Below, one piece after another: positions 1-64,000 of a stretch of 64,000 nt of DNA. The notes below the pieces were generated by a model. That model saw nothing but the letters and a program-made list of their open reading frames with translations. It did no database searches and was not told the origin of the DNA. Source of the stretch: Parvibaculaceae bacterium Mf 1.05b.01 (GTDB lineage: Bacteria; Pseudomonadota; Alphaproteobacteria; Parvibaculales; Parvibaculaceae). The stretch is taken from positions 806,001-870,000 of the forward strand of contig BAOK01000001.1 in NCBI GenBank assembly GCA_000509225.1. The letters are read 5' to 3'. The position numbers and the translations under genes are program-made. Numbering within the stretch: position 1 is the stretch's first letter; every line of letters begins with the position of its first letter.

Positions 1-248
1 CGACCAAGGAGATCGTGAATACCGCGAAACGGACTGGCGCAAATGTGCGCGGCCCAATTCCACTTCCGACACGGCTTGAAAAGTTCACCGTGCTCCGTGG
101 ACCGCATATCGACAAGAAGAGCCGCGAGCAGTTCGAAATTCGGACACATAAGCGTCTTCTAGACATTGTCGACCCTACGCCGCAGACGGTAGACGCTCTT
201 ATGAAGCTCGACCTGGCAGCCGGTGTCGATGTTGAGATCAAGCTCTAA
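1..248 (+). CDS. rpsJ: 30S ribosomal protein S10, 5' truncated
   Basis: S10 is a 30S head protein and also the NusE partner in transcription antitermination. The window opens inside the gene. The frame is open from base 3 ([20 protein letters not shown]) and runs to TAA at 246-248. About 20 N-terminal residues lie upstream of the window. The visible part carries the family core [26 protein letters not shown] and the C-terminal stretch ending in VEIKL. The GTG at base 15 is an internal Val codon, not a start. It is the first visible gene of the S10 operon and is followed by rplC after about 40 bases. Confidence 0.97.
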
Positions 249-288
249 GGGGACTTTCGTCTCCAAACGATAAAAGGAATTGGGACCC

Positions 289-1050
289 ATGCGTTCCGGT
301 GTGATTGTTCAAAAAATGGGAATGACCCGCCTCTTCACTGAAGAGGGACGGCACGTGCCTGTCACGGTACTGCGCCTCGACAATTGTCAGGTTGTTGCTC
401 AAAGAACCGAAGAAAAGAACGGCTACTCGGCAGTCCAACTGGGCGCTGGCAAAGCCAAAGTGAAAAACACAACGCGTGCAGCGCGCGGTCACTTCGCGGT
501 GGCCCATGTTGAGCCGAAGCGGAAACTCGCAGAGTTCCGTGTCAGCGAAGACAATATGCTGGACGTGGGTGCGGAGATCACCGCTGACCACTTTATTTCC
601 GGGCAGCGCGTCGATGCATCAGGCGTTTCGATCGGTAAGGGTTTTGCCGGTGCGATGAAGCGTCACAATTTTGGCGGCCTTCGGGCATCGCACGGTGTGT
701 CCATTTCGCACCGTAGCCATGGTTCGACTGGTCAGTGTCAGGATCCGGGCAAGGTCTTCAAAGGTAAGAAGATGGCCGGTCAGATGGGCTCTGTTCGGGT
801 TACGACGCAGAACCTCGAGATCGTCAAGACGGATGTTGACCGTGGTCTGATCATGGTCAAAGGCGCAGTGCCAGGGTCCAAAGGTGGTTGGGTGTTCCTG
901 CGGGACGCGGTGAAGAAGCCTCTTCCTGAAGGTGTGCCGATGCCGGCTGCTATTCGGGCGGGTGCGGAAGCACCAGCGGCTGCGGAAGAAGCACCTGCTG
1001 AAGCCGCGCCAGATGCTCCGGCGGCTGACGAACAGAAGGATGACGCGTGA
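289..1050 (+). CDS. rplC: 50S ribosomal protein L3
   Basis: L3 is an early 23S rRNA-binding protein near the peptidyl transferase centre. The product is 253 aa. The ATG at 289 is chosen over an in-frame TTG at 280 because an AAGGAA ribosome-binding site sits at 274-279 and the protein then begins [14 protein letters not shown]. The conserved central loop [20 protein letters not shown] is present. The last 30 or so residues form an Ala/Glu/Pro/Asp-rich tail ([20 protein letters not shown]) beyond the folded domain, as seen in many alphaproteobacteria. The stop overlaps the rplD start (TGATG). Confidence 0.98.
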
Positions 1051-1670
1051 TGAAGGCGGATGTGACCACACTTGAGGCCAAGAAGGCCGGATCGGTCGAC
1101 CTGCCGGACGAATTGTTCGCGCTGGAGCCTCGTGCTGATTTGCTGCATCGGATGGTGAACTACCAATTGGCGAAGCGCCAAGCTGGTACGCATAAAACCA
1201 AGGGCCGGTCAGAGATCACAGGGACGACCAAGAAAATGTATCGCCAGAAGGGCACCGGCGGTGCGCGTCATGGTGATAAGAAGGTTCCGCAGTTCCGCGG
1301 CGGTGGTAAGGCTTTCGGACCGGTTGTTCGCAGCCATGCGATCGATATGCCTAAGAAGGTTCGCGCTTTGGCTCTAAAGCACGCGCTCTCCAGCAAGCTG
1401 AAAGCTGAAAAGCTGATCGTGTTGGAAGATGCGAAGTCGAAAGACGGTAAGACAGCTGCTCTGCGCGGCGCACTTACGAAGCTCGGTCTGACATCGGCTC
1501 TCATCATTGATGGGGCAGAAGTAGACGATAAGTTCGCGATGGCGTCTCGGAACATTCCATCTGTGGACGTTCTACCAGTGCAAGGCATCAACGTGTATGA
1601 CATTTTGCGGCGTGACACTTTGGTCTTGACCAAGGCAGCGCTGGAAGGCCTGGAGGCTCGGTTCAAATGA
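1050..1670 (+). CDS. rplD: 50S ribosomal protein L4
   Basis: L4 (206 aa) binds 23S rRNA domain I. In E. coli it also represses its own operon; nothing here shows whether that applies. The family loop that reaches into the exit tunnel is present ([19 protein letters not shown], about residues 65-83), as is the C-terminal block [21 protein letters not shown]. The ATG at 1050 overlaps the rplC stop, which suggests translational coupling; an in-frame GTG one codon upstream is less likely. The gene ends in a 4-base ATGA overlap with rplW. Confidence 0.98.
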
Positions 1671-1960
1671 GTGAAGCTCGTCACTATGACGCCATCCTCT
1701 CTCCGGTAATCACCGAGAAGTCGACACTGGCATCTGAGCATAACCAGGTTGTATTCCGGGTGCCGCTTGATGCGACGAAGCCTCAGGTTAAGGCGGCGGT
1801 CGAGAAATTGTTCAGCGTAAAGGTGAAAGCGGTCAATACGCTTCGCCAGCAGGGCAAGCTGAAGCGGTTCCGCGGCGTGAGCGGTAAGCAGGGCGACTAC
1901 AAGAAAGCAATTGTGACACTTGAAGACGGTCACTCCATTGATGTGAGCACCGGTCTTTAA
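1667..1960 (+). CDS. rplW: 50S ribosomal protein L23
   Basis: L23 (97 aa) lies at the tunnel exit and docks trigger factor and SRP. The protein shows the family start ([14 protein letters not shown]) and the extended-loop region [18 protein letters not shown]. The ATG sits in the end of rplD, and rplB follows 31 bases after the stop. Length is normal for a bacterial L23. Confidence 0.97.
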
Positions 1961-1991
1961 GGACGGCAGCAAAAGCGAAAGCTGAGACGTT

Positions 1992-2825
1992 ATGGCACTA
2001 AAACAATATAAACCTTCCAGCCCGGGACAGCGTGGCCTCGTTCTCGTCGACAAGTCGGCGCTTTGGAGCGGCAAGCCTGTCAAGAAGCTGACCGAAGGCC
2101 TGACAAAATCAGGTGGCCGGAACAATCACGGGCGTATCACAGCACGTCGTCGGGGTGGTGGTCACAAGCGGACCTATCGGGTTATCGATTTCAAACGCAC
2201 GAAGCAGGATATTCCAGCTGTCGTCGAGCGCCTGGAATATGATCCAAACCGGACAGCATTTATCGCGCTGATCAAATATGAAGATGGCGAGCAGGCATAT
2301 ATCATTGCACCACAGCGTTTGGCTGAAGGTGACACAGTGATCTCTGCGGAGCGCGCTGACGTGAAGCCTGGCAACGCGATGCCAATGAAGAACATTCCTG
2401 TCGGCACCATCATCCACAATGTGGAACTGAAGCCAGGCAAGGGTGCGCAGATCGCACGGTCTGCCGGGACATATGTCCAGCTGGTTGGTCGTGACGGCGG
2501 GTTCGCTATCGTCCGTCTGTCTTCAGGCGAACAGCGTCTCATTCGCGGTGAGTGCATGGCCAGCATCGGTGCTGTGTCGAACCCGGATCAGTCAAACATC
2601 ACGCTGGCTAAAGCGGGACGGAACCGCTGGCTCGGCAAGCGTCCGTCGGTTCGCGGTGTGGCTATGAACCCTGTCGATCACCCGCATGGTGGTGGTGAAG
2701 GTCGGACCTCGGGTGGTCGTCATCCTGTGACTCCTTGGGGTAAGCCAACCAAGGGCAAGCGGACTCGGAAAAACAAATCGACGGATAAGTACATCGTACG
2801 CAGCCGTCACCAGCGTCGTAAGTAA
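1992..2825 (+). CDS. rplB: 50S ribosomal protein L2
   Basis: L2 (277 aa) is needed for subunit joining and peptidyl transferase activity. Its highly conserved C-terminal segment [20 protein letters not shown] contains the His of the DHPHGGG motif, and the N-terminal block [15 protein letters not shown] is present. The N-terminus [14 protein letters not shown] is typical of alphaproteobacteria. It is followed by rpsS after 11 bases. Confidence 0.98.
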
Positions 2826-2836
2826 GGTAAAAGCTC

Positions 2837-3115
2837 ATGACACGTTCTGTCTGGAAAGGTCCGTTTGTCGACGGATATATCCTGAAGAAAGCCGAAGCGT
2901 CTCGCGAGTCGGGTCGTAAGGAAGTGATCAAGATCTGGAGCCGTCGCTCTACGATTTTGCCTCAGTTCGTTGGCCTGACTTTTGGCGTCCATAACGGCCA
3001 GAAGCATGTTCCGGTAAATATCTCCGAGGACATGGTTGGTCATAAGTTCGGTGAATTTGCTCCGTCACGGACCTATTTCGGTCATGCGTCGGACAAAAAA
3101 GCGAAAAGGAAGTAA
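2837..3115 (+). CDS. rpsS: 30S ribosomal protein S19
   Basis: S19 (92 aa) binds the 3' domain of 16S rRNA with S13 in the 30S head. Typical blocks are [13 protein letters not shown] at the N-terminus, the [16 protein letters not shown] segment and [15 protein letters not shown] near the end. A GTAAAAGC leader precedes the ATG; the next gene, rplV, begins 3 bases after the stop. Confidence 0.98.
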
Positions 3116-3118
3116 GCC

Positions 3119-3499
3119 ATGGGGAAGTCGTCACAACCACGGCGCCTGGCTGATAATGAGGCAATGGCGAAGGGCCGTATGATCCGCACCAGCGGTCAGA
3201 AGCTCAACCTTGTCGCTCAGACCATTCGGGGACAGAAAGTGGAACGCGCGATCGCGGACCTTTCCTTCTCGCCGAAGCGGATCGCCAAGGACGTTAAGAA
3301 GGTGCTGGAAAGCGCCGTCGCGAATGCAGAGAACAATCACGATCTGGATGTGGATGATCTCATCGTGTCGGAAGCTTATGTCGGCAAGAATCTGATGATG
3401 AAACGCTGGCGTCCACGTGCTCGTGGTCGTGTTGGCAAGATCATGAAGCCTTTCAGCGAGATCACGATTGTGGTGCGCCAAGTTGAGGAAAAAGCCTAA
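3119..3499 (+). CDS. rplV: 50S ribosomal protein L22
   Basis: L22 (126 aa) lines the nascent peptide tunnel. The extended hairpin that reaches the tunnel wall is visible around residues 83-105 ([20 protein letters not shown]). The N-terminus ([20 protein letters not shown]) is slightly longer than the E. coli protein but common in related bacteria. A second Met lies 15 codons in, so a shorter start is possible. The stop overlaps the rpsC start (TAATG). Confidence 0.97.
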
Positions 3500-4197
3500 T
3501 GGGTCAGAAAGTTAATCCAATTGGCCTGCGCCTGGGGATCAACCGCACTTGGGACTCCCGCTGGTTTGCTGGACGTCACGAGTATGGCGACCTGCTGCAC
3601 GAAGACCTCAAGATCCGTAAGTATCTTGAGAAGACTTTGAAGCAGGCTGGTGTCAGCAAGATTGTTATCGAGCGTCCGCACAAGAAGTGCCGGGTTGCGA
3701 TCCACTCAGCGCGTCCTGGCGTGGTGATTGGTAAGAAGGGTGCAGACATTGAAAAGCTGCGCCGGAAAATCGGCACGATGACGGACTCAGAAGTCCATCT
3801 GAATATTGTTGAAGTTCGCAAGCCTGAAATTGATGCGACACTTGTTGCAGAAAATATTGCTCAGCAGCTTGAGCGCCGCGTGGCGTTCCGTCGGGCAATG
3901 AAGCGGGCGGTCCAATCAGCTATGCGCCTCGGCGCTGGTGGCATCCGGATCAACTGCGCGGGTCGTCTTGGCGGTGCTGAGATTGCTCGGACTGAATGGT
4001 ATCGCGAGGGCCGTGTGCCGCTGCACACGCTCCGCGCTGATATCGACTATGGCGTTGCATCCGCTCATACAGCTTATGGGGTTTGCGGCATCAAGGTTTG
4101 GATTTTCAAAGGTGAAATCCTTGAGCACGATCCAATGGCTCACGAACGACGTGCCCTCGAAGGTGGTGGAGATAACCGCCGTCGGGACTCAAAGTAA
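3499..4197 (+). CDS. rpsC: 30S ribosomal protein S3
   Basis: S3 (232 aa) sits at the mRNA entry channel and contributes to helicase activity. The N-terminus [14 protein letters not shown] is canonical. The KH domain with its GxxG loop is [19 protein letters not shown], about residues 74-92. The C-terminal domain includes [20 protein letters not shown]. The start overlaps the rplV stop by one base. Confidence 0.98.
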
Positions 4198-4226
4198 GCC
4201 AGCGCTCAAGCGAAGAGAGTTAAACG

Positions 4227-4646
4227 ATGCTGCAACCGAAACGTACAAAGTTCCGCAAGGCTCATAAGGGCCGGATTAAAGGAACTGCAAAAGGTGGTAC
4301 GGCGCTAACATTTGGCGCTTATGGCCTTAAGGCTCTTGAGCCAGAGCGGGTAACCGCAAGGCAGATCGAAGCCGCTCGTCGTGCCATTACGCGTCATATG
4401 AAGCGTGCTGGCCGTGTGTGGATCCGGATTTTCCCGGATGTGCCGGTTTCGAAGAAGCCGACAGAAGTTCGGATGGGTAAAGGTAAGGGGACGCCGGAAT
4501 ATTGGGCGGCCCGTGTGAAACCCGGTCGGATCATGTTCGAGATTGATGGCGTTTCACATGAGATCGCCGAAGAAGCATTGCGGCTAGGTGCTGCGAAGCT
4601 TCCGATCAAGACACGGTTTGTAACGCGACCTGGCGACCAGGCTTAA
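4227..4646 (+). CDS. rplP: 50S ribosomal protein L16
   Basis: L16 (139 aa) binds at the A-site side of the large subunit. The protein begins [19 protein letters not shown], and the conserved middle [21 protein letters not shown] is intact. It lies between rpsC and rpmC, the universal order. The GAAGAGAGTTAA leader just upstream of the ATG gives an acceptable binding site. Confidence 0.98.
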
Positions 4647-4683
4647 GAGCATTGTGCTCCACGGTTGAGAAGAGGATGAGGCC

Positions 4684-4884
4684 ATGAAGGCCAGTGAGAT
4701 TAGAGACATGACGCCGGATCAACTCGACGACGAGATTGTGAAGCTGAAGAAGGAGCAGTTCAATCTGCGCTTCCAGGCAGCAAGTGGTCAGTTGGAGAAT
4801 ACGGCGCGCATTCGGCAGGTTCGCCGCGACATTGCTCGGATCATGACGATCCAGCAGTCGCTCGTAGCCCAAGCCGCTAAGTAA
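4684..4884 (+). CDS. rpmC: 50S ribosomal protein L29
   Basis: L29 (66 aa) is a small helical protein next to L23 at the tunnel exit. The sequence is two predicted helices with the family signature [20 protein letters not shown] and [26 protein letters not shown] leader precedes the ATG. It ends 10 bases before rpsQ. Confidence 0.96.
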
Positions 4885-4894
4885 GGGTTCGATC

Positions 4895-5131
4895 ATGCCA
4901 AAGCGAATTTTGCAGGGCGTTGTAGTAAGCGACAAAAACGATAAGACCATCGTGGTCAAAGTCGAGCGTCGTTTCACAGATCCACTGCTGAAAAAGACCG
5001 TTCGTCGGTCAAAGAAATATCACGCACACGATGAGAGCAACTCTCACAAAGTGGGTGAGATGGTATCGATCCGGGAATGCCGGCCGGTATCAAAGAATAA
5101 GACTTGGGAAGTAATCGGGACCGAAGCTTAA
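4895..5131 (+). CDS. rpsQ: 30S ribosomal protein S17
   Basis: S17 (78 aa) is an OB-fold primary binder of 16S rRNA. The sequence has [20 protein letters not shown], the [20 protein letters not shown] segment and [11 protein letters not shown], all canonical. It is followed by a 44-base gap and rplN. Confidence 0.97.
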
Positions 5132-5175
5132 GTCGCAAGACTTGGTTTCTACCCAGTGAGAACGGGCATTTAGCC

Positions 5176-5544
5176 ATGATTCAGATGCAAACAAATCTGG
5201 GCGTCGCTGACAATTCAGGCGCAAAACGCGTTCAGTGCATCAAGGTGTTGGGCGGCTCGAAGCGTAAATACGCTTCTGTAGGCGACATCATCGTGGTCAG
5301 CGTGAAAGAAGCGATCCCTCGGGGTCGTGTAAAGAAGGGCGACGTCATGAAGGCTGTCGTCGTGCGCACTGCGAAAGACATTCACCGCGCTGATGGCAGC
5401 ACAATCCGTTTCGACGGAAATGCCGCTGTCCTGATTAACGCGCAGGGTGAACCAGTAGGGACCCGTATTTTCGGCCCTGTGACCCGCGAACTGCGTGCGA
5501 AGAACCACATGAAAATCGTTTCCCTCGCACCGGAGGTGATCTGA
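5176..5544 (+). CDS. rplN: 50S ribosomal protein L14
   Basis: L14 (122 aa) forms intersubunit bridge B8 and is the first gene of the spc-type block. The ATG at 5176 gives the canonical start [20 protein letters not shown] and the normal 122-residue length; the frame stays open about 70 bases upstream but those residues are not L14. The C-terminus is [12 protein letters not shown]. The stop overlaps the rplX start (TGATG). Confidence 0.98.
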
Positions 5545-5861
5545 TGGCTGCGAAGATTAAAAAGGGTGACAAAGTCATCGTGTTGGCTGGCAAGGACAAG
5601 GGTAAGCAGGGCGAAGTGCTCGGCGTGTTCCCTCAAGAAGGCCGGGTTCTGGTGCAGGGCGTGAACCTTGTGAAGCGCCATGAGCGTCAGACCCAGACCA
5701 GTGCTGGCGGCATTGCGACGCGCGAAGCGAAGCTCGATTTGTCGAATATCGCTTATGTCGACCCTAAGTCGGGTGAAGCCACTCGCGTAGGTTTCAAGGT
5801 TTTGGAAGACGGCAAAAAAGTCCGTGTGGCCAAAGCATCAGGAGAAGTGATCGATGGCTGA
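5544..5861 (+). CDS. rplX: 50S ribosomal protein L24
   Basis: L24 (105 aa) is an assembly initiator that binds the 5' end of 23S rRNA. The KOW motif is at the N-terminus ([20 protein letters not shown]), followed by [12 protein letters not shown]. The final codons overlap the rplE start by 8 bases, and the gene's own start overlaps rplN, so both ends appear translationally coupled. Confidence 0.97.
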
Positions 5862-6414
5862 GGGATACGAACCCCGCCTCAAAGGCGTATACAACGATAA
5901 GGTGCGGCCTGCGCTTCAGGAGAAGTTCAACTACACCAATAATATGATGGTGCCCAAGCTGGACAAAGTTGTCTTGAACATGGGTGTCGGTGAAGCAGTT
6001 GGCGACTCCAAGAAGATCAAGTCTGCACTTGAAGACCTTGGTCTTATCGCAGGTCAGAAGGCCGTCGCGACGAAAGCTAAGACGTCGATCGCTGGCTTTA
6101 AACTGCGTGAAGATATGAACATCGGATGCAAAGTAACCCTTCGCAAAGACCGGATGTTTGAATTTCTTGACCGCCTTGTGACGGTGGCTCTGCCTCGGGT
6201 ACGTGACTTTCGCGGCCTTAACGACAAGAGCTTTGACGGGAATGGTAACTACGCAATGGGCTTGAAAGAGCACATCGTGTTCCCGGAAATCGACTACGAC
6301 AAAGTGGACGAAGTTTGGGGTATGGACGTTGTCGTCTGTACGACGGCGAAGACAGATGACGAAGCGCGGGAATTGCTCAAGGGCATCAACTTCCCGTTTG
6401 CAGCTCAGGATTAA
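5854..6414 (+). CDS. rplE: 50S ribosomal protein L5
   Basis: L5 (186 aa) binds 5S rRNA and contacts S13 across the subunit bridge. Visible blocks are [39 protein letters not shown] and the C-terminal [17 protein letters not shown]. Its ATG lies within the last codons of rplX. Confidence 0.98.
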
Positions 6415-6456
6415 TCGTTGGCCTGCGCGGGAAGCGCAGGTTCACCGGAGGTAAGA

Positions 6457-6762
6457 ATGGCTAAGAAAAGCAGCGTTCTAAAAGACCAGAAGAAGCGTAA
6501 ATTGGTCGCCAAGTACGCAAACAAGCGTGCAGCACTCAAGGCGATTGCTGACGACAAGTCTCTGACGGTCGAAGAGCGTTTTAAGGCTCGGTTGAAACTT
6601 GCAGAGTTGCCACGCAATTCGTCTAAGACGCGCGTACGTAACCGCTGTGAAGTCAGCGGCCGTCCACGTGCCTATTATCGCAAGCTGAAGATGTCGCGTA
6701 TCGCGCTTCGGGAACTGGGCTCCAAGGGCCTGATCCCCGGCTTAGTCAAGTCAAGTTGGTGA
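6457..6762 (+). CDS. rpsN: 30S ribosomal protein S14, zinc-free long form
   Basis: S14 (101 aa) lies in the 30S head near S3 and S10. The ATG at 6457 follows a CCGGAGGTAAGA ribosome-binding site and gives [17 protein letters not shown]. This is the long, C-minus form: there is no CxxC pair, and the C-terminal block [21 protein letters not shown] is typical. The frame is open back to a TTG at 6418, but those extra residues do not belong to S14. Confidence 0.97.
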
Positions 6763-6775
6763 GGAGAGAGATCGC

Positions 6776-7174
6776 ATGTCTATGACAGATCCCCTCGGAG
6801 ATATGCTGACCCGTATTCGCAATGCTGCGATGCGCGGGAAAGGCAATGTGAAAACTCCGGCGTCTAAATTGCGGGGCCGGGTGCTCGATGTTCTAGAGGA
6901 TGAAGGTTACATCCGCGGATATTCGCGCACTGATTTCGATGGCGGGAAAGCCGAATTCGAAATCGAGCTCAAGTATCACGAAGGCCGTCCGGTCATTCGG
7001 GAGATTTCCCGAGTTTCGACCCCGGGTCGTCGCGTATATTCATCGGTGAAAGATATTCCAGCTGTGCATAACGGTCTGGGCATCTCGATCCTGTCGACAC
7101 CTAAAGGTGTCATGTCAGACTCAGTCGCCCGTGACGAAAATGTCGGTGGCGAAGTACTCTGCCGCGTCTTCTAA
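6776..7174 (+). CDS. rpsH: 30S ribosomal protein S8
   Basis: S8 (132 aa) binds helix 21 of 16S rRNA and in E. coli autoregulates the spc operon. The sequence has [19 protein letters not shown] at the N-terminus and the conserved end [31 protein letters not shown] site precedes the ATG. Two Met codons lie at positions 1 and 3; the first is used here. Confidence 0.97.
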
Positions 7175-7209
7175 AGACGCGCGGTAAACGGACGGGTTAG
7201 GAAGCAACC

Positions 7210-7743
7210 ATGTCACGAATTGGCAAACAACCCATCGCTGTGCCAGGCGGCGTAACTGTCAATATTGACGGTCAGAATCTGGCGGTAAAGGGCCCCAAAG
7301 GCGAGATGTCTATGACACTTGTTGATGAGGTTACTCTCGCGCAGGGCGATGATGGGCTTACAGTAACGCCGCGGGATGAGACACAGCGCGCACGCGCAAT
7401 GTGGGGCATGCAGCGGACATTGGTACAGAACATTGTTACGGGTGTAACAGAGGGCTTTACCAAGCGGCTTGAAATCAACGGTGTTGGATACAGAGCTCAG
7501 ATGCAGGGCAAAGATCTGCAGCTTGCTCTTGGCTTCAGCCATGAGGTTGTTCACAAGATCCCGGAAGGCATTCAGGTGAAGACGCCTAAGCCGACAGAGA
7601 TCGAGATTTCGGGCATGGATAAGCAGACTGTTGGCCAGGTGGCCGCGGAGATCCGGGCGTACCGTCCGCCGGAGCCTTACAAAGGCAAGGGTGTGAAGTA
7701 CGAAGACGAATATATCTTCCGTAAGGAAGGCAAGAAGAAGTAA
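7210..7743 (+). CDS. rplF: 50S ribosomal protein L6
   Basis: L6 (177 aa) sits near the sarcin-ricin loop and the L7/L12 stalk base. It has the two-repeat structure of the family: an N-terminal [15 protein letters not shown] and the conserved C-terminal block [12 protein letters not shown] in the form [19 protein letters not shown]. Length is standard. Confidence 0.98.
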
Positions 7744-7750
7744 TCGAGCC

Positions 7751-8107
7751 ATGGGCAAGAAACTGACACTTCAAGATCGACGCAAGCAGCGCAATCGCGC
7801 GAAACTTCGCAAGCTGGCTGGTGGCCGTCCGCGGCTATCTGTCTATCGTTCATCACAGCATATCTATGCTCAAGTGATTGATGATATCGAGGGCAAAACG
7901 ATTGCGTCTGCCTCGACCAAGGACAAAGAGTTCAAGGGCGACAAGGGAACGAACACGAGCGCAGCAACTGAAGTTGGTAAGCTCGTGGCGAAACGCGCAT
8001 CTGATGCTGGCGTCAATGACGTCATCTTCGACCGCGGTGGGTATGTTTATCATGGCCGGGTGAAAGCTCTGGCAGAGGGTGCCCGCGAGGGCGGCCTCAA
8101 CTTCTAA
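7751..8107 (+). CDS. rplR: 50S ribosomal protein L18
   Basis: L18 (118 aa) binds 5S rRNA with L5. Family blocks are [18 protein letters not shown] and the C-terminal [20 protein letters not shown], followed by AREGGLNF. It starts 7 bases after rplF and ends 12 bases before rpsE. Confidence 0.97.
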
Positions 8108-8119
8108 AGGACGTTTATC

Positions 8120-8677
8120 GTGGCACGCAGAGATTCTCGGGATCGGGACGATCGTGATAGCGAATTTGTGGACAAGCTGGTTCACATTAATCGCGTCGCC
8201 AAAGTTGTTAAGGGTGGTCGTCGCTTCGGCTTCGCAGCACTCGTCGTTATTGGCGACCAAAAGGGTCGTGTAGGTTTTGGCAAGGGTAAGGCGCGGGAAG
8301 TTCCTGAGGCGATCCGGAAAGCCACAGAAGCAGCAAAGCGGAATCTTATCCGTGTGCCGCTCCGTGAAGGTCGTACATTGCATCACGACATTGATGGTCG
8401 TCACGGGGCTGGCCGCGTGATCCTTCGTGCAGCGCCTCCAGGCACCGGTATCATCGCCGGTGGTCCAATGCGTGCTGTGTTCGAAACGCTTGGTGTTCAG
8501 GACGTTGTTGCGAAGTCCATGGGGTCAGCCAATCCGTACAACATGATCCGGGCGACATTTGATGCGCTAACACGCGAGCAGAGCCCTCGTATGGTTGCAG
8601 CGCGCCGCGGCAAAAAGGTGACTGATATTGTAGGTCGTCGTGCGGATGGTGCCGGAGAAGCTTTGGCGTCTGAGTAA
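8120..8677 (+). CDS. rpsE: 30S ribosomal protein S5
   Basis: S5 (185 aa) is important for decoding accuracy. The start is GTG at 8120 ([15 protein letters not shown]), preceded by an AAAGGACG site. The dsRBD-like N-terminal domain contains [18 protein letters not shown], and the C-terminal domain [15 protein letters not shown] is intact. A charged N-terminal extension ([11 protein letters not shown]) resembles other alphaproteobacterial S5 proteins. Confidence 0.97.
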
Positions 8678-8708
8678 GACCTCAGATTGCAATAAGGGAA
8701 ATTAGATC

Positions 8709-8903
8709 ATGGCAGCAGAAAAAGAGACGGTGACCGTAAAGCAGATTGGTAGCCCAATCCGCCGGAAGCCAGACCAGCGCCAGACTTTGGTCGGCCTGGG
8801 CTTGAACAAGATGCATAAGGTTCGGACGCTGGAAGATACGCCGTCGGTTCGCGGCATGATCAACAAGGTGGCTCACCTTGTTGAAGTGGTTGACGACGCT
8901 TAA
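8709..8903 (+). CDS. rpmD: 50S ribosomal protein L30
   Basis: L30 (64 aa) is a small large-subunit protein. The core is [20 protein letters not shown] followed by [20 protein letters not shown] and a helical C-terminus ([11 protein letters not shown]). AAGGGAAATT precedes the ATG. Some bacteria lack rpmD; here it is intact. Confidence 0.96.
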
Positions 8904-8968
8904 AGAAATTACTCAGGCAAGAGCCGAGTGGATCCGTTTAATCGGATGTGCGCATAGAGGTAGAAGAT

Positions 8969-9451
8969 ATGAAACTCAATCAGCTTTCCGATAATGACGG
9001 TGCCCGTAAAGAGCGGACCCGCGTAGGCCGTGGTATTGGTTCTGGCAAGGGTAAGACCGGCGGTCGTGGTGTTAAAGGTCAGAAATCACGCTCAGGTGTG
9101 GCGATCAAGGGTTTCGAAGGCGGGCAGATGCCCCTCTACCAGCGCTTGCCAAAGCGCGGCTTCAATGTGCCGAACCCCAAGAAATACAATGAAGTGAACA
9201 TTGGACGCATCCAGACAGCTCTTGATGCTGGCAAGTTGGACGCAGGCAAAGCAGTGAATGCTGACGCGCTCGTCGGTGCGGGCCTTATTACTCGTCTAGC
9301 AAAAGACGGCGTTCGTCTTCTGGGCAAGGGCGAGATTTCTGCATCGGTAAAGATCGAAGTAGCAGGTGCTTCCAAAGCGGCTATCGAGGCTGTTGAGAAG
9401 GCCGGCGGTTCGGTAACCGTTAAGGAATCCAAGGCGAAAGCCGAAGGTTAA
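8969..9451 (+). CDS. rplO: 50S ribosomal protein L15
   Basis: L15 (160 aa) is a late assembly protein of the large subunit. The ATG at 8969 gives [20 protein letters not shown]; an in-frame GTG 21 bases upstream adds residues that are not L15-like. The Gly/Lys/Arg-rich N-terminal extension ([20 protein letters not shown]) and the globular C-terminal half are both present. AGAGGTAGAAGAT lies before the ATG. Confidence 0.97.
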
Positions 9452-9508
9452 GTTTTAGTGGGGGCCGAGAGGCTTCTTGTGTTGTGCCGAGCTTCCGGAG
9501 TCATCTGA

Positions 9509-10831
9509 ATGGCCTCAGCCGCGGAACAGTTAGCTGCCAATCTTAATTTTGGTGCCTTTGCGAAAGCAGAGGAGCTCAAGAAGCGGATATGGTTCACGCT
9601 AGGCGCATTGCTGGTTTACCGGCTTGGTACCTACATTCCGATTCCAGGTATTGATCCCATCCGTTTTGCTGAGTTCTTTCAGCAACAGCAGGGTGGTATT
9701 GGTGGCATGCTTGACCTGTTCACCGGCGGTGCTGTCGGTCGGATGGCGATCTTTGCGCTCACCATCATGCCGTACATTTCGGCTTCCATCATCATTCAGT
9801 TGATGACGACGGTGAGCCCTCATCTTGAGCAACTCAAGAAAGAGGGTGAACAGGGCCGGAAGCAGATCAACCAGTACACACGCTATGGCACGGTTCTTCT
9901 GGCGACGCTTCAGGGGTATGGCATTGCCGTAGGGCTTGAGAGTTTTGCGATTGATCCCGGGCTCTTTTTCCGGGCGACAACGGTTATTACTCTTGTCGGC
10001 GGTACCATCTTCCTGATGTGGCTTGGTGAGCAGATCACTGCGCGCGGTGTCGGTAATGGGATCTCGCTGATCATCTTTGCCGGTATTGTGGCGGAGCTGC
10101 CAGCTGCACTGGTCGGAACGCTGGAACTTGGGCGTGAAGGCGCGCTGTCTCCTGCGATCATTCTGCTGCTTATGATCATGGTCGTGGGCATTATCGCCTT
10201 TATCGTGTTTGTGGAGCGCGCGCAGCGCCGACTGCTCGTTCAGTATCCCAAACGCCAGGTCGGGCAGAAGATGTATGGGGGCGACTCCTCTCATCTGCCT
10301 TTGAAGCTCAATACTGCGGGTGTTATTCCACCGATTTTCGCTTCATCACTTCTTTTGCTACCAACGACTGCGGCGAGCTTTGGCGGCGGGCAGGGGCCTG
10401 AATGGCTCAATGTCATTACGGCCTGGCTGGCTCATGGGCAGCCGCTTTATATGGCGCTCTATGCAGGCCTGATCATCTTCTTCTGCTTCTTCTACACAGC
10501 AATTGTCTTTAATCCTGACGACACGGCGGACAATCTGAAGAAATATGGTGGCTTCATTCCCGGTATTCGTCCTGGTAAGCGCACGGCAGAATATATCGAC
10601 CATGTGTTGACTCGGTTGACGGTTGTTGGGGCGCTCTATCTGACATTCGTTTGTTTGCTGCCGGAAGTTCTGATCTCTCAATACAGCATTCCCTTCTATT
10701 TCGGCGGGACGTCTCTGCTGATCGTGGTGAATGTGACCATGGACACGGTGGCTCAGGTTCAGAGCCATCTGCTGGCGCACCAATATGAAGGCCTCATCAA
10801 AAAATCAAAACTAAGAGGGGCTCGTCGATGA
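9509..10831 (+). CDS. secY: Preprotein translocase subunit SecY
   Basis: SecY (440 aa) is the channel of the Sec translocon in the inner membrane, working with SecE, SecG and SecA. The N-terminus ends its cytosolic part at [20 protein letters not shown] and enters the first of about ten hydrophobic segments. Family landmarks are the plug region [34 protein letters not shown] and the cytosolic loop [16 protein letters not shown]. The stop overlaps the adk start (ATGA). Placement between rplO and adk is standard. Confidence 0.98.
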
Positions 10832-11421
10832 AACTGATTTTTCTAGGCCCCCCAGGCGCAGGCAAAGGCACTCAGGCTGAGCGGATTCAGACCGCACACG
10901 GCCTGGTTCAGCTCTCTACCGGCGATATGCTCCGCGCGGCCGTGGCGGCCGGCACAGAGACCGGTCAAGTCGCTAAAGAGATTATGGCGCGCGGCGACCT
11001 GGTTCCCGACGATGTCGTGGTTGGCATCATCGCGGATCGCACACAGGAAGCTGATTGCGCTAATGGGTACATTCTGGACGGTTTTCCGCGGAATGTGGCC
11101 CAGGCTGAGGCCCTCGACAAGATGCTGGCGGAGCGCTCAGACAAGCTTGACGCCGTAATTGAGCTCAAAGTTGACGATTCAGCGCTTTTGGCGCGGATCG
11201 AAGGCAGGGCAGCTGAGACAGAAGGCGGTGCCCGTGCAGATGATAATGCGGACGCGCTCAAGAAGCGCCTCGCTGTCTATCACGAACAAACGGCGCCATT
11301 GGCGGGGTACTACAAGAATGCAGGCATTCTGAGGACCGTTGATGGCATGAAAGACATGGATGCAGTGACTGTGGAAATTGAAGCAGCACTCGAACTTAAG
11401 GAGACGGATAACGCAGGCTAA
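10828..11421 (+). CDS. adk: Adenylate kinase, short form
   Basis: The enzyme catalyses ATP + AMP to 2 ADP in the cytosol. The 197-aa protein carries the P-loop [10 protein letters not shown] (residues 7-16), the AMP-site motif [10 protein letters not shown] and DGFPRN. The LID is short ([20 protein letters not shown]) with no four-Cys zinc site, as in the short bacterial adenylate kinases. Its ATG overlaps the secY stop, so the two are translationally coupled. A promoter for the downstream genes begins just after its stop. Confidence 0.97.
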
Positions 11422-11425
11422 GCAG

Positions 11426-11453
11426 TTGACCGGGAAGGGGAAATTCCTATAAT
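11426..11453 (+). promoter_or_regulatory. Sigma70-type promoter for rpsM-rpsK-rpoA-rplQ
   Basis: TTGACC at 11426-11431 and a perfect TATAAT at 11448-11453 are separated by 16 bases, directly after the adk stop and about 140 bases before rpsM. A 6-bp inverted repeat, CCGGGA (11430-11435) and TCCCGG (11453-11458), spans the promoter core and encloses GGAAATTCC. The rest of the 173-base adk-rpsM gap shows no reading frame I trust. Confidence 0.7.
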
Positions 11454-11594
11454 CCCGGCCAGCGCGACGGCAGCTCCAAGCAAACCATCGGTACTTCACT
11501 GGGAAACGGCAGTATTCTGCGGTATTTCAGCGATTTATCCCGTTTTTTGTTCGGAATCTGTTGGTCTGGCGAATCCTTATCGCAGGAGAAGAAC

Positions 11595-11963
11595 GTGGCT
11601 CGTATCGCTGGTGTGAACATTCCAACCCATAAGCGTGTGCTTATTGCACTGACCTATATTCATGGGATTGGAGACAAGAATGCTAAGGATATCTGCGAAA
11701 CCGTAGGTATTGCGCCAGAACGTCGTGTAAACGAGCTTTCTGACGCTGAAGTAATCCAGATCCGTGAAACCATCGACCGTGACTACATGGTTGAAGGTGA
11801 TCTGCGACGCGAAGTTGCAATGAATATCAAACGTCTGATGGATCTGGGCTGCTATCGCGGTCTCCGCCATCGTCGTGGACTGCCAGTCCGTGGTCAGCGC
11901 ACCCATACGAATGCGCGGACACGGAAAGGCCCTGCGAAAGCAATCGCAGGTAAGAAGAAGTAA
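11595..11963 (+). CDS. rpsM: 30S ribosomal protein S13
   Basis: S13 (122 aa) is in the 30S head and contacts tRNA and L5. The start is GTG at 11595 with AGGAG at 11584-11588; the protein then begins [20 protein letters not shown]. The C-terminus is the usual basic tail ([19 protein letters not shown] then AKAIAGKKK). It is the first gene of the alpha-type operon here; infA and rpmJ are absent from the preceding gap. Confidence 0.97.
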
Positions 11964-12009
11964 GAACGGGATTTGACGGGGCAGCCCGTTCGACAGAGAA
12001 GGTTTTAGG

Positions 12010-12399
12010 ATGGCGAAGGAAAAGACCCGCGTTAAACGCAAAGAACGTAAAAATATTACGTCTGGCGTTGCGCATGTGAATTCGACCTTTAACAACACCA
12101 TGATCACGATCACGGACGCACAGGGAAATGCAATTTCCTGGTCGTCTGCGGGCATGATGGGGTTCAAGGGCAGCCGGAAGTCGACACCATTCGCCGCCCA
12201 GATGGCTGCGGAAGATGCTGGCAAGAAAGCACAAGACCACGGCATGAAGACCCTTGAGGTTGAAGTCTGTGGCCCAGGGTCTGGACGTGAGTCTGCTCTG
12301 CGTGCGCTTCAAGCTGCTGGGTTTACCATCACGAGCATTCGTGACGTGACACCTATCCCGCACAATGGCTGCCGCCCACCAAAGCGCCGCCGCGTTTAA
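12010..12399 (+). CDS. rpsK: 30S ribosomal protein S11
   Basis: S11 (129 aa) forms part of the platform and the E-site region. Canonical blocks are [20 protein letters not shown], the middle [20 protein letters not shown] and the C-terminus [13 protein letters not shown]. There is no rpsD between it and rpoA, as is usual in alphaproteobacteria. Confidence 0.98.
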
Positions 12400-12409
12400 C
12401 AAAGCTTAT

Positions 12410-12459
12410 CGGCGCCTTCCCTTTGGCGCCGCTCATACTCATTCGACGGTTGATCCGTC
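12410..12459 (+). promoter_or_regulatory. Two hairpins in the rpsK-rpoA leader
   Basis: CGGCGCC at 12410-12416 pairs perfectly with GGCGCCG at 12425-12431 around an 8-base loop. Fourteen bases later GACGG (12445-12449) pairs with CCGTC (12455-12459). Neither hairpin has a T-run, so they look like RNA processing or stability structures, or the site of a translational control, rather than terminators. They occupy the 127-base gap before rpoA. Confidence 0.45.
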
Positions 12460-12526
12460 TTGCATTCGCTTCTCCAGGAACATGTTGTTCGAAGCAAAAT
12501 GCACCTAACGGCACGAGGTTCTACAG

Positions 12527-13543
12527 GTGATCCAGAAGAACTGGGAAGAGCTCATTAAACCGACCAAGCTGGAAATCCAGTCTGGTCATGATGCACAGCG
12601 TACAGCAACAGTGGTTGCTGAGCCGCTTGAGCGTGGCTTTGGTCTGACGCTTGGCAATGCGCTGCGCCGCGTTCTGTTGTCCTCACTGCAGGGTGCTGCT
12701 GTGACGGCAGTCCAGATTGACGGTGTGTTGCACGAATTTTCATCCATTGCAGGCGTTCGTGAAGATGTCACCGACATCATCTTGAACATCAAGCAGCTGG
12801 CACTGAACCTTCACAGCGAAGGTCCAAAGCGGATGATGCTCGTGAAGCAGGGTCCTGGTGTTGTCACTGCTGGCGATATCGAAGCCGGGTCGGATATCGA
12901 AATCCTGAACCCAGAGCTTGTGCTCTGCACGCTCGATGAGGGTGCAGACATTCGCATGGAGTTCGTTGTCAGCAACGGTAAGGGCTATGTGGCTGCAGAC
13001 CGGAACCGTCCGGAAGATGCGCCGATTGGTCTTATCCCAGTTGACAGTCTCTACAGCCCGGTTCGCCGTGTTTCCTACAAAGTGGAAAACACACGCGAAG
13101 GTCAGATCCTCGATTATGACAAGCTGACTGTTCAGCTTGAGACAGACGGATCTGTAACACCAGAAGACGCTGTCGCATTTGCTGCGCGTATTCTTCAGGA
13201 CCAGCTTCAGGTCTTCGTCAACTTTGACGAGCCGAAGGAAGTTGTTGTTGAAGAGCAGCATCCAGAGCTTGAGTTCAACCCGGCTCTTCTTAAGAAGGTC
13301 GATGAGCTTGAACTGTCTGTCCGTTCAGCGAACTGCCTGAAGAACGACAACATTGTCTATATTGGCGACCTGATCCAGAAAACAGAGTCCGAGATGCTTC
13401 GCACCCCGAACTTTGGCCGGAAATCCTTGAACGAGATCAAAGAAGTTCTCGCACAGATGGGGCTTCACCTCGGCATGGAGGTGGCAAGCTGGCCGCCTGA
13501 GAATATCGAAGATCTCGCGAAACGTTTCGAAGATCATTACTGA
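12527..13543 (+). CDS. rpoA: DNA-directed RNA polymerase subunit alpha
   Basis: Alpha (338 aa) dimerises to scaffold RNA polymerase and its C-terminal domain contacts activators and UP elements. The start is GTG at 12527 ([17 protein letters not shown]). The N-terminal domain includes [20 protein letters not shown] (about residues 32-51). The C-terminal domain, about residues 255-330, has the helix-hairpin segment [20 protein letters not shown]. Length is normal. Confidence 0.98.
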
Positions 13544-13593
13544 GTTTACCCGGCCGCGCCGAGAGGCGCCGTCATTTGAATGAGGAGAGGGTC

Positions 13594-14019
13594 ATGCGCC
13601 ACGGGAAATCCGGCCGCAAGCTCAATCGGACTGCAAGTCACCGTAAAGCTATGCTCGCAAACATGGCGGTTGCGCTGATTAAGCATGAGCAGATCATCAC
13701 GACATTGCCGAAGGCGAAAGAGCTTCGTCCATATGTTGAGAAGCTGGTTACGCTTGCTCGACGTGACGACCTGCATGCTCGCCGTCAGGCTTATTCCAAG
13801 CTTCCTGAGCAGAAGTGGGCAGCGAAGCTGTTTGATGAGCTCGGACCTCGCTATAAAGAGCGTAATGGTGGATACACCCGTGTTCTCAAAGCTGGCTTCC
13901 GCTACGGGGACAATGCGCCTATGGCAGTTATCGAGTTTGTTGATCGCGATCCATCAGCTCGCGGCCAGGACTCAGGTCCTGTCATGGTGGACGAGGATGC
14001 GCTTGAGACAACAGCTTAA
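13594..14019 (+). CDS. rplQ: 50S ribosomal protein L17
   Basis: L17 (141 aa) is near the tunnel exit. The ATG at 13594 follows GAGGAGAGGGTC and gives [20 protein letters not shown]. The N-terminal domain ends near [15 protein letters not shown]; the remaining 20 residues form an acidic tail. An upstream in-frame TTG at 13576 is rejected because it reads through the ribosome-binding site. It is the last gene before the operon terminator. Confidence 0.97.
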
Positions 14020-14043
14020 CAGCCGAAATCTTATGGAAATTGA

Positions 14044-14078
14044 CGGGGTGAGACGCAGTGCGTCCGCCCCGTTTTTTT
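14044..14078 (+). terminator. Rho-independent terminator after rplQ
   Basis: CGGGG (14044-14048) pairs with CCCCG (14067-14071), and inside it GACGC pairs with GCGTC around a 3-base loop. Seven T residues follow at 14072-14078. It lies 25 bases after the rplQ stop and closes the ribosomal superoperon. Confidence 0.9.
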
Positions 14079-14202
14079 GTGGCTGGAAGGCGTGGCCGCC
14101 CTGTTTACTTTGATCTGAGCTTGATTGAGGTTTGCCTTGCAAGAGCCTGAATTGGCTCTCAATATTTGGGTTTAGTTGGACGAACCGGCGGGTACGGGCG
14201 TC

Positions 14203-15657
14203 ATGGTGTTGGAAATGATCTCAAATTCTTGGTTTACGATCGTCTGGTCTGTTGCGGCCTTGGTTCTGTTCGGCGGTTTGGTCCTGGCGTTGGGGAGTGT
14301 TGCCCGAGCTGACAACCGTGTTGTCCCTGGGTCACGGGCAGAAATGCAGATGTCTTTTGCACCGGTGGTGCGGGATGTTGCACCTGCCGTTGTAAATGTC
14401 TATTCCAAGCGGGTAGTGCAGGAACGGCCGCAGAGCCCACTCTTCAACGATCCTTTCTTTAAGCAGTTCTTTGGTGACCGCTTCAGCTTCGGCATGCCGC
14501 AGGAGAGGGTGCAGCAATCTCTGGGGTCCGGCGTAATTGTCGGGGCAGACGGGCTTATCGTCACCAACAATCACGTTGTAGCGAATGGCGATGTGTTCAC
14601 AGTCGCCTTGGCAGACCGTCGCGAGTTTGAAGCAGAACTCATTCTGGCGGATGAACGGACCGACCTTGCGATCCTCAAGATTGATACTGAAGGTGCATCG
14701 CTCCCAGCGCTTACCTTCCGGGACAGCGATACGCTGGAAGTCGGAGACCTGGTGCTCGCTATTGGGAACCCGTTTGGCGTAGGGCAGACGGTCACCAGTG
14801 GGATTGTGTCGGCATTGGCCCGGACGCAAGTCGGTGCGACCGACTACCAGTTTTTCATCCAGACTGACGCGGCGATCAACCCAGGAAACTCCGGTGGTGC
14901 GCTTGTCACCATGGACGGGCAGCTCGTTGGCATCAACACGGCGATTTTCTCCCGGTCAGGTGGATCTGTTGGCATTGGCTTTGCTATTCCCTCAAACATG
15001 GTCCGCGCCGTCGCTGACTCGGCGGTTGGCGGAAGCACCGGCGTGGAACGCCCTTGGCTCGGCGCTGATCTGCAAGTTGTTACGTCAGATCTTGCAGAGT
15101 CGCTAGGGCTTGATCGTCCAGGTGGCGCCATGGTCCAGCGCACCTATCCCGACGGTCCTGCAGACAGAGCCGGGTTGGAAACCGGTGACGTTATCTATGA
15201 AGTGGACGGGCGCGAAGTGATTGATCCGCAATCTGTTCGCTATCGATTGGCGACAAAGGGGGTCGGTGGGCGTATTGATATCAAATACCGGCGGAATGGG
15301 GATGCCAATCGGGCTCGTATTGCCCTGGAAGCCGCGCCGGAAGACCCGCCACGTGAAGTGGCTGAGCTGAGCGGACGTCACCCGTTCTCTGGAGCAACTG
15401 TCGGCAATCTCTCACCCGCTTTTGCAGAAGAGTTGCAGCTCGACCCATTCCAAAGGGGGGTGGTGGTTCTTCGGGTGAAGCGCGGAAGTGCGGCACATCG
15501 TCTGCGCATTCAACCTGGCGACATGATCCGAGCCGTGGGCGCAGATGAGGTCGACAGTGTTGATGAACTCCAACGGCTGACAGGTGAGAGACGTGCCGAG
15601 TGGGAGTTCACGATAGAGCGTGGCGGTGAACGGTTCTCGGCACGGGTACGCGGCTAA
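14203..15657 (+). CDS. Do-family periplasmic serine protease (DegP/DegQ-like)
   Basis: HtrA/Do proteases degrade or refold damaged envelope proteins. From the ATG at 14203 (484 aa) there is an N-terminal membrane anchor or signal (FTIVWSVAALVLFGGLVLAL). The trypsin-like domain has the triad His124 (TNNHVV), Asp154 (RTDLAILKI) and Ser230 (NPGNSGGAL). Two PDZ domains follow: one starting near RPWLGADLQVV, a second near FQRGVVVLRVKRGS. A Met four codons in is an alternative start. A 6-bp inverted repeat, AGAGCC and GGCTCT at 14142-14159, lies upstream but has no known role. The gene ends 15 bases before the convergent hydrolase. Confidence 0.93.
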   Translation: MVLEMISNSWFTIVWSVAALVLFGGLVLALGSVARADNRVVPGSRAEMQMSFAPVVRDVAPAVVNVYSKRVVQERPQSPLFNDPFFKQFFGDRFSFGMPQERVQQSLGSGVIVGADGLIVTNNHVVANGDVFTVALADRREFEAELILADERTDLAILKIDTEGASLPALTFRDSDTLEVGDLVLAIGNPFGVGQTVTSGIVSALARTQVGATDYQFFIQTDAAINPGNSGGALVTMDGQLVGINTAIFSRSGGSVGIGFAIPSNMVRAVADSAVGGSTGVERPWLGADLQVVTSDLAESLGLDRPGGAMVQRTYPDGPADRAGLETGDVIYEVDGREVIDPQSVRYRLATKGVGGRIDIKYRRNGDANRARIALEAAPEDPPREVAELSGRHPFSGATVGNLSPAFAEELQLDPFQRGVVVLRVKRGSAAHRLRIQPGDMIRAVGADEVDSVDELQRLTGERRAEWEFTIERGGERFSARVRG

Positions 15658-15672
15658 TAAGTTGGTTTCTGG

Positions 15673-16554
15673 CTAGAGAAATTTCTCAAGTTCCTCAACC
15701 AACCCTTTGGGGTTGTCCCCCTGAATTGTGTGGCCAGCGTTTGGCACGGTGACATGCCGTCCATTGACGAGCAGTGAGACAAAGCGCTTTGCGTCGTCTG
15801 GGCTGAAGGTGGGGCTTTGCTCGCCCCGAACCACAAGTGTTGGACAACTGATACGGCGGCAATCATCTGCTATTTTGTCCAGACGCTTCTGCATTTCCCT
15901 CAGATCGAGCTTTTCGCGTCTGTCTGCTTTCCAGGTCCATGATCCATCAGAGAGTTGCCGCGTTGTGTGGGTGAGGCTGTGGCGCATAAGCTCTTCTTTG
16001 CGTCGTGGATTATGTGCAAGAGCTGCTTTCACAAGATCTTCAAAAGACTGCGGTTCACTATTGCTTTCGACAAATGACACGAGTGCTTTTGCTCGGTTCA
16101 TTTGAACGAAAGGGCCGACATCGACGCAGACAAGGGCCCTAAGGTGATCTGAGTTCTCAACCGCATAAGATATCGCGTTGAGACCGCCCATCGACATGCC
16201 GATCAGGCTGAAACGGTCCCAGCCAAGGTGGGCCGCTAACGCCTTGATGTCCTCGCTGTGATGCTCTGGTGCATAATGTCCCTCATAAGACCATTCACTG
16301 TCCCCATGGCCGCGTTGGTCAAGGGCGATGCAGTGAAAGCGGTCTGCAAGGGCGAGGCAGACGATGTCCCAGGTGCGAGCTGACTGGTTCCCGCCATGCA
16401 GGAAGAGGAGGGGTGGGTTTGCCGAAGTCCCCCATTCCACGAAATGAAAGCGCCGCTCATTCAAAACCGCATGATGATGACGCGGGGCTTCTATCTGGAT
16501 ATTTAGCCCTGCAATTTGGGCCACTCGGGAAAGATGGTCGATATCTGTTTGCAT
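15673..16554 (-). CDS. Alpha/beta hydrolase
   Basis: This is a 293-aa cytosolic alpha/beta-fold hydrolase of unknown substrate. It has an oxyanion region LLFLHGGNQSARTWD, the strand LDQRGHGDSEW, the nucleophile elbow GMSMGG with Ser121, and the C-terminal catalytic His in PNAGHTIQGDNPKG. The acid residue is not certain; Glu or Asp in GEQSPTFSPDD are candidates. No signal peptide is seen. It is divergent from the adjacent TetR regulator with an operator-like repeat between them, so it is probably the regulator's target. Ester or lactone hydrolysis is likely but not shown. Confidence 0.85.
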   Translation of the reverse strand: MQTDIDHLSRVAQIAGLNIQIEAPRHHHAVLNERRFHFVEWGTSANPPLLFLHGGNQSARTWDIVCLALADRFHCIALDQRGHGDSEWSYEGHYAPEHHSEDIKALAAHLGWDRFSLIGMSMGGLNAISYAVENSDHLRALVCVDVGPFVQMNRAKALVSFVESNSEPQSFEDLVKAALAHNPRRKEELMRHSLTHTTRQLSDGSWTWKADRREKLDLREMQKRLDKIADDCRRISCPTLVVRGEQSPTFSPDDAKRFVSLLVNGRHVTVPNAGHTIQGDNPKGLVEELEKFL

Positions 16555-16576
16555 TGAAGGATTCTACCTTGACTTG

Positions 16577-16595
16577 TCAAAGTTAATTACTTTGA
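16577..16595. promoter_or_regulatory. Probable TetR operator between the hydrolase and tetR genes
   Basis: A perfect inverted repeat TCAAAGT-5-ACTTTGA (arms 16577-16583 and 16589-16595) lies in the 86-base divergent gap. On the plus strand TTGACT (16569-16574) is followed 17 bases later by TTGAAT (16592-16597), a plausible promoter for the TetR gene overlapping the repeat. The location and symmetry fit autoregulation and control of the hydrolase; binding is inferred. Confidence 0.6.
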
Positions 16596-16640
16596 ATAAT
16601 CTAGGTAGCGCACTGAGTCAAATCGAATTTTGAGGGCTAG

Positions 16641-17231
16641 ATGGCAGAGAGAAAGCGTTTGAGCCCTGAAGTGGCACAACAGAATATCCTTTCCAGGGCA
16701 GAGCATTACCTTATCGTTGGCGGTCCTGATGCGGTACGGGTCCAGGTGATAGCCGATGACCTGGGGATCACAGACGCAGCAATCCATTACCACTTCAAGA
16801 GCCGCAAGGGATTGATGACGGCGCTTCTGAAGGAAGCCGGACGCAAGCTCAAGGCAGAGGTCACCAGCATTGCAGAAAGTACTGGCGACGGCGCTGATGC
16901 GATAACAGAAATTGCCGCAAAACTGACCGAGCTCTACCAGCAGCGAAAATATGCGCGCCTGGCGATATGGCTGGCGTCAGAGGGATGGGAAAGCGAAGGG
17001 GCCGGTCTTTTTGACCCGATTGTCGCGCAACTATGTGCCTCGCCGGGCAGTACAGAACAGGAGAAAGACGTTCGCTATTTGCTGGCGCTCCTTAATACAT
17101 TTCTGGTCGGGGAAGACCTGGTTGGAGGGGCCTTCCTGGCCAGCGTCAGCATGCCTGGGGATAATGACAGCAGAGCTCGCTTTAGAAACTGGGTGGTTGC
17201 TCAGATCTCGGCGACCTTGAGGTTCAAATAG
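16641..17231 (+). CDS. TetR/AcrR family transcriptional regulator
   Basis: The 196-aa protein has an N-terminal helix-turn-helix, about residues 18-62: an invariant-type first helix around ILSRAEHYLIVGG, then VQVIADDLGITDAAIHYHFK, the TetR signature. The C-terminal ligand-binding domain is not recognisable to a subfamily. It is divergent from the alpha/beta hydrolase, with the repeat at 16577-16595 as likely operator. This two-gene unit sits between the protease and rarA, genes that I would expect to be neighbours in related genomes, so it may be a later insertion. Confidence 0.88.
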   Translation: MAERKRLSPEVAQQNILSRAEHYLIVGGPDAVRVQVIADDLGITDAAIHYHFKSRKGLMTALLKEAGRKLKAEVTSIAESTGDGADAITEIAAKLTELYQQRKYARLAIWLASEGWESEGAGLFDPIVAQLCASPGSTEQEKDVRYLLALLNTFLVGEDLVGGAFLASVSMPGDNDSRARFRNWVVAQISATLRFK

Positions 17232-17288
17232 CAAAATTCTTCAGGTGTTCCGTCGGTGGCGGGGCGCAAATTATGCTAAATCTGGGGC

Positions 17289-18596
17289 ATGGCCGACTTG
17301 TTCCAAACCCCTTCGGATAACACCAATGAGGCACCGCGACCGCTCGCGGATCGCCTGCGGCCTGCTGCTCTTTCTGATGTGGTCGGGCAAGCGCATCTGA
17401 TTGGTCCAGAGGGTCCTATTGGCCGGATGGTGGCATCAGGGCACTTGTCGTCCATCATCTTCTGGGGGCCTCCTGGTACGGGCAAGACGACCACAGCGCG
17501 GCTTCTCGCTGATGCGGTCGGTCTCGCGTTTGAACAGATATCCGCGGTTTTCTCTGGTGTGGCAGATCTAAAGAAGGTGTTTGAAGCTGCGCGTCTTCGA
17601 CGAACCCAGGGACGAAGCACTCTATTGTTTGTTGACGAGATCCATCGTTTCAACCGGGCGCAACAGGATAGCTTTTTGCCCGTGATGGAAGACGGGACTG
17701 TCATCCTTGTCGGCGCGACGACGGAGAACCCCTCTTTCGAACTCAACGCCGCTCTTCTGTCCCGCGCCCAGGTGCTGGTTCTCAACCGACTGGATGATGA
17801 GGCGCTTGAGGAGCTGTTGTCGCGCGCCGAAGCGTTTGTTGGCGAGAAGCTGGCGCTCACAGATGACGCACGAGTTGCGCTTCGAGCCATGGCGGATGGG
17901 GACGGGCGCTTTGTGCTCAATCTAGCGGAAGAAATACTTGCCCTAGCTCCGGCGGAGCCGCTCAACACACAGAAGCTTACAAAGCTGATGCAGCGTCGCG
18001 CGCCGATTTACGATAAGTCGCGCGAAGGCCATTACAACCTTATCAGTGCTCTTCACAAATCTGTTCGCGGGTCGGATGTAGATGCTGCGCTCTATTGGCT
18101 TGCGCGCATGTTGGACGGGGGTGAAGACCCGCTCTTTATTCTGCGCCGTGTGGTCCGCATGGCGATTGAGGATATTGGCCTCGCAGATCCGCAAGCGCTT
18201 GTTCAGGCACTGGCGGCTAAAGATACTTATGACTTCCTGGGCAGTCCGGAAGGGGAGCTGGCACTCGCGCAAGCGGTTCTCTATGTGGCCAGTGCGCCGA
18301 AGTCGAATGCGCAATATACCGCATTCAAGGGTGCGATGAAGGCGGCGAAAGAAACCGGATCCGTGGCGCCTCCGGCCCACATTCTCAATGCCCCCACAAA
18401 GCTCATGAAAGAGCTTGGGTATGGCGCTGGATATGAGTATGACCATGACGCGCCGGATGGGTTTTCCGGCCAGGATTATTTTCCCGACGAGATGGCCCGG
18501 CAACGCTTCTATCAACCCGTAGAGCGCGGGTTTGAACGGGACATAGCAAAACGGCTGGCCTATTGGCAGAAACTGAGAGAGGAGAGGCGATCGTGA
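17289..18596 (+). CDS. rarA: Replication-associated recombination protein A (RarA/MgsA AAA ATPase)
   Basis: RarA (435 aa) is an AAA+ clamp-loader-like ATPase acting at stalled forks. Motifs are the Walker A FWGPPGTGKTTTAR (about residues 58-71), Walker B LLFVDEIHRFNRAQQD and the sensor region VGATTENPSFELN. The C-terminal tetramerisation domain runs to about residue 430 and contains the conserved LPDEM-like block in the form QDYFPDEMARQRFYQP. It starts a chain of overlapping genes: its stop overlaps the crcB start. Confidence 0.95.
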   Translation: MADLFQTPSDNTNEAPRPLADRLRPAALSDVVGQAHLIGPEGPIGRMVASGHLSSIIFWGPPGTGKTTTARLLADAVGLAFEQISAVFSGVADLKKVFEAARLRRTQGRSTLLFVDEIHRFNRAQQDSFLPVMEDGTVILVGATTENPSFELNAALLSRAQVLVLNRLDDEALEELLSRAEAFVGEKLALTDDARVALRAMADGDGRFVLNLAEEILALAPAEPLNTQKLTKLMQRRAPIYDKSREGHYNLISALHKSVRGSDVDAALYWLARMLDGGEDPLFILRRVVRMAIEDIGLADPQALVQALAAKDTYDFLGSPEGELALAQAVLYVASAPKSNAQYTAFKGAMKAAKETGSVAPPAHILNAPTKLMKELGYGAGYEYDHDAPDGFSGQDYFPDEMARQRFYQPVERGFERDIAKRLAYWQKLREERRS

Positions 18597-18973
18597 AGAT
18601 GCTGATTGCCGTGGCGCTAGGCGGCGCCGTGGGCGCCACCGGTCGCTACCTGTTTGCCACGCAGACACTTCGTTATTTTGGGCCGGGTTTTCCTTGGGGG
18701 ACTCTTGGCGTCAATATTATTGGGTCTTTTCTCATGGGAGTGATCGTTGAAAGCCTGGCTCTTCGCTTTCAGGTGTCCCCGGAGGTCAGGGCATTTCTTG
18801 TGACGGGCGTGCTCGGCGGCTTCACGACCTTCTCGGCATTTTCCCTGGACATATCGCTCCTCCTTGAACGCAAAGATGTTGGCGTTGCAGCCTTTTACGC
18901 GTTTGGCTCGCTTGGGGGTGCCGTGCTGGCGCTGTTCTTTGGTATTTGGCTGACCCGGGTGGTGCTCTCATGA
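18593..18973 (+). CDS. crcB: Fluoride exporter CrcB/Fluc
   Basis: CrcB forms a dual-topology dimeric fluoride channel in the inner membrane. The 126-aa protein has four hydrophobic segments and the family motifs GGAVGATGRYLF, GTLGVNIIGSFLMG and GVLGGFTTFSAFS, the last containing the pore Phe/Thr residues. The start is either GTG at 18593, giving a GTGA overlap with rarA and good spacing from GGAG at 18581, or ATG at 18599. No fluoride riboswitch is visible, as the gene sits inside an operon. Confidence 0.93.
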   Translation: MKMLIAVALGGAVGATGRYLFATQTLRYFGPGFPWGTLGVNIIGSFLMGVIVESLALRFQVSPEVRAFLVTGVLGGFTTFSAFSLDISLLLERKDVGVAAFYAFGSLGGAVLALFFGIWLTRVVLS

Positions 18974-19971
18974 GTGGTGTGGCACATGTTGATGTAAGCG
19001 AAGACGATGATGGTCTTCGTGTGGACCGTTGGTTTAAGCGACACTATCCAGAGCTCGCACATTCTCGGCTGGAGAAGTTGCTGCGAAAGGGACAGGTCCG
19101 CGTAGATGGTGGCCGGGTTAAAGCAAATGCTCGACTAGAGGCTGGGCAGACGGTTCGTGTGCCACCCTTTGGTGGGCAGGACGGATTTGTTCCGAATAAG
19201 AAGCCGCCACGACCCTCGTTTGACAAGAAGGAAGCAGCCTTCGTTCAGAGCCTCGTGTTGCACAAAGATGCGTCGATCATTGCGATCAACAAACCGAGCG
19301 GTCTGGCCGTGCAGGGGGGTACCGGTACGGAACGGCATTTGGACGGCATGCTGGAAGGCCTTAAGTTCGATTTCCCAGAACGCCCACGTTTGGTCCACAG
19401 ATTAGATAGAGATACGAGTGGGGTTTTGCTTCTTGCGCGTACTGCAAAGGCAGCGTCGAAGCTCGCACGCGCGTTCAAAGAACGCGATACAAGGAAAGTC
19501 TATTGGGCGCTCACTGTCGGCGTCCCGCGTCCGGAGCGCGGAACGATCCGGATGACCCTTGCAAAACAAGCGGGGCGGGCAGGCGAGCGCATGGTGCCGG
19601 TGCCAGATGGAACGCCGGGTGCGCAATCCTCTGAAACCCATTTTGCAACGGTGGCTCGGGCAGGACAGAAGCTTGCCTGGGTGTCTTTCATGCCGGTCAC
19701 AGGACGGACCCATCAGCTGCGTGTGCATGCAGTTGCAGCGCTGGAATGTCCGATCGTTGGCGACGGGAAGTATGGGGGCGCAGAGGCACATCCAGGCGGT
19801 GAGATTTCGTCGTCTTTGCATCTGCATGCGCAATCCATGGACATTGCCCACCCCGATGGAGGCAGGTTTGCGATTTCAGCGCCGCTGTCAGACCACATGG
19901 CCGAAACGTGGGATCTCTTGGCGCTCGACACGCAAGATGATGGTGATCCATTTGCGGAGCTGGAACTGTGA
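18970..19971 (+). CDS. RluA/RluC-family 23S rRNA pseudouridine synthase
   Basis: This enzyme isomerises uridine to pseudouridine in RNA. From ATG 18970 (333 aa) an S4 RNA-binding domain, about residues 12-75, contains SRLEKLLRKGQVRVDG. The catalytic domain has the signature HRLDRDTSGVLLLAR with the catalytic Asp, and the TGRTHQLRVHA motif. The start overlaps the crcB stop (ATGA), which rules out the TTG 24 bases upstream. RluC is the most likely subtype from length and order, but subtype is not certain. Confidence 0.92.
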   Translation: MSGVAHVDVSEDDDGLRVDRWFKRHYPELAHSRLEKLLRKGQVRVDGGRVKANARLEAGQTVRVPPFGGQDGFVPNKKPPRPSFDKKEAAFVQSLVLHKDASIIAINKPSGLAVQGGTGTERHLDGMLEGLKFDFPERPRLVHRLDRDTSGVLLLARTAKAASKLARAFKERDTRKVYWALTVGVPRPERGTIRMTLAKQAGRAGERMVPVPDGTPGAQSSETHFATVARAGQKLAWVSFMPVTGRTHQLRVHAVAALECPIVGDGKYGGAEAHPGGEISSSLHLHAQSMDIAHPDGGRFAISAPLSDHMAETWDLLALDTQDDGDPFAELEL

Positions 19972-20684
19972 GTGACTTAAAACTCGTTGTGTTTGATTGC
20001 GATGGAACGCTGGTGGACAGTCAGCACATGATCGTCGCTGCGATGAACCGTGCGTTTTCTGCGCACTCACTCTCGCTTCTACCGCGGGAAAAAGTGCTCT
20101 CCATCGTTGGCCTTTCCCTCGAAGAAGCGATCAGCAAATTGCTTCCGCAGGAGGATGGCGCGACGGTCTCGCTTGTGAAAGAGAGTTATCGGCAGGCGTT
20201 TTTTCATCTGCGTGAGGACCCGTCTCTTCACGAGCCACTGTTTCCGGGTGCGAGAGAAGCGCTTGATCAGCTGGCCGCCAGGGACGATGTGCTGCTTGGT
20301 GTGGCGACAGGTAAATCGCAACGAGGATTGCGGAACATTCTGGAACTGCACGATCTTCGCGGCCACTTCATGACACTGCAGACGGCGGACGAGCACCCTT
20401 CAAAGCCGCATCCATCAATGATGCAGCAGGCAATGCGTGATGCAGGTGTCACCGCGTCGCAGACCGTTATTTTCGGTGACACAAGCTACGACATTGTGAT
20501 GGGGCGTGATGCCGGTGTCCATGCTGTGGGTGTTTCCTGGGGGTATCATGACAGAGATGAGCTCATGGCCTATGGGGCTCCACACGTGCTGGATCATTTT
20601 GATGATCTGGTGCCCTATCTGGATGCGCATTGGACGGGCAGTGCTGCGGACTGTGCCACAGAGATCACGGGAAATACCCGATGA
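19968..20684 (+). CDS. HAD-superfamily hydrolase, phosphoglycolate-phosphatase-like
   Basis: The 238-aa protein is a HAD phosphatase: motif I DCDGTLVDS with nucleophile Asp9, motif II Thr in LGVATGKSQRG, and the Mg-binding motif IV GDTSYDIVMGRDAG. The cap is a helical C1 type inserted after motif I. Substrate is unknown; phosphoglycolate phosphatase or PpaX-like annotations are common for such proteins. It begins with a GTGA overlap on the synthase gene and ends with an ATGA overlap on asmA. Confidence 0.9.
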   Translation: MSDLKLVVFDCDGTLVDSQHMIVAAMNRAFSAHSLSLLPREKVLSIVGLSLEEAISKLLPQEDGATVSLVKESYRQAFFHLREDPSLHEPLFPGAREALDQLAARDDVLLGVATGKSQRGLRNILELHDLRGHFMTLQTADEHPSKPHPSMMQQAMRDAGVTASQTVIFGDTSYDIVMGRDAGVHAVGVSWGYHDRDELMAYGAPHVLDHFDDLVPYLDAHWTGSAADCATEITGNTR

Positions 20685-22957
20685 AAAAGACTGCTATCGC
20701 CATAACTGCAGGAGTACTTGCTGTAACAGGGGCGCTTTACGCGCTGACCTTTCTGGATATCAACGCCTATCGTGCTGATGTCTCAGCACTGATCGAGGAA
20801 CAGACTGGAAGACAGCTTGTGCTGGACGGACCTCTTGAGGTTGGGTTTTCTTTGACTCCAACTGTGGTCGCGAAAGATGTCAGATTTGGAAATGCCGCTT
20901 GGGGCTCCGAACCCTTCATGCTGGAAGCTGAGGAAGTTGCGATCACGCTCTCGCTTTTGGGGCTGATTACGGGAGATTTCTCTATCTCACGTGTTGCCGC
21001 GCAAAATTCAATCCTGCTACTTGAGGCAAATACTGCTGGCACCATGAATTGGGAGCTAGACGTCGAAGCCCCCTCGCTCGACGCAGACACCCCAAGCCAC
21101 TCCAAGATATCACTGCCTGACATTGAGCTGACCAACACGACGATTACCTATCGGAGCCAGCGGATTGACCGTGTCTTCCATATCAGCTTATCGAACTTTT
21201 CTGTTGCCGATGGGTTTTTCGGTATCGCGATAGATGCTGACGGAAAAATTGATGGTCAGCCCGTCAGTCTGGTTGGCACTTTCGCCGGTCGGCCGAGCGA
21301 CTTTGAGATTACCGACATTGCTCTTGAGTTTGGCGACTTAGTGATTGAAGGCACTGGCTCAGCGAAGAGAGTACAGGGTGGCGGACCCTACCATGTAACG
21401 GCAGCTGTTTCTGCGAACCGCACTGATATTACGTCTTGGCTGGAATGGACGTTGGCCGGTGGAGGGACGGGTGTGGACATTGCCGAGCGGAATGGGGTCG
21501 ACTTCATGGACCAACCGTTGGAGCTATCCTTCCTAGACCTTGCGACAGTCGATCTCTTCATAGAAATCGGCCGACTGGATATTCGCGGTGCGGAGCTCCG
21601 TAACGTGGAAGTGAAGCTTCAAACAACGACATCTGCAGCTATGTTGGAGTTGGCAACGTCATATGACGCTAAAGACGTGCGAGTGACTGGTCGTCTGGAC
21701 AGGGGAGATGTACCCAAAGCGGAGATGTCGATTTCGTTCGATGAGTTGGATCTCGAAAAAATTACCGATGATGCTGAGTACCCCATAGACTTGGCAGCGG
21801 GTGCCCGGGCAAGCGGCAAAGCAGAGCTTGCTGCTCGAGGGAAGACAGCTAGGGCTGTTCTTGCCTCCTTGACCGGTACAATCGAAGGTCGTCTTGAGCT
21901 TGGCACCGTTGATCTGACACCCATGGCCACCGCTCCAGCTGAAGAGGGTGCGGATTCTGGGGCAAGCAATGAATCGCTATTTTCCAGCGAAGAATTGCCG
22001 CTGGATTTTGTCGATGGGTTCACTGGAAGTATCAACACTAAGATCGATAGAATTGTCTACGGAGACTTGGTGGTGTCGGACATTCGTGTGCCGATAACGT
22101 TTAGAAACAAGGAAATAGGAGCGACTCTCGAGGCGCACTATCATGACCGCCAAGTTCGCTTTAGCCATACAGCACACCTCGGGGCATCACCGTCATTCGA
22201 CTTCAGTCTTATTGCGGACGATTTTGATCTGGGCCGTTTGCTGGCGGAGCTGAACATAAGTGACCTTGCTGAGGTGCGAGCCGATTTTGCTCTCAACGGG
22301 TCGGTGGCCGGGCGGTCGCCGGAAGCTTTAGCGTCATCGTTTACCGGCGCGATGAACCTTGTCGCGGGCGAGGGTGAGATTGCATCCAGTGTCTTTGAAT
22401 TGATAGCGGCGGATCTTGTCTGGGCGTTGGTGCCCAAAGGTGGAGATGCTGGAAGAGCGAAGCTCACATGTGCGCTCAGTCGGATTGATTTTGTTGATGG
22501 GGTAGGGACAATGTCTGCGTTTGCTCTGGTCACACAACGAATGCGAACCAGCGGAGCTGGGACAATTAATCTGCAGGACGAAACGCTTGATCTTACATTC
22601 TATCCAAAACCTAATGATACATCGCTGCTCAGCCTCTCAACGCCTATACGGGTCTCCGGCTCGCTGACAGGTCCCCGTGTCCGCCCGGACACGGCGTCCT
22701 TTCTGTTGGATGCGGCAAAGATCGTTGGTGCAGGTGTTCTCACCGGTGGAATTGGCGCGGTCCTTCCGCTGATGAACCTGCAGAACTTTGATGCCGAGGA
22801 CGCCGGAGCCTGTTTGAACATGCTGAAAGATGGAGATCAGGGAGCCGGCGGCATTAATGAAACAATTGGTTCTGGTGCAAACGCGGTGACAGAAGGAGCA
22901 GGTTCGATTGTCAAGGGAGTTGGGGATATACTGATCTCTCCATTCAAACGAGATTAA
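20681..22957 (+). CDS. AsmA-family envelope protein
   Basis: AsmA-like proteins are large inner-membrane-anchored periplasmic proteins, thought to help lipid transport and outer membrane assembly. The 758-aa product has one N-terminal anchor (IAITAGVLAVTGALYALTFL), the AsmA N-terminal block QLVLDGPLEVGFSLTPTVVA with VRFGNAAWGSEPFMLEAEEV, a long beta-rich middle and the conserved C-terminal AsmA region (RIDFVDGVGTMSAFALVTQR). The tail is Gly-rich. The ATG at 20681 overlaps the HAD stop. It is followed after 2 bases by the ATP12 gene. Confidence 0.87.
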   Translation: MKKTAIAITAGVLAVTGALYALTFLDINAYRADVSALIEEQTGRQLVLDGPLEVGFSLTPTVVAKDVRFGNAAWGSEPFMLEAEEVAITLSLLGLITGDFSISRVAAQNSILLLEANTAGTMNWELDVEAPSLDADTPSHSKISLPDIELTNTTITYRSQRIDRVFHISLSNFSVADGFFGIAIDADGKIDGQPVSLVGTFAGRPSDFEITDIALEFGDLVIEGTGSAKRVQGGGPYHVTAAVSANRTDITSWLEWTLAGGGTGVDIAERNGVDFMDQPLELSFLDLATVDLFIEIGRLDIRGAELRNVEVKLQTTTSAAMLELATSYDAKDVRVTGRLDRGDVPKAEMSISFDELDLEKITDDAEYPIDLAAGARASGKAELAARGKTARAVLASLTGTIEGRLELGTVDLTPMATAPAEEGADSGASNESLFSSEELPLDFVDGFTGSINTKIDRIVYGDLVVSDIRVPITFRNKEIGATLEAHYHDRQVRFSHTAHLGASPSFDFSLIADDFDLGRLLAELNISDLAEVRADFALNGSVAGRSPEALASSFTGAMNLVAGEGEIASSVFELIAADLVWALVPKGGDAGRAKLTCALSRIDFVDGVGTMSAFALVTQRMRTSGAGTINLQDETLDLTFYPKPNDTSLLSLSTPIRVSGSLTGPRVRPDTASFLLDAAKIVGAGVLTGGIGAVLPLMNLQNFDAEDAGACLNMLKDGDQGAGGINETIGSGANAVTEGAGSIVKGVGDILISPFKRD

Positions 22958-22959
22958 GT

Positions 22960-23727
22960 ATGGCTGACGACAAAGACAAAATTTTGAAGGCAGACCGGTT
23001 CGTCTCGCATCCTGGCGATGGGGCTGCTGCTAATCTGCGCAAACGATTTTATGAGACAGCAAGCGCGCGACCTGATGAAGAGGGTTTTGTGATTGAGCTT
23101 GACGGTCGGCCCGTGAAGACGCCAGCCCGAGCGACACTCACCGTACCAACAGGGTCTCTTGGCGAAGTTATTGCTGAAGAATGGAATGCCCAGGAAACAC
23201 ACATTGTTCCAGAGAACATGCTGGTGACGAAGCTCGCTAACACCGCTTTGGATCGTGTTGCGCCCCGGAAAGATGAAGTGGTTGCAGAGATTGCCATTTT
23301 TGGTGAGTCAGATCTCCTTTGTTACCGTGCGGAAAGCCCGGAAAGCCTTGTCACGCGTCAGGCGGAAGAGTGGGATCCGATGCTCGAGTGGTTGGAGCAT
23401 CAGTATCAGGCCCGACTTGAGTTGGCATCCGGTGTCATCTTTAGGGAGCAGCCGTCCGCCGACTTGGCCCGATTGCGCGATGCGGTCGCATCGCGATCAG
23501 AATTTGAACTGGCAGGTCTCCATCAGGCAGTGTCTCTTAGTGGTTCGCTCGTGCTGGGTCTTGCGCTGATAGACGGCCAGATTGCTGCAGATAGGGCTTA
23601 CGAGCTAGCTCATCTGGACGAAACCTGGCAGGCGGAGCGCTGGGGGTGGGATGAGGAAGCTCAGGCCCGTCTAGAGGAGCGCCGAAAGATGCTGAATGCG
23701 ACCGCCAAGTATCTGGAACTCCTCTAA
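22960..23727 (+). CDS. ATP12-family F1-ATPase assembly chaperone
   Basis: ATP12 proteins (PF07542) bind free F1 alpha subunit during ATP synthase assembly; the family is shared by mitochondria and alphaproteobacteria. The 255-aa product has the family blocks FVIELDGRPVKTPARATLTV, EWNAQETHIVPENMLVTKLA and SDLLCYRAESPESLVTRQAE plus the C-terminal YELAHLDETWQAERWGWDEE. It ends the rarA-crcB-rlu-HAD-asmA chain. No terminator is visible after it. Confidence 0.93.
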   Translation: MADDKDKILKADRFVSHPGDGAAANLRKRFYETASARPDEEGFVIELDGRPVKTPARATLTVPTGSLGEVIAEEWNAQETHIVPENMLVTKLANTALDRVAPRKDEVVAEIAIFGESDLLCYRAESPESLVTRQAEEWDPMLEWLEHQYQARLELASGVIFREQPSADLARLRDAVASRSEFELAGLHQAVSLSGSLVLGLALIDGQIAADRAYELAHLDETWQAERWGWDEEAQARLEERRKMLNATAKYLELL

Positions 23728-23734
23728 GTCGCTA

Positions 23735-23793
23735 CGTCATATGACGCCCTTTGGTGATTGCCATGAAAAGGCGATAACCCATTGGCAAATGGG
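23735..23793. promoter_or_regulatory. Palindromic sites upstream of the acyl-CoA carboxylase operon
   Basis: The 206-base gap before the carboxylase genes holds a perfect 12-base palindrome, CGTCATATGACG (23735-23746), and 32 bases on an inverted repeat CCCATT-4-AATGGG (23778-23793). Neither has a T-run. They are candidate operators for the carboxylase operon. I see no convincing -35/-10 pair next to them. Confidence 0.4.
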
Positions 23794-23933
23794 CGTTTTC
23801 GGTGCTATTCAAAGCGCCATATAGACCCGAACCGGGCGGCTTTGGAAGCCTGGGTGGCATTCGTCTAAGGTGGTCTTCCAAAACAATAAGCCGGCTCTTG
23901 GGGATGTGCCCCGGGCAGCACAGAGGGGGCTTC

Positions 23934-25466
23934 ATGAAAGAGATTATTCGTCAGCTAGAAGAACGACGCGCCGTGGCCAGATTGGGCGGCGGCGAACGGC
24001 GGATCGACGCTCAACACAGTAAGGGAAAACTGACTGCTCGCGAGCGGATCAGCTTGCTGCTGGATGAAGGCAGTTTCGAAGAGTTCGACATGTTTGTTGA
24101 GCATGATTGCTACGATTTCGGCATGGAGGGCCAGAAAGTACCCGGCGATGGTGTTGTCACCGGCTGGGGCACCGTCAATGGACGCCCGGTTTACCTGTTT
24201 GCCAAGGACTTCACGGTCATGGGGGGATCGCTGTCGCGTAACCATGCGAAGAAGATCAATAAGGTTCAGGATATGGCGCTCAAAATGGGCGCGCCGATCA
24301 TCGGTCTGTTTGACGCTGGCGGTGCCCGCATTCAAGAAGGCGTAGATGCGCTTGGCGGTTATGGCGAAGTGTTTAGCCGCAATGTGTTGGCATCCGGTGT
24401 TATCCCGCAGATTTCTGTGATCATGGGGCCGTGTGCTGGTGGGGATGTGTACTCACCCGCTATGACGGACTTCATCTTCATGGTCAAAGACACGTCCTAC
24501 ATGTTTGTGACAGGCCCAGATGTGGTGAAGACGGTGACCAATGAGGAAGTGACCTCAGAGGAACTTGGGGGCGCGTCTGTTCACTCTACCAAGTCCTCTG
24601 TCGCCGATGGCGCGTTTGAAAATGATGTGGTGGCCATGGGCCAGGTTCGTCGTCTGATTGACTACCTGCCATCATCCAATCGTTCCGATGTTCCAGAACG
24701 GCCGTTCTTCGATGATCAGGACCGTGTTGAGCCTTCGCTCGACACTCTGATCCCAAGCAATCCCAACATGCCTTATGACATGAAGGAGCTGGTCCTGAAG
24801 CTCATTGATGAAGGCGACTTCTTCGAGATCCAGGAAAGTTTTGCCAAGAACATCATCACTGGATTTGGACGTATTGAAGGTCGGACGGTTGGCTTTGTCG
24901 CTAACCAACCCATGACGCTTGCTGGTGTTCTGGACAGTGATGCCAGCCGGAAAGCGGCTCGGTTCGTTCGTTTCTGTGACTGTTTTGATATTCCGATCGT
25001 CACCTTGGTGGATGTACCTGGCTTCTTGCCTGGCACGTCACAGGAATATGGCGGGCTTATCAAACATGGTGCGAAATTGCTCTACGCCTATGCAGAAGCG
25101 ACTGTACCCAAGATCACCGTGATTACACGGAAAGCCTATGGCGGTGCCTATGTGGTGATGGCATCAACTCACCTGCGGGGTGATGTCAACTATGCATGGC
25201 CAACAGCGGAAGTTGCTGTGATGGGCGCCAAAGGCGCAGTGGAAATCATTCATCGTAAAGACATCAATGACGAAGTAAGGATCGCGGAACACACGGCAGA
25301 GTATGAAGACCGGTTCTTGAACCCGTTTAAAGCTGCTGAGCGTGGCTACATTGATGAGGTGATTATGCCTCACAATACGAGACCTCGGATCGCCCGGGCG
25401 TTGGCTGTGCTTCGAGACAAAGAGCTCGAAAATCCTTGGAAAAAACACGACAACATTCCGCTTTAA
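23934..25466 (+). CDS. Acyl-CoA carboxylase beta subunit, PccB-like
   Basis: This is the carboxyltransferase half of a biotin-dependent acyl-CoA carboxylase (510 aa). Overall it resembles propionyl-CoA carboxylase beta: [20 protein letters not shown] near the N-terminus, the N-crotonase loop [15 protein letters not shown] (165-179) and the C-crotonase loop [12 protein letters not shown] (400-411). Two key places are unusual. The usual GGAVYSPA reads GGDVYSPA (Asp171). The usual GGAYDVM reads GGAYVVM (Val407); the Asp there, Asp422 of Streptomyces PccB, controls acyl-CoA choice. Substrate may therefore not be propionyl-CoA alone. The ATG at 23934 follows AGAGGGGG. The alpha subunit lies 12 bases downstream. 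Confidence 0.9.
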
Positions 25467-25478
25467 GGGGGCGATCAA

Positions 25479-27503
25479 ATGTTTAAGAAGATCCTGATCG
25501 CCAACCGAGGCGAAATTGCATGCCGTGTGATGAAGACGGCGAAAAAAATGGGCATCGCTACGGTCGCTGTCTATTCCGATGCAGACAAAGACGCGCTGCA
25601 TGTGGAGATGGCTGATGAAGCGGTCAATATCGGGCCTGCAGCATCTGCTGAGTCCTATCTGGTGATGGAGAAAATTCTCCAGGCTGTAAAAGACACGGGT
25701 TCGGAAGCAGTTCATCCGGGCTATGGCTTCCTGTCAGAGAATGCAGCATTTGCCGAGTTGCTTCAGAAAGAAGGCATTGCCTTCATCGGTCCGAATGTCG
25801 AAGCCATCGAGGTGATGGGCGACAAGATTGCGTCCAAGAAGTTTGCCGACAAAGCAAAAGTGAACACGGTGCCGGGCCATCTAGGCGTCATTAAGGACAC
25901 TGAAGAAGCTCTGAAAATCGCTGGTGACGTTGGCTACCCCGTGATGATGAAGGCGTCTGCCGGTGGCGGCGGGAAAGGCATGCGCATTGCCTGGTCTGCA
26001 GATGATGTCGCGGAAGGGTTTCAATCTGCGATCAATGAAGCTGTGTCGAGCTTTGGCGATGACCGCATTTTCATTGAGAAGTTTGTCACCGAGCCACGTC
26101 ATATCGAAATTCAGGTTATGGCGGACGGAACTGACGCGATCTATGTGGGTGAGCGGGAGTGTTCCATCCAGCGTCGTAATCAAAAGGTGATTGAAGAAGC
26201 TCCAAGCCCGTTTCTTGATGAAGCCACACGCAAAAAAATGGGTGAGCAGGCTGTCGCGCTCGCGAAAGCGGTCAGTTATCAAAGTGCAGGTACGGTTGAA
26301 TTTATCGTCGACAAGGACAGGAATTTCTATTTCCTTGAGATGAATACACGCCTTCAGGTTGAGCACCCTGTAACGGAACTTATTACTGGTATTGACCTGG
26401 TCGAACAAATGATCCGGGTCGCAGCCGGCGAGAAGCTGTCGATTAAACAGGACGATGTGAAGCTCAATGGATGGGCGATTGAAAGCCGGATCTACGCGGA
26501 AGATCCGTATCGCGGTTTCTTGCCGTCGATCGGGCGTTTGAGCCGGTACCAGCCACCTGCAGAGGTGACGTCAGAGAACGGCATCACCGTGCGGAACGAT
26601 ACCGGTGTCTATGAAGGCGGCGAGATTTCTCTCTATTACGATCCGATGATCGCGAAACTCTGCACGCATGCTGCGACGCGTGAGGAAGCCGTTGATGCCA
26701 TGTCGGACGCTCTGGACGCATTCTACATTGAAGGCATCCAACACAATATCCCGTTCCTTGGTGCGATCATGGAGCATGAGCGTTTCCGGTCAGGGAACAT
26801 CAATACCGGCTTTATTGCCGACGAATATCCTGACGGGTTTGAAGGTGTGGCGGTCTCACCAGAACGGGCAGACAAGCTCGTTCTCGCGGCTGCATTCATG
26901 AATGAAATTCATGCGCTTCGCGCAACAGAGATCACAGGACAGTTGCCGAACCGTCCTCGTTTCCTTCCGGAAGACTGGGTCGTGGCGCTCGACAAGGAGC
27001 ACGTCATCCGCCTCCGAACGGAGCCTGAGGAAGACTGGCTCGTTGTGATCCTTCAAAATGAAGACGGCAGCGAACGCAGCCGCCACACTATCGCCAGTGA
27101 ATGGCGCCCGGGTGATGTTGTCTTTGAGGGGACCATCGATGGCGAGCCCATCGTGCTGCAGGCCGAACGGGCCCGCGGTCTTCAGGGCTACAACCTTACT
27201 TATCGCGGCTCAACTGTGAACGCCGCGGTCCGCACGAAAAATGCGCATGACCTTGTGCAATTCATGCCGGAGAAGGTTGAAGCGGACACTTCCAAATATC
27301 TCCTGTGCCCGATGCCCGGACTGGTGGTGTCCATCAATGTGGAAGTCGGCCAGGAAGTGAAAGTAGGGCAGACCCTTGCTGTTGTTGAAGCGATGAAGAT
27401 GGAGAACATCTTGCGCGCTGAACGCGACGGTGTGGTCGCCGAGGTTTCGGCTGCGGCCGGTGACAGCCTTCAGGTTGATGAGGTCATCATCGAATTTGAG
27501 TGA
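25479..27503 (+). CDS. Acyl-CoA carboxylase alpha subunit (biotin carboxylase plus BCCP), PccA-like
   Basis: The 674-aa protein holds the biotin carboxylase domain, residues 1 to about 445, with the ATP-grasp loop MKASAGGGGKGMRI and the active-site block EMNTRLQVEHPVTE. A linker BT-type domain follows. The C-terminal biotinyl carrier domain has EAMKMEN with biotinylated Lys640. It makes carboxybiotin from bicarbonate and ATP for the beta subunit encoded 12 bases upstream. AAGGGGG precedes the ATG. Length fits propionyl-CoA carboxylase alpha. No methylmalonyl-CoA epimerase or mutase gene is adjacent. Confidence 0.93.
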   Translation: MFKKILIANRGEIACRVMKTAKKMGIATVAVYSDADKDALHVEMADEAVNIGPAASAESYLVMEKILQAVKDTGSEAVHPGYGFLSENAAFAELLQKEGIAFIGPNVEAIEVMGDKIASKKFADKAKVNTVPGHLGVIKDTEEALKIAGDVGYPVMMKASAGGGGKGMRIAWSADDVAEGFQSAINEAVSSFGDDRIFIEKFVTEPRHIEIQVMADGTDAIYVGERECSIQRRNQKVIEEAPSPFLDEATRKKMGEQAVALAKAVSYQSAGTVEFIVDKDRNFYFLEMNTRLQVEHPVTELITGIDLVEQMIRVAAGEKLSIKQDDVKLNGWAIESRIYAEDPYRGFLPSIGRLSRYQPPAEVTSENGITVRNDTGVYEGGEISLYYDPMIAKLCTHAATREEAVDAMSDALDAFYIEGIQHNIPFLGAIMEHERFRSGNINTGFIADEYPDGFEGVAVSPERADKLVLAAAFMNEIHALRATEITGQLPNRPRFLPEDWVVALDKEHVIRLRTEPEEDWLVVILQNEDGSERSRHTIASEWRPGDVVFEGTIDGEPIVLQAERARGLQGYNLTYRGSTVNAAVRTKNAHDLVQFMPEKVEADTSKYLLCPMPGLVVSINVEVGQEVKVGQTLAVVEAMKMENILRAERDGVVAEVSAAAGDSLQVDEVIIEFE

Positions 27504-27528
27504 GGATCTTGTTTGATTTGTTTTTCAG

Positions 27529-27564
27529 CGCCCGCCTGGTCTGTCCTGGCGGGCGTTGTTCTTT
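27529..27564 (+). terminator. Rho-independent terminator after the acyl-CoA carboxylase operon
   Basis: CGCCCGCC (27529-27536) pairs perfectly with GGCGGGCG (27548-27555) around an 11-base loop, followed by the T-rich tail TTGTTCTTT. It lies 26 bases after the alpha subunit stop. Confidence 0.8.
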
Positions 27565-27581
27565 CTGCAATAACACCTAAA

Positions 27582-27587
27582 TATAAT
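27582..27587 (+). promoter_or_regulatory. Candidate -10 element for the bactofilin-like gene
   Basis: A perfect TATAAT lies 33 bases before the ATG of the next gene, just past the carboxylase terminator. The best -35 match upstream (TTGTTC, 27556-27561) is 20 bases away and sits in the terminator tail, so the promoter is only moderately supported. Confidence 0.4.
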
Positions 27588-27619
27588 AAGTCTGTCTGTT
27601 CAGTCGGGAGCTCAATCAC

Positions 27620-28618
27620 ATGATACGGAACGCACTCGCTTCGCTTTTCATTGCGCTCCTGGCGTTTCCAACACTCGCTTTGGCGGAGGAGTCGACCGTT
27701 CGGTGGCAGAGCGAAGGCGCTCTGTTTCTTGCGGGCGCAGATGTTGTCATCTCAGAAAATGTTGAAAGCGATCTGCGTGCTTCCGGCGACTCGATTATTA
27801 TTGCCGATGACGTGACCGTTGATGGCGATGCCTGGCTCGCTGGGCGGCGCATTGTTGTTGATGGGGCGGTTGACGGCGATCTTGATATTCGCGGCCAGTC
27901 GGTGTTGCTCAATGGGCCGATAGATGGGGATGTGTCCGTCTGGGCGGTTGACTTGGTCCTCGGGCCTGATACGGAAATTGATGGAAACCTTTCCTATTAC
28001 ACAAGCTCATCGGCAGAAGTCGCAGAGGACGCGCGTGTGGAAGGGGAGATTGAAAGTCACTTCTTTTCCGATGACGCCGGCGTCGCCCCCGAAATGCCTG
28101 AAGATTGGCGGGGCCGATGGGAGGATCAGCGGGCAGACAATGTAGCGCTAGAACTCACACTTCCAGGTGCGCTGGTTCTGGCCATCTTCGCAGGCATTTT
28201 GGTTTTTCTGGCACCGCGCTGGTCTGACAAGCTTCAGGTCGCAGCGTCTGATAGTCCTGCACTCGCCATTTTTTACGGTCTTGTCTGGATGCTCGGGCTT
28301 CCGGTTGTTGCTGTGTTTGCTGCCTTCACGATCATCGGCCTGCCATTCGCCTTTCTTCTGATCGTTCTTTATGGGGTCGTGTTCTGCGCAGGTATGGTCA
28401 CTGCTGCCATCATTATTGGCGGCTTTCTGGTTGACCTCGCAGGCCTTGAGTTTGGAGACGGATCGGGCAGGCGGCTCGCATTGGTGGTGGTAGGCTCACT
28501 GGTCCTTTGGGCAGGAGCCGGCGTACCGGTGCTTGGTGGCTTTTTCTGGTTTGTTTCGATAGCGCTTGGTATTGGCGGTATTTTAATTGCGGGCCGGGTC
28601 CGCTACGAAGCGCTCTGA
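27620..28618 (+). CDS. Bactofilin-like beta-helix protein with C-terminal membrane domain
   Basis: The 332-aa protein begins with a Sec signal ([21 protein letters not shown], cleavage near AEE). Residues about 45-150 show the short repeating pattern of bactofilin-type polymer-forming domains ([20 protein letters not shown] and [20 protein letters not shown]). From about residue 178 there are about four hydrophobic membrane segments. Ordinary bactofilins are small and cytosolic, so a secreted beta-helix fused to a membrane domain is a different architecture. Function is unknown. Its 3' end overlaps the convergent lipB by 16 bases. Confidence 0.75.
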
Positions 28619-29286
28619 AATATCTCTTCGAATTTCTGCTTCATGACCATATCGATTTCGGCGGTTGAGACGATCTGTCCGAGATCTTCTAAGCTTGTCA
28701 CGCCATGTTCTGAAACACCGCAGGGGACGATGCCTGAGAAATGTTCCAGATCGGGATCGATATTGAGGCTGACCCCGTGGAACGTCACCCACTTGCGGAC
28801 GCGTACCCCAATGGCGGCGATCTTGTCCTCTTTTGACGGGCCGAGATCGGGGCGCCGGACCCAGACGCCCACGCGGTCATCCCGCCGTTCTCCCTTTACA
28901 TTGAACGCGCCGAGGGTCTGGATGAGCCATTCTTCCAGATTGTGGACAAAGCCTCTGACGTCTGGTCCTCGTTCCCTCAGGTTCAGCATCACATAGCCCA
29001 CGCGCTGACCTGGCCCATGATAGGTGTATTGGCCGCCCCGGCCTGTTTCGAAAACCGGAAAACGCTCTGGTGTGAGAAGATCTTCGGTCTTCGCGCTGGT
29101 TCCTGCCGTGTAGGTAGGTGGATGCTCTAGAAGCCAGACGCACTCATTAGCTGTTCCCTCAGCAATCTCTGCCGCCCGGTTTTCCATAAAACTGAGTGCT
29201 TCCGCGTAGGGAACCAAACTGTCGGAGACAATCCAGTCGAGCGATTGAGCAGTGTTTTTTTTGGCTGTATTCAAGGGATTAACCAT
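28603..29286 (-). CDS. lipB: Octanoyltransferase LipB
   Basis: LipB moves octanoate from octanoyl-ACP to lipoyl domains, the first step of lipoate synthesis. The 227-aa protein has the substrate motif [20 protein letters not shown] (82-101), catalytic Lys155 in [17 protein letters not shown] and catalytic Cys189 in [17 protein letters not shown]. Length and motifs are normal. The ATG at 29286 is the first in frame. It is divergent from the fliN-like gene across 85 bases with no clear shared site. Confidence 0.95.
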
Positions 29287-29371
29287 GCGCTAACTCTAGC
29301 ATGAAAAACTGCCTTTTAATCCAAGGGTGGGTCAGGTCCCGCCACTTCTGTTCGTCATAGGAACTCTATCT

Positions 29372-29623
29372 GTGAACGCTGTAGACAAAGTTTATGTTGA
29401 GCTTTCGGTCGTCATTGGACGCTCGAAAATGCCCATCAATCAGCTGTTGAAGATGGGACGAGGGGCCGTCATTGAATTGGACGCCCATCAGGACGACGAA
29501 GTCTGGATTATGGCCAATAATGTTCCGATCGCGCGGGGCGAAATTGTCGTCCAGGAAGACCGAATTGCGGTCTCTATTACAGAAAAGATCAACCAAGCGA
29601 GCTCGATCCGCCAAAAAGCCTGA
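29372..29623 (+). CDS. FliN-like SPOA-domain protein
   Basis: The 83-aa protein is almost only a surface-presentation-of-antigens (SPOA) domain, the fold of the flagellar switch protein FliN: VELSVVIGRSKMPINQLLKM, then GRGAVIELDAHQDDEVWIMA and IARGEIVVQEDRIAVSITEK. The GTG at 29372 has AGGAA 8 bases before it; an in-frame GTG at 29327 lacks such a site. FliN acts in the C-ring that sets motor direction. No other flagellar gene is in the window, so it is isolated from any flagellar operon here. Confidence 0.85.
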   Translation: MNAVDKVYVELSVVIGRSKMPINQLLKMGRGAVIELDAHQDDEVWIMANNVPIARGEIVVQEDRIAVSITEKINQASSIRQKA

Positions 29624-29685
29624 TCTTTGCGCTTTAGCGCTGCCATTGAACCTGTCTTATCTCATATATCAAGAATTTTGTGTAA

Positions 29686-29727
29686 TATAATCTATTTCAC
29701 GTTATCTGGTTGAAATTTGTTAATTTC
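29686..29727 (+). promoter_or_regulatory. -10 box and overlapping inverted repeats upstream of the siroheme/APS reductase genes
   Basis: TATAAT lies at 29686-29691 without a good -35. Just after it ATTTCA (29694-29699) and TGAAAT (29711-29716) form an inverted repeat with an 11-base spacer, the LysR-type layout, and GAAATT (29712-29717) with AATTTC (29722-29727) forms a second. A CysB-like or other sulfur regulator is possible. Identity of the regulator is inference. Confidence 0.4.
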
Positions 29728-29792
29728 CAGCCTATCTCTGTGGACAATAAAGGCTGCCTGGACGTTCAGGTGCCGGTTCGGAGGTAGGCTCA

Positions 29793-30350
29793 ATGCTGCC
29801 CATCGTATTCGATGTTAGCGCTGGTACGGTCGTCCTTGTTGGAGAGGGCGAACTGGTTTTGCGCCGTCTGGAGCTGCTGGATGCAGCCAGCACTTCCGTT
29901 CGTGTCTATTCTTCAGCGCCTTGCAAAGAGCTGACGGTGCGAGCAGGGCAGCGTTTGTTTGGTGACCGTCCAAATGATGATGACCTCAGAGCTGCCAGCC
30001 TTGTCTTTGGCGCAGGTCTGTCTGAAGCAGAGGGACAGGATCTCGCCGGTCGAGCCCGTGCTTTGGGTGCGATGGTCAATATTGAAGATGTAAAGCCGCT
30101 CTGTGATTTTCATGTTCCGTCGATGGTTCGTCGGGGTGATCTCACGATGACAATCTCGACTGGCGGCAAGTCACCAGGATTGGCGCGGCGTTTGCGGCGA
30201 CATCTTGAGGGGCTGTTTGGCCCGGAATGGGCGGGATATTTGGAACAAGTCGGTGAGATGCGTCAGGGGTGGCGAGCGGAAGGCTTGCCGCTCGACGAAG
30301 TTTCCCGAAAAACTGATTCATTCATTGATCAACAAGGATGGCTGTCATGA
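29793..30350 (+). CDS. Siroheme synthase N-terminal-type precorrin-2 dehydrogenase/ferrochelatase
   Basis: The 185-aa protein corresponds to the N-terminal CysG domain (Met8p-like), which oxidises precorrin-2 to sirohydrochlorin and inserts iron. The NAD-binding strand is VVLVGEGELVLRRLELLDAA (residues 10-29), and the conserved catalytic region is LCDFHVPSMVRRGDLTMTIS followed by TGGKSPGLARRLRRHLE. The methyltransferase half of CysG is absent, so uroporphyrinogen methylation must be encoded elsewhere. Its stop overlaps the cysH start (ATGA), which ties it to assimilatory sulfite reduction, whose enzyme needs siroheme. Confidence 0.88.
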   Translation: MLPIVFDVSAGTVVLVGEGELVLRRLELLDAASTSVRVYSSAPCKELTVRAGQRLFGDRPNDDDLRAASLVFGAGLSEAEGQDLAGRARALGAMVNIEDVKPLCDFHVPSMVRRGDLTMTISTGGKSPGLARRLRRHLEGLFGPEWAGYLEQVGEMRQGWRAEGLPLDEVSRKTDSFIDQQGWLS

Positions 30351-31150
30351 GTGTCGCTGAAGTGAAGGAAACACAAGAACGGCCGGCAATGATGGACACG
30401 GAAACAGTGTCGTCGGCACAGCTGCTTGACCTGCGCGAGAAGTATGCTGGCCTGGTCGGCGGTCCCCTGCTGGAGGCGCTGATCGAAAAGGAATTTCCTG
30501 GCGAGATCGCTGTTGTGTCCTCGTTTGGTGCTGAGTCTGCTGTTCTGCTGCATATGGTGGCGGACATCGACCCGACAGTGCCTGTTATCTTTTTGAACAC
30601 AGGCAAGCTGTTTGGGGAGACGTTGCGGTACCGTGACCGACTCCAGGAGAAACTTGGCCTGACTGACCTTCGGGCGATTGGCCCACTGCCGTCTGATCTT
30701 GAAGCGCAAGATCCGCATGGCGGTTTATGGAACCAGGATCAAGATGCTTGTTGTTTCGTACGGAAGGTTCTGCCGCTTGAACGCGCTTTGGCTCCGTTCA
30801 GAGCGTCAATCACGGGACGTAAGCGATTCCAGACATCAACGCGCACGACGATGGATCCGATTGAGGAAGAGGCAGTTCGTGATGTCGACGGTGTGCGGCA
30901 CCAACGGGCGACGCGGTTCAAAATCAACCCGTTGTCTTTTTGGGGCGAGGATGAACTTAATCAGTATCTGGTCGACAATAGGTTGCCAAAGCACCCATTG
31001 GTGAAAGATGGCTACCGGTCTATCGGGTGTATGCCCTGCACAGACCGTGTGCCTGAAGGCGGTGATTACCGTGATGGCCGTTGGAAGGGCAGTGATAAGG
31101 ATGAGTGTGGCATCCACCTGCCAATCAATATGGATGGCGACGGCATCTAA
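30347..31150 (+). CDS. cysH: Assimilatory adenylylsulfate (APS) reductase
   Basis: The enzyme reduces APS to sulfite with thioredoxin. The 267-aa protein has the PP-loop-like SSFGAESAVLLHMVA near residue 60. Two Cys pairs bind a 4Fe-4S cluster: CC at 135-136 (DACCFVRK) and CxxC at 228-231 (GCMPCTDR). These mark the APS type rather than the PAPS type. The catalytic Cys254 is in the C-terminal KDECGIHLP. The ATG at 30347 overlaps the previous stop. Sulfite reductase (cysI) and the usual DUF2849/DUF934 neighbours are missing here. Confidence 0.93.
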   Translation: MSVAEVKETQERPAMMDTETVSSAQLLDLREKYAGLVGGPLLEALIEKEFPGEIAVVSSFGAESAVLLHMVADIDPTVPVIFLNTGKLFGETLRYRDRLQEKLGLTDLRAIGPLPSDLEAQDPHGGLWNQDQDACCFVRKVLPLERALAPFRASITGRKRFQTSTRTTMDPIEEEAVRDVDGVRHQRATRFKINPLSFWGEDELNQYLVDNRLPKHPLVKDGYRSIGCMPCTDRVPEGGDYRDGRWKGSDKDECGIHLPINMDGDGI

Positions 31151-31265
31151 TTGCTGAAAACCCGAGCAAATTCAGACAATTAAAAGCGGGATGGTATCAA
31201 AGAGAAGGCTTGCCGACAGGCCATTGATTTGTTACATGAGCGCCTTCCTACCAGTCATGTGATTT

Positions 31266-31352
31266 GCGGACGTGGCGGAATTGGTAGACGCGCAGCGTTG
31301 AGGTCGCTGTGGGGTAAAACCCGTGGAAGTTCGAGTCTTCTCGTCCGCACCA
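31266..31352 (+). tRNA. tRNA-Leu (anticodon GAG)
   Basis: The 87-base gene folds as a class II tRNA. Acceptor arms GCGGACG (31266-31272) and CGTCCGC (31342-31348) pair fully, with discriminator A and an encoded CCA at 31350-31352. The anticodon stem CAGCG/CGCTG encloses TTGAGGT, so the anticodon is GAG, reading CUC and CUU leucine codons. A long variable arm and GTTCGAGTC T-loop are present. A terminator follows. Confidence 0.96.
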
Positions 31353-31360
31353 TGACTGAC

Positions 31361-31390
31361 AAAAAGCCGGGGTTCGCCTCGGCTTTTTTT
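31361..31390 (+). terminator. Rho-independent terminator after tRNA-Leu
   Basis: AAGCCGGGG pairs with CCTCGGCTT around a TTCG tetraloop, with one mismatch, followed by a run of seven T. It begins 9 bases after the tRNA CCA end. Confidence 0.88.
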
Positions 31391-31495
31391 GTGGAAATTC
31401 GCCGTTTTGCCGGGCCTGCGGTAGCATATAAAGCTTGTTTCGAGCACACTCCGCCAGCAGGTGAATCGGGCCCTAATTGTCGGTTTCATACCTGT

Positions 31496-32920
31496 ATGGC
31501 TTCTGATCAGCGCTCTTTCAGGGATATTGCTCACGTGGCAGATACGACACAACTTTCCGGCCAGACAGAGGAATGGGATACACCGCTGACCCCCGCCTTT
31601 GTGCGCGAGGTTATGCGTGCGCTGGATCGGGGTGATGAAGAGGTTGTCCGATCGCTGGTGATGCCGCTCAGACCTGCAGACCAGGCAGAGCTTTTGGAGC
31701 TTGTCCGATCAGATGAACTCAGAGCGCTGGTTCAGGCACTCGGCTCTGACCTTGAACCTGATGTTCTCAGTGAGCTCGAAGAGGCCGTGCGCGACGATGT
31801 CATTGAGCTCATGGCGCCGGAAGATATTGCCGCCGCCGTCCAGGAAATGGACTCTGATGACGCTGTTTACATTCTCGAAGACATGCCGGCGGATGAGCAA
31901 CGTGAAGTGCTCGAGCAGGTTCCTGCTCAGGAACGGGCTGCCATTGAACGGTCGCTCGAATATCCTGAGGATAGTGCCGGTCGGATTATGCAGCGCGACC
32001 TTGTCGCTGTGCCGCCGTTTTGGGATGTGGGTCAGACCATTGATTTTCTCCGTGAAGCCCAGGATTTGCCGGATGAGTTCTACGAAATCTTCGTAGTCGA
32101 TCCTTCCTATCGACCGATCGGGACTGTGCCTCTGTCGAGAGTTATGCGGACCAAGAGGCCGGTTCCCATTGAAGACATCATGGATGTAGAGCAGACGCTT
32201 ATTCCTGCTGAGACCGATCAGGAAGATGTGGCGCTTCAGTTTGAGAAATATGACCTGATCTCCGCCGCTGTCGTTGATGAGAACGAGCGGCTGGTTGGTG
32301 TGGTCACGGTGGATGACGTGGTTGAAGTTATTGCCGACGAAGCGAGTGAAGATATTCGCCGTCTTGGTGGTATCGTTTCTGAGGAGAGTGTGTCCGATAC
32401 CGTCGTCGAGACGACGCGCAACCGTTTCTCCTGGCTGTTTGTCAATTTGCTTACAGCGATTTTGGCGTCGGTTGTCATCGCCCTGTTTGAAGGTACGATT
32501 CAATCGATGGTGGCGCTTGCCATCCTGATGCCGATCGTTGCGTCAATGGGCGGAAATGCTGGGACGCAGACCATGACTGTCGCCGTCCGTGCGCTGGCAA
32601 CACGGGATCTGGTACCGATCAATACAAGCCGGATTATCACGCGTGAAGTTCTTGTCGGATTTTTAAATGGGCTCTTGTTTGCAATCCTGATGGGGGCTGT
32701 TGGCGCGTTGTGGTTTCAGGATCCGCTTCTCGGGGGAGTGCTTGCCGCAGCCATGGTGATTAACATGATCATGGCGGGCCTTGCGGGTATTCTTGTGCCG
32801 CTCGGTCTTGATCGATTTGGGATTGACCCGGCGGTTGCTTCCAGCGTTTTCGTGACAACAGTCACAGACGTGGTGGGATTTTTCGCGTTCCTTGGGTTGG
32901 CCGCGATTGTGTTGTTGTAG
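31496..32920 (+). CDS. mgtE: Magnesium transporter MgtE
   Basis: MgtE is a Mg2+-gated channel of the inner membrane. The predicted protein from ATG 31496 is 474 aa. It has an N-terminal superhelical domain (SDLEPDVLSELEEAVRDDVI and the MDSDDAVYILEDMPADEQ region), two CBS domains (about residues 150-270, including VVDPSYRPIGTVPLSRVM and AAVVDENERLVGVVTVDDVV) and five membrane segments from about residue 300, with the conserved MPIVASMGGNAGTQTMTVAV. The exact start is uncertain; a GTG at 31535 is possible. The open frame continues upstream but through the tRNA and its terminator, so those starts are excluded. Confidence 0.93.
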   Translation: MASDQRSFRDIAHVADTTQLSGQTEEWDTPLTPAFVREVMRALDRGDEEVVRSLVMPLRPADQAELLELVRSDELRALVQALGSDLEPDVLSELEEAVRDDVIELMAPEDIAAAVQEMDSDDAVYILEDMPADEQREVLEQVPAQERAAIERSLEYPEDSAGRIMQRDLVAVPPFWDVGQTIDFLREAQDLPDEFYEIFVVDPSYRPIGTVPLSRVMRTKRPVPIEDIMDVEQTLIPAETDQEDVALQFEKYDLISAAVVDENERLVGVVTVDDVVEVIADEASEDIRRLGGIVSEESVSDTVVETTRNRFSWLFVNLLTAILASVVIALFEGTIQSMVALAILMPIVASMGGNAGTQTMTVAVRALATRDLVPINTSRIITREVLVGFLNGLLFAILMGAVGALWFQDPLLGGVLAAAMVINMIMAGLAGILVPLGLDRFGIDPAVASSVFVTTVTDVVGFFAFLGLAAIVLL

Positions 32921-32947
32921 GGGTGAGTTTTCTTAGAAAGGTACCTC

Positions 32948-33892
32948 ATGCGTAAAGTGTTTCGGAGTTTGATTCTTTCAGGACTGATGTCTGTCCTAGC
33001 TGCGCCAGCTGTGGCTGGTGCGTGGACCGAGGGGGCGCCCAGCTCGTCGGGGCGTGCGTTTGCTGCGTCTGCGCTTTTAGGTGAAGAGATCTACATTGCG
33101 GGCGGAGCCGGTATCAGTAAGCCGGTCTCCTCGGTTGATGCCTATGACACAATTGGTGATATCTGGCGGGCGCTTCCGGCTTTACCGCTCGGGCTTCAAC
33201 AGGCGGCGATGGCGTCAATCAACGGACGGCTCTATGTGACCGGCGGCTACACCGCGGAGAGTCCAGGACCTGATAATGCGGCCTTGTATCAATTTGATCC
33301 TGCTGTCGGGGTCTGGGTCCGAGGTCCGGATATGCCGGGTGCGCGCGCTTGGCATGAGATGGTTGGCGTTAATGGCAAGCTCTATGTGATCGGCGGTGTC
33401 GGGCCCCGAGCCAATCGTGTTTTCGTATTCGACCCGGTGCTTGATGAATGGAGTGTTCAGTCCGCGGCTCTTCCCACAGAACGTTCTGCTTTGGCCCTTA
33501 CGGTCCAAGCAGGTGAGATCTATGCCATTGGTGGACGTAACCCAAATGGATCGCCATCCGCTCGGGTGGATATTCTCGATCCATCAACGGGTAAGTGGCG
33601 CCGGGGACCTGCATTGCCCGAAGCGCGCGCCGGTATAGGCGCAGCTGTGTTAGATGGACGCATCCATGTTGTGGGTGGAGAGCAAGTGTCGCCGCCGCGT
33701 ACGTTCAGCGAACATAATGTGCTCAATAGCGCTGGGACGGGGTGGGAGAGTGCTGAGCCGCTTGCAACACCTCGTCATGGGGCAGCGGTCGCTGTCTCCG
33801 AAGGCCGCCTGTACGCTATTGGTGGCGCCACCGGTCCTGGCGTCTACACCGTCTTCACTGTTTCTGATCTGGTCAGCATTTATAGGCCCTGA
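32948..33892 (+). CDS. Secreted kelch-repeat beta-propeller protein
   Basis: The 314-aa protein has a Sec signal (LILSGLMSVLAAPAVAGA) and about six kelch-type repeats, each with a pattern such as INGRLYVTGGY, VNGKLYVIGG, QAGEIYAIGG, LDGRIHVVGG and SEGRLYAIGG. This predicts a six-bladed periplasmic or exported beta-propeller. Ligand or function is unknown; N-acetylneuraminate epimerase is one relative of the fold but no catalytic set is recognised. It lies 9 bases before the isovaleryl-CoA dehydrogenase and might be co-transcribed. Confidence 0.85.
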   Translation: MRKVFRSLILSGLMSVLAAPAVAGAWTEGAPSSSGRAFAASALLGEEIYIAGGAGISKPVSSVDAYDTIGDIWRALPALPLGLQQAAMASINGRLYVTGGYTAESPGPDNAALYQFDPAVGVWVRGPDMPGARAWHEMVGVNGKLYVIGGVGPRANRVFVFDPVLDEWSVQSAALPTERSALALTVQAGEIYAIGGRNPNGSPSARVDILDPSTGKWRRGPALPEARAGIGAAVLDGRIHVVGGEQVSPPRTFSEHNVLNSAGTGWESAEPLATPRHGAAVAVSEGRLYAIGGATGPGVYTVFTVSDLVSIYRP

Positions 33893-33901
33893 GGAAGTTT
33901 C

Positions 33902-35074
33902 ATGATCCCTAACGATTATCCCACTCTCAATTTTGACCTTGGTGAAACCGTCGACATGATCCGCGACACAGTTCGCTCGTTCACGGCCGACAAGATAGCG
34001 CCGCGCGCTGCGGAGATCGATTCTACCAATGAGTTTCCCCGCGACCTCTGGCCTCAATTGGGCGAGCTCGGCTTGTTGGGGCTTACGGTGGAAGAAGAAG
34101 AGGGCGGGTCTGGCTTAGGCTATCTTGCCCACACAGTTGCGATGGAAGAGATCTCTCGCGGGTCTGCGTCTGTTGGTCTTTCTTATGGGGCACATTCCAA
34201 CCTCTGCGTAAATCAGATCCGCCGGTGGGCAACGTCAGAACAGAAGGCAAAATACCTGCCCAAGCTGATGAGCGGCGAACATGTTGGTTCGCTTGCCATG
34301 AGTGAGCCAGGCGCCGGGTCCGACGTTGTTTCGATGAAGCTCCGAGCTGACAAAAAAGGTGATCACTACGTCCTCAATGGCAACAAGATGTGGATCACCA
34401 ATGGGCCTGATGCAGACACGCTTGTGGTTTATGCAAAGACGGATGCGGATGCCGGACCCAAGGGCATTACAGCTTTCCTGATCGAACGCGGGTTTAAGGG
34501 TTTCTCTACGGCGCAGAAGCTCGACAAACTTGGCATGCGCGGCTCCAGCACCTGTGAGCTGGTGTTTGAAGATTGTGAAGTCCCGGAAGAAAATGTGATG
34601 GGCGGGCTCAACAATGGTGTGCGCGTTCTGATGAGCGGTCTCGACTATGAGCGCACAGTGCTTTCTGGTGGACCGCTCGGCATCATGCAAGCTGCGATGG
34701 ATGTGGTGTTGCCATATGTGCATGAGCGCAAACAGTTCGACACGCCCATCGGTATGTTCCAGCTGATGCAGGGCAAGATGGCCGACATGTACACGACCAT
34801 GAATGCCTGTAAGGCGTATGTCTATGCAGTGGCAAAAGCCTGCGACCGGGATGAGACAGCGCGGAAAGATGCTGCGGGCGCCATTCTCTATTCAGCTGAG
34901 AAAGCGACCTGGATGGCACTGGAGGCAATCCAGGCGCTGGGTGGTAATGGATATATCAACGAGTATGAAACAGGACGGCTCTTGCGCGATGCTAAGCTCT
35001 ATGAAATTGGAGCCGGGACCAGCGAAATCAGACGGATGCTGATCGGCCGGGAACTGTTCAACGAGACAGCCTAA
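33902..35074 (+). CDS. Isovaleryl-CoA dehydrogenase
   Basis: This acyl-CoA dehydrogenase (390 aa) oxidises isovaleryl-CoA to 3-methylcrotonyl-CoA in leucine breakdown, passing electrons to ETF. Family signatures are the FAD-site [17 protein letters not shown] and [20 protein letters not shown]. The catalytic base appears to be Glu250 in [15 protein letters not shown], the place used by isovaleryl-CoA dehydrogenases; the position used by medium-chain enzymes reads [12 protein letters not shown] instead. Two downstream genes encode methylcrotonyl-CoA carboxylase, which acts on its product. Confidence 0.93.
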
Positions 35075-35115
35075 GAATAGGCGACTGAGGGCTTGATTAT
35101 AACGCATTTTCGGAC

Positions 35116-35136
35116 GCTGAAGTCTGCAACTTCAGC
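35116..35136 (+). promoter_or_regulatory. Hairpin in the leader of the thiolase gene
   Basis: GCTGAAGT (35116-35123) and ACTTCAGC (35129-35136) form a perfect 8-bp stem with a 5-base loop. It lies 25 bases before the thiolase ATG. There is no T-run, so it is not a standard terminator; an operator or an RNA structure in the intercistronic region is possible. Confidence 0.45.
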
Positions 35137-35160
35137 TGGAAATGCTTTGGGGAGAGTGTG

Positions 35161-36357
35161 ATGAGTGATTTGGACAAAGATCCGATTGTGATTGTGAGCG
35201 CAGCTCGCACGCCACTGGGTGGCTTTCAGGGAGCGCTGTCTGCGGTGACGGGACCGGAGTTGGGTGCACGGGCGCTTTCCGGCGCCGTCGAGCGAGCCTC
35301 GCTTGGTGCTGACGAGGTCGATGAAGTCTTCATGGGCTGCGTCCTGCCCGCGGGCGTCGGGCAGGCGCCTGCGCGCCAGGCAGCGCTGCGTGGGGGGCTT
35401 GAACAAAGCGTACCGGCAACGACCATCAACAAGGTCTGCGGATCCGGCATGAAGACGGTCATGCTGGCGGCAGATGCCCTGTCGATGGGGCGTGCAAGCG
35501 TTGCGGTGGCGGGCGGCATGGAAAGCATGAGCAATGCACCTTATCTGCTGCCCAACGCGCGCGGTGGTATGCGGCTTGGTCATGGGGCAGCAAAGGACCA
35601 TATGTTCCTGGACGGTCTGGAAGACGCCTACGAAGGGCGTTTGATGGGTACCTATGCTGAAGATACGGCCCAGCATTATCAATTCTCCCGTGAAGCGCAG
35701 GATGAGTATGCGCTGACCTCTCTGGCGCGCTCAAAAGCTGCGACGGAGGATGGCACTTTCGCACCTGAAATTGTTCCCGTGACGATCAAAGGGCGCAAAG
35801 GGGATGTTTTGGTTGAACAGGACGAGCAGCCCCTGTCCGCGCAGCCGGAGAAGATCCCGACCCTGAAGCCAGCTTTTGCTCCGGATGGGACGGTGACAGC
35901 GGCGAACTCGTCTTCGATCTCAGATGGTGCCGCGGCGCTCGTCATGATGCGGCGCTCCGAGGCGGACCGGCGGGGGCTTGCGCCTCTGGCCATCATCAGG
36001 GGACAGGCGATGCACGCCCAGGCGCCTGCCTGGTTCACCACAGCGCCGGTGGGGGCCATGGGCAAGCTTTTGGACCAGGTGGGTTGGTCGGCGGCTGACG
36101 TGGATCTCTTTGAGATCAATGAAGCGTTTGCCGTGGTGGCAATGGCGGCGATGCAGGAACTCGATCTCGACCATGAGCGGGTCAATGTCTATGGCGGTGC
36201 GTGTGCGTTGGGGCACCCGATTGGCGCGTCTGGCGCTCGGATCATTGTGACCTTGCTCAATGCAATGGAGCAGAAAGGGGTCACAAAAGGGGTGGCGTCA
36301 CTTTGTATCGGCGGCGGGGAAGCAACGGCGGTGGCCCTGGAGCGACCAGCTGCTTGA
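35161..36357 (+). CDS. Acetyl-CoA C-acetyltransferase (thiolase)
   Basis: The 398-aa thiolase carries the nucleophile Cys in TINKVCGSGMKTVMLAAD, the His in NEAFAVVAMAAM and the second Cys in GGACALGHPIGASGARI. This set fits biosynthetic-type acetoacetyl-CoA thiolases, which can also cleave acetoacetyl-CoA. ATG 35161 follows GGGGAGAG; a GTG one codon earlier is less likely. In the cluster it may process acetoacetate-derived acetoacetyl-CoA from leucine. It lies between isovaleryl-CoA dehydrogenase and methylcrotonyl-CoA carboxylase. Confidence 0.92.
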   Translation: MSDLDKDPIVIVSAARTPLGGFQGALSAVTGPELGARALSGAVERASLGADEVDEVFMGCVLPAGVGQAPARQAALRGGLEQSVPATTINKVCGSGMKTVMLAADALSMGRASVAVAGGMESMSNAPYLLPNARGGMRLGHGAAKDHMFLDGLEDAYEGRLMGTYAEDTAQHYQFSREAQDEYALTSLARSKAATEDGTFAPEIVPVTIKGRKGDVLVEQDEQPLSAQPEKIPTLKPAFAPDGTVTAANSSSISDGAAALVMMRRSEADRRGLAPLAIIRGQAMHAQAPAWFTTAPVGAMGKLLDQVGWSAADVDLFEINEAFAVVAMAAMQELDLDHERVNVYGGACALGHPIGASGARIIVTLLNAMEQKGVTKGVASLCIGGGEATAVALERPAA

Positions 36358-36563
36358 ATCAATCTCTGAATAGGCCCTCATAAGCCACTGATTTGCCGCG
36401 TCTTTTCGTCTCATTCATGCGCATCAGAAAGCACTTGGCATCGATGGCAGGCAGCTTATTCTCCGGAACATACTTATCGCCATAATCGCATTTCCGGGCG
36501 GTGAACCGGGTCCACTTCACCTGGAAATGCTTACATAAGAAGAACGCAGGGAGTGCGCGGCAC

Positions 36564-38171
36564 ATGGCCGTATTGAAGATCAAGGTTTCTACTCGCGACG
36601 ACCGGTTCAAACAAAACCAGGCGGCAATGGCTGACCTGGTTGCGGACCTGGAAGCGCAGCGCGCCAAGCATGCCGTCGGCGGTAACGAAAAGTCGCGGGC
36701 GCGACACGTCTCGCGGGGCAAGAAGCTGCCGCGTGATCGGGTCTATGGCCTGCTGGACGCAGGAAGTCCTTTTCTTGAACTCTCTCCCATGGCGGCCCAC
36801 GGGATGCATGGCGGTGGAATTCACGGCTCGGGCATCATTACCGGCATTGGCCGGGTTGCTGACCAGGAATGTGTGATCGTCTGCAACGATGCGACGATCA
36901 AGGGCGGGACCTATTATCCGGAGACTGTGAAGAAGCATTTGCGGGCGCAGGAAGTCGCGCTGGAAAACAATCTACCCTGCATTTATCTGGTGGATTCTGG
37001 CGGGGCGAACCTGCCGAACCAGGCCGATATCTTTCCTGACAAAACCCATTTCGGACGGATTTTCTATAACCAGGCCAACATGTCCGCTAAGGGCATTCCG
37101 CAGCTTTCCATCGTGATGGGGTCGTGCACTGCGGGCGGGGCCTATGTACCGGCTATGTCGGATGAAAACATCATCGTGAAGGAGCAAGGGACAATCTTCC
37201 TAGGAGGCCCGCCGCTGGTGAAGGCCGCGACAGGTGAGGTGGTGAGCGCAGAAGACCTGGGGGGTGCGGATGTCCACTCCCGGACCAGTGGAGTCACAGA
37301 CCATTATGCGCTTGACGACGACCATGCGCTGGCGCTGATGCGGCAGATCGCCGGCACGCTCAATCGCCGCAAACAAGTGGATGTCAAGCTGCAGGACCCG
37401 CAAGAGCCGCTTTATGACCCGGCTGAGCTCGATGGCGTCGTGCCATCCTCGCTCGCGGTTCAATATGATGTGCGCGAAGTTATCGCGCGGCTGGTCGACG
37501 GTTCCGACTTTGACGAATTCAAGCCGCTCTATGGCGAGACACTTGTCACCGGCTTTGCCCACATTCATGGGATGCCCGTTGGCATTGTGGCCAATAACGG
37601 CATTCTCTTCTCTGAATCTGCGCTGAAAGGGGCTCACTTCATCGAGCTTTGCTGTCAGCGGAAAGTGCCACTTCTGTTTCTGCAAAATATTGCGGGCTTC
37701 ATGGTAGGCCGGGAATATGAAGCAGGTGGTATTGCCAAAGATGGCGCAAAGCTCGTGACTGCCGTTGCAACAGCCCAGGTGCCAAAGATCACTGTGGTGA
37801 TCGGTGGCTCTTACGGGGCGGGCAATTACGGCATGTGTGGACGTGCTTATTCACCGCGCTTTCTGTTCATGTGGCCAAACTCCCGCATCTCCGTGATGGG
37901 GGGAGAGCAAGCATCGAGCGTGCTGGCCACCGTCAAACGGGATGGCATGGAGGCCAGAGGCGAAGACTGGAGCTCGGAAGAGGAAGAAGCTTTCAAGGCT
38001 CCCATTCGCGCCCAGTATGACGATGAAGGGCATCCTTATTTTGCCACTGCGCGGGTGTGGGATGACGGGATCATCACCCCGCAGGAAACCCGCCGTGTGT
38101 TGGCCCTTTCTCTCTCTGCCACCCTCAATGCCCCCATACCGGACATGAAGTTCGGCGTATTCAGGATGTAG
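36564..38171 (+). CDS. mccB: 3-Methylcrotonyl-CoA carboxylase beta subunit
   Basis: Carboxyltransferase subunit (535 aa) that turns 3-methylcrotonyl-CoA into 3-methylglutaconyl-CoA. Family features are the N-terminal [20 protein letters not shown] block, the loop [17 protein letters not shown] and the C-terminal [20 protein letters not shown], which differs from PccB and marks the MCC type. Starting at ATG 36564 gives the usual MCC-beta length; the frame is open 63 bases upstream. The alpha subunit follows after 4 bases. The 206-base gap upstream holds no promoter I can identify, but contains an antisense open frame described under findings. Confidence 0.94.
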
Positions 38172-38175
38172 CCCC

Positions 38176-40179
38176 ATGTTTTCTTCTGTCCTGATCGCCA
38201 ATCGCGGCGAAATCGCCTGCCGTGTTATTCGCACCGCCAAAGCTATGGGGCTCCGCACCATCGCGGTCTATTCCGATGCGGACGCCAATGCTGCCCATGT
38301 GGCGGACGCAGATGAAGCTCACCACATTGGGCCGTCTCCAGCGAATGAGAGTTACCTCAAAGCAGACGTCATTCTGGATGTTGCCAAGCGCAGCGGCGCT
38401 GAGGCCATTCATCCGGGTTATGGCTTCCTGTCTGAGAATGCTGAGTTTGCCGAGGCGTGTGAAAACGCCGGTGTGATTTTCATCGGTCCAACTGCGTCGG
38501 CGATCCGGGCGATGGGCCTTAAAGATGCTGCCAAGGTTCTCATGGAGAAGGCGAATGTGCCTGTCGTGCCTGGCTATCACGGGGATAATCAGGACCCGAC
38601 TTTCCTCGCTGGTCAGGCGGATGAGATCGGCTATCCGGTCCTGATCAAGGCTGTCGCGGGCGGTGGCGGCAAGGGCATGCGTCGGGTTGATGCGCCGGAC
38701 GAGTTTGAAAAAGCATTGGCGTCTGCCCAGCGGGAATCCGCAAGTGCCTTTGGTGATGACAGGGTTCTGGTCGAGAAGTTCGTTGCGCGGCCCCGACATA
38801 TTGAGATCCAGGTTTTTGCGGATACTCATGGCAATGCGGTTCATCTCTTTGAGCGGGATTGTTCGCTGCAGCGGCGTCACCAGAAGGTGGTCGAAGAAGC
38901 ACCGGCCCCTGACATGCCGCTTGATATGCGTGAAGCGATGGGGGCTGCCGCGGTTGCGGCGGCCAAGGCCATTGATTATCGCGGCGCCGGAACCATCGAG
39001 TTTATCGCCGATGCGTCCGACGGCCTGAAATCTGACGGCTTTTATTTCATGGAAATGAATACGCGGCTTCAGGTGGAACATCCGGTCACGGAAATGATCA
39101 CGGGTCAGGATCTGGTCGAGTGGCAGTTGCGGGTTGCAGCTGGCGAAGAGCTTCCGGCAAGCCAGGATGATCTGTTCATTGATGGGCATGCGGTGGAAGT
39201 GCGTCTCTACGCGGAAGATCCTGCGAAGAAATTCTTTCCGTCAACGGGCACGCTGCACAGGCTGCGCCTGCCATCAGAAGATGAGGGCGTGCGGGTAGAT
39301 ACGGGCGTGCGCGAGGGCGACACCGTGTCCATGTTCTATGACCCGATGATCGCCAAGCTCATCACCTGGGATGAGACGCGGGACGGGGCGCTTCGGCAAA
39401 TGGCGCGGGCGTTGGAAGTAACGGAGATCGCCGGCCTTCGGGCGAATACGGCGTTTCTTTCAGAGATCGTCCAGAACAAGGACTTTATCTCCGGGGATAT
39501 CGATACGGGCTTTATTGACGACCATCTGGACCAGCTGGTGCCCTCAGCCGGTCTGCCGGCCCCTGAGGTCATTGCGCTTGCGGCCTTGCATGAAGTTCTT
39601 CAGCGTGACGAAGTGCAGCAATCTGCAGAGGATCCGCAGTCACCCTGGGCGGCAACAGACAGTTGGACGCTTGGTGGGGGACGTACGGAGCCGGTGCCGC
39701 TGGAATTTGGCGGTGATGCGATTGCGCTGTCAGCACATTCGGTAGACGGCGCGTGGCAGATCAATATGGATGGTGCCTCGTTTAAAGCCCGGGGCCACTT
39801 GTTGGATGGGCGCTTGACGGCGCAGGTGAATGGTCAGCGTTTCGCTGTCGGTGTGATTGAACTCAGGGGCGGGTTTGTGCTGATGCACAAGGGTGCGTCT
39901 TACGAGTTCACGCGGCCCGATCCGCTGGATGTGGATCTGCAGGAGCAGGCAGGTGGCAATCGGTTCACAGCGCCGCTGCCGGGCAAGATTATTCAGGTTC
40001 TGGTGAAGCCGGGAGATAAGGTGCGTCCGGGTGCGCCGCTTGTGGTGCTGGAAGCCATGAAGATGGAACAGACCATTCAGGCGCAGAATGCGGGCACGGT
40101 TGAGACGGTTGGTGTATCACAAGGCGATCAGGTGGAAGCGGGCGCGTTGCTTGTCTCATTTGAAGAGGCGGCAGAGTAG
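38176..40179 (+). CDS. mccA: 3-Methylcrotonyl-CoA carboxylase alpha subunit
   Basis: The 667-aa protein has a biotin carboxylase domain (IKAVAGGGGKGMRRVD, EMNTRLQVEHPVTEM), a BT-type linker and a C-terminal carrier domain with the EAMKMEQ motif, biotin on Lys629. It supplies carboxybiotin to the beta subunit 4 bases upstream. It is similar throughout to the PccA-like subunit at 25479-27503, as expected for paralogues. DUF1489 follows after 8 bases. Confidence 0.94.
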   Translation: MFSSVLIANRGEIACRVIRTAKAMGLRTIAVYSDADANAAHVADADEAHHIGPSPANESYLKADVILDVAKRSGAEAIHPGYGFLSENAEFAEACENAGVIFIGPTASAIRAMGLKDAAKVLMEKANVPVVPGYHGDNQDPTFLAGQADEIGYPVLIKAVAGGGGKGMRRVDAPDEFEKALASAQRESASAFGDDRVLVEKFVARPRHIEIQVFADTHGNAVHLFERDCSLQRRHQKVVEEAPAPDMPLDMREAMGAAAVAAAKAIDYRGAGTIEFIADASDGLKSDGFYFMEMNTRLQVEHPVTEMITGQDLVEWQLRVAAGEELPASQDDLFIDGHAVEVRLYAEDPAKKFFPSTGTLHRLRLPSEDEGVRVDTGVREGDTVSMFYDPMIAKLITWDETRDGALRQMARALEVTEIAGLRANTAFLSEIVQNKDFISGDIDTGFIDDHLDQLVPSAGLPAPEVIALAALHEVLQRDEVQQSAEDPQSPWAATDSWTLGGGRTEPVPLEFGGDAIALSAHSVDGAWQINMDGASFKARGHLLDGRLTAQVNGQRFAVGVIELRGGFVLMHKGASYEFTRPDPLDVDLQEQAGGNRFTAPLPGKIIQVLVKPGDKVRPGAPLVVLEAMKMEQTIQAQNAGTVETVGVSQGDQVEAGALLVSFEEAAE

Positions 40180-40187
40180 CGCCTCCC

Positions 40188-40622
40188 GTGACCGTTCATC
40201 TCATCAAGCTATGTGTTGGCGTGGAAGACCCGGAGACGTTGCGGGACTATCAGGCTATGCGTCTTGCTCAAAAGAAAAAGGCCGGGCAGCCGGTAGAGGT
40301 CATGCATGTGACCCGCATGACGCCGAAACGTGCTGATGAACTCACCGATGGGGGCTCGATCTATTGGGTCATGAAGGGCGTTGTGCGCTGCCGCCAGAAA
40401 GTGCTGGAGCTGAAGCCTCTTGTGGATGATGAGGGCAAGAAACATTGCGGGCTTGTGCTCGACCCGGAACTCATCATGACGGAGCGGCTTGCCAAGCGAC
40501 CGTTCCAGGGCTGGCGGTATCTGGAGCCTGAGAGTGCGCCCAGGGACGCGCGCGCGGTTGAGGGTGAAGACGACATGCCCGCCGAGATGCGCGAAGAGCT
40601 GCGGGAGTTGGGGCTGCTTTGA
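40188..40622 (+). CDS. DUF1489 family protein
   Basis: The 144-aa protein is recognised as DUF1489, conserved in alphaproteobacteria and of unknown function. Visible features are VHLIKLCVGVEDPETLRDYQ at the start, the MTPKRADELTDGGSIYWVMK segment and the central CRQKVLELKPL block. No signal peptide or membrane segment is seen; it is likely cytosolic. GTG 40188 follows GCGCCTCCC only weakly, but no better start exists. It is immediately downstream of the methylcrotonyl-CoA carboxylase genes. Confidence 0.85.
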   Translation: MTVHLIKLCVGVEDPETLRDYQAMRLAQKKKAGQPVEVMHVTRMTPKRADELTDGGSIYWVMKGVVRCRQKVLELKPLVDDEGKKHCGLVLDPELIMTERLAKRPFQGWRYLEPESAPRDARAVEGEDDMPAEMREELRELGLL

Positions 40623-40634
40623 AATGAGGTCAGG

Positions 40635-40829
40635 ATGGATCTAGGCGAATACATCACGATCACGGGAGATCCGAAAGCCTTCTATGTAATAGGGCCATTT
40701 CTAACGATGTGGGTGTTCTTATGGCTGTTTGACATCTATCTCATGAGGTATCTGAAAGACCCGTGGCGTCGAAATTGGCTCCGCTATTTATGGGTGGACT
40801 TGCACATCCGCGGAATCGGTCAAAGCTAA
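40635..40829 (+). CDS. Small single-span membrane protein
   Basis: A 64-aa protein with one strong hydrophobic segment (FYVIGPFLTMWVFLWLFDIY, about residues 17-36) and a basic Trp/Arg-rich tail (YLKDPWRRNWLRYLW). It has GAGG at 40626-40629, 5 bases before the ATG, and lies 12 bases after DUF1489, which favours expression. I recognise no family. Function unknown. Confidence 0.5.
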   Translation: MDLGEYITITGDPKAFYVIGPFLTMWVFLWLFDIYLMRYLKDPWRRNWLRYLWVDLHIRGIGQS

Positions 40830-40924
40830 ATGACTCCGGACGGTACTTGATAAGGCGCTGGCGTAAGAAATTATTTTGGTCAGTTGGTGGACTTGCATTC
40901 ATTGGTTGTTTGATTGCAATTTGA
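40790..40924 (+). CDS. Possible tiny membrane protein overlapping the previous gene
   Basis: A 44-codon frame starts at ATG 40790 inside the end of the 64-aa gene and ends with TGA at 40922-40924. Its C-terminal half is RRWRKKLFWSVGGLAFIGCL plus IAI, a basic stretch followed by one membrane helix, the pattern of a real small membrane protein. There is no clear ribosome-binding site, and a TTG at 40847 is an alternative start. Coding status is uncertain. Confidence 0.3.
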   Translation: MGGLAHPRNRSKLNDSGRYLIRRWRKKLFWSVGGLAFIGCLIAI

Positions 40925-40969
40925 TTCAGGGGAACAAACCGGCTCGTGTCACTCTAAAACACCAACATA

Positions 40970-41054
40970 ATTGCCGGATTTATTCCGGCAATCCAGGGTG
41001 AGTGCGCACTGCTGCTATTTCCTCGCCCTGGATACCTGGAACAAGTCCGGGTAT
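40970..41054. repeat. Compound palindromic intergenic element
   Basis: Three stems lie in a row: ATTGCCGGA-5-TCCGGCAAT (40970-40992, perfect), CCAGGGTGAG paired with CTCGCCCTGG (40993-41002 and 41022-41031, one wobble) and ATACCTGGA paired with TCCGGGTAT (41032-41040 and 41046-41054, one wobble). The wording resembles the GTCATACCCGGACTTG-type palindromic repeats scattered between genes in many alphaproteobacteria. It lies in the 273-base stretch between the small membrane genes and panC and could also act as a two-way terminator. No second copy was seen in the window. Confidence 0.6.
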
Positions 41055-41102
41055 GACGGCTTCGATTTATATCGACTTCAGTGTGAGGCAACAACCTAAG
41101 GA

Positions 41103-41981
41103 TCACCTTGCCTCAAATTTCACCGGCATATTATCCAGCAGGCGCGGCTGCCCGATTTTGGCGGCGACGAGAATGCGGGCTTCTCCTGTTAGTTGCTCAA
41201 CAGGCTGAAGCGTTCTGGTGTCGCGGACTGTCAGGTAGTCGATCTTGTCGAAACCGAGCTCGAAGAGTTTCGCTTCAGTGTTTTTCGTTAGCGTTTGAAT
41301 GTTCCCGCCATTGCTTATCGCGTCTGCTGTTTCCTTCAAGATCACATTTAGCTGACCGGCTGCGTTGCGCTCTGTCTCTGTCAGGTAGACATTGCGGGAT
41401 GACATTGCGAGACCGTCGGGTTCCCGCAGAATGGGGCCGCCCAATATCTCAACAGGAATGCGCAAGTCCGTCACCATGCGGCGGATGGTAAGGAGCTGCT
41501 GATAGTCTTTTTCGCCAAAGATGGCGCAGTCGGGCAGGGCGGCGAGCAGGAGCTTGCTCACGATCGTTGCGACACCATCAAAATGCGTGGGGCGGGCTTC
41601 GCCCTCCAGCGTGTTGGTCACGCCTTTGACCGACACGGTTGTGCCGAAGCCGTCGGGATACATTTCAGCCCCATTGGGCGCGAAGATGAGATCGGCGCGA
41701 TCCACCAGCTTCTCCGCGTCTGTCGCCTCCGTGCGGGGATAAGCGTCGAAATCTTCGCCGGGGCCGAACTGAGTAGGGTTCACGAAAATAGAGACGATGA
41801 TCTTTGTTGCGCCATTTGCTCGTGCCACATCGATGAGAGAGAGATGGCCTTCGTGCAGCGCACCCATGGTGGGCACGAGAGCGATTTTTTCGCCCGCCGC
41901 GCGCCAGGTGGCCACCTGCTCGCGCATGTCTGAAATGGTGCGGGCGAGCGGCACCGCATATGTCGTTGTGTCGATGGCCAT
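41103..41981 (-). CDS. panC: Pantothenate synthetase
   Basis: PanC joins pantoate and beta-alanine with ATP to give pantothenate. The 292-aa protein shows the nucleotide motif PTMGALHEGHLSLIDVA with the HxGH-like site, VNPTQFGPGEDFDAYPRT for pantoate, and FGEKDYQQLLTIRRMVTDL. It is normal in length. It begins 4 bases after the stop of the iron alcohol dehydrogenase, so it is the last gene of the GS-like/ALDH/ADH operon. panB is not next to it. Confidence 0.95.
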   Translation of the reverse strand: MAIDTTTYAVPLARTISDMREQVATWRAAGEKIALVPTMGALHEGHLSLIDVARANGATKIIVSIFVNPTQFGPGEDFDAYPRTEATDAEKLVDRADLIFAPNGAEMYPDGFGTTVSVKGVTNTLEGEARPTHFDGVATIVSKLLLAALPDCAIFGEKDYQQLLTIRRMVTDLRIPVEILGGPILREPDGLAMSSRNVYLTETERNAAGQLNVILKETADAISNGGNIQTLTKNTEAKLFELGFDKIDYLTVRDTRTLQPVEQLTGEARILVAAKIGQPRLLDNMPVKFEAR

Positions 41982-41985
41982 GGGA

Positions 41986-43170
41986 CTAACCGAGTGTGCC
42001 GTTGATGGCTTTGTCGTAAAGGGTTTCGTAGGCGCCCGTTGTCATGGACACGGGATTGCCTCCGGTGCAGGGGTCTTCCAGCGCCATGGGCGCCATCTGG
42101 CTGATCAGATCTGGCGTGATGCCCAGGTCGTGCAGCGTACCTGGGATCTGAAGCTCTTCGCGCAGACGCAGCACCCAGTCGATAAAGCTCGCGGCATTAT
42201 CGCCAAGGCTCAGATAGCGGGCGGCGGCGGCAAGCTTTTCATCAATCGCTTTGAGATTGTGGTGCAGCACATAGGGCATGACCACGGCATTGGTGAGGCC
42301 GTGATGGGTACCTTTCAAGCTTGAGCAGGGATGGCTCATGGCGTGCATGGCACCGAGGCCCTTCTGGAAGGCAACGGCGCCCATGGAGGAGGCGGCCATC
42401 ATGTAAGCCCGAGCGTCCACATTCTCGCCGTTCGAGGTGGCCTCGTGCAGCCATTCTTTCACAAGCCGCATGGCTTCGAGCGCAATGCCCTGGCCCATAG
42501 GATGCCAGAAGGGGCTGCAATAGGCCTCTAGAGCGTGGGAGAGCGCATCCATGCCGGTTGCCGCTGTAATGGGCGCCGGCAGGCCAGTGGTGAGTGCCGG
42601 GTCGGCGATGACCTCAACGGGTAGCATCTTCGGGTGGAAGATGACTTTCTTGGTGTGATCGGTTTCATCGGTGATGACGGCGGCGCGGCCTACCTCTGAG
42701 CCTGTGCCTGCCGTTGTCGGTACCGCGATGATGGGCGCGACGCCTGCCGGGTCCGCGCGGGTCCACCAATCTTCCCGGTCTTCAAAGTCCCAGATGGGCC
42801 TGGATTGGCCGGACATGAAGGCGATTGCTTTTGCCGTGTCCAGCGCAGAGCCACCGCCAAAGGCGATGACCCCGTCATGATGACCGCGCTTGTAGATCGC
42901 GACGCCTTCTTCAACGTTTGCGGCGACCGGGTTTGCCTGCAGGTGGGAGAAGAGGACCGTAGAGAGTCCATTCTCTTCCAGCGCGTTCAGCGCGTCTTTG
43001 ACGATGGCCAAGCCCGCAAGTCCTGGATCGGTGACCAGAAGAGGCGCGTGAATGCCGGCGCCACGACAGGCATTGGCCAGTTCGGAAATGCGTCCGGGGC
43101 CAAACCGGATGGATGTTGGATAGCTCCAGTTGGCGATCAGGCTTTGATAGGTATCGATCATCTCGCTCAC
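41986..43170 (-). CDS. Iron-containing alcohol dehydrogenase
   Basis: The 394-aa group III (Fe-ADH) enzyme has the NAD-binding GGGSALDTAKAIAFM motif and metal ligands in GMDALSHALEAYCS (Asp and His), AMHAMSHP (His) and GTHHGLTNAVVMPYVL (His). Such enzymes interconvert small alcohols and aldehydes with NAD(P). The start is GTG at 43170, a GTGA overlap with the aldehyde dehydrogenase stop. The pairing suggests sequential oxidation of an alcohol to an acid, or disposal of the aldehyde. Substrate unknown. Confidence 0.92.
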   Translation of the reverse strand: MSEMIDTYQSLIANWSYPTSIRFGPGRISELANACRGAGIHAPLLVTDPGLAGLAIVKDALNALEENGLSTVLFSHLQANPVAANVEEGVAIYKRGHHDGVIAFGGGSALDTAKAIAFMSGQSRPIWDFEDREDWWTRADPAGVAPIIAVPTTAGTGSEVGRAAVITDETDHTKKVIFHPKMLPVEVIADPALTTGLPAPITAATGMDALSHALEAYCSPFWHPMGQGIALEAMRLVKEWLHEATSNGENVDARAYMMAASSMGAVAFQKGLGAMHAMSHPCSSLKGTHHGLTNAVVMPYVLHHNLKAIDEKLAAAARYLSLGDNAASFIDWVLRLREELQIPGTLHDLGITPDLISQMAPMALEDPCTGGNPVSMTTGAYETLYDKAINGTLG

Positions 43171-44558
43171 GTATTCAGTCGGAGGTGGTAGCTCTTAGGC
43201 CGTGTGAGAAACTCGTAGCCGACAGCGGAAAGTGTTGCGCCACGGCCGCTGTCTTTGACGGCTGTCCAGGCGAGGGCGGGATCCAGATAGTCACACCGGT
43301 TCATGAACCAGGTGCCCGTTTCAACTTGGTCACCGATATGGACAGCAGCGTCAACGTCAGACGTCCAGATGGAGGCGGTGAGGCCATAGGGGCTGTCATT
43401 CATAAGGCGAATGGCTTCTTCGTCACCGGCGATTTTCATGATGCCGACCGCTGGGCCGAAGGTCTCATCCTTCATCAAGCTCATGGAATGATCCACGTCG
43501 ATCACAACCTGGGGACCAAGGTAAGGCGTGCCTTCTTTGGATGCCGGGAAGTGGCTTTCGGGAATGAGTGACTTGGCGCCGTCCCTTACGGCGTCTGCGA
43601 CCTGACCACGCACAAAGGTGGCTGCGCTCGCGCGCACCATGGGGCCGATCGTTGTATCTACGTCAAGTGAGCTGCCAAGTTGGTACCCCTTCGCCGTCTC
43701 AACGAATTGCTCGACAAAGCTGTCATACACGCTTTCGTCGACATAAATGCGTTCTTTGCCGCAGCAGGACTGGCCGGAATTGAAGAAAGCGCCATCGACA
43801 ATGTTCTCAACCGCGAAGGCGACGTCTGCATCAGCGCGCACATAGGCTGGGTCTTTGCCGCCGAGCTCGAGCCCTAAATTGATGAAGCGGTTCACCGCGG
43901 CCTGCTGAATGGCGTGGCCGCCTGCGACAGAGCCGGTAAAGTTCACGTACGCGCAAGCAGGGTGCTGGATCGCTTTTTCAGTTAAGTCGTGGCCCATATG
44001 CAGGACTTGAAAGAGCCCGTCTGGTGCGCCTGCCTCGTCCAGGGCTTCGGCCATCCGCTCTGCACAGAGTGGGGTCTGGCCAGAATGTTTCAACACCACC
44101 GTGTTGCCTGCCATGAGCGCCGGGACGACAGAGTTCACTGCGATCATGTAAGGGAAGTTCCAGGCGGCGATGGCAAAGACAACGCCCAGCGGTTCACGCT
44201 TGATGTAGCGGTCAAACCCGTCAATCGGGTCAGGTCGCACATGTTCCAGACATTCCGGTGCGATTTTGATCATGTGACGCGCACGATCGGCAAAGCCGTT
44301 CACCTCATTGCCGCCATAGGCGATCGGGCGTCCCATCTGCCAGGCGAGTTCTGGCACGATCTCGTCTTTCATGGCGATAAAGGCATCGACGAATTTCGTC
44401 ATGAGCGCCGCGCGTTCTGAGATAGGCACGCGTTTCCATGCGGCTTGTGCTTCGTTTGCACGGTCAAAGGCCGATGCGACTTCTGCCTCTGTCGCGTAGG
44501 GGCGTTCTACATAAACAGACCCATCAATGGGTGTAATGAGTTTCAGCGTGTTGCTCAT
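43167..44558 (-). CDS. NAD(P)-dependent aldehyde dehydrogenase
   Basis: The 463-aa protein is a standard aldehyde dehydrogenase: WNFPYMIAVNSVVPALMAGN at the cofactor site, catalytic Glu231 in LELGGKDPAYV and nucleophile Cys265 in NSGQSCCGKERIYV. Its short length and the family blocks suggest a succinate-semialdehyde-like or gamma-glutamyl-aldehyde-type enzyme, but the substrate cannot be read from sequence. It overlaps the genes on both sides by 4 bases. Confidence 0.92.
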   Translation of the reverse strand: MSNTLKLITPIDGSVYVERPYATEAEVASAFDRANEAQAAWKRVPISERAALMTKFVDAFIAMKDEIVPELAWQMGRPIAYGGNEVNGFADRARHMIKIAPECLEHVRPDPIDGFDRYIKREPLGVVFAIAAWNFPYMIAVNSVVPALMAGNTVVLKHSGQTPLCAERMAEALDEAGAPDGLFQVLHMGHDLTEKAIQHPACAYVNFTGSVAGGHAIQQAAVNRFINLGLELGGKDPAYVRADADVAFAVENIVDGAFFNSGQSCCGKERIYVDESVYDSFVEQFVETAKGYQLGSSLDVDTTIGPMVRASAATFVRGQVADAVRDGAKSLIPESHFPASKEGTPYLGPQVVIDVDHSMSLMKDETFGPAVGIMKIAGDEEAIRLMNDSPYGLTASIWTSDVDAAVHIGDQVETGTWFMNRCDYLDPALAWTAVKDSGRGATLSAVGYEFLTRPKSYHLRLNT

Positions 44559-45919
44559 CCGCGTTCAAAACCTCTTGTCAATTCCCAGTCGGTCACAGCA
44601 CGGTCATATTCCGCCTGTTCCCAATGTCCCGTGTGAAGATAGTGATCGATGACTTCATCGCCGAAGGCGGCGCGCATCGTTTCTGATTTGTCGAGCAGGT
44701 CAAGCGCTTCTCTTAGCGATTTGGGAAGGGAGCGAATGTCTTCGGTGGCGTAGGCATCGCCCTGGAATTCAGGCTCAAGCTGCATGTCATTTTCGATCCC
44801 GTGAAGCCCCGCACCGATAATGCCTGCAAAGGCGAGGTATGGATTGAGGTCGGCACCACCGATGCGACATTCGACCCGTGTTGCGTTTCCGCTGCCTACA
44901 ACCCTGTATCCTGCTGTCCTGTTATCCATGCTCCAAACCGCTGTTGTTGGCGCAAATGATTGATCCGCAAATCGTTTGTAGGAGTTTATGCCCGGCGCGA
45001 GAAAGTAGCTCATCTCGCGACTGGCTGAAATCTGGCCCGCGATGAATTTTTTAAACAGAGGTGTCATGCCATTGGCGTCTGATTTGTCGTGGAAGACAGA
45101 ACCTTTGCCGTCTTTGTCCCAGAGCGAGCAATGAATGTGGCAGGAATTTCCCGCCAGCTTCTGGTTCCATTTCGCCATGAAGGTCACGGACTTTCCGTGA
45201 AGATGGGCAATTTCTTTGATGCCATTTTTCAGGATGACGTGTCGGTCTGCCATGTCGAGGGCCTCGGCATAGCGTACATTGATTTCTTCCTGACCCGGAC
45301 CCCATTCGCCCTTTGAGTTTTCGACGGGGATGCCGGCGGCGTCCAATCCGTTTCGGATGGCGCGCATGATGCCTTCTTCCTTCGATGTCTGGAAGATGTG
45401 GTAGTCCTCAATGTACCAGCTGGCTGTTTTCAGGTCCTTGTAGTTCTTCTCATGGGCGGACTCGAAGGGTTCGTCAAAGAGGAAGAATTCAAGCTCCGAG
45501 GCCATATAGGCCATCATGTCTTTTTCAGCCAACCGTTTCAGCTGCTTCTTGAGAATGGCGCGGGGCGAGACCGGTATGTCTTCGCCGTGATGATCGAGGG
45601 TGTCGCAGATCACAAGCGCTGTCGCAGGAAGCCAGGGAATGCGGCGCAGGGTTGCGAGATCGGGCTTCAGGGTGAAGTCGCCGTAGCCTTTTTCCCAACT
45701 TGCCGCCTTGTAGCCCGGCACCGGTTCCATATCCATGTCGACGGTCAGCAGATAATTGCAGGCATGGGTTTCTTCTACGACGCTGTCGAGAAAGAAGGCT
45801 CCCGTCACGCGTTTCCCCACCAGGCGCCCCTGCATGTCGGGCATGCAGACAATGATGGTGTCGATTTCTCCCGTCGTCACAAGATTGGTCAGTTGATCAA
45901 GGTCGAGTTTACCGTTCAT
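44555..45919 (-). CDS. Glutamine-synthetase-family gamma-glutamyl amide ligase
   Basis: The predicted 454-aa protein is a GS-fold ligase of the PuuA/IpuC/GlnT type rather than GlnA. Metal and substrate motifs are MASELEFFLF, GPGQEEINVRYAEALDMAD, GNSCHIHCSLWDKDG and SFAPTTAVWSMDNRTAGYRV with VECRIGGADLNPYLAFAGII. The adenylylation loop of GlnA is absent. It likely joins glutamate to an amine. ATG 45919 is chosen; GTG 45949 and ATG 45940 lack a ribosome-binding site, though the choice is not firm. It is the first gene of the operon with ALDH, ADH and panC. Confidence 0.88.
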   Translation of the reverse strand: MNGKLDLDQLTNLVTTGEIDTIIVCMPDMQGRLVGKRVTGAFFLDSVVEETHACNYLLTVDMDMEPVPGYKAASWEKGYGDFTLKPDLATLRRIPWLPATALVICDTLDHHGEDIPVSPRAILKKQLKRLAEKDMMAYMASELEFFLFDEPFESAHEKNYKDLKTASWYIEDYHIFQTSKEEGIMRAIRNGLDAAGIPVENSKGEWGPGQEEINVRYAEALDMADRHVILKNGIKEIAHLHGKSVTFMAKWNQKLAGNSCHIHCSLWDKDGKGSVFHDKSDANGMTPLFKKFIAGQISASREMSYFLAPGINSYKRFADQSFAPTTAVWSMDNRTAGYRVVGSGNATRVECRIGGADLNPYLAFAGIIGAGLHGIENDMQLEPEFQGDAYATEDIRSLPKSLREALDLLDKSETMRAAFGDEVIDHYLHTGHWEQAEYDRAVTDWELTRGFERG

Positions 45920-45960
45920 GAGGTCTCTTTCTTGTTCCATGGCGGACACAATGGTGTGCG

Positions 45961-46638
45961 TTAGGGGGCAGGTTGCCCGGGATGCGGATTGCAGCAGCCA
46001 GCATAGAATGGCCCGTCTTTAATATCGATACGAATTGAGTATCGGTAGGTGAGGTCAGACATGCCATCAGAACATTGATTGGTTTCCTCCAACAGTGCAA
46101 AAACCGGTGAGCGCGCGGGGCCGGTGGTTCCCTTGAGGGACCATATGTTGGGAACACCGTGGGCCGATCTGGAGGTGTGAAACTCGATGACGGATTTTCC
46201 CTCTGACAGCGAGTCAAAGTCGCCGCGCGTCTTGTCCAGCTGTAGGGCCCAGAACGGTTCTGTGCCGCTGCAGACGAGTGGCTCCTGGCACAGGGAGGTG
46301 AGCGCCCGGGTAGGGGTCACATAAGCGGCATTAACCCAGCCCTTTCGGCCTTCTACGATGATCTCAACCCAAACCGACCGGCCGACCTGACGCGAGGCTC
46401 CGGTAGCTGTGATGGTCTTTGCATCAAAGGCAAGAGTTCCAACCTTCTCAGCAGTCGCGGAGGGTGTTGCGCGGACATTTAACTGATCGTCGGTGGCAAC
46501 ATTCGTGACGTCGTAAGTGACGTCCGCGCGCCCTTTGGCGGTGCTGAAAAGGAGGGCGCAGCTGACACTCAGCACTAAGATCAGGAGGCCTGAAAATCTG
46601 CTGATATGATTGGATTGGGTGGAGATATTCGGCCTCAT
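45961..46638 (-). CDS. Secreted SH3-domain protein with a C-terminal COG3650-like domain
   Basis: The 225-aa protein has an N-terminal signal or anchor (SGLLILVLSVSCALLFSTAK). A bacterial SH3 domain, about residues 45-105, contains LNVRATPSATAEKVGTL and GRKGWVNAAYVTP. The C-terminal part (VCSGTEPFWALQLDKTRGDF up to GPFYAGCCNPHPGQ) resembles the uncharacterised COG3650 domain with paired Cys. It is probably an envelope protein with a cell-wall or metal role. It faces away from the mipZ gene across a gap with a 16-base palindrome. Confidence 0.75.
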   Translation of the reverse strand: MRPNISTQSNHISRFSGLLILVLSVSCALLFSTAKGRADVTYDVTNVATDDQLNVRATPSATAEKVGTLAFDAKTITATGASRQVGRSVWVEIIVEGRKGWVNAAYVTPTRALTSLCQEPLVCSGTEPFWALQLDKTRGDFDSLSEGKSVIEFHTSRSAHGVPNIWSLKGTTGPARSPVFALLEETNQCSDGMSDLTYRYSIRIDIKDGPFYAGCCNPHPGQPAP

Positions 46639-46694
46639 GTCTGGTCTTTTTGCGGTGTCTATAGTGTAGCGGTGATGGTGAAATGGGAACAGGC

Positions 46695-46710
46695 TGATTT
46701 GCGCAAATCA
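46695..46710. promoter_or_regulatory. Perfect 16-base palindrome between the SH3 and mipZ genes
   Basis: TGATTTGCGCAAATCA reads the same on both strands. It lies 57 bases before the SH3-protein start and 112 bases before mipZ, in a divergent gap. A TTGACT-like -35 is found shortly after it at 46729. The symmetry suggests a repressor or activator dimer site; the regulator is not known. Confidence 0.5.
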
Positions 46711-46821
46711 CGTGCTTGAAGGTTGGTTGACTTGGTGTTGTGGCAGGCAGACACTCCGCAAAATTCGACTTCTGAGTCGTTCTACCGGTTCAGACTGGTT
46801 CATGGACGACCAACTGTGACA

Positions 46822-47670
46822 ATGCCTGTGATGCTGGCCAAAAAACATACCATCGTCCTTGGAAACGAAAAGGGTGGCTCTGGCAAAACCACTTCAGCTA
46901 TGCATGTGATTGCGTCGCTGCTTGCGGAAGGGTTGCGCGTCGGGTCCATCGATCTTGATAGTCGGCAGCGATCGCTTTCTCGGTATGTTGAAAACCGGCG
47001 CAATTGGAGCGAGACCAATGATGTGCCGCTGGCCATGCCGGATCATCATGTTGTTGACCGATCAGAGGCGGATGTTTTGACCGAACAACACCGGGAAGAA
47101 CGACAGGCTTTTGAGACGGTCTATGCGCACCTGACAGCCGCCAATGATGTGATCGTGATTGACAGTCCAGGGAGTGACACATTTCTCTCCCGCCTGGGGC
47201 ATGCAGTTGCCGACACAATTATCACGCCGATGAATGACAGTTTTGTCGATTTTGATCTGCTGGCCCAGGTCAATCCCGACACGTATGAAGTGAAGCGGCC
47301 AAGCCTTTATGCGGAGATGGTGTGGGACGCACGCAAACGCCGCGCAATCGCTGATGGCGGTACCATTGACTGGGTGGTCATGAGGAACCGTCTGTCATCG
47401 CTTGATGCGAAGAACAAGCGACGCGTGGAGGCGGGGCTTGAAGCATTGAGCGATCGGATCGGTTTTCGGATCGCACCTGGGTTTGGTGAGCGGGTGATCT
47501 TCCGAGAGATGTTTCCTTCCGGCCTGACGCTCCTGGATCTTCGGGAAAAGGGTGCCGGTGGCGGGTTGTCTATGTCCCATGTGGCTGCCCGGGCGGAAGT
47601 GCGACAGTTGATCGCTACGCTGGAGTTGCCGGATCTTCATCCTGGGCAGCAGCAACAGGCTCAAGCCTGA
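46822..47670 (+). CDS. mipZ: Division plane positioning ATPase MipZ
   Basis: MipZ is a ParA-like ATPase that forms gradients from the ParB-bound origins and keeps FtsZ at midcell. The predicted 282-aa protein has the deviant Walker A GNEKGGSGKTT (residues 14-24), the IDLDSRQRSLSRYVENRR block typical of MipZ, the Walker B VIVIDSPG and the FVDFDLLAQVNPDTY region. Start choice is between ATG 46822 and ATG 46831; neither has a strong ribosome-binding site. It is followed by a weak terminator-like hairpin. Confidence 0.92.
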   Translation: MPVMLAKKHTIVLGNEKGGSGKTTSAMHVIASLLAEGLRVGSIDLDSRQRSLSRYVENRRNWSETNDVPLAMPDHHVVDRSEADVLTEQHREERQAFETVYAHLTAANDVIVIDSPGSDTFLSRLGHAVADTIITPMNDSFVDFDLLAQVNPDTYEVKRPSLYAEMVWDARKRRAIADGGTIDWVVMRNRLSSLDAKNKRRVEAGLEALSDRIGFRIAPGFGERVIFREMFPSGLTLLDLREKGAGGGLSMSHVAARAEVRQLIATLELPDLHPGQQQQAQA

Positions 47671-47689
47671 CACCAGGTTATTCGCGATG

Positions 47690-47713
47690 TCCCGGGCTTG
47701 GCGCCGGGATTTT
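47690..47713 (+). terminator. Weak terminator-like hairpin after mipZ
   Basis: TCCCGG (47690-47695) pairs with CCGGGA (47704-47709), then TTTT at 47710-47713. The stem is only 6 bp and the T-run short, so termination may be partial and the VWA gene could still be read from mipZ transcripts. Confidence 0.45.
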
Positions 47714-47765
47714 GCGCCCCATTTATTGTAGAGTTGCGCAATATTTCTGCTCAAGATGGGAGCTG

Positions 47766-48476
47766 ATGGCCAAAGACCGACATAGCGTGCCGGCTCAGGA
47801 AACCGCGTCCAGCGTGGATAGTTTTCTGGCGAAGGTAAAAGCGACGCCGCTGCCGACCAAAGCGGGTACTCGTGGTCGGCTGATCTTCGCGATGGATGCC
47901 ACGATGAGCCGTGAGCCGAGCTGGGATCGGGCTATCGGTATTCAGAGTGAAATGTTCAACGCCGCCTCTGATCTTGGCGGGTTGGATGTTCAACTTGTCT
48001 GGTTTCGAGGCTTTGGAGAGTTCTCCGCGAGCCCATGGGCGTCGGACGCCAAGGCTCTTGGTCAGGCCATGACACGGGTCGGGTGTCGTGGCGGACATAC
48101 GCAAATAGGACGCGTACTCAACCATACGCTTCAGGAGACCAAGCGCACAAAGGTCAATGCTCTGGTCTATGTGGGCGATTGCGTTGAGGAGAATGTGGAC
48201 GAGCTAGCGGCGACGGCAGGGCAACTCGGATTACTCGGTCTGCCAGCATTCATGTTTCAGGATGGTGGTGATGCGACGTCGGCGCGGGGCTTTCAGGAGA
48301 TTGCCCGGCTAACCGATGGTGCCTATTGCCATTTGGATGCTGGTTCTGCGGCGCGGTTGAAGGACCTGCTTCGTGCCGTTGCTGTCTATGCGTCTGGCGG
48401 TCACAATGCTCTCACTCGACTAGGGCCTAAACAAAGCCGGGAAGTGCAGCAGTTGATTATACAGGTAAAGCGATGA
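47766..48476 (+). CDS. VWA-fold protein with a MIDAS-like metal site
   Basis: The 236-aa protein has a von Willebrand A fold: the MIDAS-type D-x-T-x-S reads DATMS (44-48), the expected Thr is T112 in GGHTQIG and the Asp is D138 in YVGDCVEEN. It has no signal peptide. The start ATG 47766 has GGGAG at 47758. Its stop overlaps the start of the membrane J-domain gene (ATGA), so the two are coupled. A partner role in complex assembly is possible. I do not recognise a named subfamily. Confidence 0.8.
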   Translation: MAKDRHSVPAQETASSVDSFLAKVKATPLPTKAGTRGRLIFAMDATMSREPSWDRAIGIQSEMFNAASDLGGLDVQLVWFRGFGEFSASPWASDAKALGQAMTRVGCRGGHTQIGRVLNHTLQETKRTKVNALVYVGDCVEENVDELAATAGQLGLLGLPAFMFQDGGDATSARGFQEIARLTDGAYCHLDAGSAARLKDLLRAVAVYASGGHNALTRLGPKQSREVQQLIIQVKR

Positions 48477-49189
48477 GCACTTTTCTTCTGGTTGTTGCCC
48501 TCCTTTTAGGGATTGTCGTGATCCTGCAGCTGGCTGCTCGTGCCGATCCAAAATCTCTGGCGAAAATTATTCGCTACGTCGGGATTGGCGTATCGGGGCT
48601 TTTGGGTCTGGTCCTGTTGCTGACGGGACGTTTCGGGTTTGCTGTGCCTGTCATTATGTTTTGCTTTTGGCTCATGGGCCGTCGATTGCCCATTCCAGGT
48701 ATGGGGGGCGGTTTTCCCGGTGGCTTGGGGGGTGGCCCCAAAACGCCCGGTCAAGCCTCAGACATAGAGACCGCTTTCCTCTCCATGTCTCTCGACCATG
48801 ACAGTGGGGAGATGCAAGGAAAGGTGCTTCAGGGCCGGTTTGTCGGCACGCGGTTGGATGACCTCAATCTGTCTGACCTCTACCAGCTCCTTGAAGAGGT
48901 CTCGGTTGATGCGGATAGTGCACGCCTTCTGGAAGCATATCTCGACCGCCATGTGGGTCCAGACTGGCGGCAGGATGCAGGGCAGGCCGGTGGACAGACG
49001 GCAAGCTCATTTGGCGCCATGACGCGGGACGAGGCCTATGATGTTCTTGGGCTTCGTCCCGGAGCAACCGCTGAGGCCATCCGTAAAGCGCACAAAGAAC
49101 TTATGCTCAAGCTTCACCCGGACCATGGCGGCTCGACCTTGCTGGCGGCACGGGTGAATGCAGCCAAAGACCTTCTACTCGGTGACTAA
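48473..49189 (+). CDS. Membrane-anchored protein with C-terminal J domain
   Basis: The 238-aa protein has two N-terminal membrane segments (about residues 3-20 and 37-68), a Gly/Pro-rich linker (PGMGGGFPGGLGGGPKTPG), a helical region 97-162 and a short J domain at 187-237 with HPD at 216-218 (KLHPDHGGS). J domains stimulate DnaK. The layout resembles membrane DjlA/TIM14-like cochaperones. It is coupled to the VWA gene before it. Confidence 0.85.
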   Translation: MSTFLLVVALLLGIVVILQLAARADPKSLAKIIRYVGIGVSGLLGLVLLLTGRFGFAVPVIMFCFWLMGRRLPIPGMGGGFPGGLGGGPKTPGQASDIETAFLSMSLDHDSGEMQGKVLQGRFVGTRLDDLNLSDLYQLLEEVSVDADSARLLEAYLDRHVGPDWRQDAGQAGGQTASSFGAMTRDEAYDVLGLRPGATAEAIRKAHKELMLKLHPDHGGSTLLAARVNAAKDLLLGD

Positions 49190-49192
49190 GTG

Positions 49193-50578
49193 TTAGCGGC
49201 GGATGCTCGCCGAACGACCCCAGCCGTGGGGCGGGATGGCGATGCAGCTTATCGCGGCTCTTGAAAGCTCGCGGCAGGCCTTGCGGGCATTTGTCTCGTT
49301 CAGCCCACCAAACCGCGAGCGATAGAGCGTCTGATCGGACGATGAGACAGGCATCGTGATCGGAACAGCATTCGCCAGAAGAACCGGCGCTGCGTTGACC
49401 GCTTGTCTGATACGCTCAACGGCCTCGGATGGCTTGGCATATGCCCCAACCTGAATGACCCAGCTTGCCGGGTTGAACGCGTCACTTTCTGCCTCAAGTG
49501 AGGTGGACCGCAGCGTGGTGGTGTCCACAAGGGCCAGATCCTCAGGACCAGAAAAGGCGATGTCGAGGCTCGTATCGCCTTGTGGGGGAGGCGCTGGGAG
49601 AGGCGTTGTTACTGCAGAAGCCAGGACATACCTGGTGGCTCTTGTACCAGGGCGGTCGCGAGGTGTCGGCGTTGAGGCAAGTCTGGTCCGGGTGCCGTTC
49701 ATGGCGACAGCACTGCCCCATGCTCGATCCAGAATGGAGACCATGTGATCATCGCGAGAGCGAGCGGTGCGGCCACCGAGTACGACACCGATCAAGTATT
49801 TGCCCTGACGCTCAACGGTGGCGGTCAGGTTGAAGCCGGACGCGCGTGTATAGCCGGTCTTAAGGCCCGTTGTCCCTGAATAACGCCCGACGAGCCGGTT
49901 GTGATTGGTGTAGCGGCGGCCATTAAACCGGAACTCAGTGACAGAGAAGAAACTGTAATAGTCAGGGAAGTCACGCTGAACGCGCTGCGCCAAGGTGGCC
50001 ATGTCGCGGGCGGTGGTGAGCTGCCGGTTGTTAGGAAGACCGGAGGCATTCATGAAACGGGTGCGACGCATGCCGAGTGACCGTGCGCGTGTGGTCATGC
50101 GTTGGGCAAAGCGATACTCACTTCCGGAAATGTGTTCTGCGACGACGACGGCCACATCATTTGCCGATTTGGTCACAAGTGCGCGGATCGCATCGTCTAC
50201 GGTGATCGTCGTGCCTGCGCGCACACCCAGTTTGGATGGGGGCTGAGCTGCTGCGCGCGGCGAGACTTGCATGCGGGTGCTTGGCGTAACGCGACCGGCT
50301 TCCAGCTCTTCGAAGAGGAGATAGAGGGTCATGACCTTGGTCAGAGAGGCAGGGTAGCGTGGCCTGTCTGCGCTGCGTGCATAGACAATGCGCCCAGTAT
50401 GGCCATCAATGACGACCGCTGCGTATTTGTTATTAGCATGCGCGGGGGTGTGTGTTTGGGCCGTGAGCCCAATGAGAATGGCAATGGTGAATGCCCAGAA
50501 ATGCCTGAAGTAGGGGTTCTTCCGGCACGAATCGGCTGATTTTGCCCTCGTCATTTCCAGGGTCATCTTAGAAGCCAC
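49193..50578 (-). CDS. D-alanyl-D-alanine carboxypeptidase with SPOR domain
   Basis: This low-molecular-mass penicillin-binding protein (461 aa) trims stem peptides of peptidoglycan in the periplasm. It has a signal (FWAFTIAILIGLTAQTHTPAHA), then the active-site set S78-x-x-K81 (PASLTKVM), S138-A-N (KSANDVAV) and K240-T-G (GLKTGYTRASG). A Pro-rich linker leads to a SPOR domain at about 380-455 (VIQVGAYAKPSEAVERIRQA), which binds denuded glycan at septa. GTG 50578 has GGAGG with 6-base spacing, better than the ATG 12 bases in. Confidence 0.93.
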   Translation of the reverse strand: MASKMTLEMTRAKSADSCRKNPYFRHFWAFTIAILIGLTAQTHTPAHANNKYAAVVIDGHTGRIVYARSADRPRYPASLTKVMTLYLLFEELEAGRVTPSTRMQVSPRAAAQPPSKLGVRAGTTITVDDAIRALVTKSANDVAVVVAEHISGSEYRFAQRMTTRARSLGMRRTRFMNASGLPNNRQLTTARDMATLAQRVQRDFPDYYSFFSVTEFRFNGRRYTNHNRLVGRYSGTTGLKTGYTRASGFNLTATVERQGKYLIGVVLGGRTARSRDDHMVSILDRAWGSAVAMNGTRTRLASTPTPRDRPGTRATRYVLASAVTTPLPAPPPQGDTSLDIAFSGPEDLALVDTTTLRSTSLEAESDAFNPASWVIQVGAYAKPSEAVERIRQAVNAAPVLLANAVPITMPVSSSDQTLYRSRFGGLNETNARKACRELSRAAISCIAIPPHGWGRSASIRR

Positions 50579-51108
50579 CAGCCTCCTCCAGCGTTATTGA
50601 AGCGATAGAAGGGCCAAAGCGGACAATGCGACACCCAGCGCAACTTCAACCGGGTCTCCCATGAAAGCTAACTCCGCGTAGACTTTTGCCGTTTCGATCG
50701 CTTCCGGCAGGATCAACATCAACATGGTCAAAACGCCACGCGCCGGAAGCCGTCGCTCCAGGAACGTGTCCCTTGCTCGCCTTAATGCGCAAAAAGCGCA
50801 GAAACTCAGGCATTTTTACAAGGGTCCAAATTACGCCTCACCGGTTACTGTAAGGTTAACGGCTCCGTCCGCCTGTGGGTAAGAACACCTGTGGGCTGAC
50901 TTCTGCTCCAGGTGCCGCACCATTTCCGGCTTTTGATCACCTCAGCCGCAGTATTCGGAGAATTTTGCGGGGGAAGATCCCTTACAAATCGGCCGACATG
51001 GATTATCTTATGTCGCAAAGATTACCGGCGGCGGGCCGGTCGATTTCGTGCGCCTCATCTGGCGCTCTGTCGTCCAGTCGAGCCCATAAAAGAGTTTTTG
51101 AGCCCTGC
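50579..51108. other. 530-base gap between the carboxypeptidase and clpS
   Basis: This is the longest stretch without a confident gene. On the minus strand a 43-codon frame (50594-50725) ends 16 bases before the carboxypeptidase start and encodes a mostly hydrophobic peptide (MLMLILPEAIETAKVYAELA then FMGDPVEVALGVALSALALL). It lacks a ribosome-binding site. At 50845-50859 TTAC-7-TTAA comes within one base of the CtrA consensus TTAA-N7-TTAA. The clpS frame also stays open back to 50875. I see no terminator or clear promoter. Confidence 0.35.
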
Positions 51109-51447
51109 ATGGCTGATAATGACCGCGATGACGATTTTGATGGGGGGAATGGGTCCGATACCGGAGTCATTACCCGCAGCAAGCCGAAGACCAAAAAACC
51201 TTCTCTCTACAAGGTTTTGATCCTGAATGACGACTACACCCCGATGGAGTTTGTGGTGCACGTTATTCAGAAATTCTTCAATAAGGGCATGGAAGAAGCA
51301 ACGACCATCATGTTGCATGTCCATCAGAATGGTGTGGGTATCTGCGGCGTCTATACTTACGAAGTCGCCGAGACCAAAGTTACCCAGGTCGTTGATTTCG
51401 CCCGCCAGAACCAACATCCGCTCCAATGCACCATGGAACGGGATTGA
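51109..51447 (+). CDS. clpS: ATP-dependent Clp protease adaptor ClpS
   Basis: ClpS delivers N-degron substrates to ClpAP. From ATG 51109 the protein is 112 aa with a flexible acidic N-terminal tail and the core [40 protein letters not shown] and the C-terminal [10 protein letters not shown]. The NDDYTP residues line the N-degron pocket. The frame is open for 78 codons upstream but those residues are low-complexity and not ClpS-like. clpA lies 195 bases downstream. Confidence 0.95.
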
Positions 51448-51642
51448 GTCGACAGCGCCGGGCGCAATTGGCTCCGTCCTCCGCAGAAAATCTACGTGGA
51501 CAGGGGCTTGAATGCGGCTAAGCTAATCTCCAGACTCTTATGGTTCCTAGATTCTTAACGGAGCACAGATTCTGAAGAGGGCGGGGTAAAAGAGTTTGAT
51601 CGGGACGGCCCGTCTCGGTCACAGCCAACAGAAAGGGACGTC

Positions 51643-54048
51643 GTGCCATCACTGTCTCGTAGTTTGGAAGAAGGCCTTCATCGCGCGCTGGCGCTCGCAA
51701 ATGAGCGCAATCACGAATATGCGACGCTGGAGCATTTGCTGCTCTCGCTGCTTGATGATCAAGATTCAGCCGCCGTTATGCGGGCGTGCAATGTGGATCT
51801 GGATGCACTTCGCCAACAGTTACTGCATTACATCGACAATGAGCTCTCCAGCTTGATTGTGGATGGAGAAGAAGAAGCCAAACCAACCGCGGGTTTCCAG
51901 CGGGTGATCCAACGTGCCGTTATCCACGTTCAATCATCAGGCCGTGAAGAAGTGACAGGCGCCAATGTGTTGGTGGCAATGTTTGCCGAGCGTGAAAGCC
52001 ACGCGGCCTACTTCCTCCAGGAACAAGAAATGACGCGCTATGATGCGGTCAACTATATCTCACATGGGATCGCTAAACGCGGCGACATGAGTGAAACACG
52101 GTCTCCGCGTGGTGCGTCGGAAGAGGAAGAGGCAGCCTCTTCGTCAGACGAGGGCGGCGCTGCCAAAAGCACCACAGAAGCGCTTGATGCTTATTGCGTT
52201 AATCTCAATGAGAAAGCAAAGGGCGGAAAGATTGATCCGCTGATCGGTCGTGACAAGGAAGTTGAGCGTACGATCCAGATTCTTTGCCGCCGTTCCAAGA
52301 ACAATCCATTGTTCGTTGGTGATCCAGGTGTTGGCAAGACGGCCATCGCTGAAGGGCTTGCACGGAAAATCGTTCAGGGTGAAGTGCCCAAAGTTCTCGC
52401 AGACGCGACGATCTTTTCTCTCGATATGGGCACCTTGCTCGCAGGCACCCGTTATCGTGGGGATTTCGAAGAGCGGATCAAGCAGGTGATCAAAGAGCTG
52501 GAAGAATATCCCGGCGCGGTCATGTTCATCGATGAAATTCACACCGTTATCGGCGCAGGCGCTACCAGCGGTGGAGCGATGGATGCGTCCAACCTGCTGA
52601 AGCCTGCTTTGGCCAGCGGAACGCTGCGCTGCATGGGTTCAACGACTTACAAAGAATATCGTCAGCATTTTGAGAAGGACCGGGCGCTCGTTCGGCGCTT
52701 CCAGAAGATTGATGTGGCGGAGCCGTCAATTCCAGACGCTGTGAAGATTCTGAAGGGACTGAAACCCTATTTCGAAGAGTTTCATGCGCTTCGTTACACC
52801 AATGATGCCATCAAGTCGGCTGTCGACCTGTCATCTAAGTATATGCATGACCGCAAGCTTCCGGACAAAGCGATTGATGTGATCGACGAGGCCGGTGCGC
52901 GTCAGATGTTGAAGCCGGAGACACGGCGTAAGAAAACCGTTGGTGTGAAAGAGATCGAGGAAGTCGTTGCCACGATGGCGCGCATTCCGCCGAAATCTGT
53001 TTCCAAAACGGATACTGAGAAGCTCAAGGATCTGGATGTCGAGCTGAAGCGGGTTGTGTATGGGCAGGATCAGGCGATTGAAGCGCTTGCCTCGTCCATC
53101 AAGCTTGCACGCGCGGGGCTCCGCGAGCCTGAGAAGCCTATCGGGTCATACCTTTTCTCCGGTCCGACGGGTGTGGGCAAGACGGAGGTTGCGCGTCAGC
53201 TTGCCGACATTATGGGCGTCGAGATGCTGCGCTTCGACATGTCGGAATATATGGAACGCCACACGGTGTCTCGTCTTATCGGGGCACCTCCCGGTTATGT
53301 CGGCTTCGACCAGGGCGGTCTGCTCACAGATGGTGTCGATCAACATCCTCATTGCGTGCTGCTGCTCGATGAAATAGAGAAGGCCCATCCGGATCTCTTC
53401 AACATTCTGTTGCAGATTATGGATCACGGGAAACTCACCGACCATAACGGTAAGAAAATCGACTTTAGCAATGTTGTGCTGATCATGACCACCAATGCAG
53501 GTGCGTCTGATATGGCGCGGGCACCAATTGGGTTCGGCCGGACCAAGCGGGAGGGCGAAGACGAAGATGCGATCAAGAAGCTCTTCACGCCTGAATTCCG
53601 TAACCGTCTGGATGCAACCATTCCGTTCCAGAACCTGCCGGAAGACGTGATTGCCCGTGTTGTCGAGAAGTTTGTACTTCAACTTGAAGTTCAGCTTGCA
53701 GATCGCAATGTGACGATTGAGTTGACGGAAGAAGCTAACCGTTGGATCGCTGAACGCGGCTATGATGAGCAATTGGGTGCACGGCCATTGGCACGTGTTA
53801 TTCAGGAGAACATCAAGAAACCGCTGGCGGATGAAGTTCTGTTCGGCCAATTGACCAAAGGCGGCATTGTCCGGGTTACTGTGGATGCCGACAAGGACGA
53901 GCTTGCCTTTGAGTGTGAAGCTAATCCGCCAAAAGCCAGGAAGCCTCGCGCTAATAAGGGTGATGGAAAAGGGCCGGACAAACCAGGCGATGATGGGCCC
54001 GGCGGAGATGGCGGTTCTGTGCCAAAGGTTCCGCTCTTGGTCGACTAA
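51643..54048 (+). CDS. clpA: ATP-dependent Clp protease ATPase subunit ClpA
   Basis: ClpA (801 aa) is the AAA+ unfoldase of ClpAP. It has the N-terminal Clp repeat ([20 protein letters not shown]), the first AAA module with Walker [17 protein letters not shown] near residue 226, and the second with [13 protein letters not shown] near 507 followed by the conserved [19 protein letters not shown] 51643 is preceded by AAAGGGACGTC. The last 30 or so residues are a Lys/Gly/Pro/Asp-rich tail. The 195-base gap after clpS has no strong terminator, so co-transcription is likely. Confidence 0.96.
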
Positions 54049-54070
54049 CCAAATCCATGCAACACATAAC

Positions 54071-54105
54071 AGCCGATCCCTTTTAATTGAGGGGTCGGCT
54101 TTTTC
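54071..54105 (+). terminator. Rho-independent terminator after clpA
   Basis: AGCCGATCCC (54071-54080) pairs with GGGGTCGGCT (54091-54100), one G-T wobble, around a 10-base loop, followed by TTTTTC. It lies 22 bases after the clpA stop and ends 14 bases before the next gene. Confidence 0.85.
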
Positions 54106-54119
54106 ATTGGGGGATAATG

Positions 54120-54503
54120 ATGAGTAATGATGGCGCTATCGCCGGGGCGCGGGCCTGTCTTGATGCATTTATGGTGGCGTTTAATGCGCGGGACCTTCCT
54201 GCGTGGGAGAAGACGTTCAACTTTCCAAGTATCCGTCTGGCTTCCAACACGATGGCGATCATCGACGGGCCGGGATGGCACAAACCTGATATGTTTGACA
54301 AAAGCCTCGGCGATGGATGGCACCATTCGGGCTGGGACCGGCGTGATGTCATTCATTCAGGTGAAGACAAGGTGCATTTTGATACGCGTTTCACCCGTTA
54401 CCGCGAAGATGGCAGCGTGATTGGGCACTTTGACTCAATCTATGTGGTGACTTTGGAAGACGGGCATTGGGGCATTAAGTGTCGTTCCAGCTTTGCTCCT
54501 TAG
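54120..54503 (+). CDS. NTF2-like/SnoaL-type small protein
   Basis: The 127-aa protein has the size and pattern of the NTF2-like cone fold: an N-terminal helix (ARACLDAFMVAFNARDLPAW), central strands, and C-terminal GHFDSIYVVTLEDGHWGIKC. No catalytic set is clear. GGGGG at 54109-54113 supports the ATG at 54120 (or 54117). It converges with the VOC gene, with which it shares the last bases. Confidence 0.65.
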   Translation: MSNDGAIAGARACLDAFMVAFNARDLPAWEKTFNFPSIRLASNTMAIIDGPGWHKPDMFDKSLGDGWHHSGWDRRDVIHSGEDKVHFDTRFTRYREDGSVIGHFDSIYVVTLEDGHWGIKCRSSFAP

Positions 54504-54889
54504 GACTTTTCGATCTGCTGTCCGAACTTGAGGATGCTGCCGTCTTCATCAATGACATAGAACTCCCGCATTCCCCACGGGCGGTCAGCGGGAGGTTCGT
54601 AGCGAGGAATCCCTTCATTGGGCAGGAATTCGGGTGAGACAATGTCGAAAAGCGTGTCTACATCATCAGATCGAATATAGACGCCGACAATGCTGGTCTT
54701 GGGGTCAAGATTGGGACAAGGAAAGAAGTGTAGCTCCATCGGTCCACTCACCAGAATGAGATAGCCCTCTGGACCTGGTACATGCAGATCCACGCCAAAG
54801 CCCAACTTGTCATAGAAGGCGATGGTTTTCTTGAAGTCTCGGCTGGGAAACAGGGGAAGCGTGTCAGCTTCCGGAAAAACATCGATCAT
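54500..54889 (-). CDS. VOC-superfamily (glyoxalase/bleomycin-resistance-like) protein
   Basis: The 129-aa protein has the paired beta-alpha-beta modules of the vicinal oxygen chelate fold: PLFPSRDFKKTIAFYDKLGF, GPMELHFFPCPNLDP and the second module VGVYIRSDDVDTLFDIVSPE with REFYVIDEDGSILKFGQQ. Substrate unknown; members include glyoxalases and drug-binding proteins. It overlaps the preceding secreted propeller gene by 4 bases. Confidence 0.82.
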   Translation of the reverse strand: MIDVFPEADTLPLFPSRDFKKTIAFYDKLGFGVDLHVPGPEGYLILVSGPMELHFFPCPNLDPKTSIVGVYIRSDDVDTLFDIVSPEFLPNEGIPRYEPPADRPWGMREFYVIDEDGSILKFGQQIEKS

Positions 54890-56514
54890 TGGGGGCTCAA
54901 CCTGTAAATTGCGGCTTCCATATCAGAGGCGAAGTAAACATCGCCTGCCGCAGACACGGCCAGTCCGGTAGGGACATAGATGGGCAGGCCTTCTGCAGGG
55001 CCGGCAAAGCCGATGGGAAGGTCTGTTCCAATCACTGATTTTTCTCCCGATACGGAGATCATAGTGATCTGTTTGGCTCCGACTTCGGCGACATAGAGTG
55101 TTCCATCGGCGCTTCGATCAAAGCCTTCCGGGCCTGATAGCCCTTCTACGATCACCGTCTTTTCGCCGGTTTCAAGATTAACCTCAGAAATGGCGCCGGA
55201 GATGTTTTCAGAGACAAGCACATTGCCATTTTCAAGGGTGAGCAATGTTGATGGACCTGCGAGGTCGGTGGTAACGTCTGTCCGCTTGGTCCAATCGGTG
55301 TTATCGACGCGCACCAGCGCACCACGCGCATATTCTGCCACCAGCGTATCGCCACCCGGTAGCGGTAAGGCATCAAGGGGTGTCGTGAAGTTATGGTGGA
55401 TGTCACCCAGCTCACCGGTTGCGGTGTCGTAGCGTTGGACCATGCCAGCGGACCAACCGGCGAGGGCGATCTCGCGGCCATTGGCGCCGACGCTGATGGG
55501 GTAGTCAATATTGGCACCAAAAACACGTCCCACCTCGGAAATTTCACCGCTCTCAATATCGAGGGCGCGGAAGGAGAATAAGTCGCCGATATAGAGTGTT
55601 TCTTTGCCGTCTTCACCGGTCACTATGGCAAGGTCAGCGGCAACTGCGAGAGCGCCGCTGGTGAGTGGCGTGCTTTCGCCGGTTTCTGTGTTGATCCTGA
55701 TTACGGCGTTGTCGGCCATATTGGTGATCACCAGCTCATCGGTCGCGCTTATCGCCAGATTGTCGATAGCAGCATCAACTTCAGCGACCAATGTCTTTTC
55801 GCCGGTAGTGACATCGACCCGGACAACTTCGCCCCGCGCAGTGTCGACGACCCAGAGGTTTCCTTTTGAATCGAAGTTGACGGCGGCAGGCACCTCGAAC
55901 CCGTCCGCGATCACTTCCAGTTCTGCGGTGTCGACATCAACCCGTGCGACCTGACCTTTAAACCAAAGGGGACCGTAGAGTTTGCCGTCAGGCCCGAAGT
56001 CGAACCCATTCAAACCGCCCATGCCTTCCATGATCTTGCGAGGGGGCGCGTTTCCGGCCGGGTCGAGTTCGTAGAGCGCGTCGCCTAAGAAGACCTGTGT
56101 GGTGAATAGGCGTCCATCCGGCGACCAGGCAGTGGAGTTAAGGCCCGGCAGACCCTCAGCCAGTGTCAGGATCTCTCCGTCTTTGGTGCGAAGGTAATAC
56201 TTTCCATCAAGGAAGGCGGTCCAGCCGAGTTCGCCGTTTGGGCCTTCTTCCAGATCGTCCGCCATTCCTTCCGGCGCATCGATATAGATGGATGTGTCGC
56301 CGGTCTCTGCATCGATCTCATAAATCGCGCGGCCCAAGACGCTGCCTGCCAAAAGGCGATTGTCGGACGTGAAGGTGATGCCATGGATGCCATGAAACGC
56401 CGATCCTGGAACAACTTCTTCCAGTGTGAAACCGGCCACGCCTTCCGCGGCGTGCACAGGCATCAGCATGGCTGCCGACATCATCAATGTCGCTGTGAAC
56501 TTCTTGGTCAACAT
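54886..56514 (-). CDS. Secreted SMP-30/NHL-type beta-propeller protein
   Basis: The predicted 542-aa protein has a Sec signal (TLMMSAAMLMPVHAA) and repeated propeller blades: NGELGWTAFLDGKYYL, SPDGRLFTTQVFLGDALYEL, DGKLYGPLWFKGQVARVDVD, GNLWVVDTARGEVVRVD and others. This matches SMP-30/gluconolactonase-like or NHL-type propellers, probably two of them. ATG 56514 has GGGGGATAGG just upstream; the in-frame codons before it overlap that site. Substrate unknown. Confidence 0.78.
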   Translation of the reverse strand: MLTKKFTATLMMSAAMLMPVHAAEGVAGFTLEEVVPGSAFHGIHGITFTSDNRLLAGSVLGRAIYEIDAETGDTSIYIDAPEGMADDLEEGPNGELGWTAFLDGKYYLRTKDGEILTLAEGLPGLNSTAWSPDGRLFTTQVFLGDALYELDPAGNAPPRKIMEGMGGLNGFDFGPDGKLYGPLWFKGQVARVDVDTAELEVIADGFEVPAAVNFDSKGNLWVVDTARGEVVRVDVTTGEKTLVAEVDAAIDNLAISATDELVITNMADNAVIRINTETGESTPLTSGALAVAADLAIVTGEDGKETLYIGDLFSFRALDIESGEISEVGRVFGANIDYPISVGANGREIALAGWSAGMVQRYDTATGELGDIHHNFTTPLDALPLPGGDTLVAEYARGALVRVDNTDWTKRTDVTTDLAGPSTLLTLENGNVLVSENISGAISEVNLETGEKTVIVEGLSGPEGFDRSADGTLYVAEVGAKQITMISVSGEKSVIGTDLPIGFAGPAEGLPIYVPTGLAVSAAGDVYFASDMEAAIYRLSPQ

Positions 56515-56551
56515 AATCCTATCCCCCAATAGTTATGTTCTGCGCATGGCT

Positions 56552-56968
56552 TTAGAGAGCTGCGCGAATTTTTTGTGCTTGTTTTTCCAGTTCGGCCATA
56601 TCCGCCATCTCGCGCGCATGGAGCTTCATCTCCAAGCCGCTCCAGCGCGGAATGATGTGGTTGTGGAAATGAAAGACGGTCTGTCCTGCTTCTGCCCCGT
56701 TCAACTGGGCTATCATAACGCCTGGCGACCCAATCGCCTTTTTAACAGCTAAAGCAATCTTCTGGGTCACCTGCGCGAGCGCTGCGTAGTGCTCTGGTTC
56801 AAGGTCAAAAAGGTTCTCTGCCGGTGCCTTGGGAATGACAAGGGTATGGCCTTCGGCCTGCGGCATTACATCCATGAAGGAAAAGGTCCTGTCGTCTTCA
56901 TAGACCTTGATACACGGGGCTTCGCCCCTCAGGATTTTTGCGAAAATATTATTGTCATCATAGGCCAT
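56552..56968 (-). CDS. HIT-family nucleotide hydrolase or transferase
   Basis: The 138-aa histidine-triad protein has FMDVMPQAEGHTLVIPK and the triad itself, HFHNHIIPR (about residues 96-104). HIT proteins of the HINT branch hydrolyse purine nucleotide phosphoramidates. It starts 9 bases after the FemAB-like gene, in the same operon. Confidence 0.92.
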   Translation of the reverse strand: MAYDDNNIFAKILRGEAPCIKVYEDDRTFSFMDVMPQAEGHTLVIPKAPAENLFDLEPEHYAALAQVTQKIALAVKKAIGSPGVMIAQLNGAEAGQTVFHFHNHIIPRWSGLEMKLHAREMADMAELEKQAQKIRAAL

Positions 56969-56977
56969 GAATGTTTC

Positions 56978-58159
56978 CTAGGTCTCGTCGCCGGATTGCC
57001 GAAATGGTGCGTGCCTGCTCAGCGCGGCAATGTCATGATCTATATGACGCCGCTCTTGTTCAAGATAGTGCTCCACGGCCTCCCGGAAGCTTGGATTGGC
57101 GATATAGTGGGCGGAATAGGTGTGGGTTGGCAAATAGCCACGGGCAAGCTTGTGAGCTCCTTGAGCGCCCGCTTCGACCTTCTTCAGCCCTCTGGTGATG
57201 GCAAAATCGATGGCCTGATAATAGCAAACCTCAAAATGTAGAAATGGATGGTGCTCGATGCAGCCCCAATTCCTGCCGAACAAGGTTTCCGAACCGACAA
57301 AATTGAGCGCACCGGCAATATAGCGGCCTTCACGCTTTGCCATGATCAGAAGCGTTTCGTCGGCCATGGTTTCGCCGATCATGGAGAAGAACTCACGTGT
57401 CAGATAGGGCGAGCCCCATTTGCGCATGCCGGTATCGGTGTAGAACTCGAAAAAGGCGTCCCAATGGGTTTCTGTCAGGTCGGACCCAGTTACCCATTCG
57501 ATTTCAATGCCATTTTCAAGCGCGCGTGCGCGTTCTTTGCGGAGGTTTTTGCGTTTGCGCGACGCAAGGTCGTCCAAAAAGCCGTCAAAGGTTTCGTAGC
57601 CATTGTTCAGCCAGTGAAACTGCTGGTCTGTACGCTGGAGAAAGCCCAGCTCGCCCAGTCTTGTCCATTGGTTCTCAGGCAAAAAGGTGAGGTGAACAGA
57701 AGAGACTTCCAGCTGCCGCGCCAGCTCGATCATGCCGGCTGTCAATTGGTCTTCAGTTCGCTCCTGAAACAGGCCAGGACGGGCCAGAATGCGTCGACTG
57801 GTGGCTGGTGTGAAGGGGACAGAGACTTGCAGCTTCGGATAATAGTTGCCGCCGGCGCGCTCAAAAGCATCGGCCCAGCCATAGTCGAAGACATATTCGC
57901 CCTGGCTGTGACTTTTCATATACATCGGAACGACACCAGCGAGGCTGCCATCGGGCTCTTCAAGGATGAGATGGTGAGGCGCCCAACCGGTTCTGGCGGT
58001 CGCTGATCCACTTTCTTCCAGCGCCTTCAGAAAGGCGTGAGACAGGAAGGGTACGTCTGGAACCTCGCCACCTGGATTGGCACAAGCATCCCAGGCCGCC
58101 GCTGGAATTTCTTCCATGCGGGGCACGACCTTCATCACCACCTGTTCGGCATCACCCAT
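56978..58159 (-). CDS. FemAB-like DUF482 protein
   Basis: The 393-aa protein is a DUF482 (PF04339) member of the GNAT/FemAB group: an N-terminal acyltransferase-like half (VPDVPFLSHAFLKALEESGS, GWAPHHLILEEPDGSLAGVV) and a C-terminal half with RKRKNLRKERARALENGIEI and AIDFAITRGLKKVEAGAQGA. The role is unknown; aminoacyl or acyl transfer to envelope material is inference. ATG 58159 is used, 10 bases after the RidA stop; a TTG at 58177 would overlap RidA. Confidence 0.85.
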   Translation of the reverse strand: MGDAEQVVMKVVPRMEEIPAAAWDACANPGGEVPDVPFLSHAFLKALEESGSATARTGWAPHHLILEEPDGSLAGVVPMYMKSHSQGEYVFDYGWADAFERAGGNYYPKLQVSVPFTPATSRRILARPGLFQERTEDQLTAGMIELARQLEVSSVHLTFLPENQWTRLGELGFLQRTDQQFHWLNNGYETFDGFLDDLASRKRKNLRKERARALENGIEIEWVTGSDLTETHWDAFFEFYTDTGMRKWGSPYLTREFFSMIGETMADETLLIMAKREGRYIAGALNFVGSETLFGRNWGCIEHHPFLHFEVCYYQAIDFAITRGLKKVEAGAQGAHKLARGYLPTHTYSAHYIANPSFREAVEHYLEQERRHIDHDIAALSRHAPFRQSGDET

Positions 58160-58169
58160 AAGCTGGTGC

Positions 58170-58637
58170 TCACGCAATCTCGAAGATGGCTTCGACTTCT
58201 ACCGCCACGTCGAAGGGCAGTGACGGCGCGCCGACGGCGAAGCGGGCATGTTTGCCTTTCTCGCCAAACACCTCAACCATGAGATCGGAGGCACCGTTCA
58301 TGACGGCCGGGTGGTCGCCGAACTCAGGCACTGAATTCACAAAGCCGCCCAGCTTCACGCAGCGGGTGACACGATCGAGGTCACCGTCAAGCGCGGCAGA
58401 CAATTGGGACAATATGTTAATTGCACAGAGGCGGGCTGCAGCTTTTGCTTCGTCGACATTGAATTTGTCACCGACTTTGCCCTGGAACTCCAGACCGCTT
58501 GGCCCTACAGGGACCTGGCCGGAGATGAAGACAAGATTGCCTGAAATGATGTAAGGCGAGTATGTCCCTGCCGCAGGTGTTGGTTTTGGAAGGGTGATCC
58601 CCAGTTTGCTCAACTTGGCTGCAGTACTTTCACTCAT
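58170..58637 (-). CDS. RidA-family enamine/imine deaminase-like protein
   Basis: The 155-aa protein belongs to the YjgF/RidA family in its longer form (about 150 aa): SGNLVFISGQVPVGPSGLEF, CVKLGGFVNSVPEF and the C-terminal HARFAVGAPSLPFDVAVEVE with the conserved Arg. RidA hydrolyses reactive 2-aminoacrylate and imines; the subfamily's activity is not certain here. It starts the operon RidA-DUF482-HIT-propeller-VOC. It is divergent from the agmatine-deiminase-like gene across 90 bases with no clear shared site. Confidence 0.9.
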   Translation of the reverse strand: MSESTAAKLSKLGITLPKPTPAAGTYSPYIISGNLVFISGQVPVGPSGLEFQGKVGDKFNVDEAKAAARLCAINILSQLSAALDGDLDRVTRCVKLGGFVNSVPEFGDHPAVMNGASDLMVEVFGEKGKHARFAVGAPSLPFDVAVEVEAIFEIA

Positions 58638-58727
58638 TGTAACATCCTGTCAGTGATTTTTCTTTCTCAGCAGTTTACGGCACAATGGACCTTCTGCGCA
58701 GTGTTTTGAGTCGGATTAGGGGACCTG

Positions 58728-59780
58728 ATGGACGATTATTTGCACTCTCCGGTGGGTGAGGGGTTTTTTCTGCCGGGAGAGTGGGAGCCGCACAAGCGGT
58801 GTTGGGTGCAATGGCCGTCGCGAGCTGATCGCTGGCGAGATTTGCTGCCCCAGGCTTATGCTGAAGCGGCAGAAGTTATACGTACAATTGCGGAATACGA
58901 GCCGGTGACGGTGATCGTCCGGGACGAGGATGTGTCTCAGGCGCGATTTGCTTGTGGTCGCAACAAAAATGTTCAGTTTCTTGAACTCCCAATTGATGAT
59001 TGCTGGGCGCGGGACACAGCGCCAATGTTTCTAAGCAATGGCGAGGACGCTGTTGCCGGCATTGCCTGGCAGTTCAATGGCTGGGGAAATTCTGTTCATG
59101 GGATAGCGAGAGATGCAGCCCTCGCTGAACGGGTTCTCCGACACGAAAACATGAAGAGCTTCGCGGCCGACATGGTTTTGGAAGGCGGCGCCATCAGTGC
59201 TGACGGATACGGAACTGTGCTCACAACAGAAGAGTGTCTTCTCAATGAAGACCGCAATCCGGAATTGACCCGGCCTGAGATTGAAGAGCGACTTGCGCTC
59301 TTTCTGGGGGCTCGGAAGGTTGTGTGGCTTGGCGGCGGACTGGCCGCAGACCCAACACAAGGGCAGGTTAGTCGAGTTGCTGTGTTTGCCAGGCGAGATC
59401 GCGTGCTTGTTTCAGAAGTATCAGACCCTGATGATTTCGACCGGGCGACATTGGAGGACAATAAGGCTCATTTGGAGGCGGCTATCACAGCACGAGGTGA
59501 CAAGCTCACGATCACGTCAGTGCCTCTGCCGCAGAATCCACAAACGGGCTTTGATGGGAAACCGCTGGCGTCAAACTATTTGGATTATTATGTGGCAAAT
59601 GGTGCGGTGATCGTTCCCGCGTATGGAGATCCGAACGACACTGTCGCTGCCTCGATCATCGGCGCGGTCTATTCAGATAGAAAGGTCGTGCAGGTGCCAA
59701 CACCTGTGCTTGCCAAAGGGGGAGGTGCCATCAGGCGTTTCACCCAGCCTGAACCGGCTTTACCTGGTAGCAGCGGCTGA
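58728..59780 (+). CDS. Agmatine-deiminase-like protein lacking catalytic residues
   Basis: The fold is clearly that of the agmatine deiminase/PPAD family: start with LPGEWEPHKRCWVQWP, then PIDDCWARDTAPMF, MVLEGGAISADGYGTVLTTE and CLLNEDRNP, and length 350 aa. The active site has changed. The usual NGHVDN, with catalytic His and Asp, reads QGQVSR (Gln213, Ser215). The usual C-terminal GGGNIHCITQ, with the Cys nucleophile, reads GGGAIRRFTQ (Arg336, Arg337). The reading frame is intact with no frameshift, so it is either a pseudoenzyme, a new function, or early decay. Real agmatine to N-carbamoylputrescine activity is unlikely. The ATG has GGGGACCTG before it. Confidence 0.85.
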   Translation: MDDYLHSPVGEGFFLPGEWEPHKRCWVQWPSRADRWRDLLPQAYAEAAEVIRTIAEYEPVTVIVRDEDVSQARFACGRNKNVQFLELPIDDCWARDTAPMFLSNGEDAVAGIAWQFNGWGNSVHGIARDAALAERVLRHENMKSFAADMVLEGGAISADGYGTVLTTEECLLNEDRNPELTRPEIEERLALFLGARKVVWLGGGLAADPTQGQVSRVAVFARRDRVLVSEVSDPDDFDRATLEDNKAHLEAAITARGDKLTITSVPLPQNPQTGFDGKPLASNYLDYYVANGAVIVPAYGDPNDTVAASIIGAVYSDRKVVQVPTPVLAKGGGAIRRFTQPEPALPGSSG

Positions 59781-60476
59781 GCGGTTTTCGGTCGCTTTGC
59801 GTTTTTCGCGATACATTGCCCGATCTGATTGGGCGAGAAGTTCTTCAAATGCGGTTTCGCCCGTGTAGTTTGCAAGACCCATGCTGGCCCGTACTTGAAC
59901 TTTTTTCCGTTTCCAGGTCACTTCGAGACTGTTCAACTCTTCCAACATCACGCGCGCGCGTTTGCGTGCAGGAATGTGTTCTGCGCGCACGAAGAGGACT
60001 GCAAACTCATCGCCACCAAGGCGTGCTGCAAAGTCTGTCGCCCGAATGTTTGTGCCCAACTGTCTTCCAACTGCGCGGAGAACTTCGTCGCCGGCTGCGT
60101 GCCCAAGAGTATCGTTGATGGGTTTGAATTCATCCAAATCAATGTAGGCAAGGACACCCGTCTCTTTATGGCGTGAGGAGGTTTGCAGTTCACGGCGCAC
60201 TGCATCATAGAAACCCCGCCGGTTGAGAAGGCCGGTGAGTTCATCTGTTTTTGCCAAAGATTCCAACGTACGCACACGGGCGTTGAGTTCCGCAATGCGC
60301 TGTTCTGCCTCGGCTGCATATTCAAGGGCTTTGACGACAACAGTGTCAGGATCTACCGACTCCTGTGCTTCTCTGAGCAGTTCGCAGCGAAGGCGCATCT
60401 CCATGGTGTCAATGACCGGATGAATGCTCTCGCTAAATGTGTTCGCAGCTCGCTCATTTGATATCTGCTGGCCCAT
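59760..60476 (-). CDS. Diguanylate cyclase (GGDEF domain)
   Basis: The 238-aa protein makes cyclic di-GMP. A helical N-terminal region of about 70 residues includes a probable coiled coil (VKALEYAAEAEQRIAELNAR). The GGDEF domain follows, about residues 75-235, with LDEFKPINDTLGHAAGDEVL, an intact GGDEF at 154-158 and the inhibitory I-site RxxD at 145-148 (RATD), exactly five residues before GGDEF. No membrane segment is seen, so the sensor is cytosolic or the protein is recruited. Its end overlaps the convergent aguA-like gene by 21 bases. Confidence 0.93.
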   Translation of the reverse strand: MGQQISNERAANTFSESIHPVIDTMEMRLRCELLREAQESVDPDTVVVKALEYAAEAEQRIAELNARVRTLESLAKTDELTGLLNRRGFYDAVRRELQTSSRHKETGVLAYIDLDEFKPINDTLGHAAGDEVLRAVGRQLGTNIRATDFAARLGGDEFAVLFVRAEHIPARKRARVMLEELNSLEVTWKRKKVQVRASMGLANYTGETAFEELLAQSDRAMYREKRKATENRSAAATR

Positions 60477-60648
60477 TGCCTGGTCTCCTTAAGACGCACC
60501 GCCGACGGTCTGCGCGCATGTGTTTGGAGGATCAGTCGCAAACGACGTGCCAATATGAGAACGGCAGAATCCTTGAGGAATTGGATTTTGAGCTATATGT
60601 AGCGGCAGAATTTGCCGGGTGCCAAAGGCGCGAGATGTCTTTGTTTGC

Positions 60649-61614
60649 CTAGAGCGTGACAGGGTTTGGAAGTGCCTTTCCGGCGAAAAAAGCGTCCAGA
60701 TTGTCGAGTGCACAAAAGCCCATGGCATTACGGGTTTCAAGTGTGGCGCTGCCCAGGTGTGGAAGCAGAAATGTGTTTGGAAGCGTCCGGTAGCGTGGGT
60801 CCAACTGAGGTTCATCATTGAAAACATCGAGACCCGCAGCGCCTATATGGCCAGATTTGAGTGCGCTGATGAGCGCATTATCGTCCACAAGGTCGCCTCG
60901 GGCGGTGTTTACGATGATAGCGCCGGGAGGAAGGGCCTGCAGCGTCCCGGTGTTGATGATGCCACGCGTTTGGGGTGTTGAGGCAGCATGGATCGATAGA
61001 AAGTCGCAGTTTGGGAGGAGACTTTCCAAACTGTCATGGTAGTGGGCTCCTGCTTCCTCGTGCTCCGGCAGCTGGCTTCGATTGTGATAGTGGATTTCCA
61101 TATCGAAGGCTTGGGCACGCTTTGCCACAGCGCGCCCGATACGGCCCATACCGAGAATGCCGAGACGCTTTCCGGTGAGATCTCGGCCCAGAAAACCGGT
61201 TGGGGCCCAGTTCCGCCAGGTATTTTGTCGGATGGCTTGTTCCCCGTTGCCGGCCCCACGGGCCGCACCGAGCAGCAGGAGCATAGCGATATCGGCCGTC
61301 GCATTGGTCAGGACGCCAGGTGTGTTGCTCACCGCTATCTTGCGTTCCTGCGCTGCGGCGACATCAATCTGATCATACCCCACAGAGAATGTGGCGATCA
61401 TTTGAATGGATCGGGGCAGGCGCTCGATAACCTCGCGGTTGAGGGTGTCCGTCACGGTGACCAGGAGTGCATCTGCGCTTTTTGCGCGCTCAATCAATTC
61501 TTCTTGTCCGTAAATTTCATCTGACCCGTTAAGGTCAGGCTGATAGTCTTTTTGCATTCTTTCTTCGACGGCTGGCGGGAGCTTTCGCGTAACAAGGATT
61601 CTTGGTTTGGACAT
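60649..61614 (-). CDS. D-2-hydroxyacid dehydrogenase, glyoxylate/hydroxypyruvate reductase type
   Basis: From ATG 61614 the protein is 321 aa. It has the Rossmann motif GILGMGRIGRAVAKRAQAF (GxGxxG at 155-160) and the triad Arg239 (NTARGDLVDD), Glu268 (LDVFNDEPQLDP) and His286 (LPHLGSATLETR). It matches the GRHPR branch, which reduces glyoxylate or hydroxypyruvate with NAD(P)H. The frame is open 47 codons upstream but those residues are basic and not family-like, and a divergent gene starts at the same point. Confidence 0.9.
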   Translation of the reverse strand: MSKPRILVTRKLPPAVEERMQKDYQPDLNGSDEIYGQEELIERAKSADALLVTVTDTLNREVIERLPRSIQMIATFSVGYDQIDVAAAQERKIAVSNTPGVLTNATADIAMLLLLGAARGAGNGEQAIRQNTWRNWAPTGFLGRDLTGKRLGILGMGRIGRAVAKRAQAFDMEIHYHNRSQLPEHEEAGAHYHDSLESLLPNCDFLSIHAASTPQTRGIINTGTLQALPPGAIIVNTARGDLVDDNALISALKSGHIGAAGLDVFNDEPQLDPRYRTLPNTFLLPHLGSATLETRNAMGFCALDNLDAFFAGKALPNPVTL

Positions 61615-62482
61615 GAGTTTTTTTCGATCTAAAGAGCGTCGGCGGCCACACGGGCGTGATGTACATTCGCGTCTATTTTCGACGGTCGCAAGTGGCTTGT
61701 CAGTGGTTTTTGTGGCGACATCAGCAAGCAGTGCGTTTGCTGCAGAGCTTGCCAATCACCGGGCGGCTTACGATCTCAAACTGTCGGCAGCAGAATCCAG
61801 TGCAGATATTGCAGGTCTCTCGGGCCGCATGGTGTTGGAATGGACTGGCAATAGTTGCGATGGGTACACACTGACACAACGGCTGGTTACTCAGCTCTCA
61901 GACACAGACGGCGGCGTGATGGTTCGGGATCTTCGCATGACCTCCTGGGAAAGTGGTGATGGCGACCAGTTTCGTTTTGAGGTGCAGCGTTATGCCGGCG
62001 CTCAGTTGGACGAAACAGTATCGGGATTTGCGGAGCGATCTGGGGCATCTTCAGCGGCCACCTTCTCTCAGCCTAGCGATGTTGTTCTGGACCTGCCGGA
62101 TGACATTGTATTTCCAAGTGAATTCGTGCGGGATCTGGTGGAGACAGCAACTACGGGCAAGTCGCTTATGAGTGCATCCGTTTTTGAAGGTGCGGAGACG
62201 GACCACTATTTCCTGGTCAGCTCCTTTATCGGTAAGCCGAGCAGAGCGGACACAGATGCTGTTGCCAAAGAGGGTGTGGGCATGGACCTTGAGGGTGCGT
62301 CTTCCTGGCCGGTTCAGGTAAGCTATTTTTTGCCGCATGAGCATGAAGGTGTTCCCGACTACCAGGTCTCCTATCGATTGTTCGAGAATGGTGTCTCTTC
62401 GAATATGCGCCTGGACTATGGCGACATCGTCATTGATGGCACCTTGACGGACCTTACCTATCTCGTTCCCGATCCCTGTTAG
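61613..62482 (+). CDS. EipB-like (DUF1849) periplasmic envelope-integrity protein
   Basis: The 289-aa product has an N-terminal signal preceded by a basic stretch (RSKERRRPHGRDVHSR, then LSVVFVATSASSAFA). The mature part begins near AELANHRAAYDLKLS, and the family features are GRMVLEWTGNSCDGYTLTQR and the C-terminal DPC, giving two Cys that in EipB form a disulfide. EipB, described in Brucella, is a beta-spiral protein needed for envelope integrity. A TTG at 61607 has better spacing from AAGGA at 61594-61598 and is a fair alternative start. The start overlaps that of the divergent dehydrogenase (CATG). Confidence 0.82.
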   Translation: MSFFRSKERRRPHGRDVHSRLFSTVASGLSVVFVATSASSAFAAELANHRAAYDLKLSAAESSADIAGLSGRMVLEWTGNSCDGYTLTQRLVTQLSDTDGGVMVRDLRMTSWESGDGDQFRFEVQRYAGAQLDETVSGFAERSGASSAATFSQPSDVVLDLPDDIVFPSEFVRDLVETATTGKSLMSASVFEGAETDHYFLVSSFIGKPSRADTDAVAKEGVGMDLEGASSWPVQVSYFLPHEHEGVPDYQVSYRLFENGVSSNMRLDYGDIVIDGTLTDLTYLVPDPC

Positions 62483-62485
62483 GGA

Positions 62486-63754
62486 CTAGCGTTTGAGCCC
62501 GCGTCCCTTTTTGATGGCGTCCTCGCCGAATTTTGCGCGGACGCTATCCATGGCGCGTTCTGCGTCTGCGCGACGGGTCGCGCCTGGATTGAGAAGGTCG
62601 GCTGGGTCTGCCAGATCTGCATCTGTCAGTGACGACATTCCGATCCCCATAAGACGAAATGGTGTGCCATCAGCTTCGGGCTCCAGCAGCGGAAGCGCCG
62701 TCTCATAAAGGACATCTGCAAGAAGTGTTGGGTTGGGAAGTGTTTGGCTGCGGGTCCGTGATTTGAAGCTTGCTGTTTTCAGCTTCAGCGTTACTGTTTT
62801 TCCGGCAATCTCGGCTTTCTTGGCGCGTTTGGCGACCCTCTCGCATAAGGGCCAGAGTTTGCGCTTTAGCTCTTCGACGTCTGAAATATCATCAAAGAAG
62901 GTGGTCTCCGCGGAAATGCTCTTCGCGGCGCCATGCGGCTTGATCCGCCGACTGTCCTGGCAGTTGGAGAGTTGCCACAGGCGACGCCCCATCGACCCGT
63001 AGCGCGCCATCAACGCGCTTTCTTCATATTGCCGCAAATGACGGACGAGCGTGATGCCGTCCTTCTTCAGTTTCGCGTTAAAGGCTTTGCCGACGCCCCA
63101 GATGATCGAAACAGGCTTGTCGCCCAGAAAATCCATGGCTTCTTCTTCGCCAATGATCGAGAAGCCCCGCGGTTTGTTGAGGTCTGATGCGACTTTAGCG
63201 AGGAACTTGTTGAAGCTCAGGCCGACGGAGACTGTGATCCCAATTTCCTCTTCGATACGGTTCACAAGGCGCAGCATTGTCAGCGCAGGTGGGGCATGGT
63301 GCAGGCGCTCGGTGCCACTTAAGTCCATGAATGCTTCATCGATGGATAGTGGTTCGACCAGTGGCGTGAGCTCACGCATTAACGCACGGACCTCACCTCC
63401 TGCTTTTGCGTATTTTTCCATATTCGGTTTTACGACTACGGCGTCCGGGCAGGCCTTCAGTGCTTTGAACATGGGCATTGCCGAGCCCACACCACGGATA
63501 CGTGCAATGTAACAGGCGGTGCTGACGACTCCGCGTTTCCCGCCTCCGATAATGACTGGTTTGTCTTTCAGGTCTGGATTGTCGCGCTTTTCTACCGCAG
63601 CGTAGAAAGCGTCGCAGTCCAGATGGGCAATGCTGAGCTCGTGAAGCTCTGGATGGTGTAATACTCTCGGGCGTCTGCAGGCTGGACACCTGTTTTTATC
63701 CTTAGGGACAGGCTCAAGGCAGTCCCGGCAATATCCATGGGTGGGCCGGGCCAT
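62486..63754 (-). CDS. dinB: DNA polymerase IV (DinB) with N-terminal zinc finger
   Basis: Y-family polymerase for translesion synthesis. From ATG 63754 it is 422 aa. The N-terminal extension has a CxxC/CxxC zinc site (Cys9, Cys12, Cys23, Cys26), as in other alphaproteobacterial Pol IV proteins. The palm has [18 protein letters not shown] and the acidic pair in [15 protein letters not shown], followed by the [20 protein letters not shown] segment. The ATG lies one base after the stop of the ROK-family gene, so the two share a transcript. Confidence 0.93.
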
Positions 63755-63755
63755 A

Positions 63756-64000
63756 TCAGTGGGCCTCTGTGTCGGGCCAGAGCCAGGCAGCGCCCCGGAC
63801 ACCGCTTGAGTCCCCATGCGCGTTTGGCACCAGCTCCGTAACAACGGTGTCTGAGAAGACGTGTGCACCCCATTTTTCGGGGACGAGCGTATAGAGCTCG
63901 CCTATGGCTGAGAGCCCGCCGCCAAGCACGATCACATTTGGATCAAGGATGTTGATCACACCGGCAAGCGAGCGGGCAAGCCGGTCTGTATAAAGCTCGA
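63756..64000 (-). CDS. ROK-family sugar kinase, C-terminal part
   Basis: Only the last 81 or so codons are in the window; the gene continues beyond base 64000. The visible part, [20 protein letters not shown] then [20 protein letters not shown] and the end [17 protein letters not shown], matches the C-terminus of ROK fructokinase or glucokinase-like proteins. Substrate cannot be decided from this fragment. Its stop is 1 base from the dinB start. Confidence 0.85.

Follow-up and report, generated by a model that had tools for sequence, protein, structure and literature searches.

Organization of the locus

The window, a stretch of 64,000 nucleotides of Parvibaculaceae bacterium Mf 1.05b.01 to which all positions refer, contains a gene for a protein resembling agmatine deiminase (AguA), flanked by a RidA/YjgF-family gene and a GGDEF diguanylate cyclase gene (Table 1). 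The AguA-like ORF begins with ATG and its translation contains no internal stops, in agreement with the sequence-only reading, in which the frame was open over its full 350 codons. The region shared with the RidA gene contains two blocks conserved among the congeners which are possibly a shared regulatory site; a sigma-70 consensus scan of this region returned no match.

Table 1. Features of the AguA-like locus (positions in the window)
Feature	Position	Strand	Evidence or remarks
RidA/YjgF-family gene	58170..58637	-	Head-to-head with the AguA-like gene in several alphaproteobacterial families
RidA/AguA-like shared intergenic region, 90 bp, with conserved blocks AGTTTACGGCACAATGG and GCGCAGTGTTTTGAG	58638..58727	.	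Congener alignment
Probable ribosome-binding site AGGGGA	58718..58723	+	Almost identical in all seven congeners; intergenic alignment
AguA-like pseudo-deiminase gene (probable), PF04371 pentein	58728..59780	+	350 aa; translation, profile match, AF2 model
W93-A94-R95-D96, channel Trp and guanidinium-binding Asp, kept	59004..59015	+	AgDI alignment; residues 88-99 invariant in seven congeners
E152, kept	59181..59183	+	Homologue alignment; kept in 138/139 homologues, including dead ones
P209, replacing the acidic residue for the terminal amine of agmatine	59352..59354	+	Alignment; PMC6447857
Q213, replacing the catalytic His (AgDI H218)	59364..59366	+	Alignments
S215, replacing the catalytic/guanidine-binding Asp (AgDI D220)	59370..59372	+	Alignments; congener codons AGT, AGC, TCA
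D286, replacing the catalytic Asn (AgDI N306)	59583..59585	+	Alignments; N in 117/117 intact homologues
R336-R337, replacing His-Cys (AgDI C357 nucleophile)	59733..59738	+	Alignments
GGDEF diguanylate cyclase gene	59760..60476	-	Tail-to-tail; 21-bp overlap with the 3' end of the AguA-like gene (59760-59780)

Both neighbours had been pointed out in the sequence-only reading, and they belong to an old conserved gene order. In those species of the host's genus (g1) that were examined this order is ClpA-like, SGL/NHL-type, HIT, FemAB-like, RidA, AguA-like, GGDEF, 2-hydroxyacid dehydrogenase, EipB-like and DinB-like. In families f1, f121, f126 and f5 the RidA gene stands head-to-head to the AguA-like one, and in f67 it is adjacent or nearby; the GGDEF gene is tail-to-tail with the AguA-like gene in several of these five families. 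Judged from these gene orders, the RidA/AguA-like/GGDEF arrangement is old and does not depend on the AguA-like protein being intact.

Family assignment and predicted fold

The protein matches the PF04371 (PAD_porph) profile with 330.7 bits, against a gathering score of 25, over profile positions 2-321 of 321. An AF2 model built from ten sequences (pLDDT 87.3, pTM 0.89) gave TM values of about 0.90 to the agmatine deiminases 1xkn, 3h7k, 2jer and 6nib, from which an intact fold can be predicted with good confidence. The full-length profile match and the model together place the protein in the PF04371 pentein family. It scores below the cut-offs of the AguA equivalog TIGR03380 (283.9 vs 381.8) and of NF010070 (288.3 vs 483).

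Residues of the reaction centre

Residue correspondences were taken from a residue by residue alignment with Enterococcus faecalis AgDI (2jer), of which the mechanistically relevant residues are C357, H218, N306, D220, D96 and W93 (PMC4487231). H218 aligns with Q213, D220 with S215, N306 with D286 and C357 with R337, such that none of the catalytic Cys, His, Asp and Asn residues of TIGR03380 and NF010070 is present. The guanidinium-binding Asp96 and the channel Trp93 align with identical residues, and both are kept in all seven congeners. Of the reaction centre itself only this Asp, which holds the substrate, remains. The replacement of His, Asp and Cys had been recognized earlier from the motifs QGQVSR and GGGAIRRFTQ; both motifs are present, but that description was incomplete in that D286, R336 and P209 were not reported. 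The last of these replaces the residue which in Medicago AIH is Asp220, the acidic residue that binds the far amine of agmatine (PMC6447857), and agmatine itself may therefore be less favoured as a ligand.

In PPAD each of the changes C to A/S, H to A/N, D238 to A/N and N297 to A is inactivating singly (PMC4487231). From its replacements we infer that the AguA-like protein has lost agmatine-deiminase activity. Since the Asn and Cys of PPAD are in contact (N297 to C351, 3.3 Å; PMC4487231), the Asp and Arg found at 286 and 337 could pair, and an Asp286-Arg337 ion pair is presumed.

For comparison 139 homologues were used, with one genome per species, mostly from Alphaproteobacteria and some of them MAGs, drawn by similarity to the AguA-like protein. 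His, Asp and Cys are present in 117 of these, and all 117 also have the Asn, which was no criterion in defining them as intact. A displaced active site, with an intact His and Cys elsewhere, had been named as an observation that would overturn the sequence-only reading; when every His and Cys of the protein was checked against the 117 intact homologues no credible replacement was found. C92, which adjoins W93, was considered as a relocated nucleophile and rejected, this position being Cys in the seven congeners but also in two intact homologues (L037, L038).

Distribution in the genus and ancestry

The gene is present at the same locus in all seven g1 genomes examined, with 60-100% identity. 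The residues corresponding to D220, N306, C357 and the His preceding the latter are replaced in all seven, and H218 in six. The His is retained in G006, the most distant and early-branching species, whose genome is estimated to be 9% contaminated and whose AguA-like gene contains ambiguous bases. The replacements recur in six congeners, of which only the most distant retains the His, and are therefore neither chance nor error; a sequencing error or local frameshift is ruled out by seven genomes having open frames and replacements.

Genus g5, of the same family, possesses at the same locus an orthologue with a fully intact site, and one such protein (L018) exceeds the AguA equivalog cut-off (384 vs 381.8). 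Species tree (support 99-100) and gene tree both make g3 the sister genus of g1; the g3 orthologues show Cys to A, Asn to G and Trp93 to R, and retain His and Asp. The simplest reading is that catalytic constraint was relaxed in the common ancestor of g1 and g3, the later paths differing. Judging from locus and trees, the AguA-like gene is vertically inherited from an intact RidA-linked ancestor, the form of which persists in a related genus.

Selection on the clade

A clade that keeps Q, S and R at these places with a dN/dS well below 1 had been suggested as the mark of a conserved pseudoenzyme, and such a clade was found. For the five closest species a codon model gave an omega of 0.052, with lnL -3477.2 as compared to -3923.0 at omega = 1 (2 delta lnL about 890); IQ-TREE values over seven species (0.057-0.058) agree with this separate model, and the six neighbouring genes have comparable values (0.020-0.081). 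Among species that share the residue, the codons at the replaced sites vary synonymously only: Q213 is CAG or CAA, S215 AGT, AGC or TCA, R336 AGG, CGA, CGG or CGC, and R337 CGT, CGC or CGG. Residues 88-99 and 148-155 are invariant throughout g1.

Amino-acid change on the g1 stem amounted to 0.41 substitutions per site vs 0.20 in neighbouring genes, and on the g3 stem to 0.83 vs 0.29; the g1 crown is only slightly faster. A branch-model stem omega of 1.96 was discarded, as the stem had collapsed (t 0.19), the g3 branch stood at t 20 and synonymous sites were saturated. Twenty-eight columns are at least 95% invariant among the 117 intact homologues, of which the clade replaces 213, 215, 286, 336 and 337, together with 316 (Pro) in part. 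It keeps the remaining near-invariant columns, which include W93, R95, D96, E152, R176 and the GGG loop. Since the columns replaced belong almost solely to the reaction centre, change has been concentrated there. With the catalytic residues lost, the gene and its predicted fold retained and purifying selection acting after the loss, the AguA-like protein is very probably a conserved pseudoenzyme.

Recurrent losses among homologues

Cys or His is missing at several positions of the tree, in 21 of the 139 homologues (approximately 1 in 7, a fraction that applies to this similarity-drawn sample and is not a family-wide rate). The loss lineages are g1 with g3; f67; f116 with f82, a grouping that is uncertain owing to long branches; f37; and f34. 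At least five separate loss lineages were counted in this way, and thus at least four besides g1 with g3. The omega values of the loss groups tested were 0.05-0.09, which places these groups under purifying selection, and those of intact controls 0.03-0.10; f34, a single sequence, lay outside these tests. Asp286 has arisen in g1, f67 and f116, Arg337 in g1 and f116, and Gln213 in g1 and f67.

In genus g170 of f67 (11 species) His has become Gln and Asp has become Asn in 10 of 11, Asn has become Asp in 11 of 11, and position 337 is Cys or Ser. The genes of this genus (L088, L092, L095 and L171-L178) are RidA-linked, and the nested L095 has His and Asp again, with Ser. In a further lineage (L125 and L128, from genomes G257 and G345) His and Cys have both become Arg, Asp has become Gly and Asn has become Asp, with an omega of 0.065. 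In f37 (L099, L106, L111, L079) the Cys is replaced by Ser or Ala, a new Cys is found two residues on (IHSICLPQ) and Asp has become Glu; these proteins may possess a shifted nucleophile instead of a dead site.

It could be that RidA-linked alphaproteobacterial proteins of the agmatine-deiminase type have repeatedly been made non-catalytic, with convergent changes in the pocket. We regard this generalization as unlikely. If true, it would mean that they share a second, catalysis-free function older than the losses, perhaps amine or guanidine sensing in a nitrogen or imine-damage pathway linked to RidA.

Deiminases and polyamine genes of the host

The host has a single other PF04371 protein, PPAD-like and 25% identical to the AguA-like protein, in which His, Asp and Cys are intact and the N-terminus resembles a signal peptide. 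The gene for this distant protein (L004 1285-2469; host C2:1730151-1731056) adjoins an apparent sulfite/nitrite reductase gene. A second, complete aguA, which the sequence-only reading had proposed to look for, is therefore not present in the host, nor was canonical AguA found in the five other congeners searched (one of which, G004, is only 88% complete); congener G002 also carries an intact canonical aguA. A profile search of the host genome revealed no AguB above the cut-off, and a canonical agu operon was rejected on this ground. The host does have one arginase/agmatinase-family protein, and putrescine may therefore be made another way. The canonical agmatine-deiminase route was thus not seen in the host, and, as there is neither another AguA-type deiminase nor an AguB above cut-off, an active partner for the AguA-like protein appears unlikely. 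No active paralogue sharing both genome and compartment with the AguA-like protein was seen, the only candidate being the distant protein with the signal-peptide-like N-terminus.

Proposed role and alternatives

We consider it likely that the AguA-like protein is a conserved pseudoenzyme, vertically inherited, which has lost catalysis and is now a non-catalytic binding or scaffold protein. An intact RidA-linked enzyme of the agmatine-deiminase type would have been passed down vertically, the covalent chemistry being lost in the ancestor of g1 and g3 (Cys and Asn), and Asp and His then in g1; renewed strong purifying selection would have followed on what was by then a non-catalytic protein. The pentein would fold normally, with its channel wall towards cationic substrates (D91, W93, D96, W119, E152) preserved, while the channel floor would be rebuilt by the Asp286-Arg337 ion pair at the former nucleophile position, where the Cys-amidino intermediate could not form. 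What would be left is small-ligand binding, or service to a partner protein as a rigid scaffold. Small-ligand binding is put forward tentatively as the job of the protein; scaffolding is conceivable to the same degree. D96 and E152 may be structural, since the dead homologues keep them just as the intact ones do, and their retention is therefore no proof of ligand binding.

The sequence-only reading had left a choice between a pseudoenzyme, a binding protein and an enzyme with a new chemistry. The first two are favoured by the selection on the clade, the lack of a second AguA and the lack of a displaced site; for the third no positive evidence emerged. A Cys-independent chemistry, in which D96, E152, D286 and the Arg pair act on a different substrate, would fit the polar pocket and its new invariant residues (Q213, S215, D286, R336, R337) under purifying selection, and the origin of Asp286 in three separate lineages suggests selection for something specific. 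Against this, no new conserved His or Cys and no obvious metal-binding cluster were found in the protein, the known deiminases of the agmatine-deiminase family rely on Cys (PMC4487231, PMC6447857), and an Arg in place of the nucleophile would presumably occupy the guanidinium site. We judge such an enzyme improbable.

It is considerably less probable that the protein is a regulatory subunit paired with an active deiminase paralogue, in the manner of prozyme with AdoMet decarboxylase or MetCb with MetCa. Such pairs are known from the metabolism of polyamines and guanidines (PMC5201418, PMC11271267), and the intact canonical aguA of G002 would suit it, but the host and the five other congeners searched offer no canonical AguA as partner, and the PPAD-like protein of the host is probably in another compartment. 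A decaying gene heading for loss, as would be indicated by a dN/dS near 1, accords with the fast stems of g1 and g3 but is contradicted for the g1 clade by the low omega, the open frames in seven species, the synonymous-only change at replaced residues, the conserved ribosome-binding site and the invariant segments, and hardly deserves consideration.

Comparison with known systems

A limited search of the open-access PMC literature for pseudoenzymes of the PF04371 family, or for a link of the family to RidA, gave nothing relevant. The closest characterized relatives of the AguA-like protein are AguA and agmatine iminohydrolase (TIGR03380; E. faecalis 2jer, Arabidopsis 3h7k, Medicago 6nib/6nic), with which it shares the same pentein fold over its full length (32-36% identity in structural alignments), W93, D96, E152 and the GGG loop. 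It differs from AguA in that all four reaction-centre residues are replaced, in its score (284 vs 382), and in the lack of an AguB above cut-off and of an agu operon. Annotation would name such proteins agmatine deiminase, and name-based reconstructions of polyamine pathways would be wrong for the 21 of 139 without Cys or His.

The RidA-linked AguA-type orthologues of g5 and of families f121, f126 and f5 are found at the same locus or head-to-head with RidA and are about 40-52% identical; unlike the AguA-like protein they retain H, D, N and C. Related genera carry at the same locus either an intact or a dead orthologue, which provides a clean natural experiment on the catalysis-free role of this RidA-linked protein. 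The partly dead proteins of g3, f67 (g170, g280), f116, f82, f37 and f34 resemble it in having losses among Cys, His, Asp and Asn while keeping D96, E152 and R176, but the sets of residues are different and mostly independent; f67 often keeps the Cys, and f37 and f34 keep the Asn. The trypanosome prozyme (PMC5201418) and the metformin hydrolase subunit MetCb (PMC11271267) have different folds and are paired with an active paralogue, of which the present host has no close one, but they are likewise dead homologues retained by selection.
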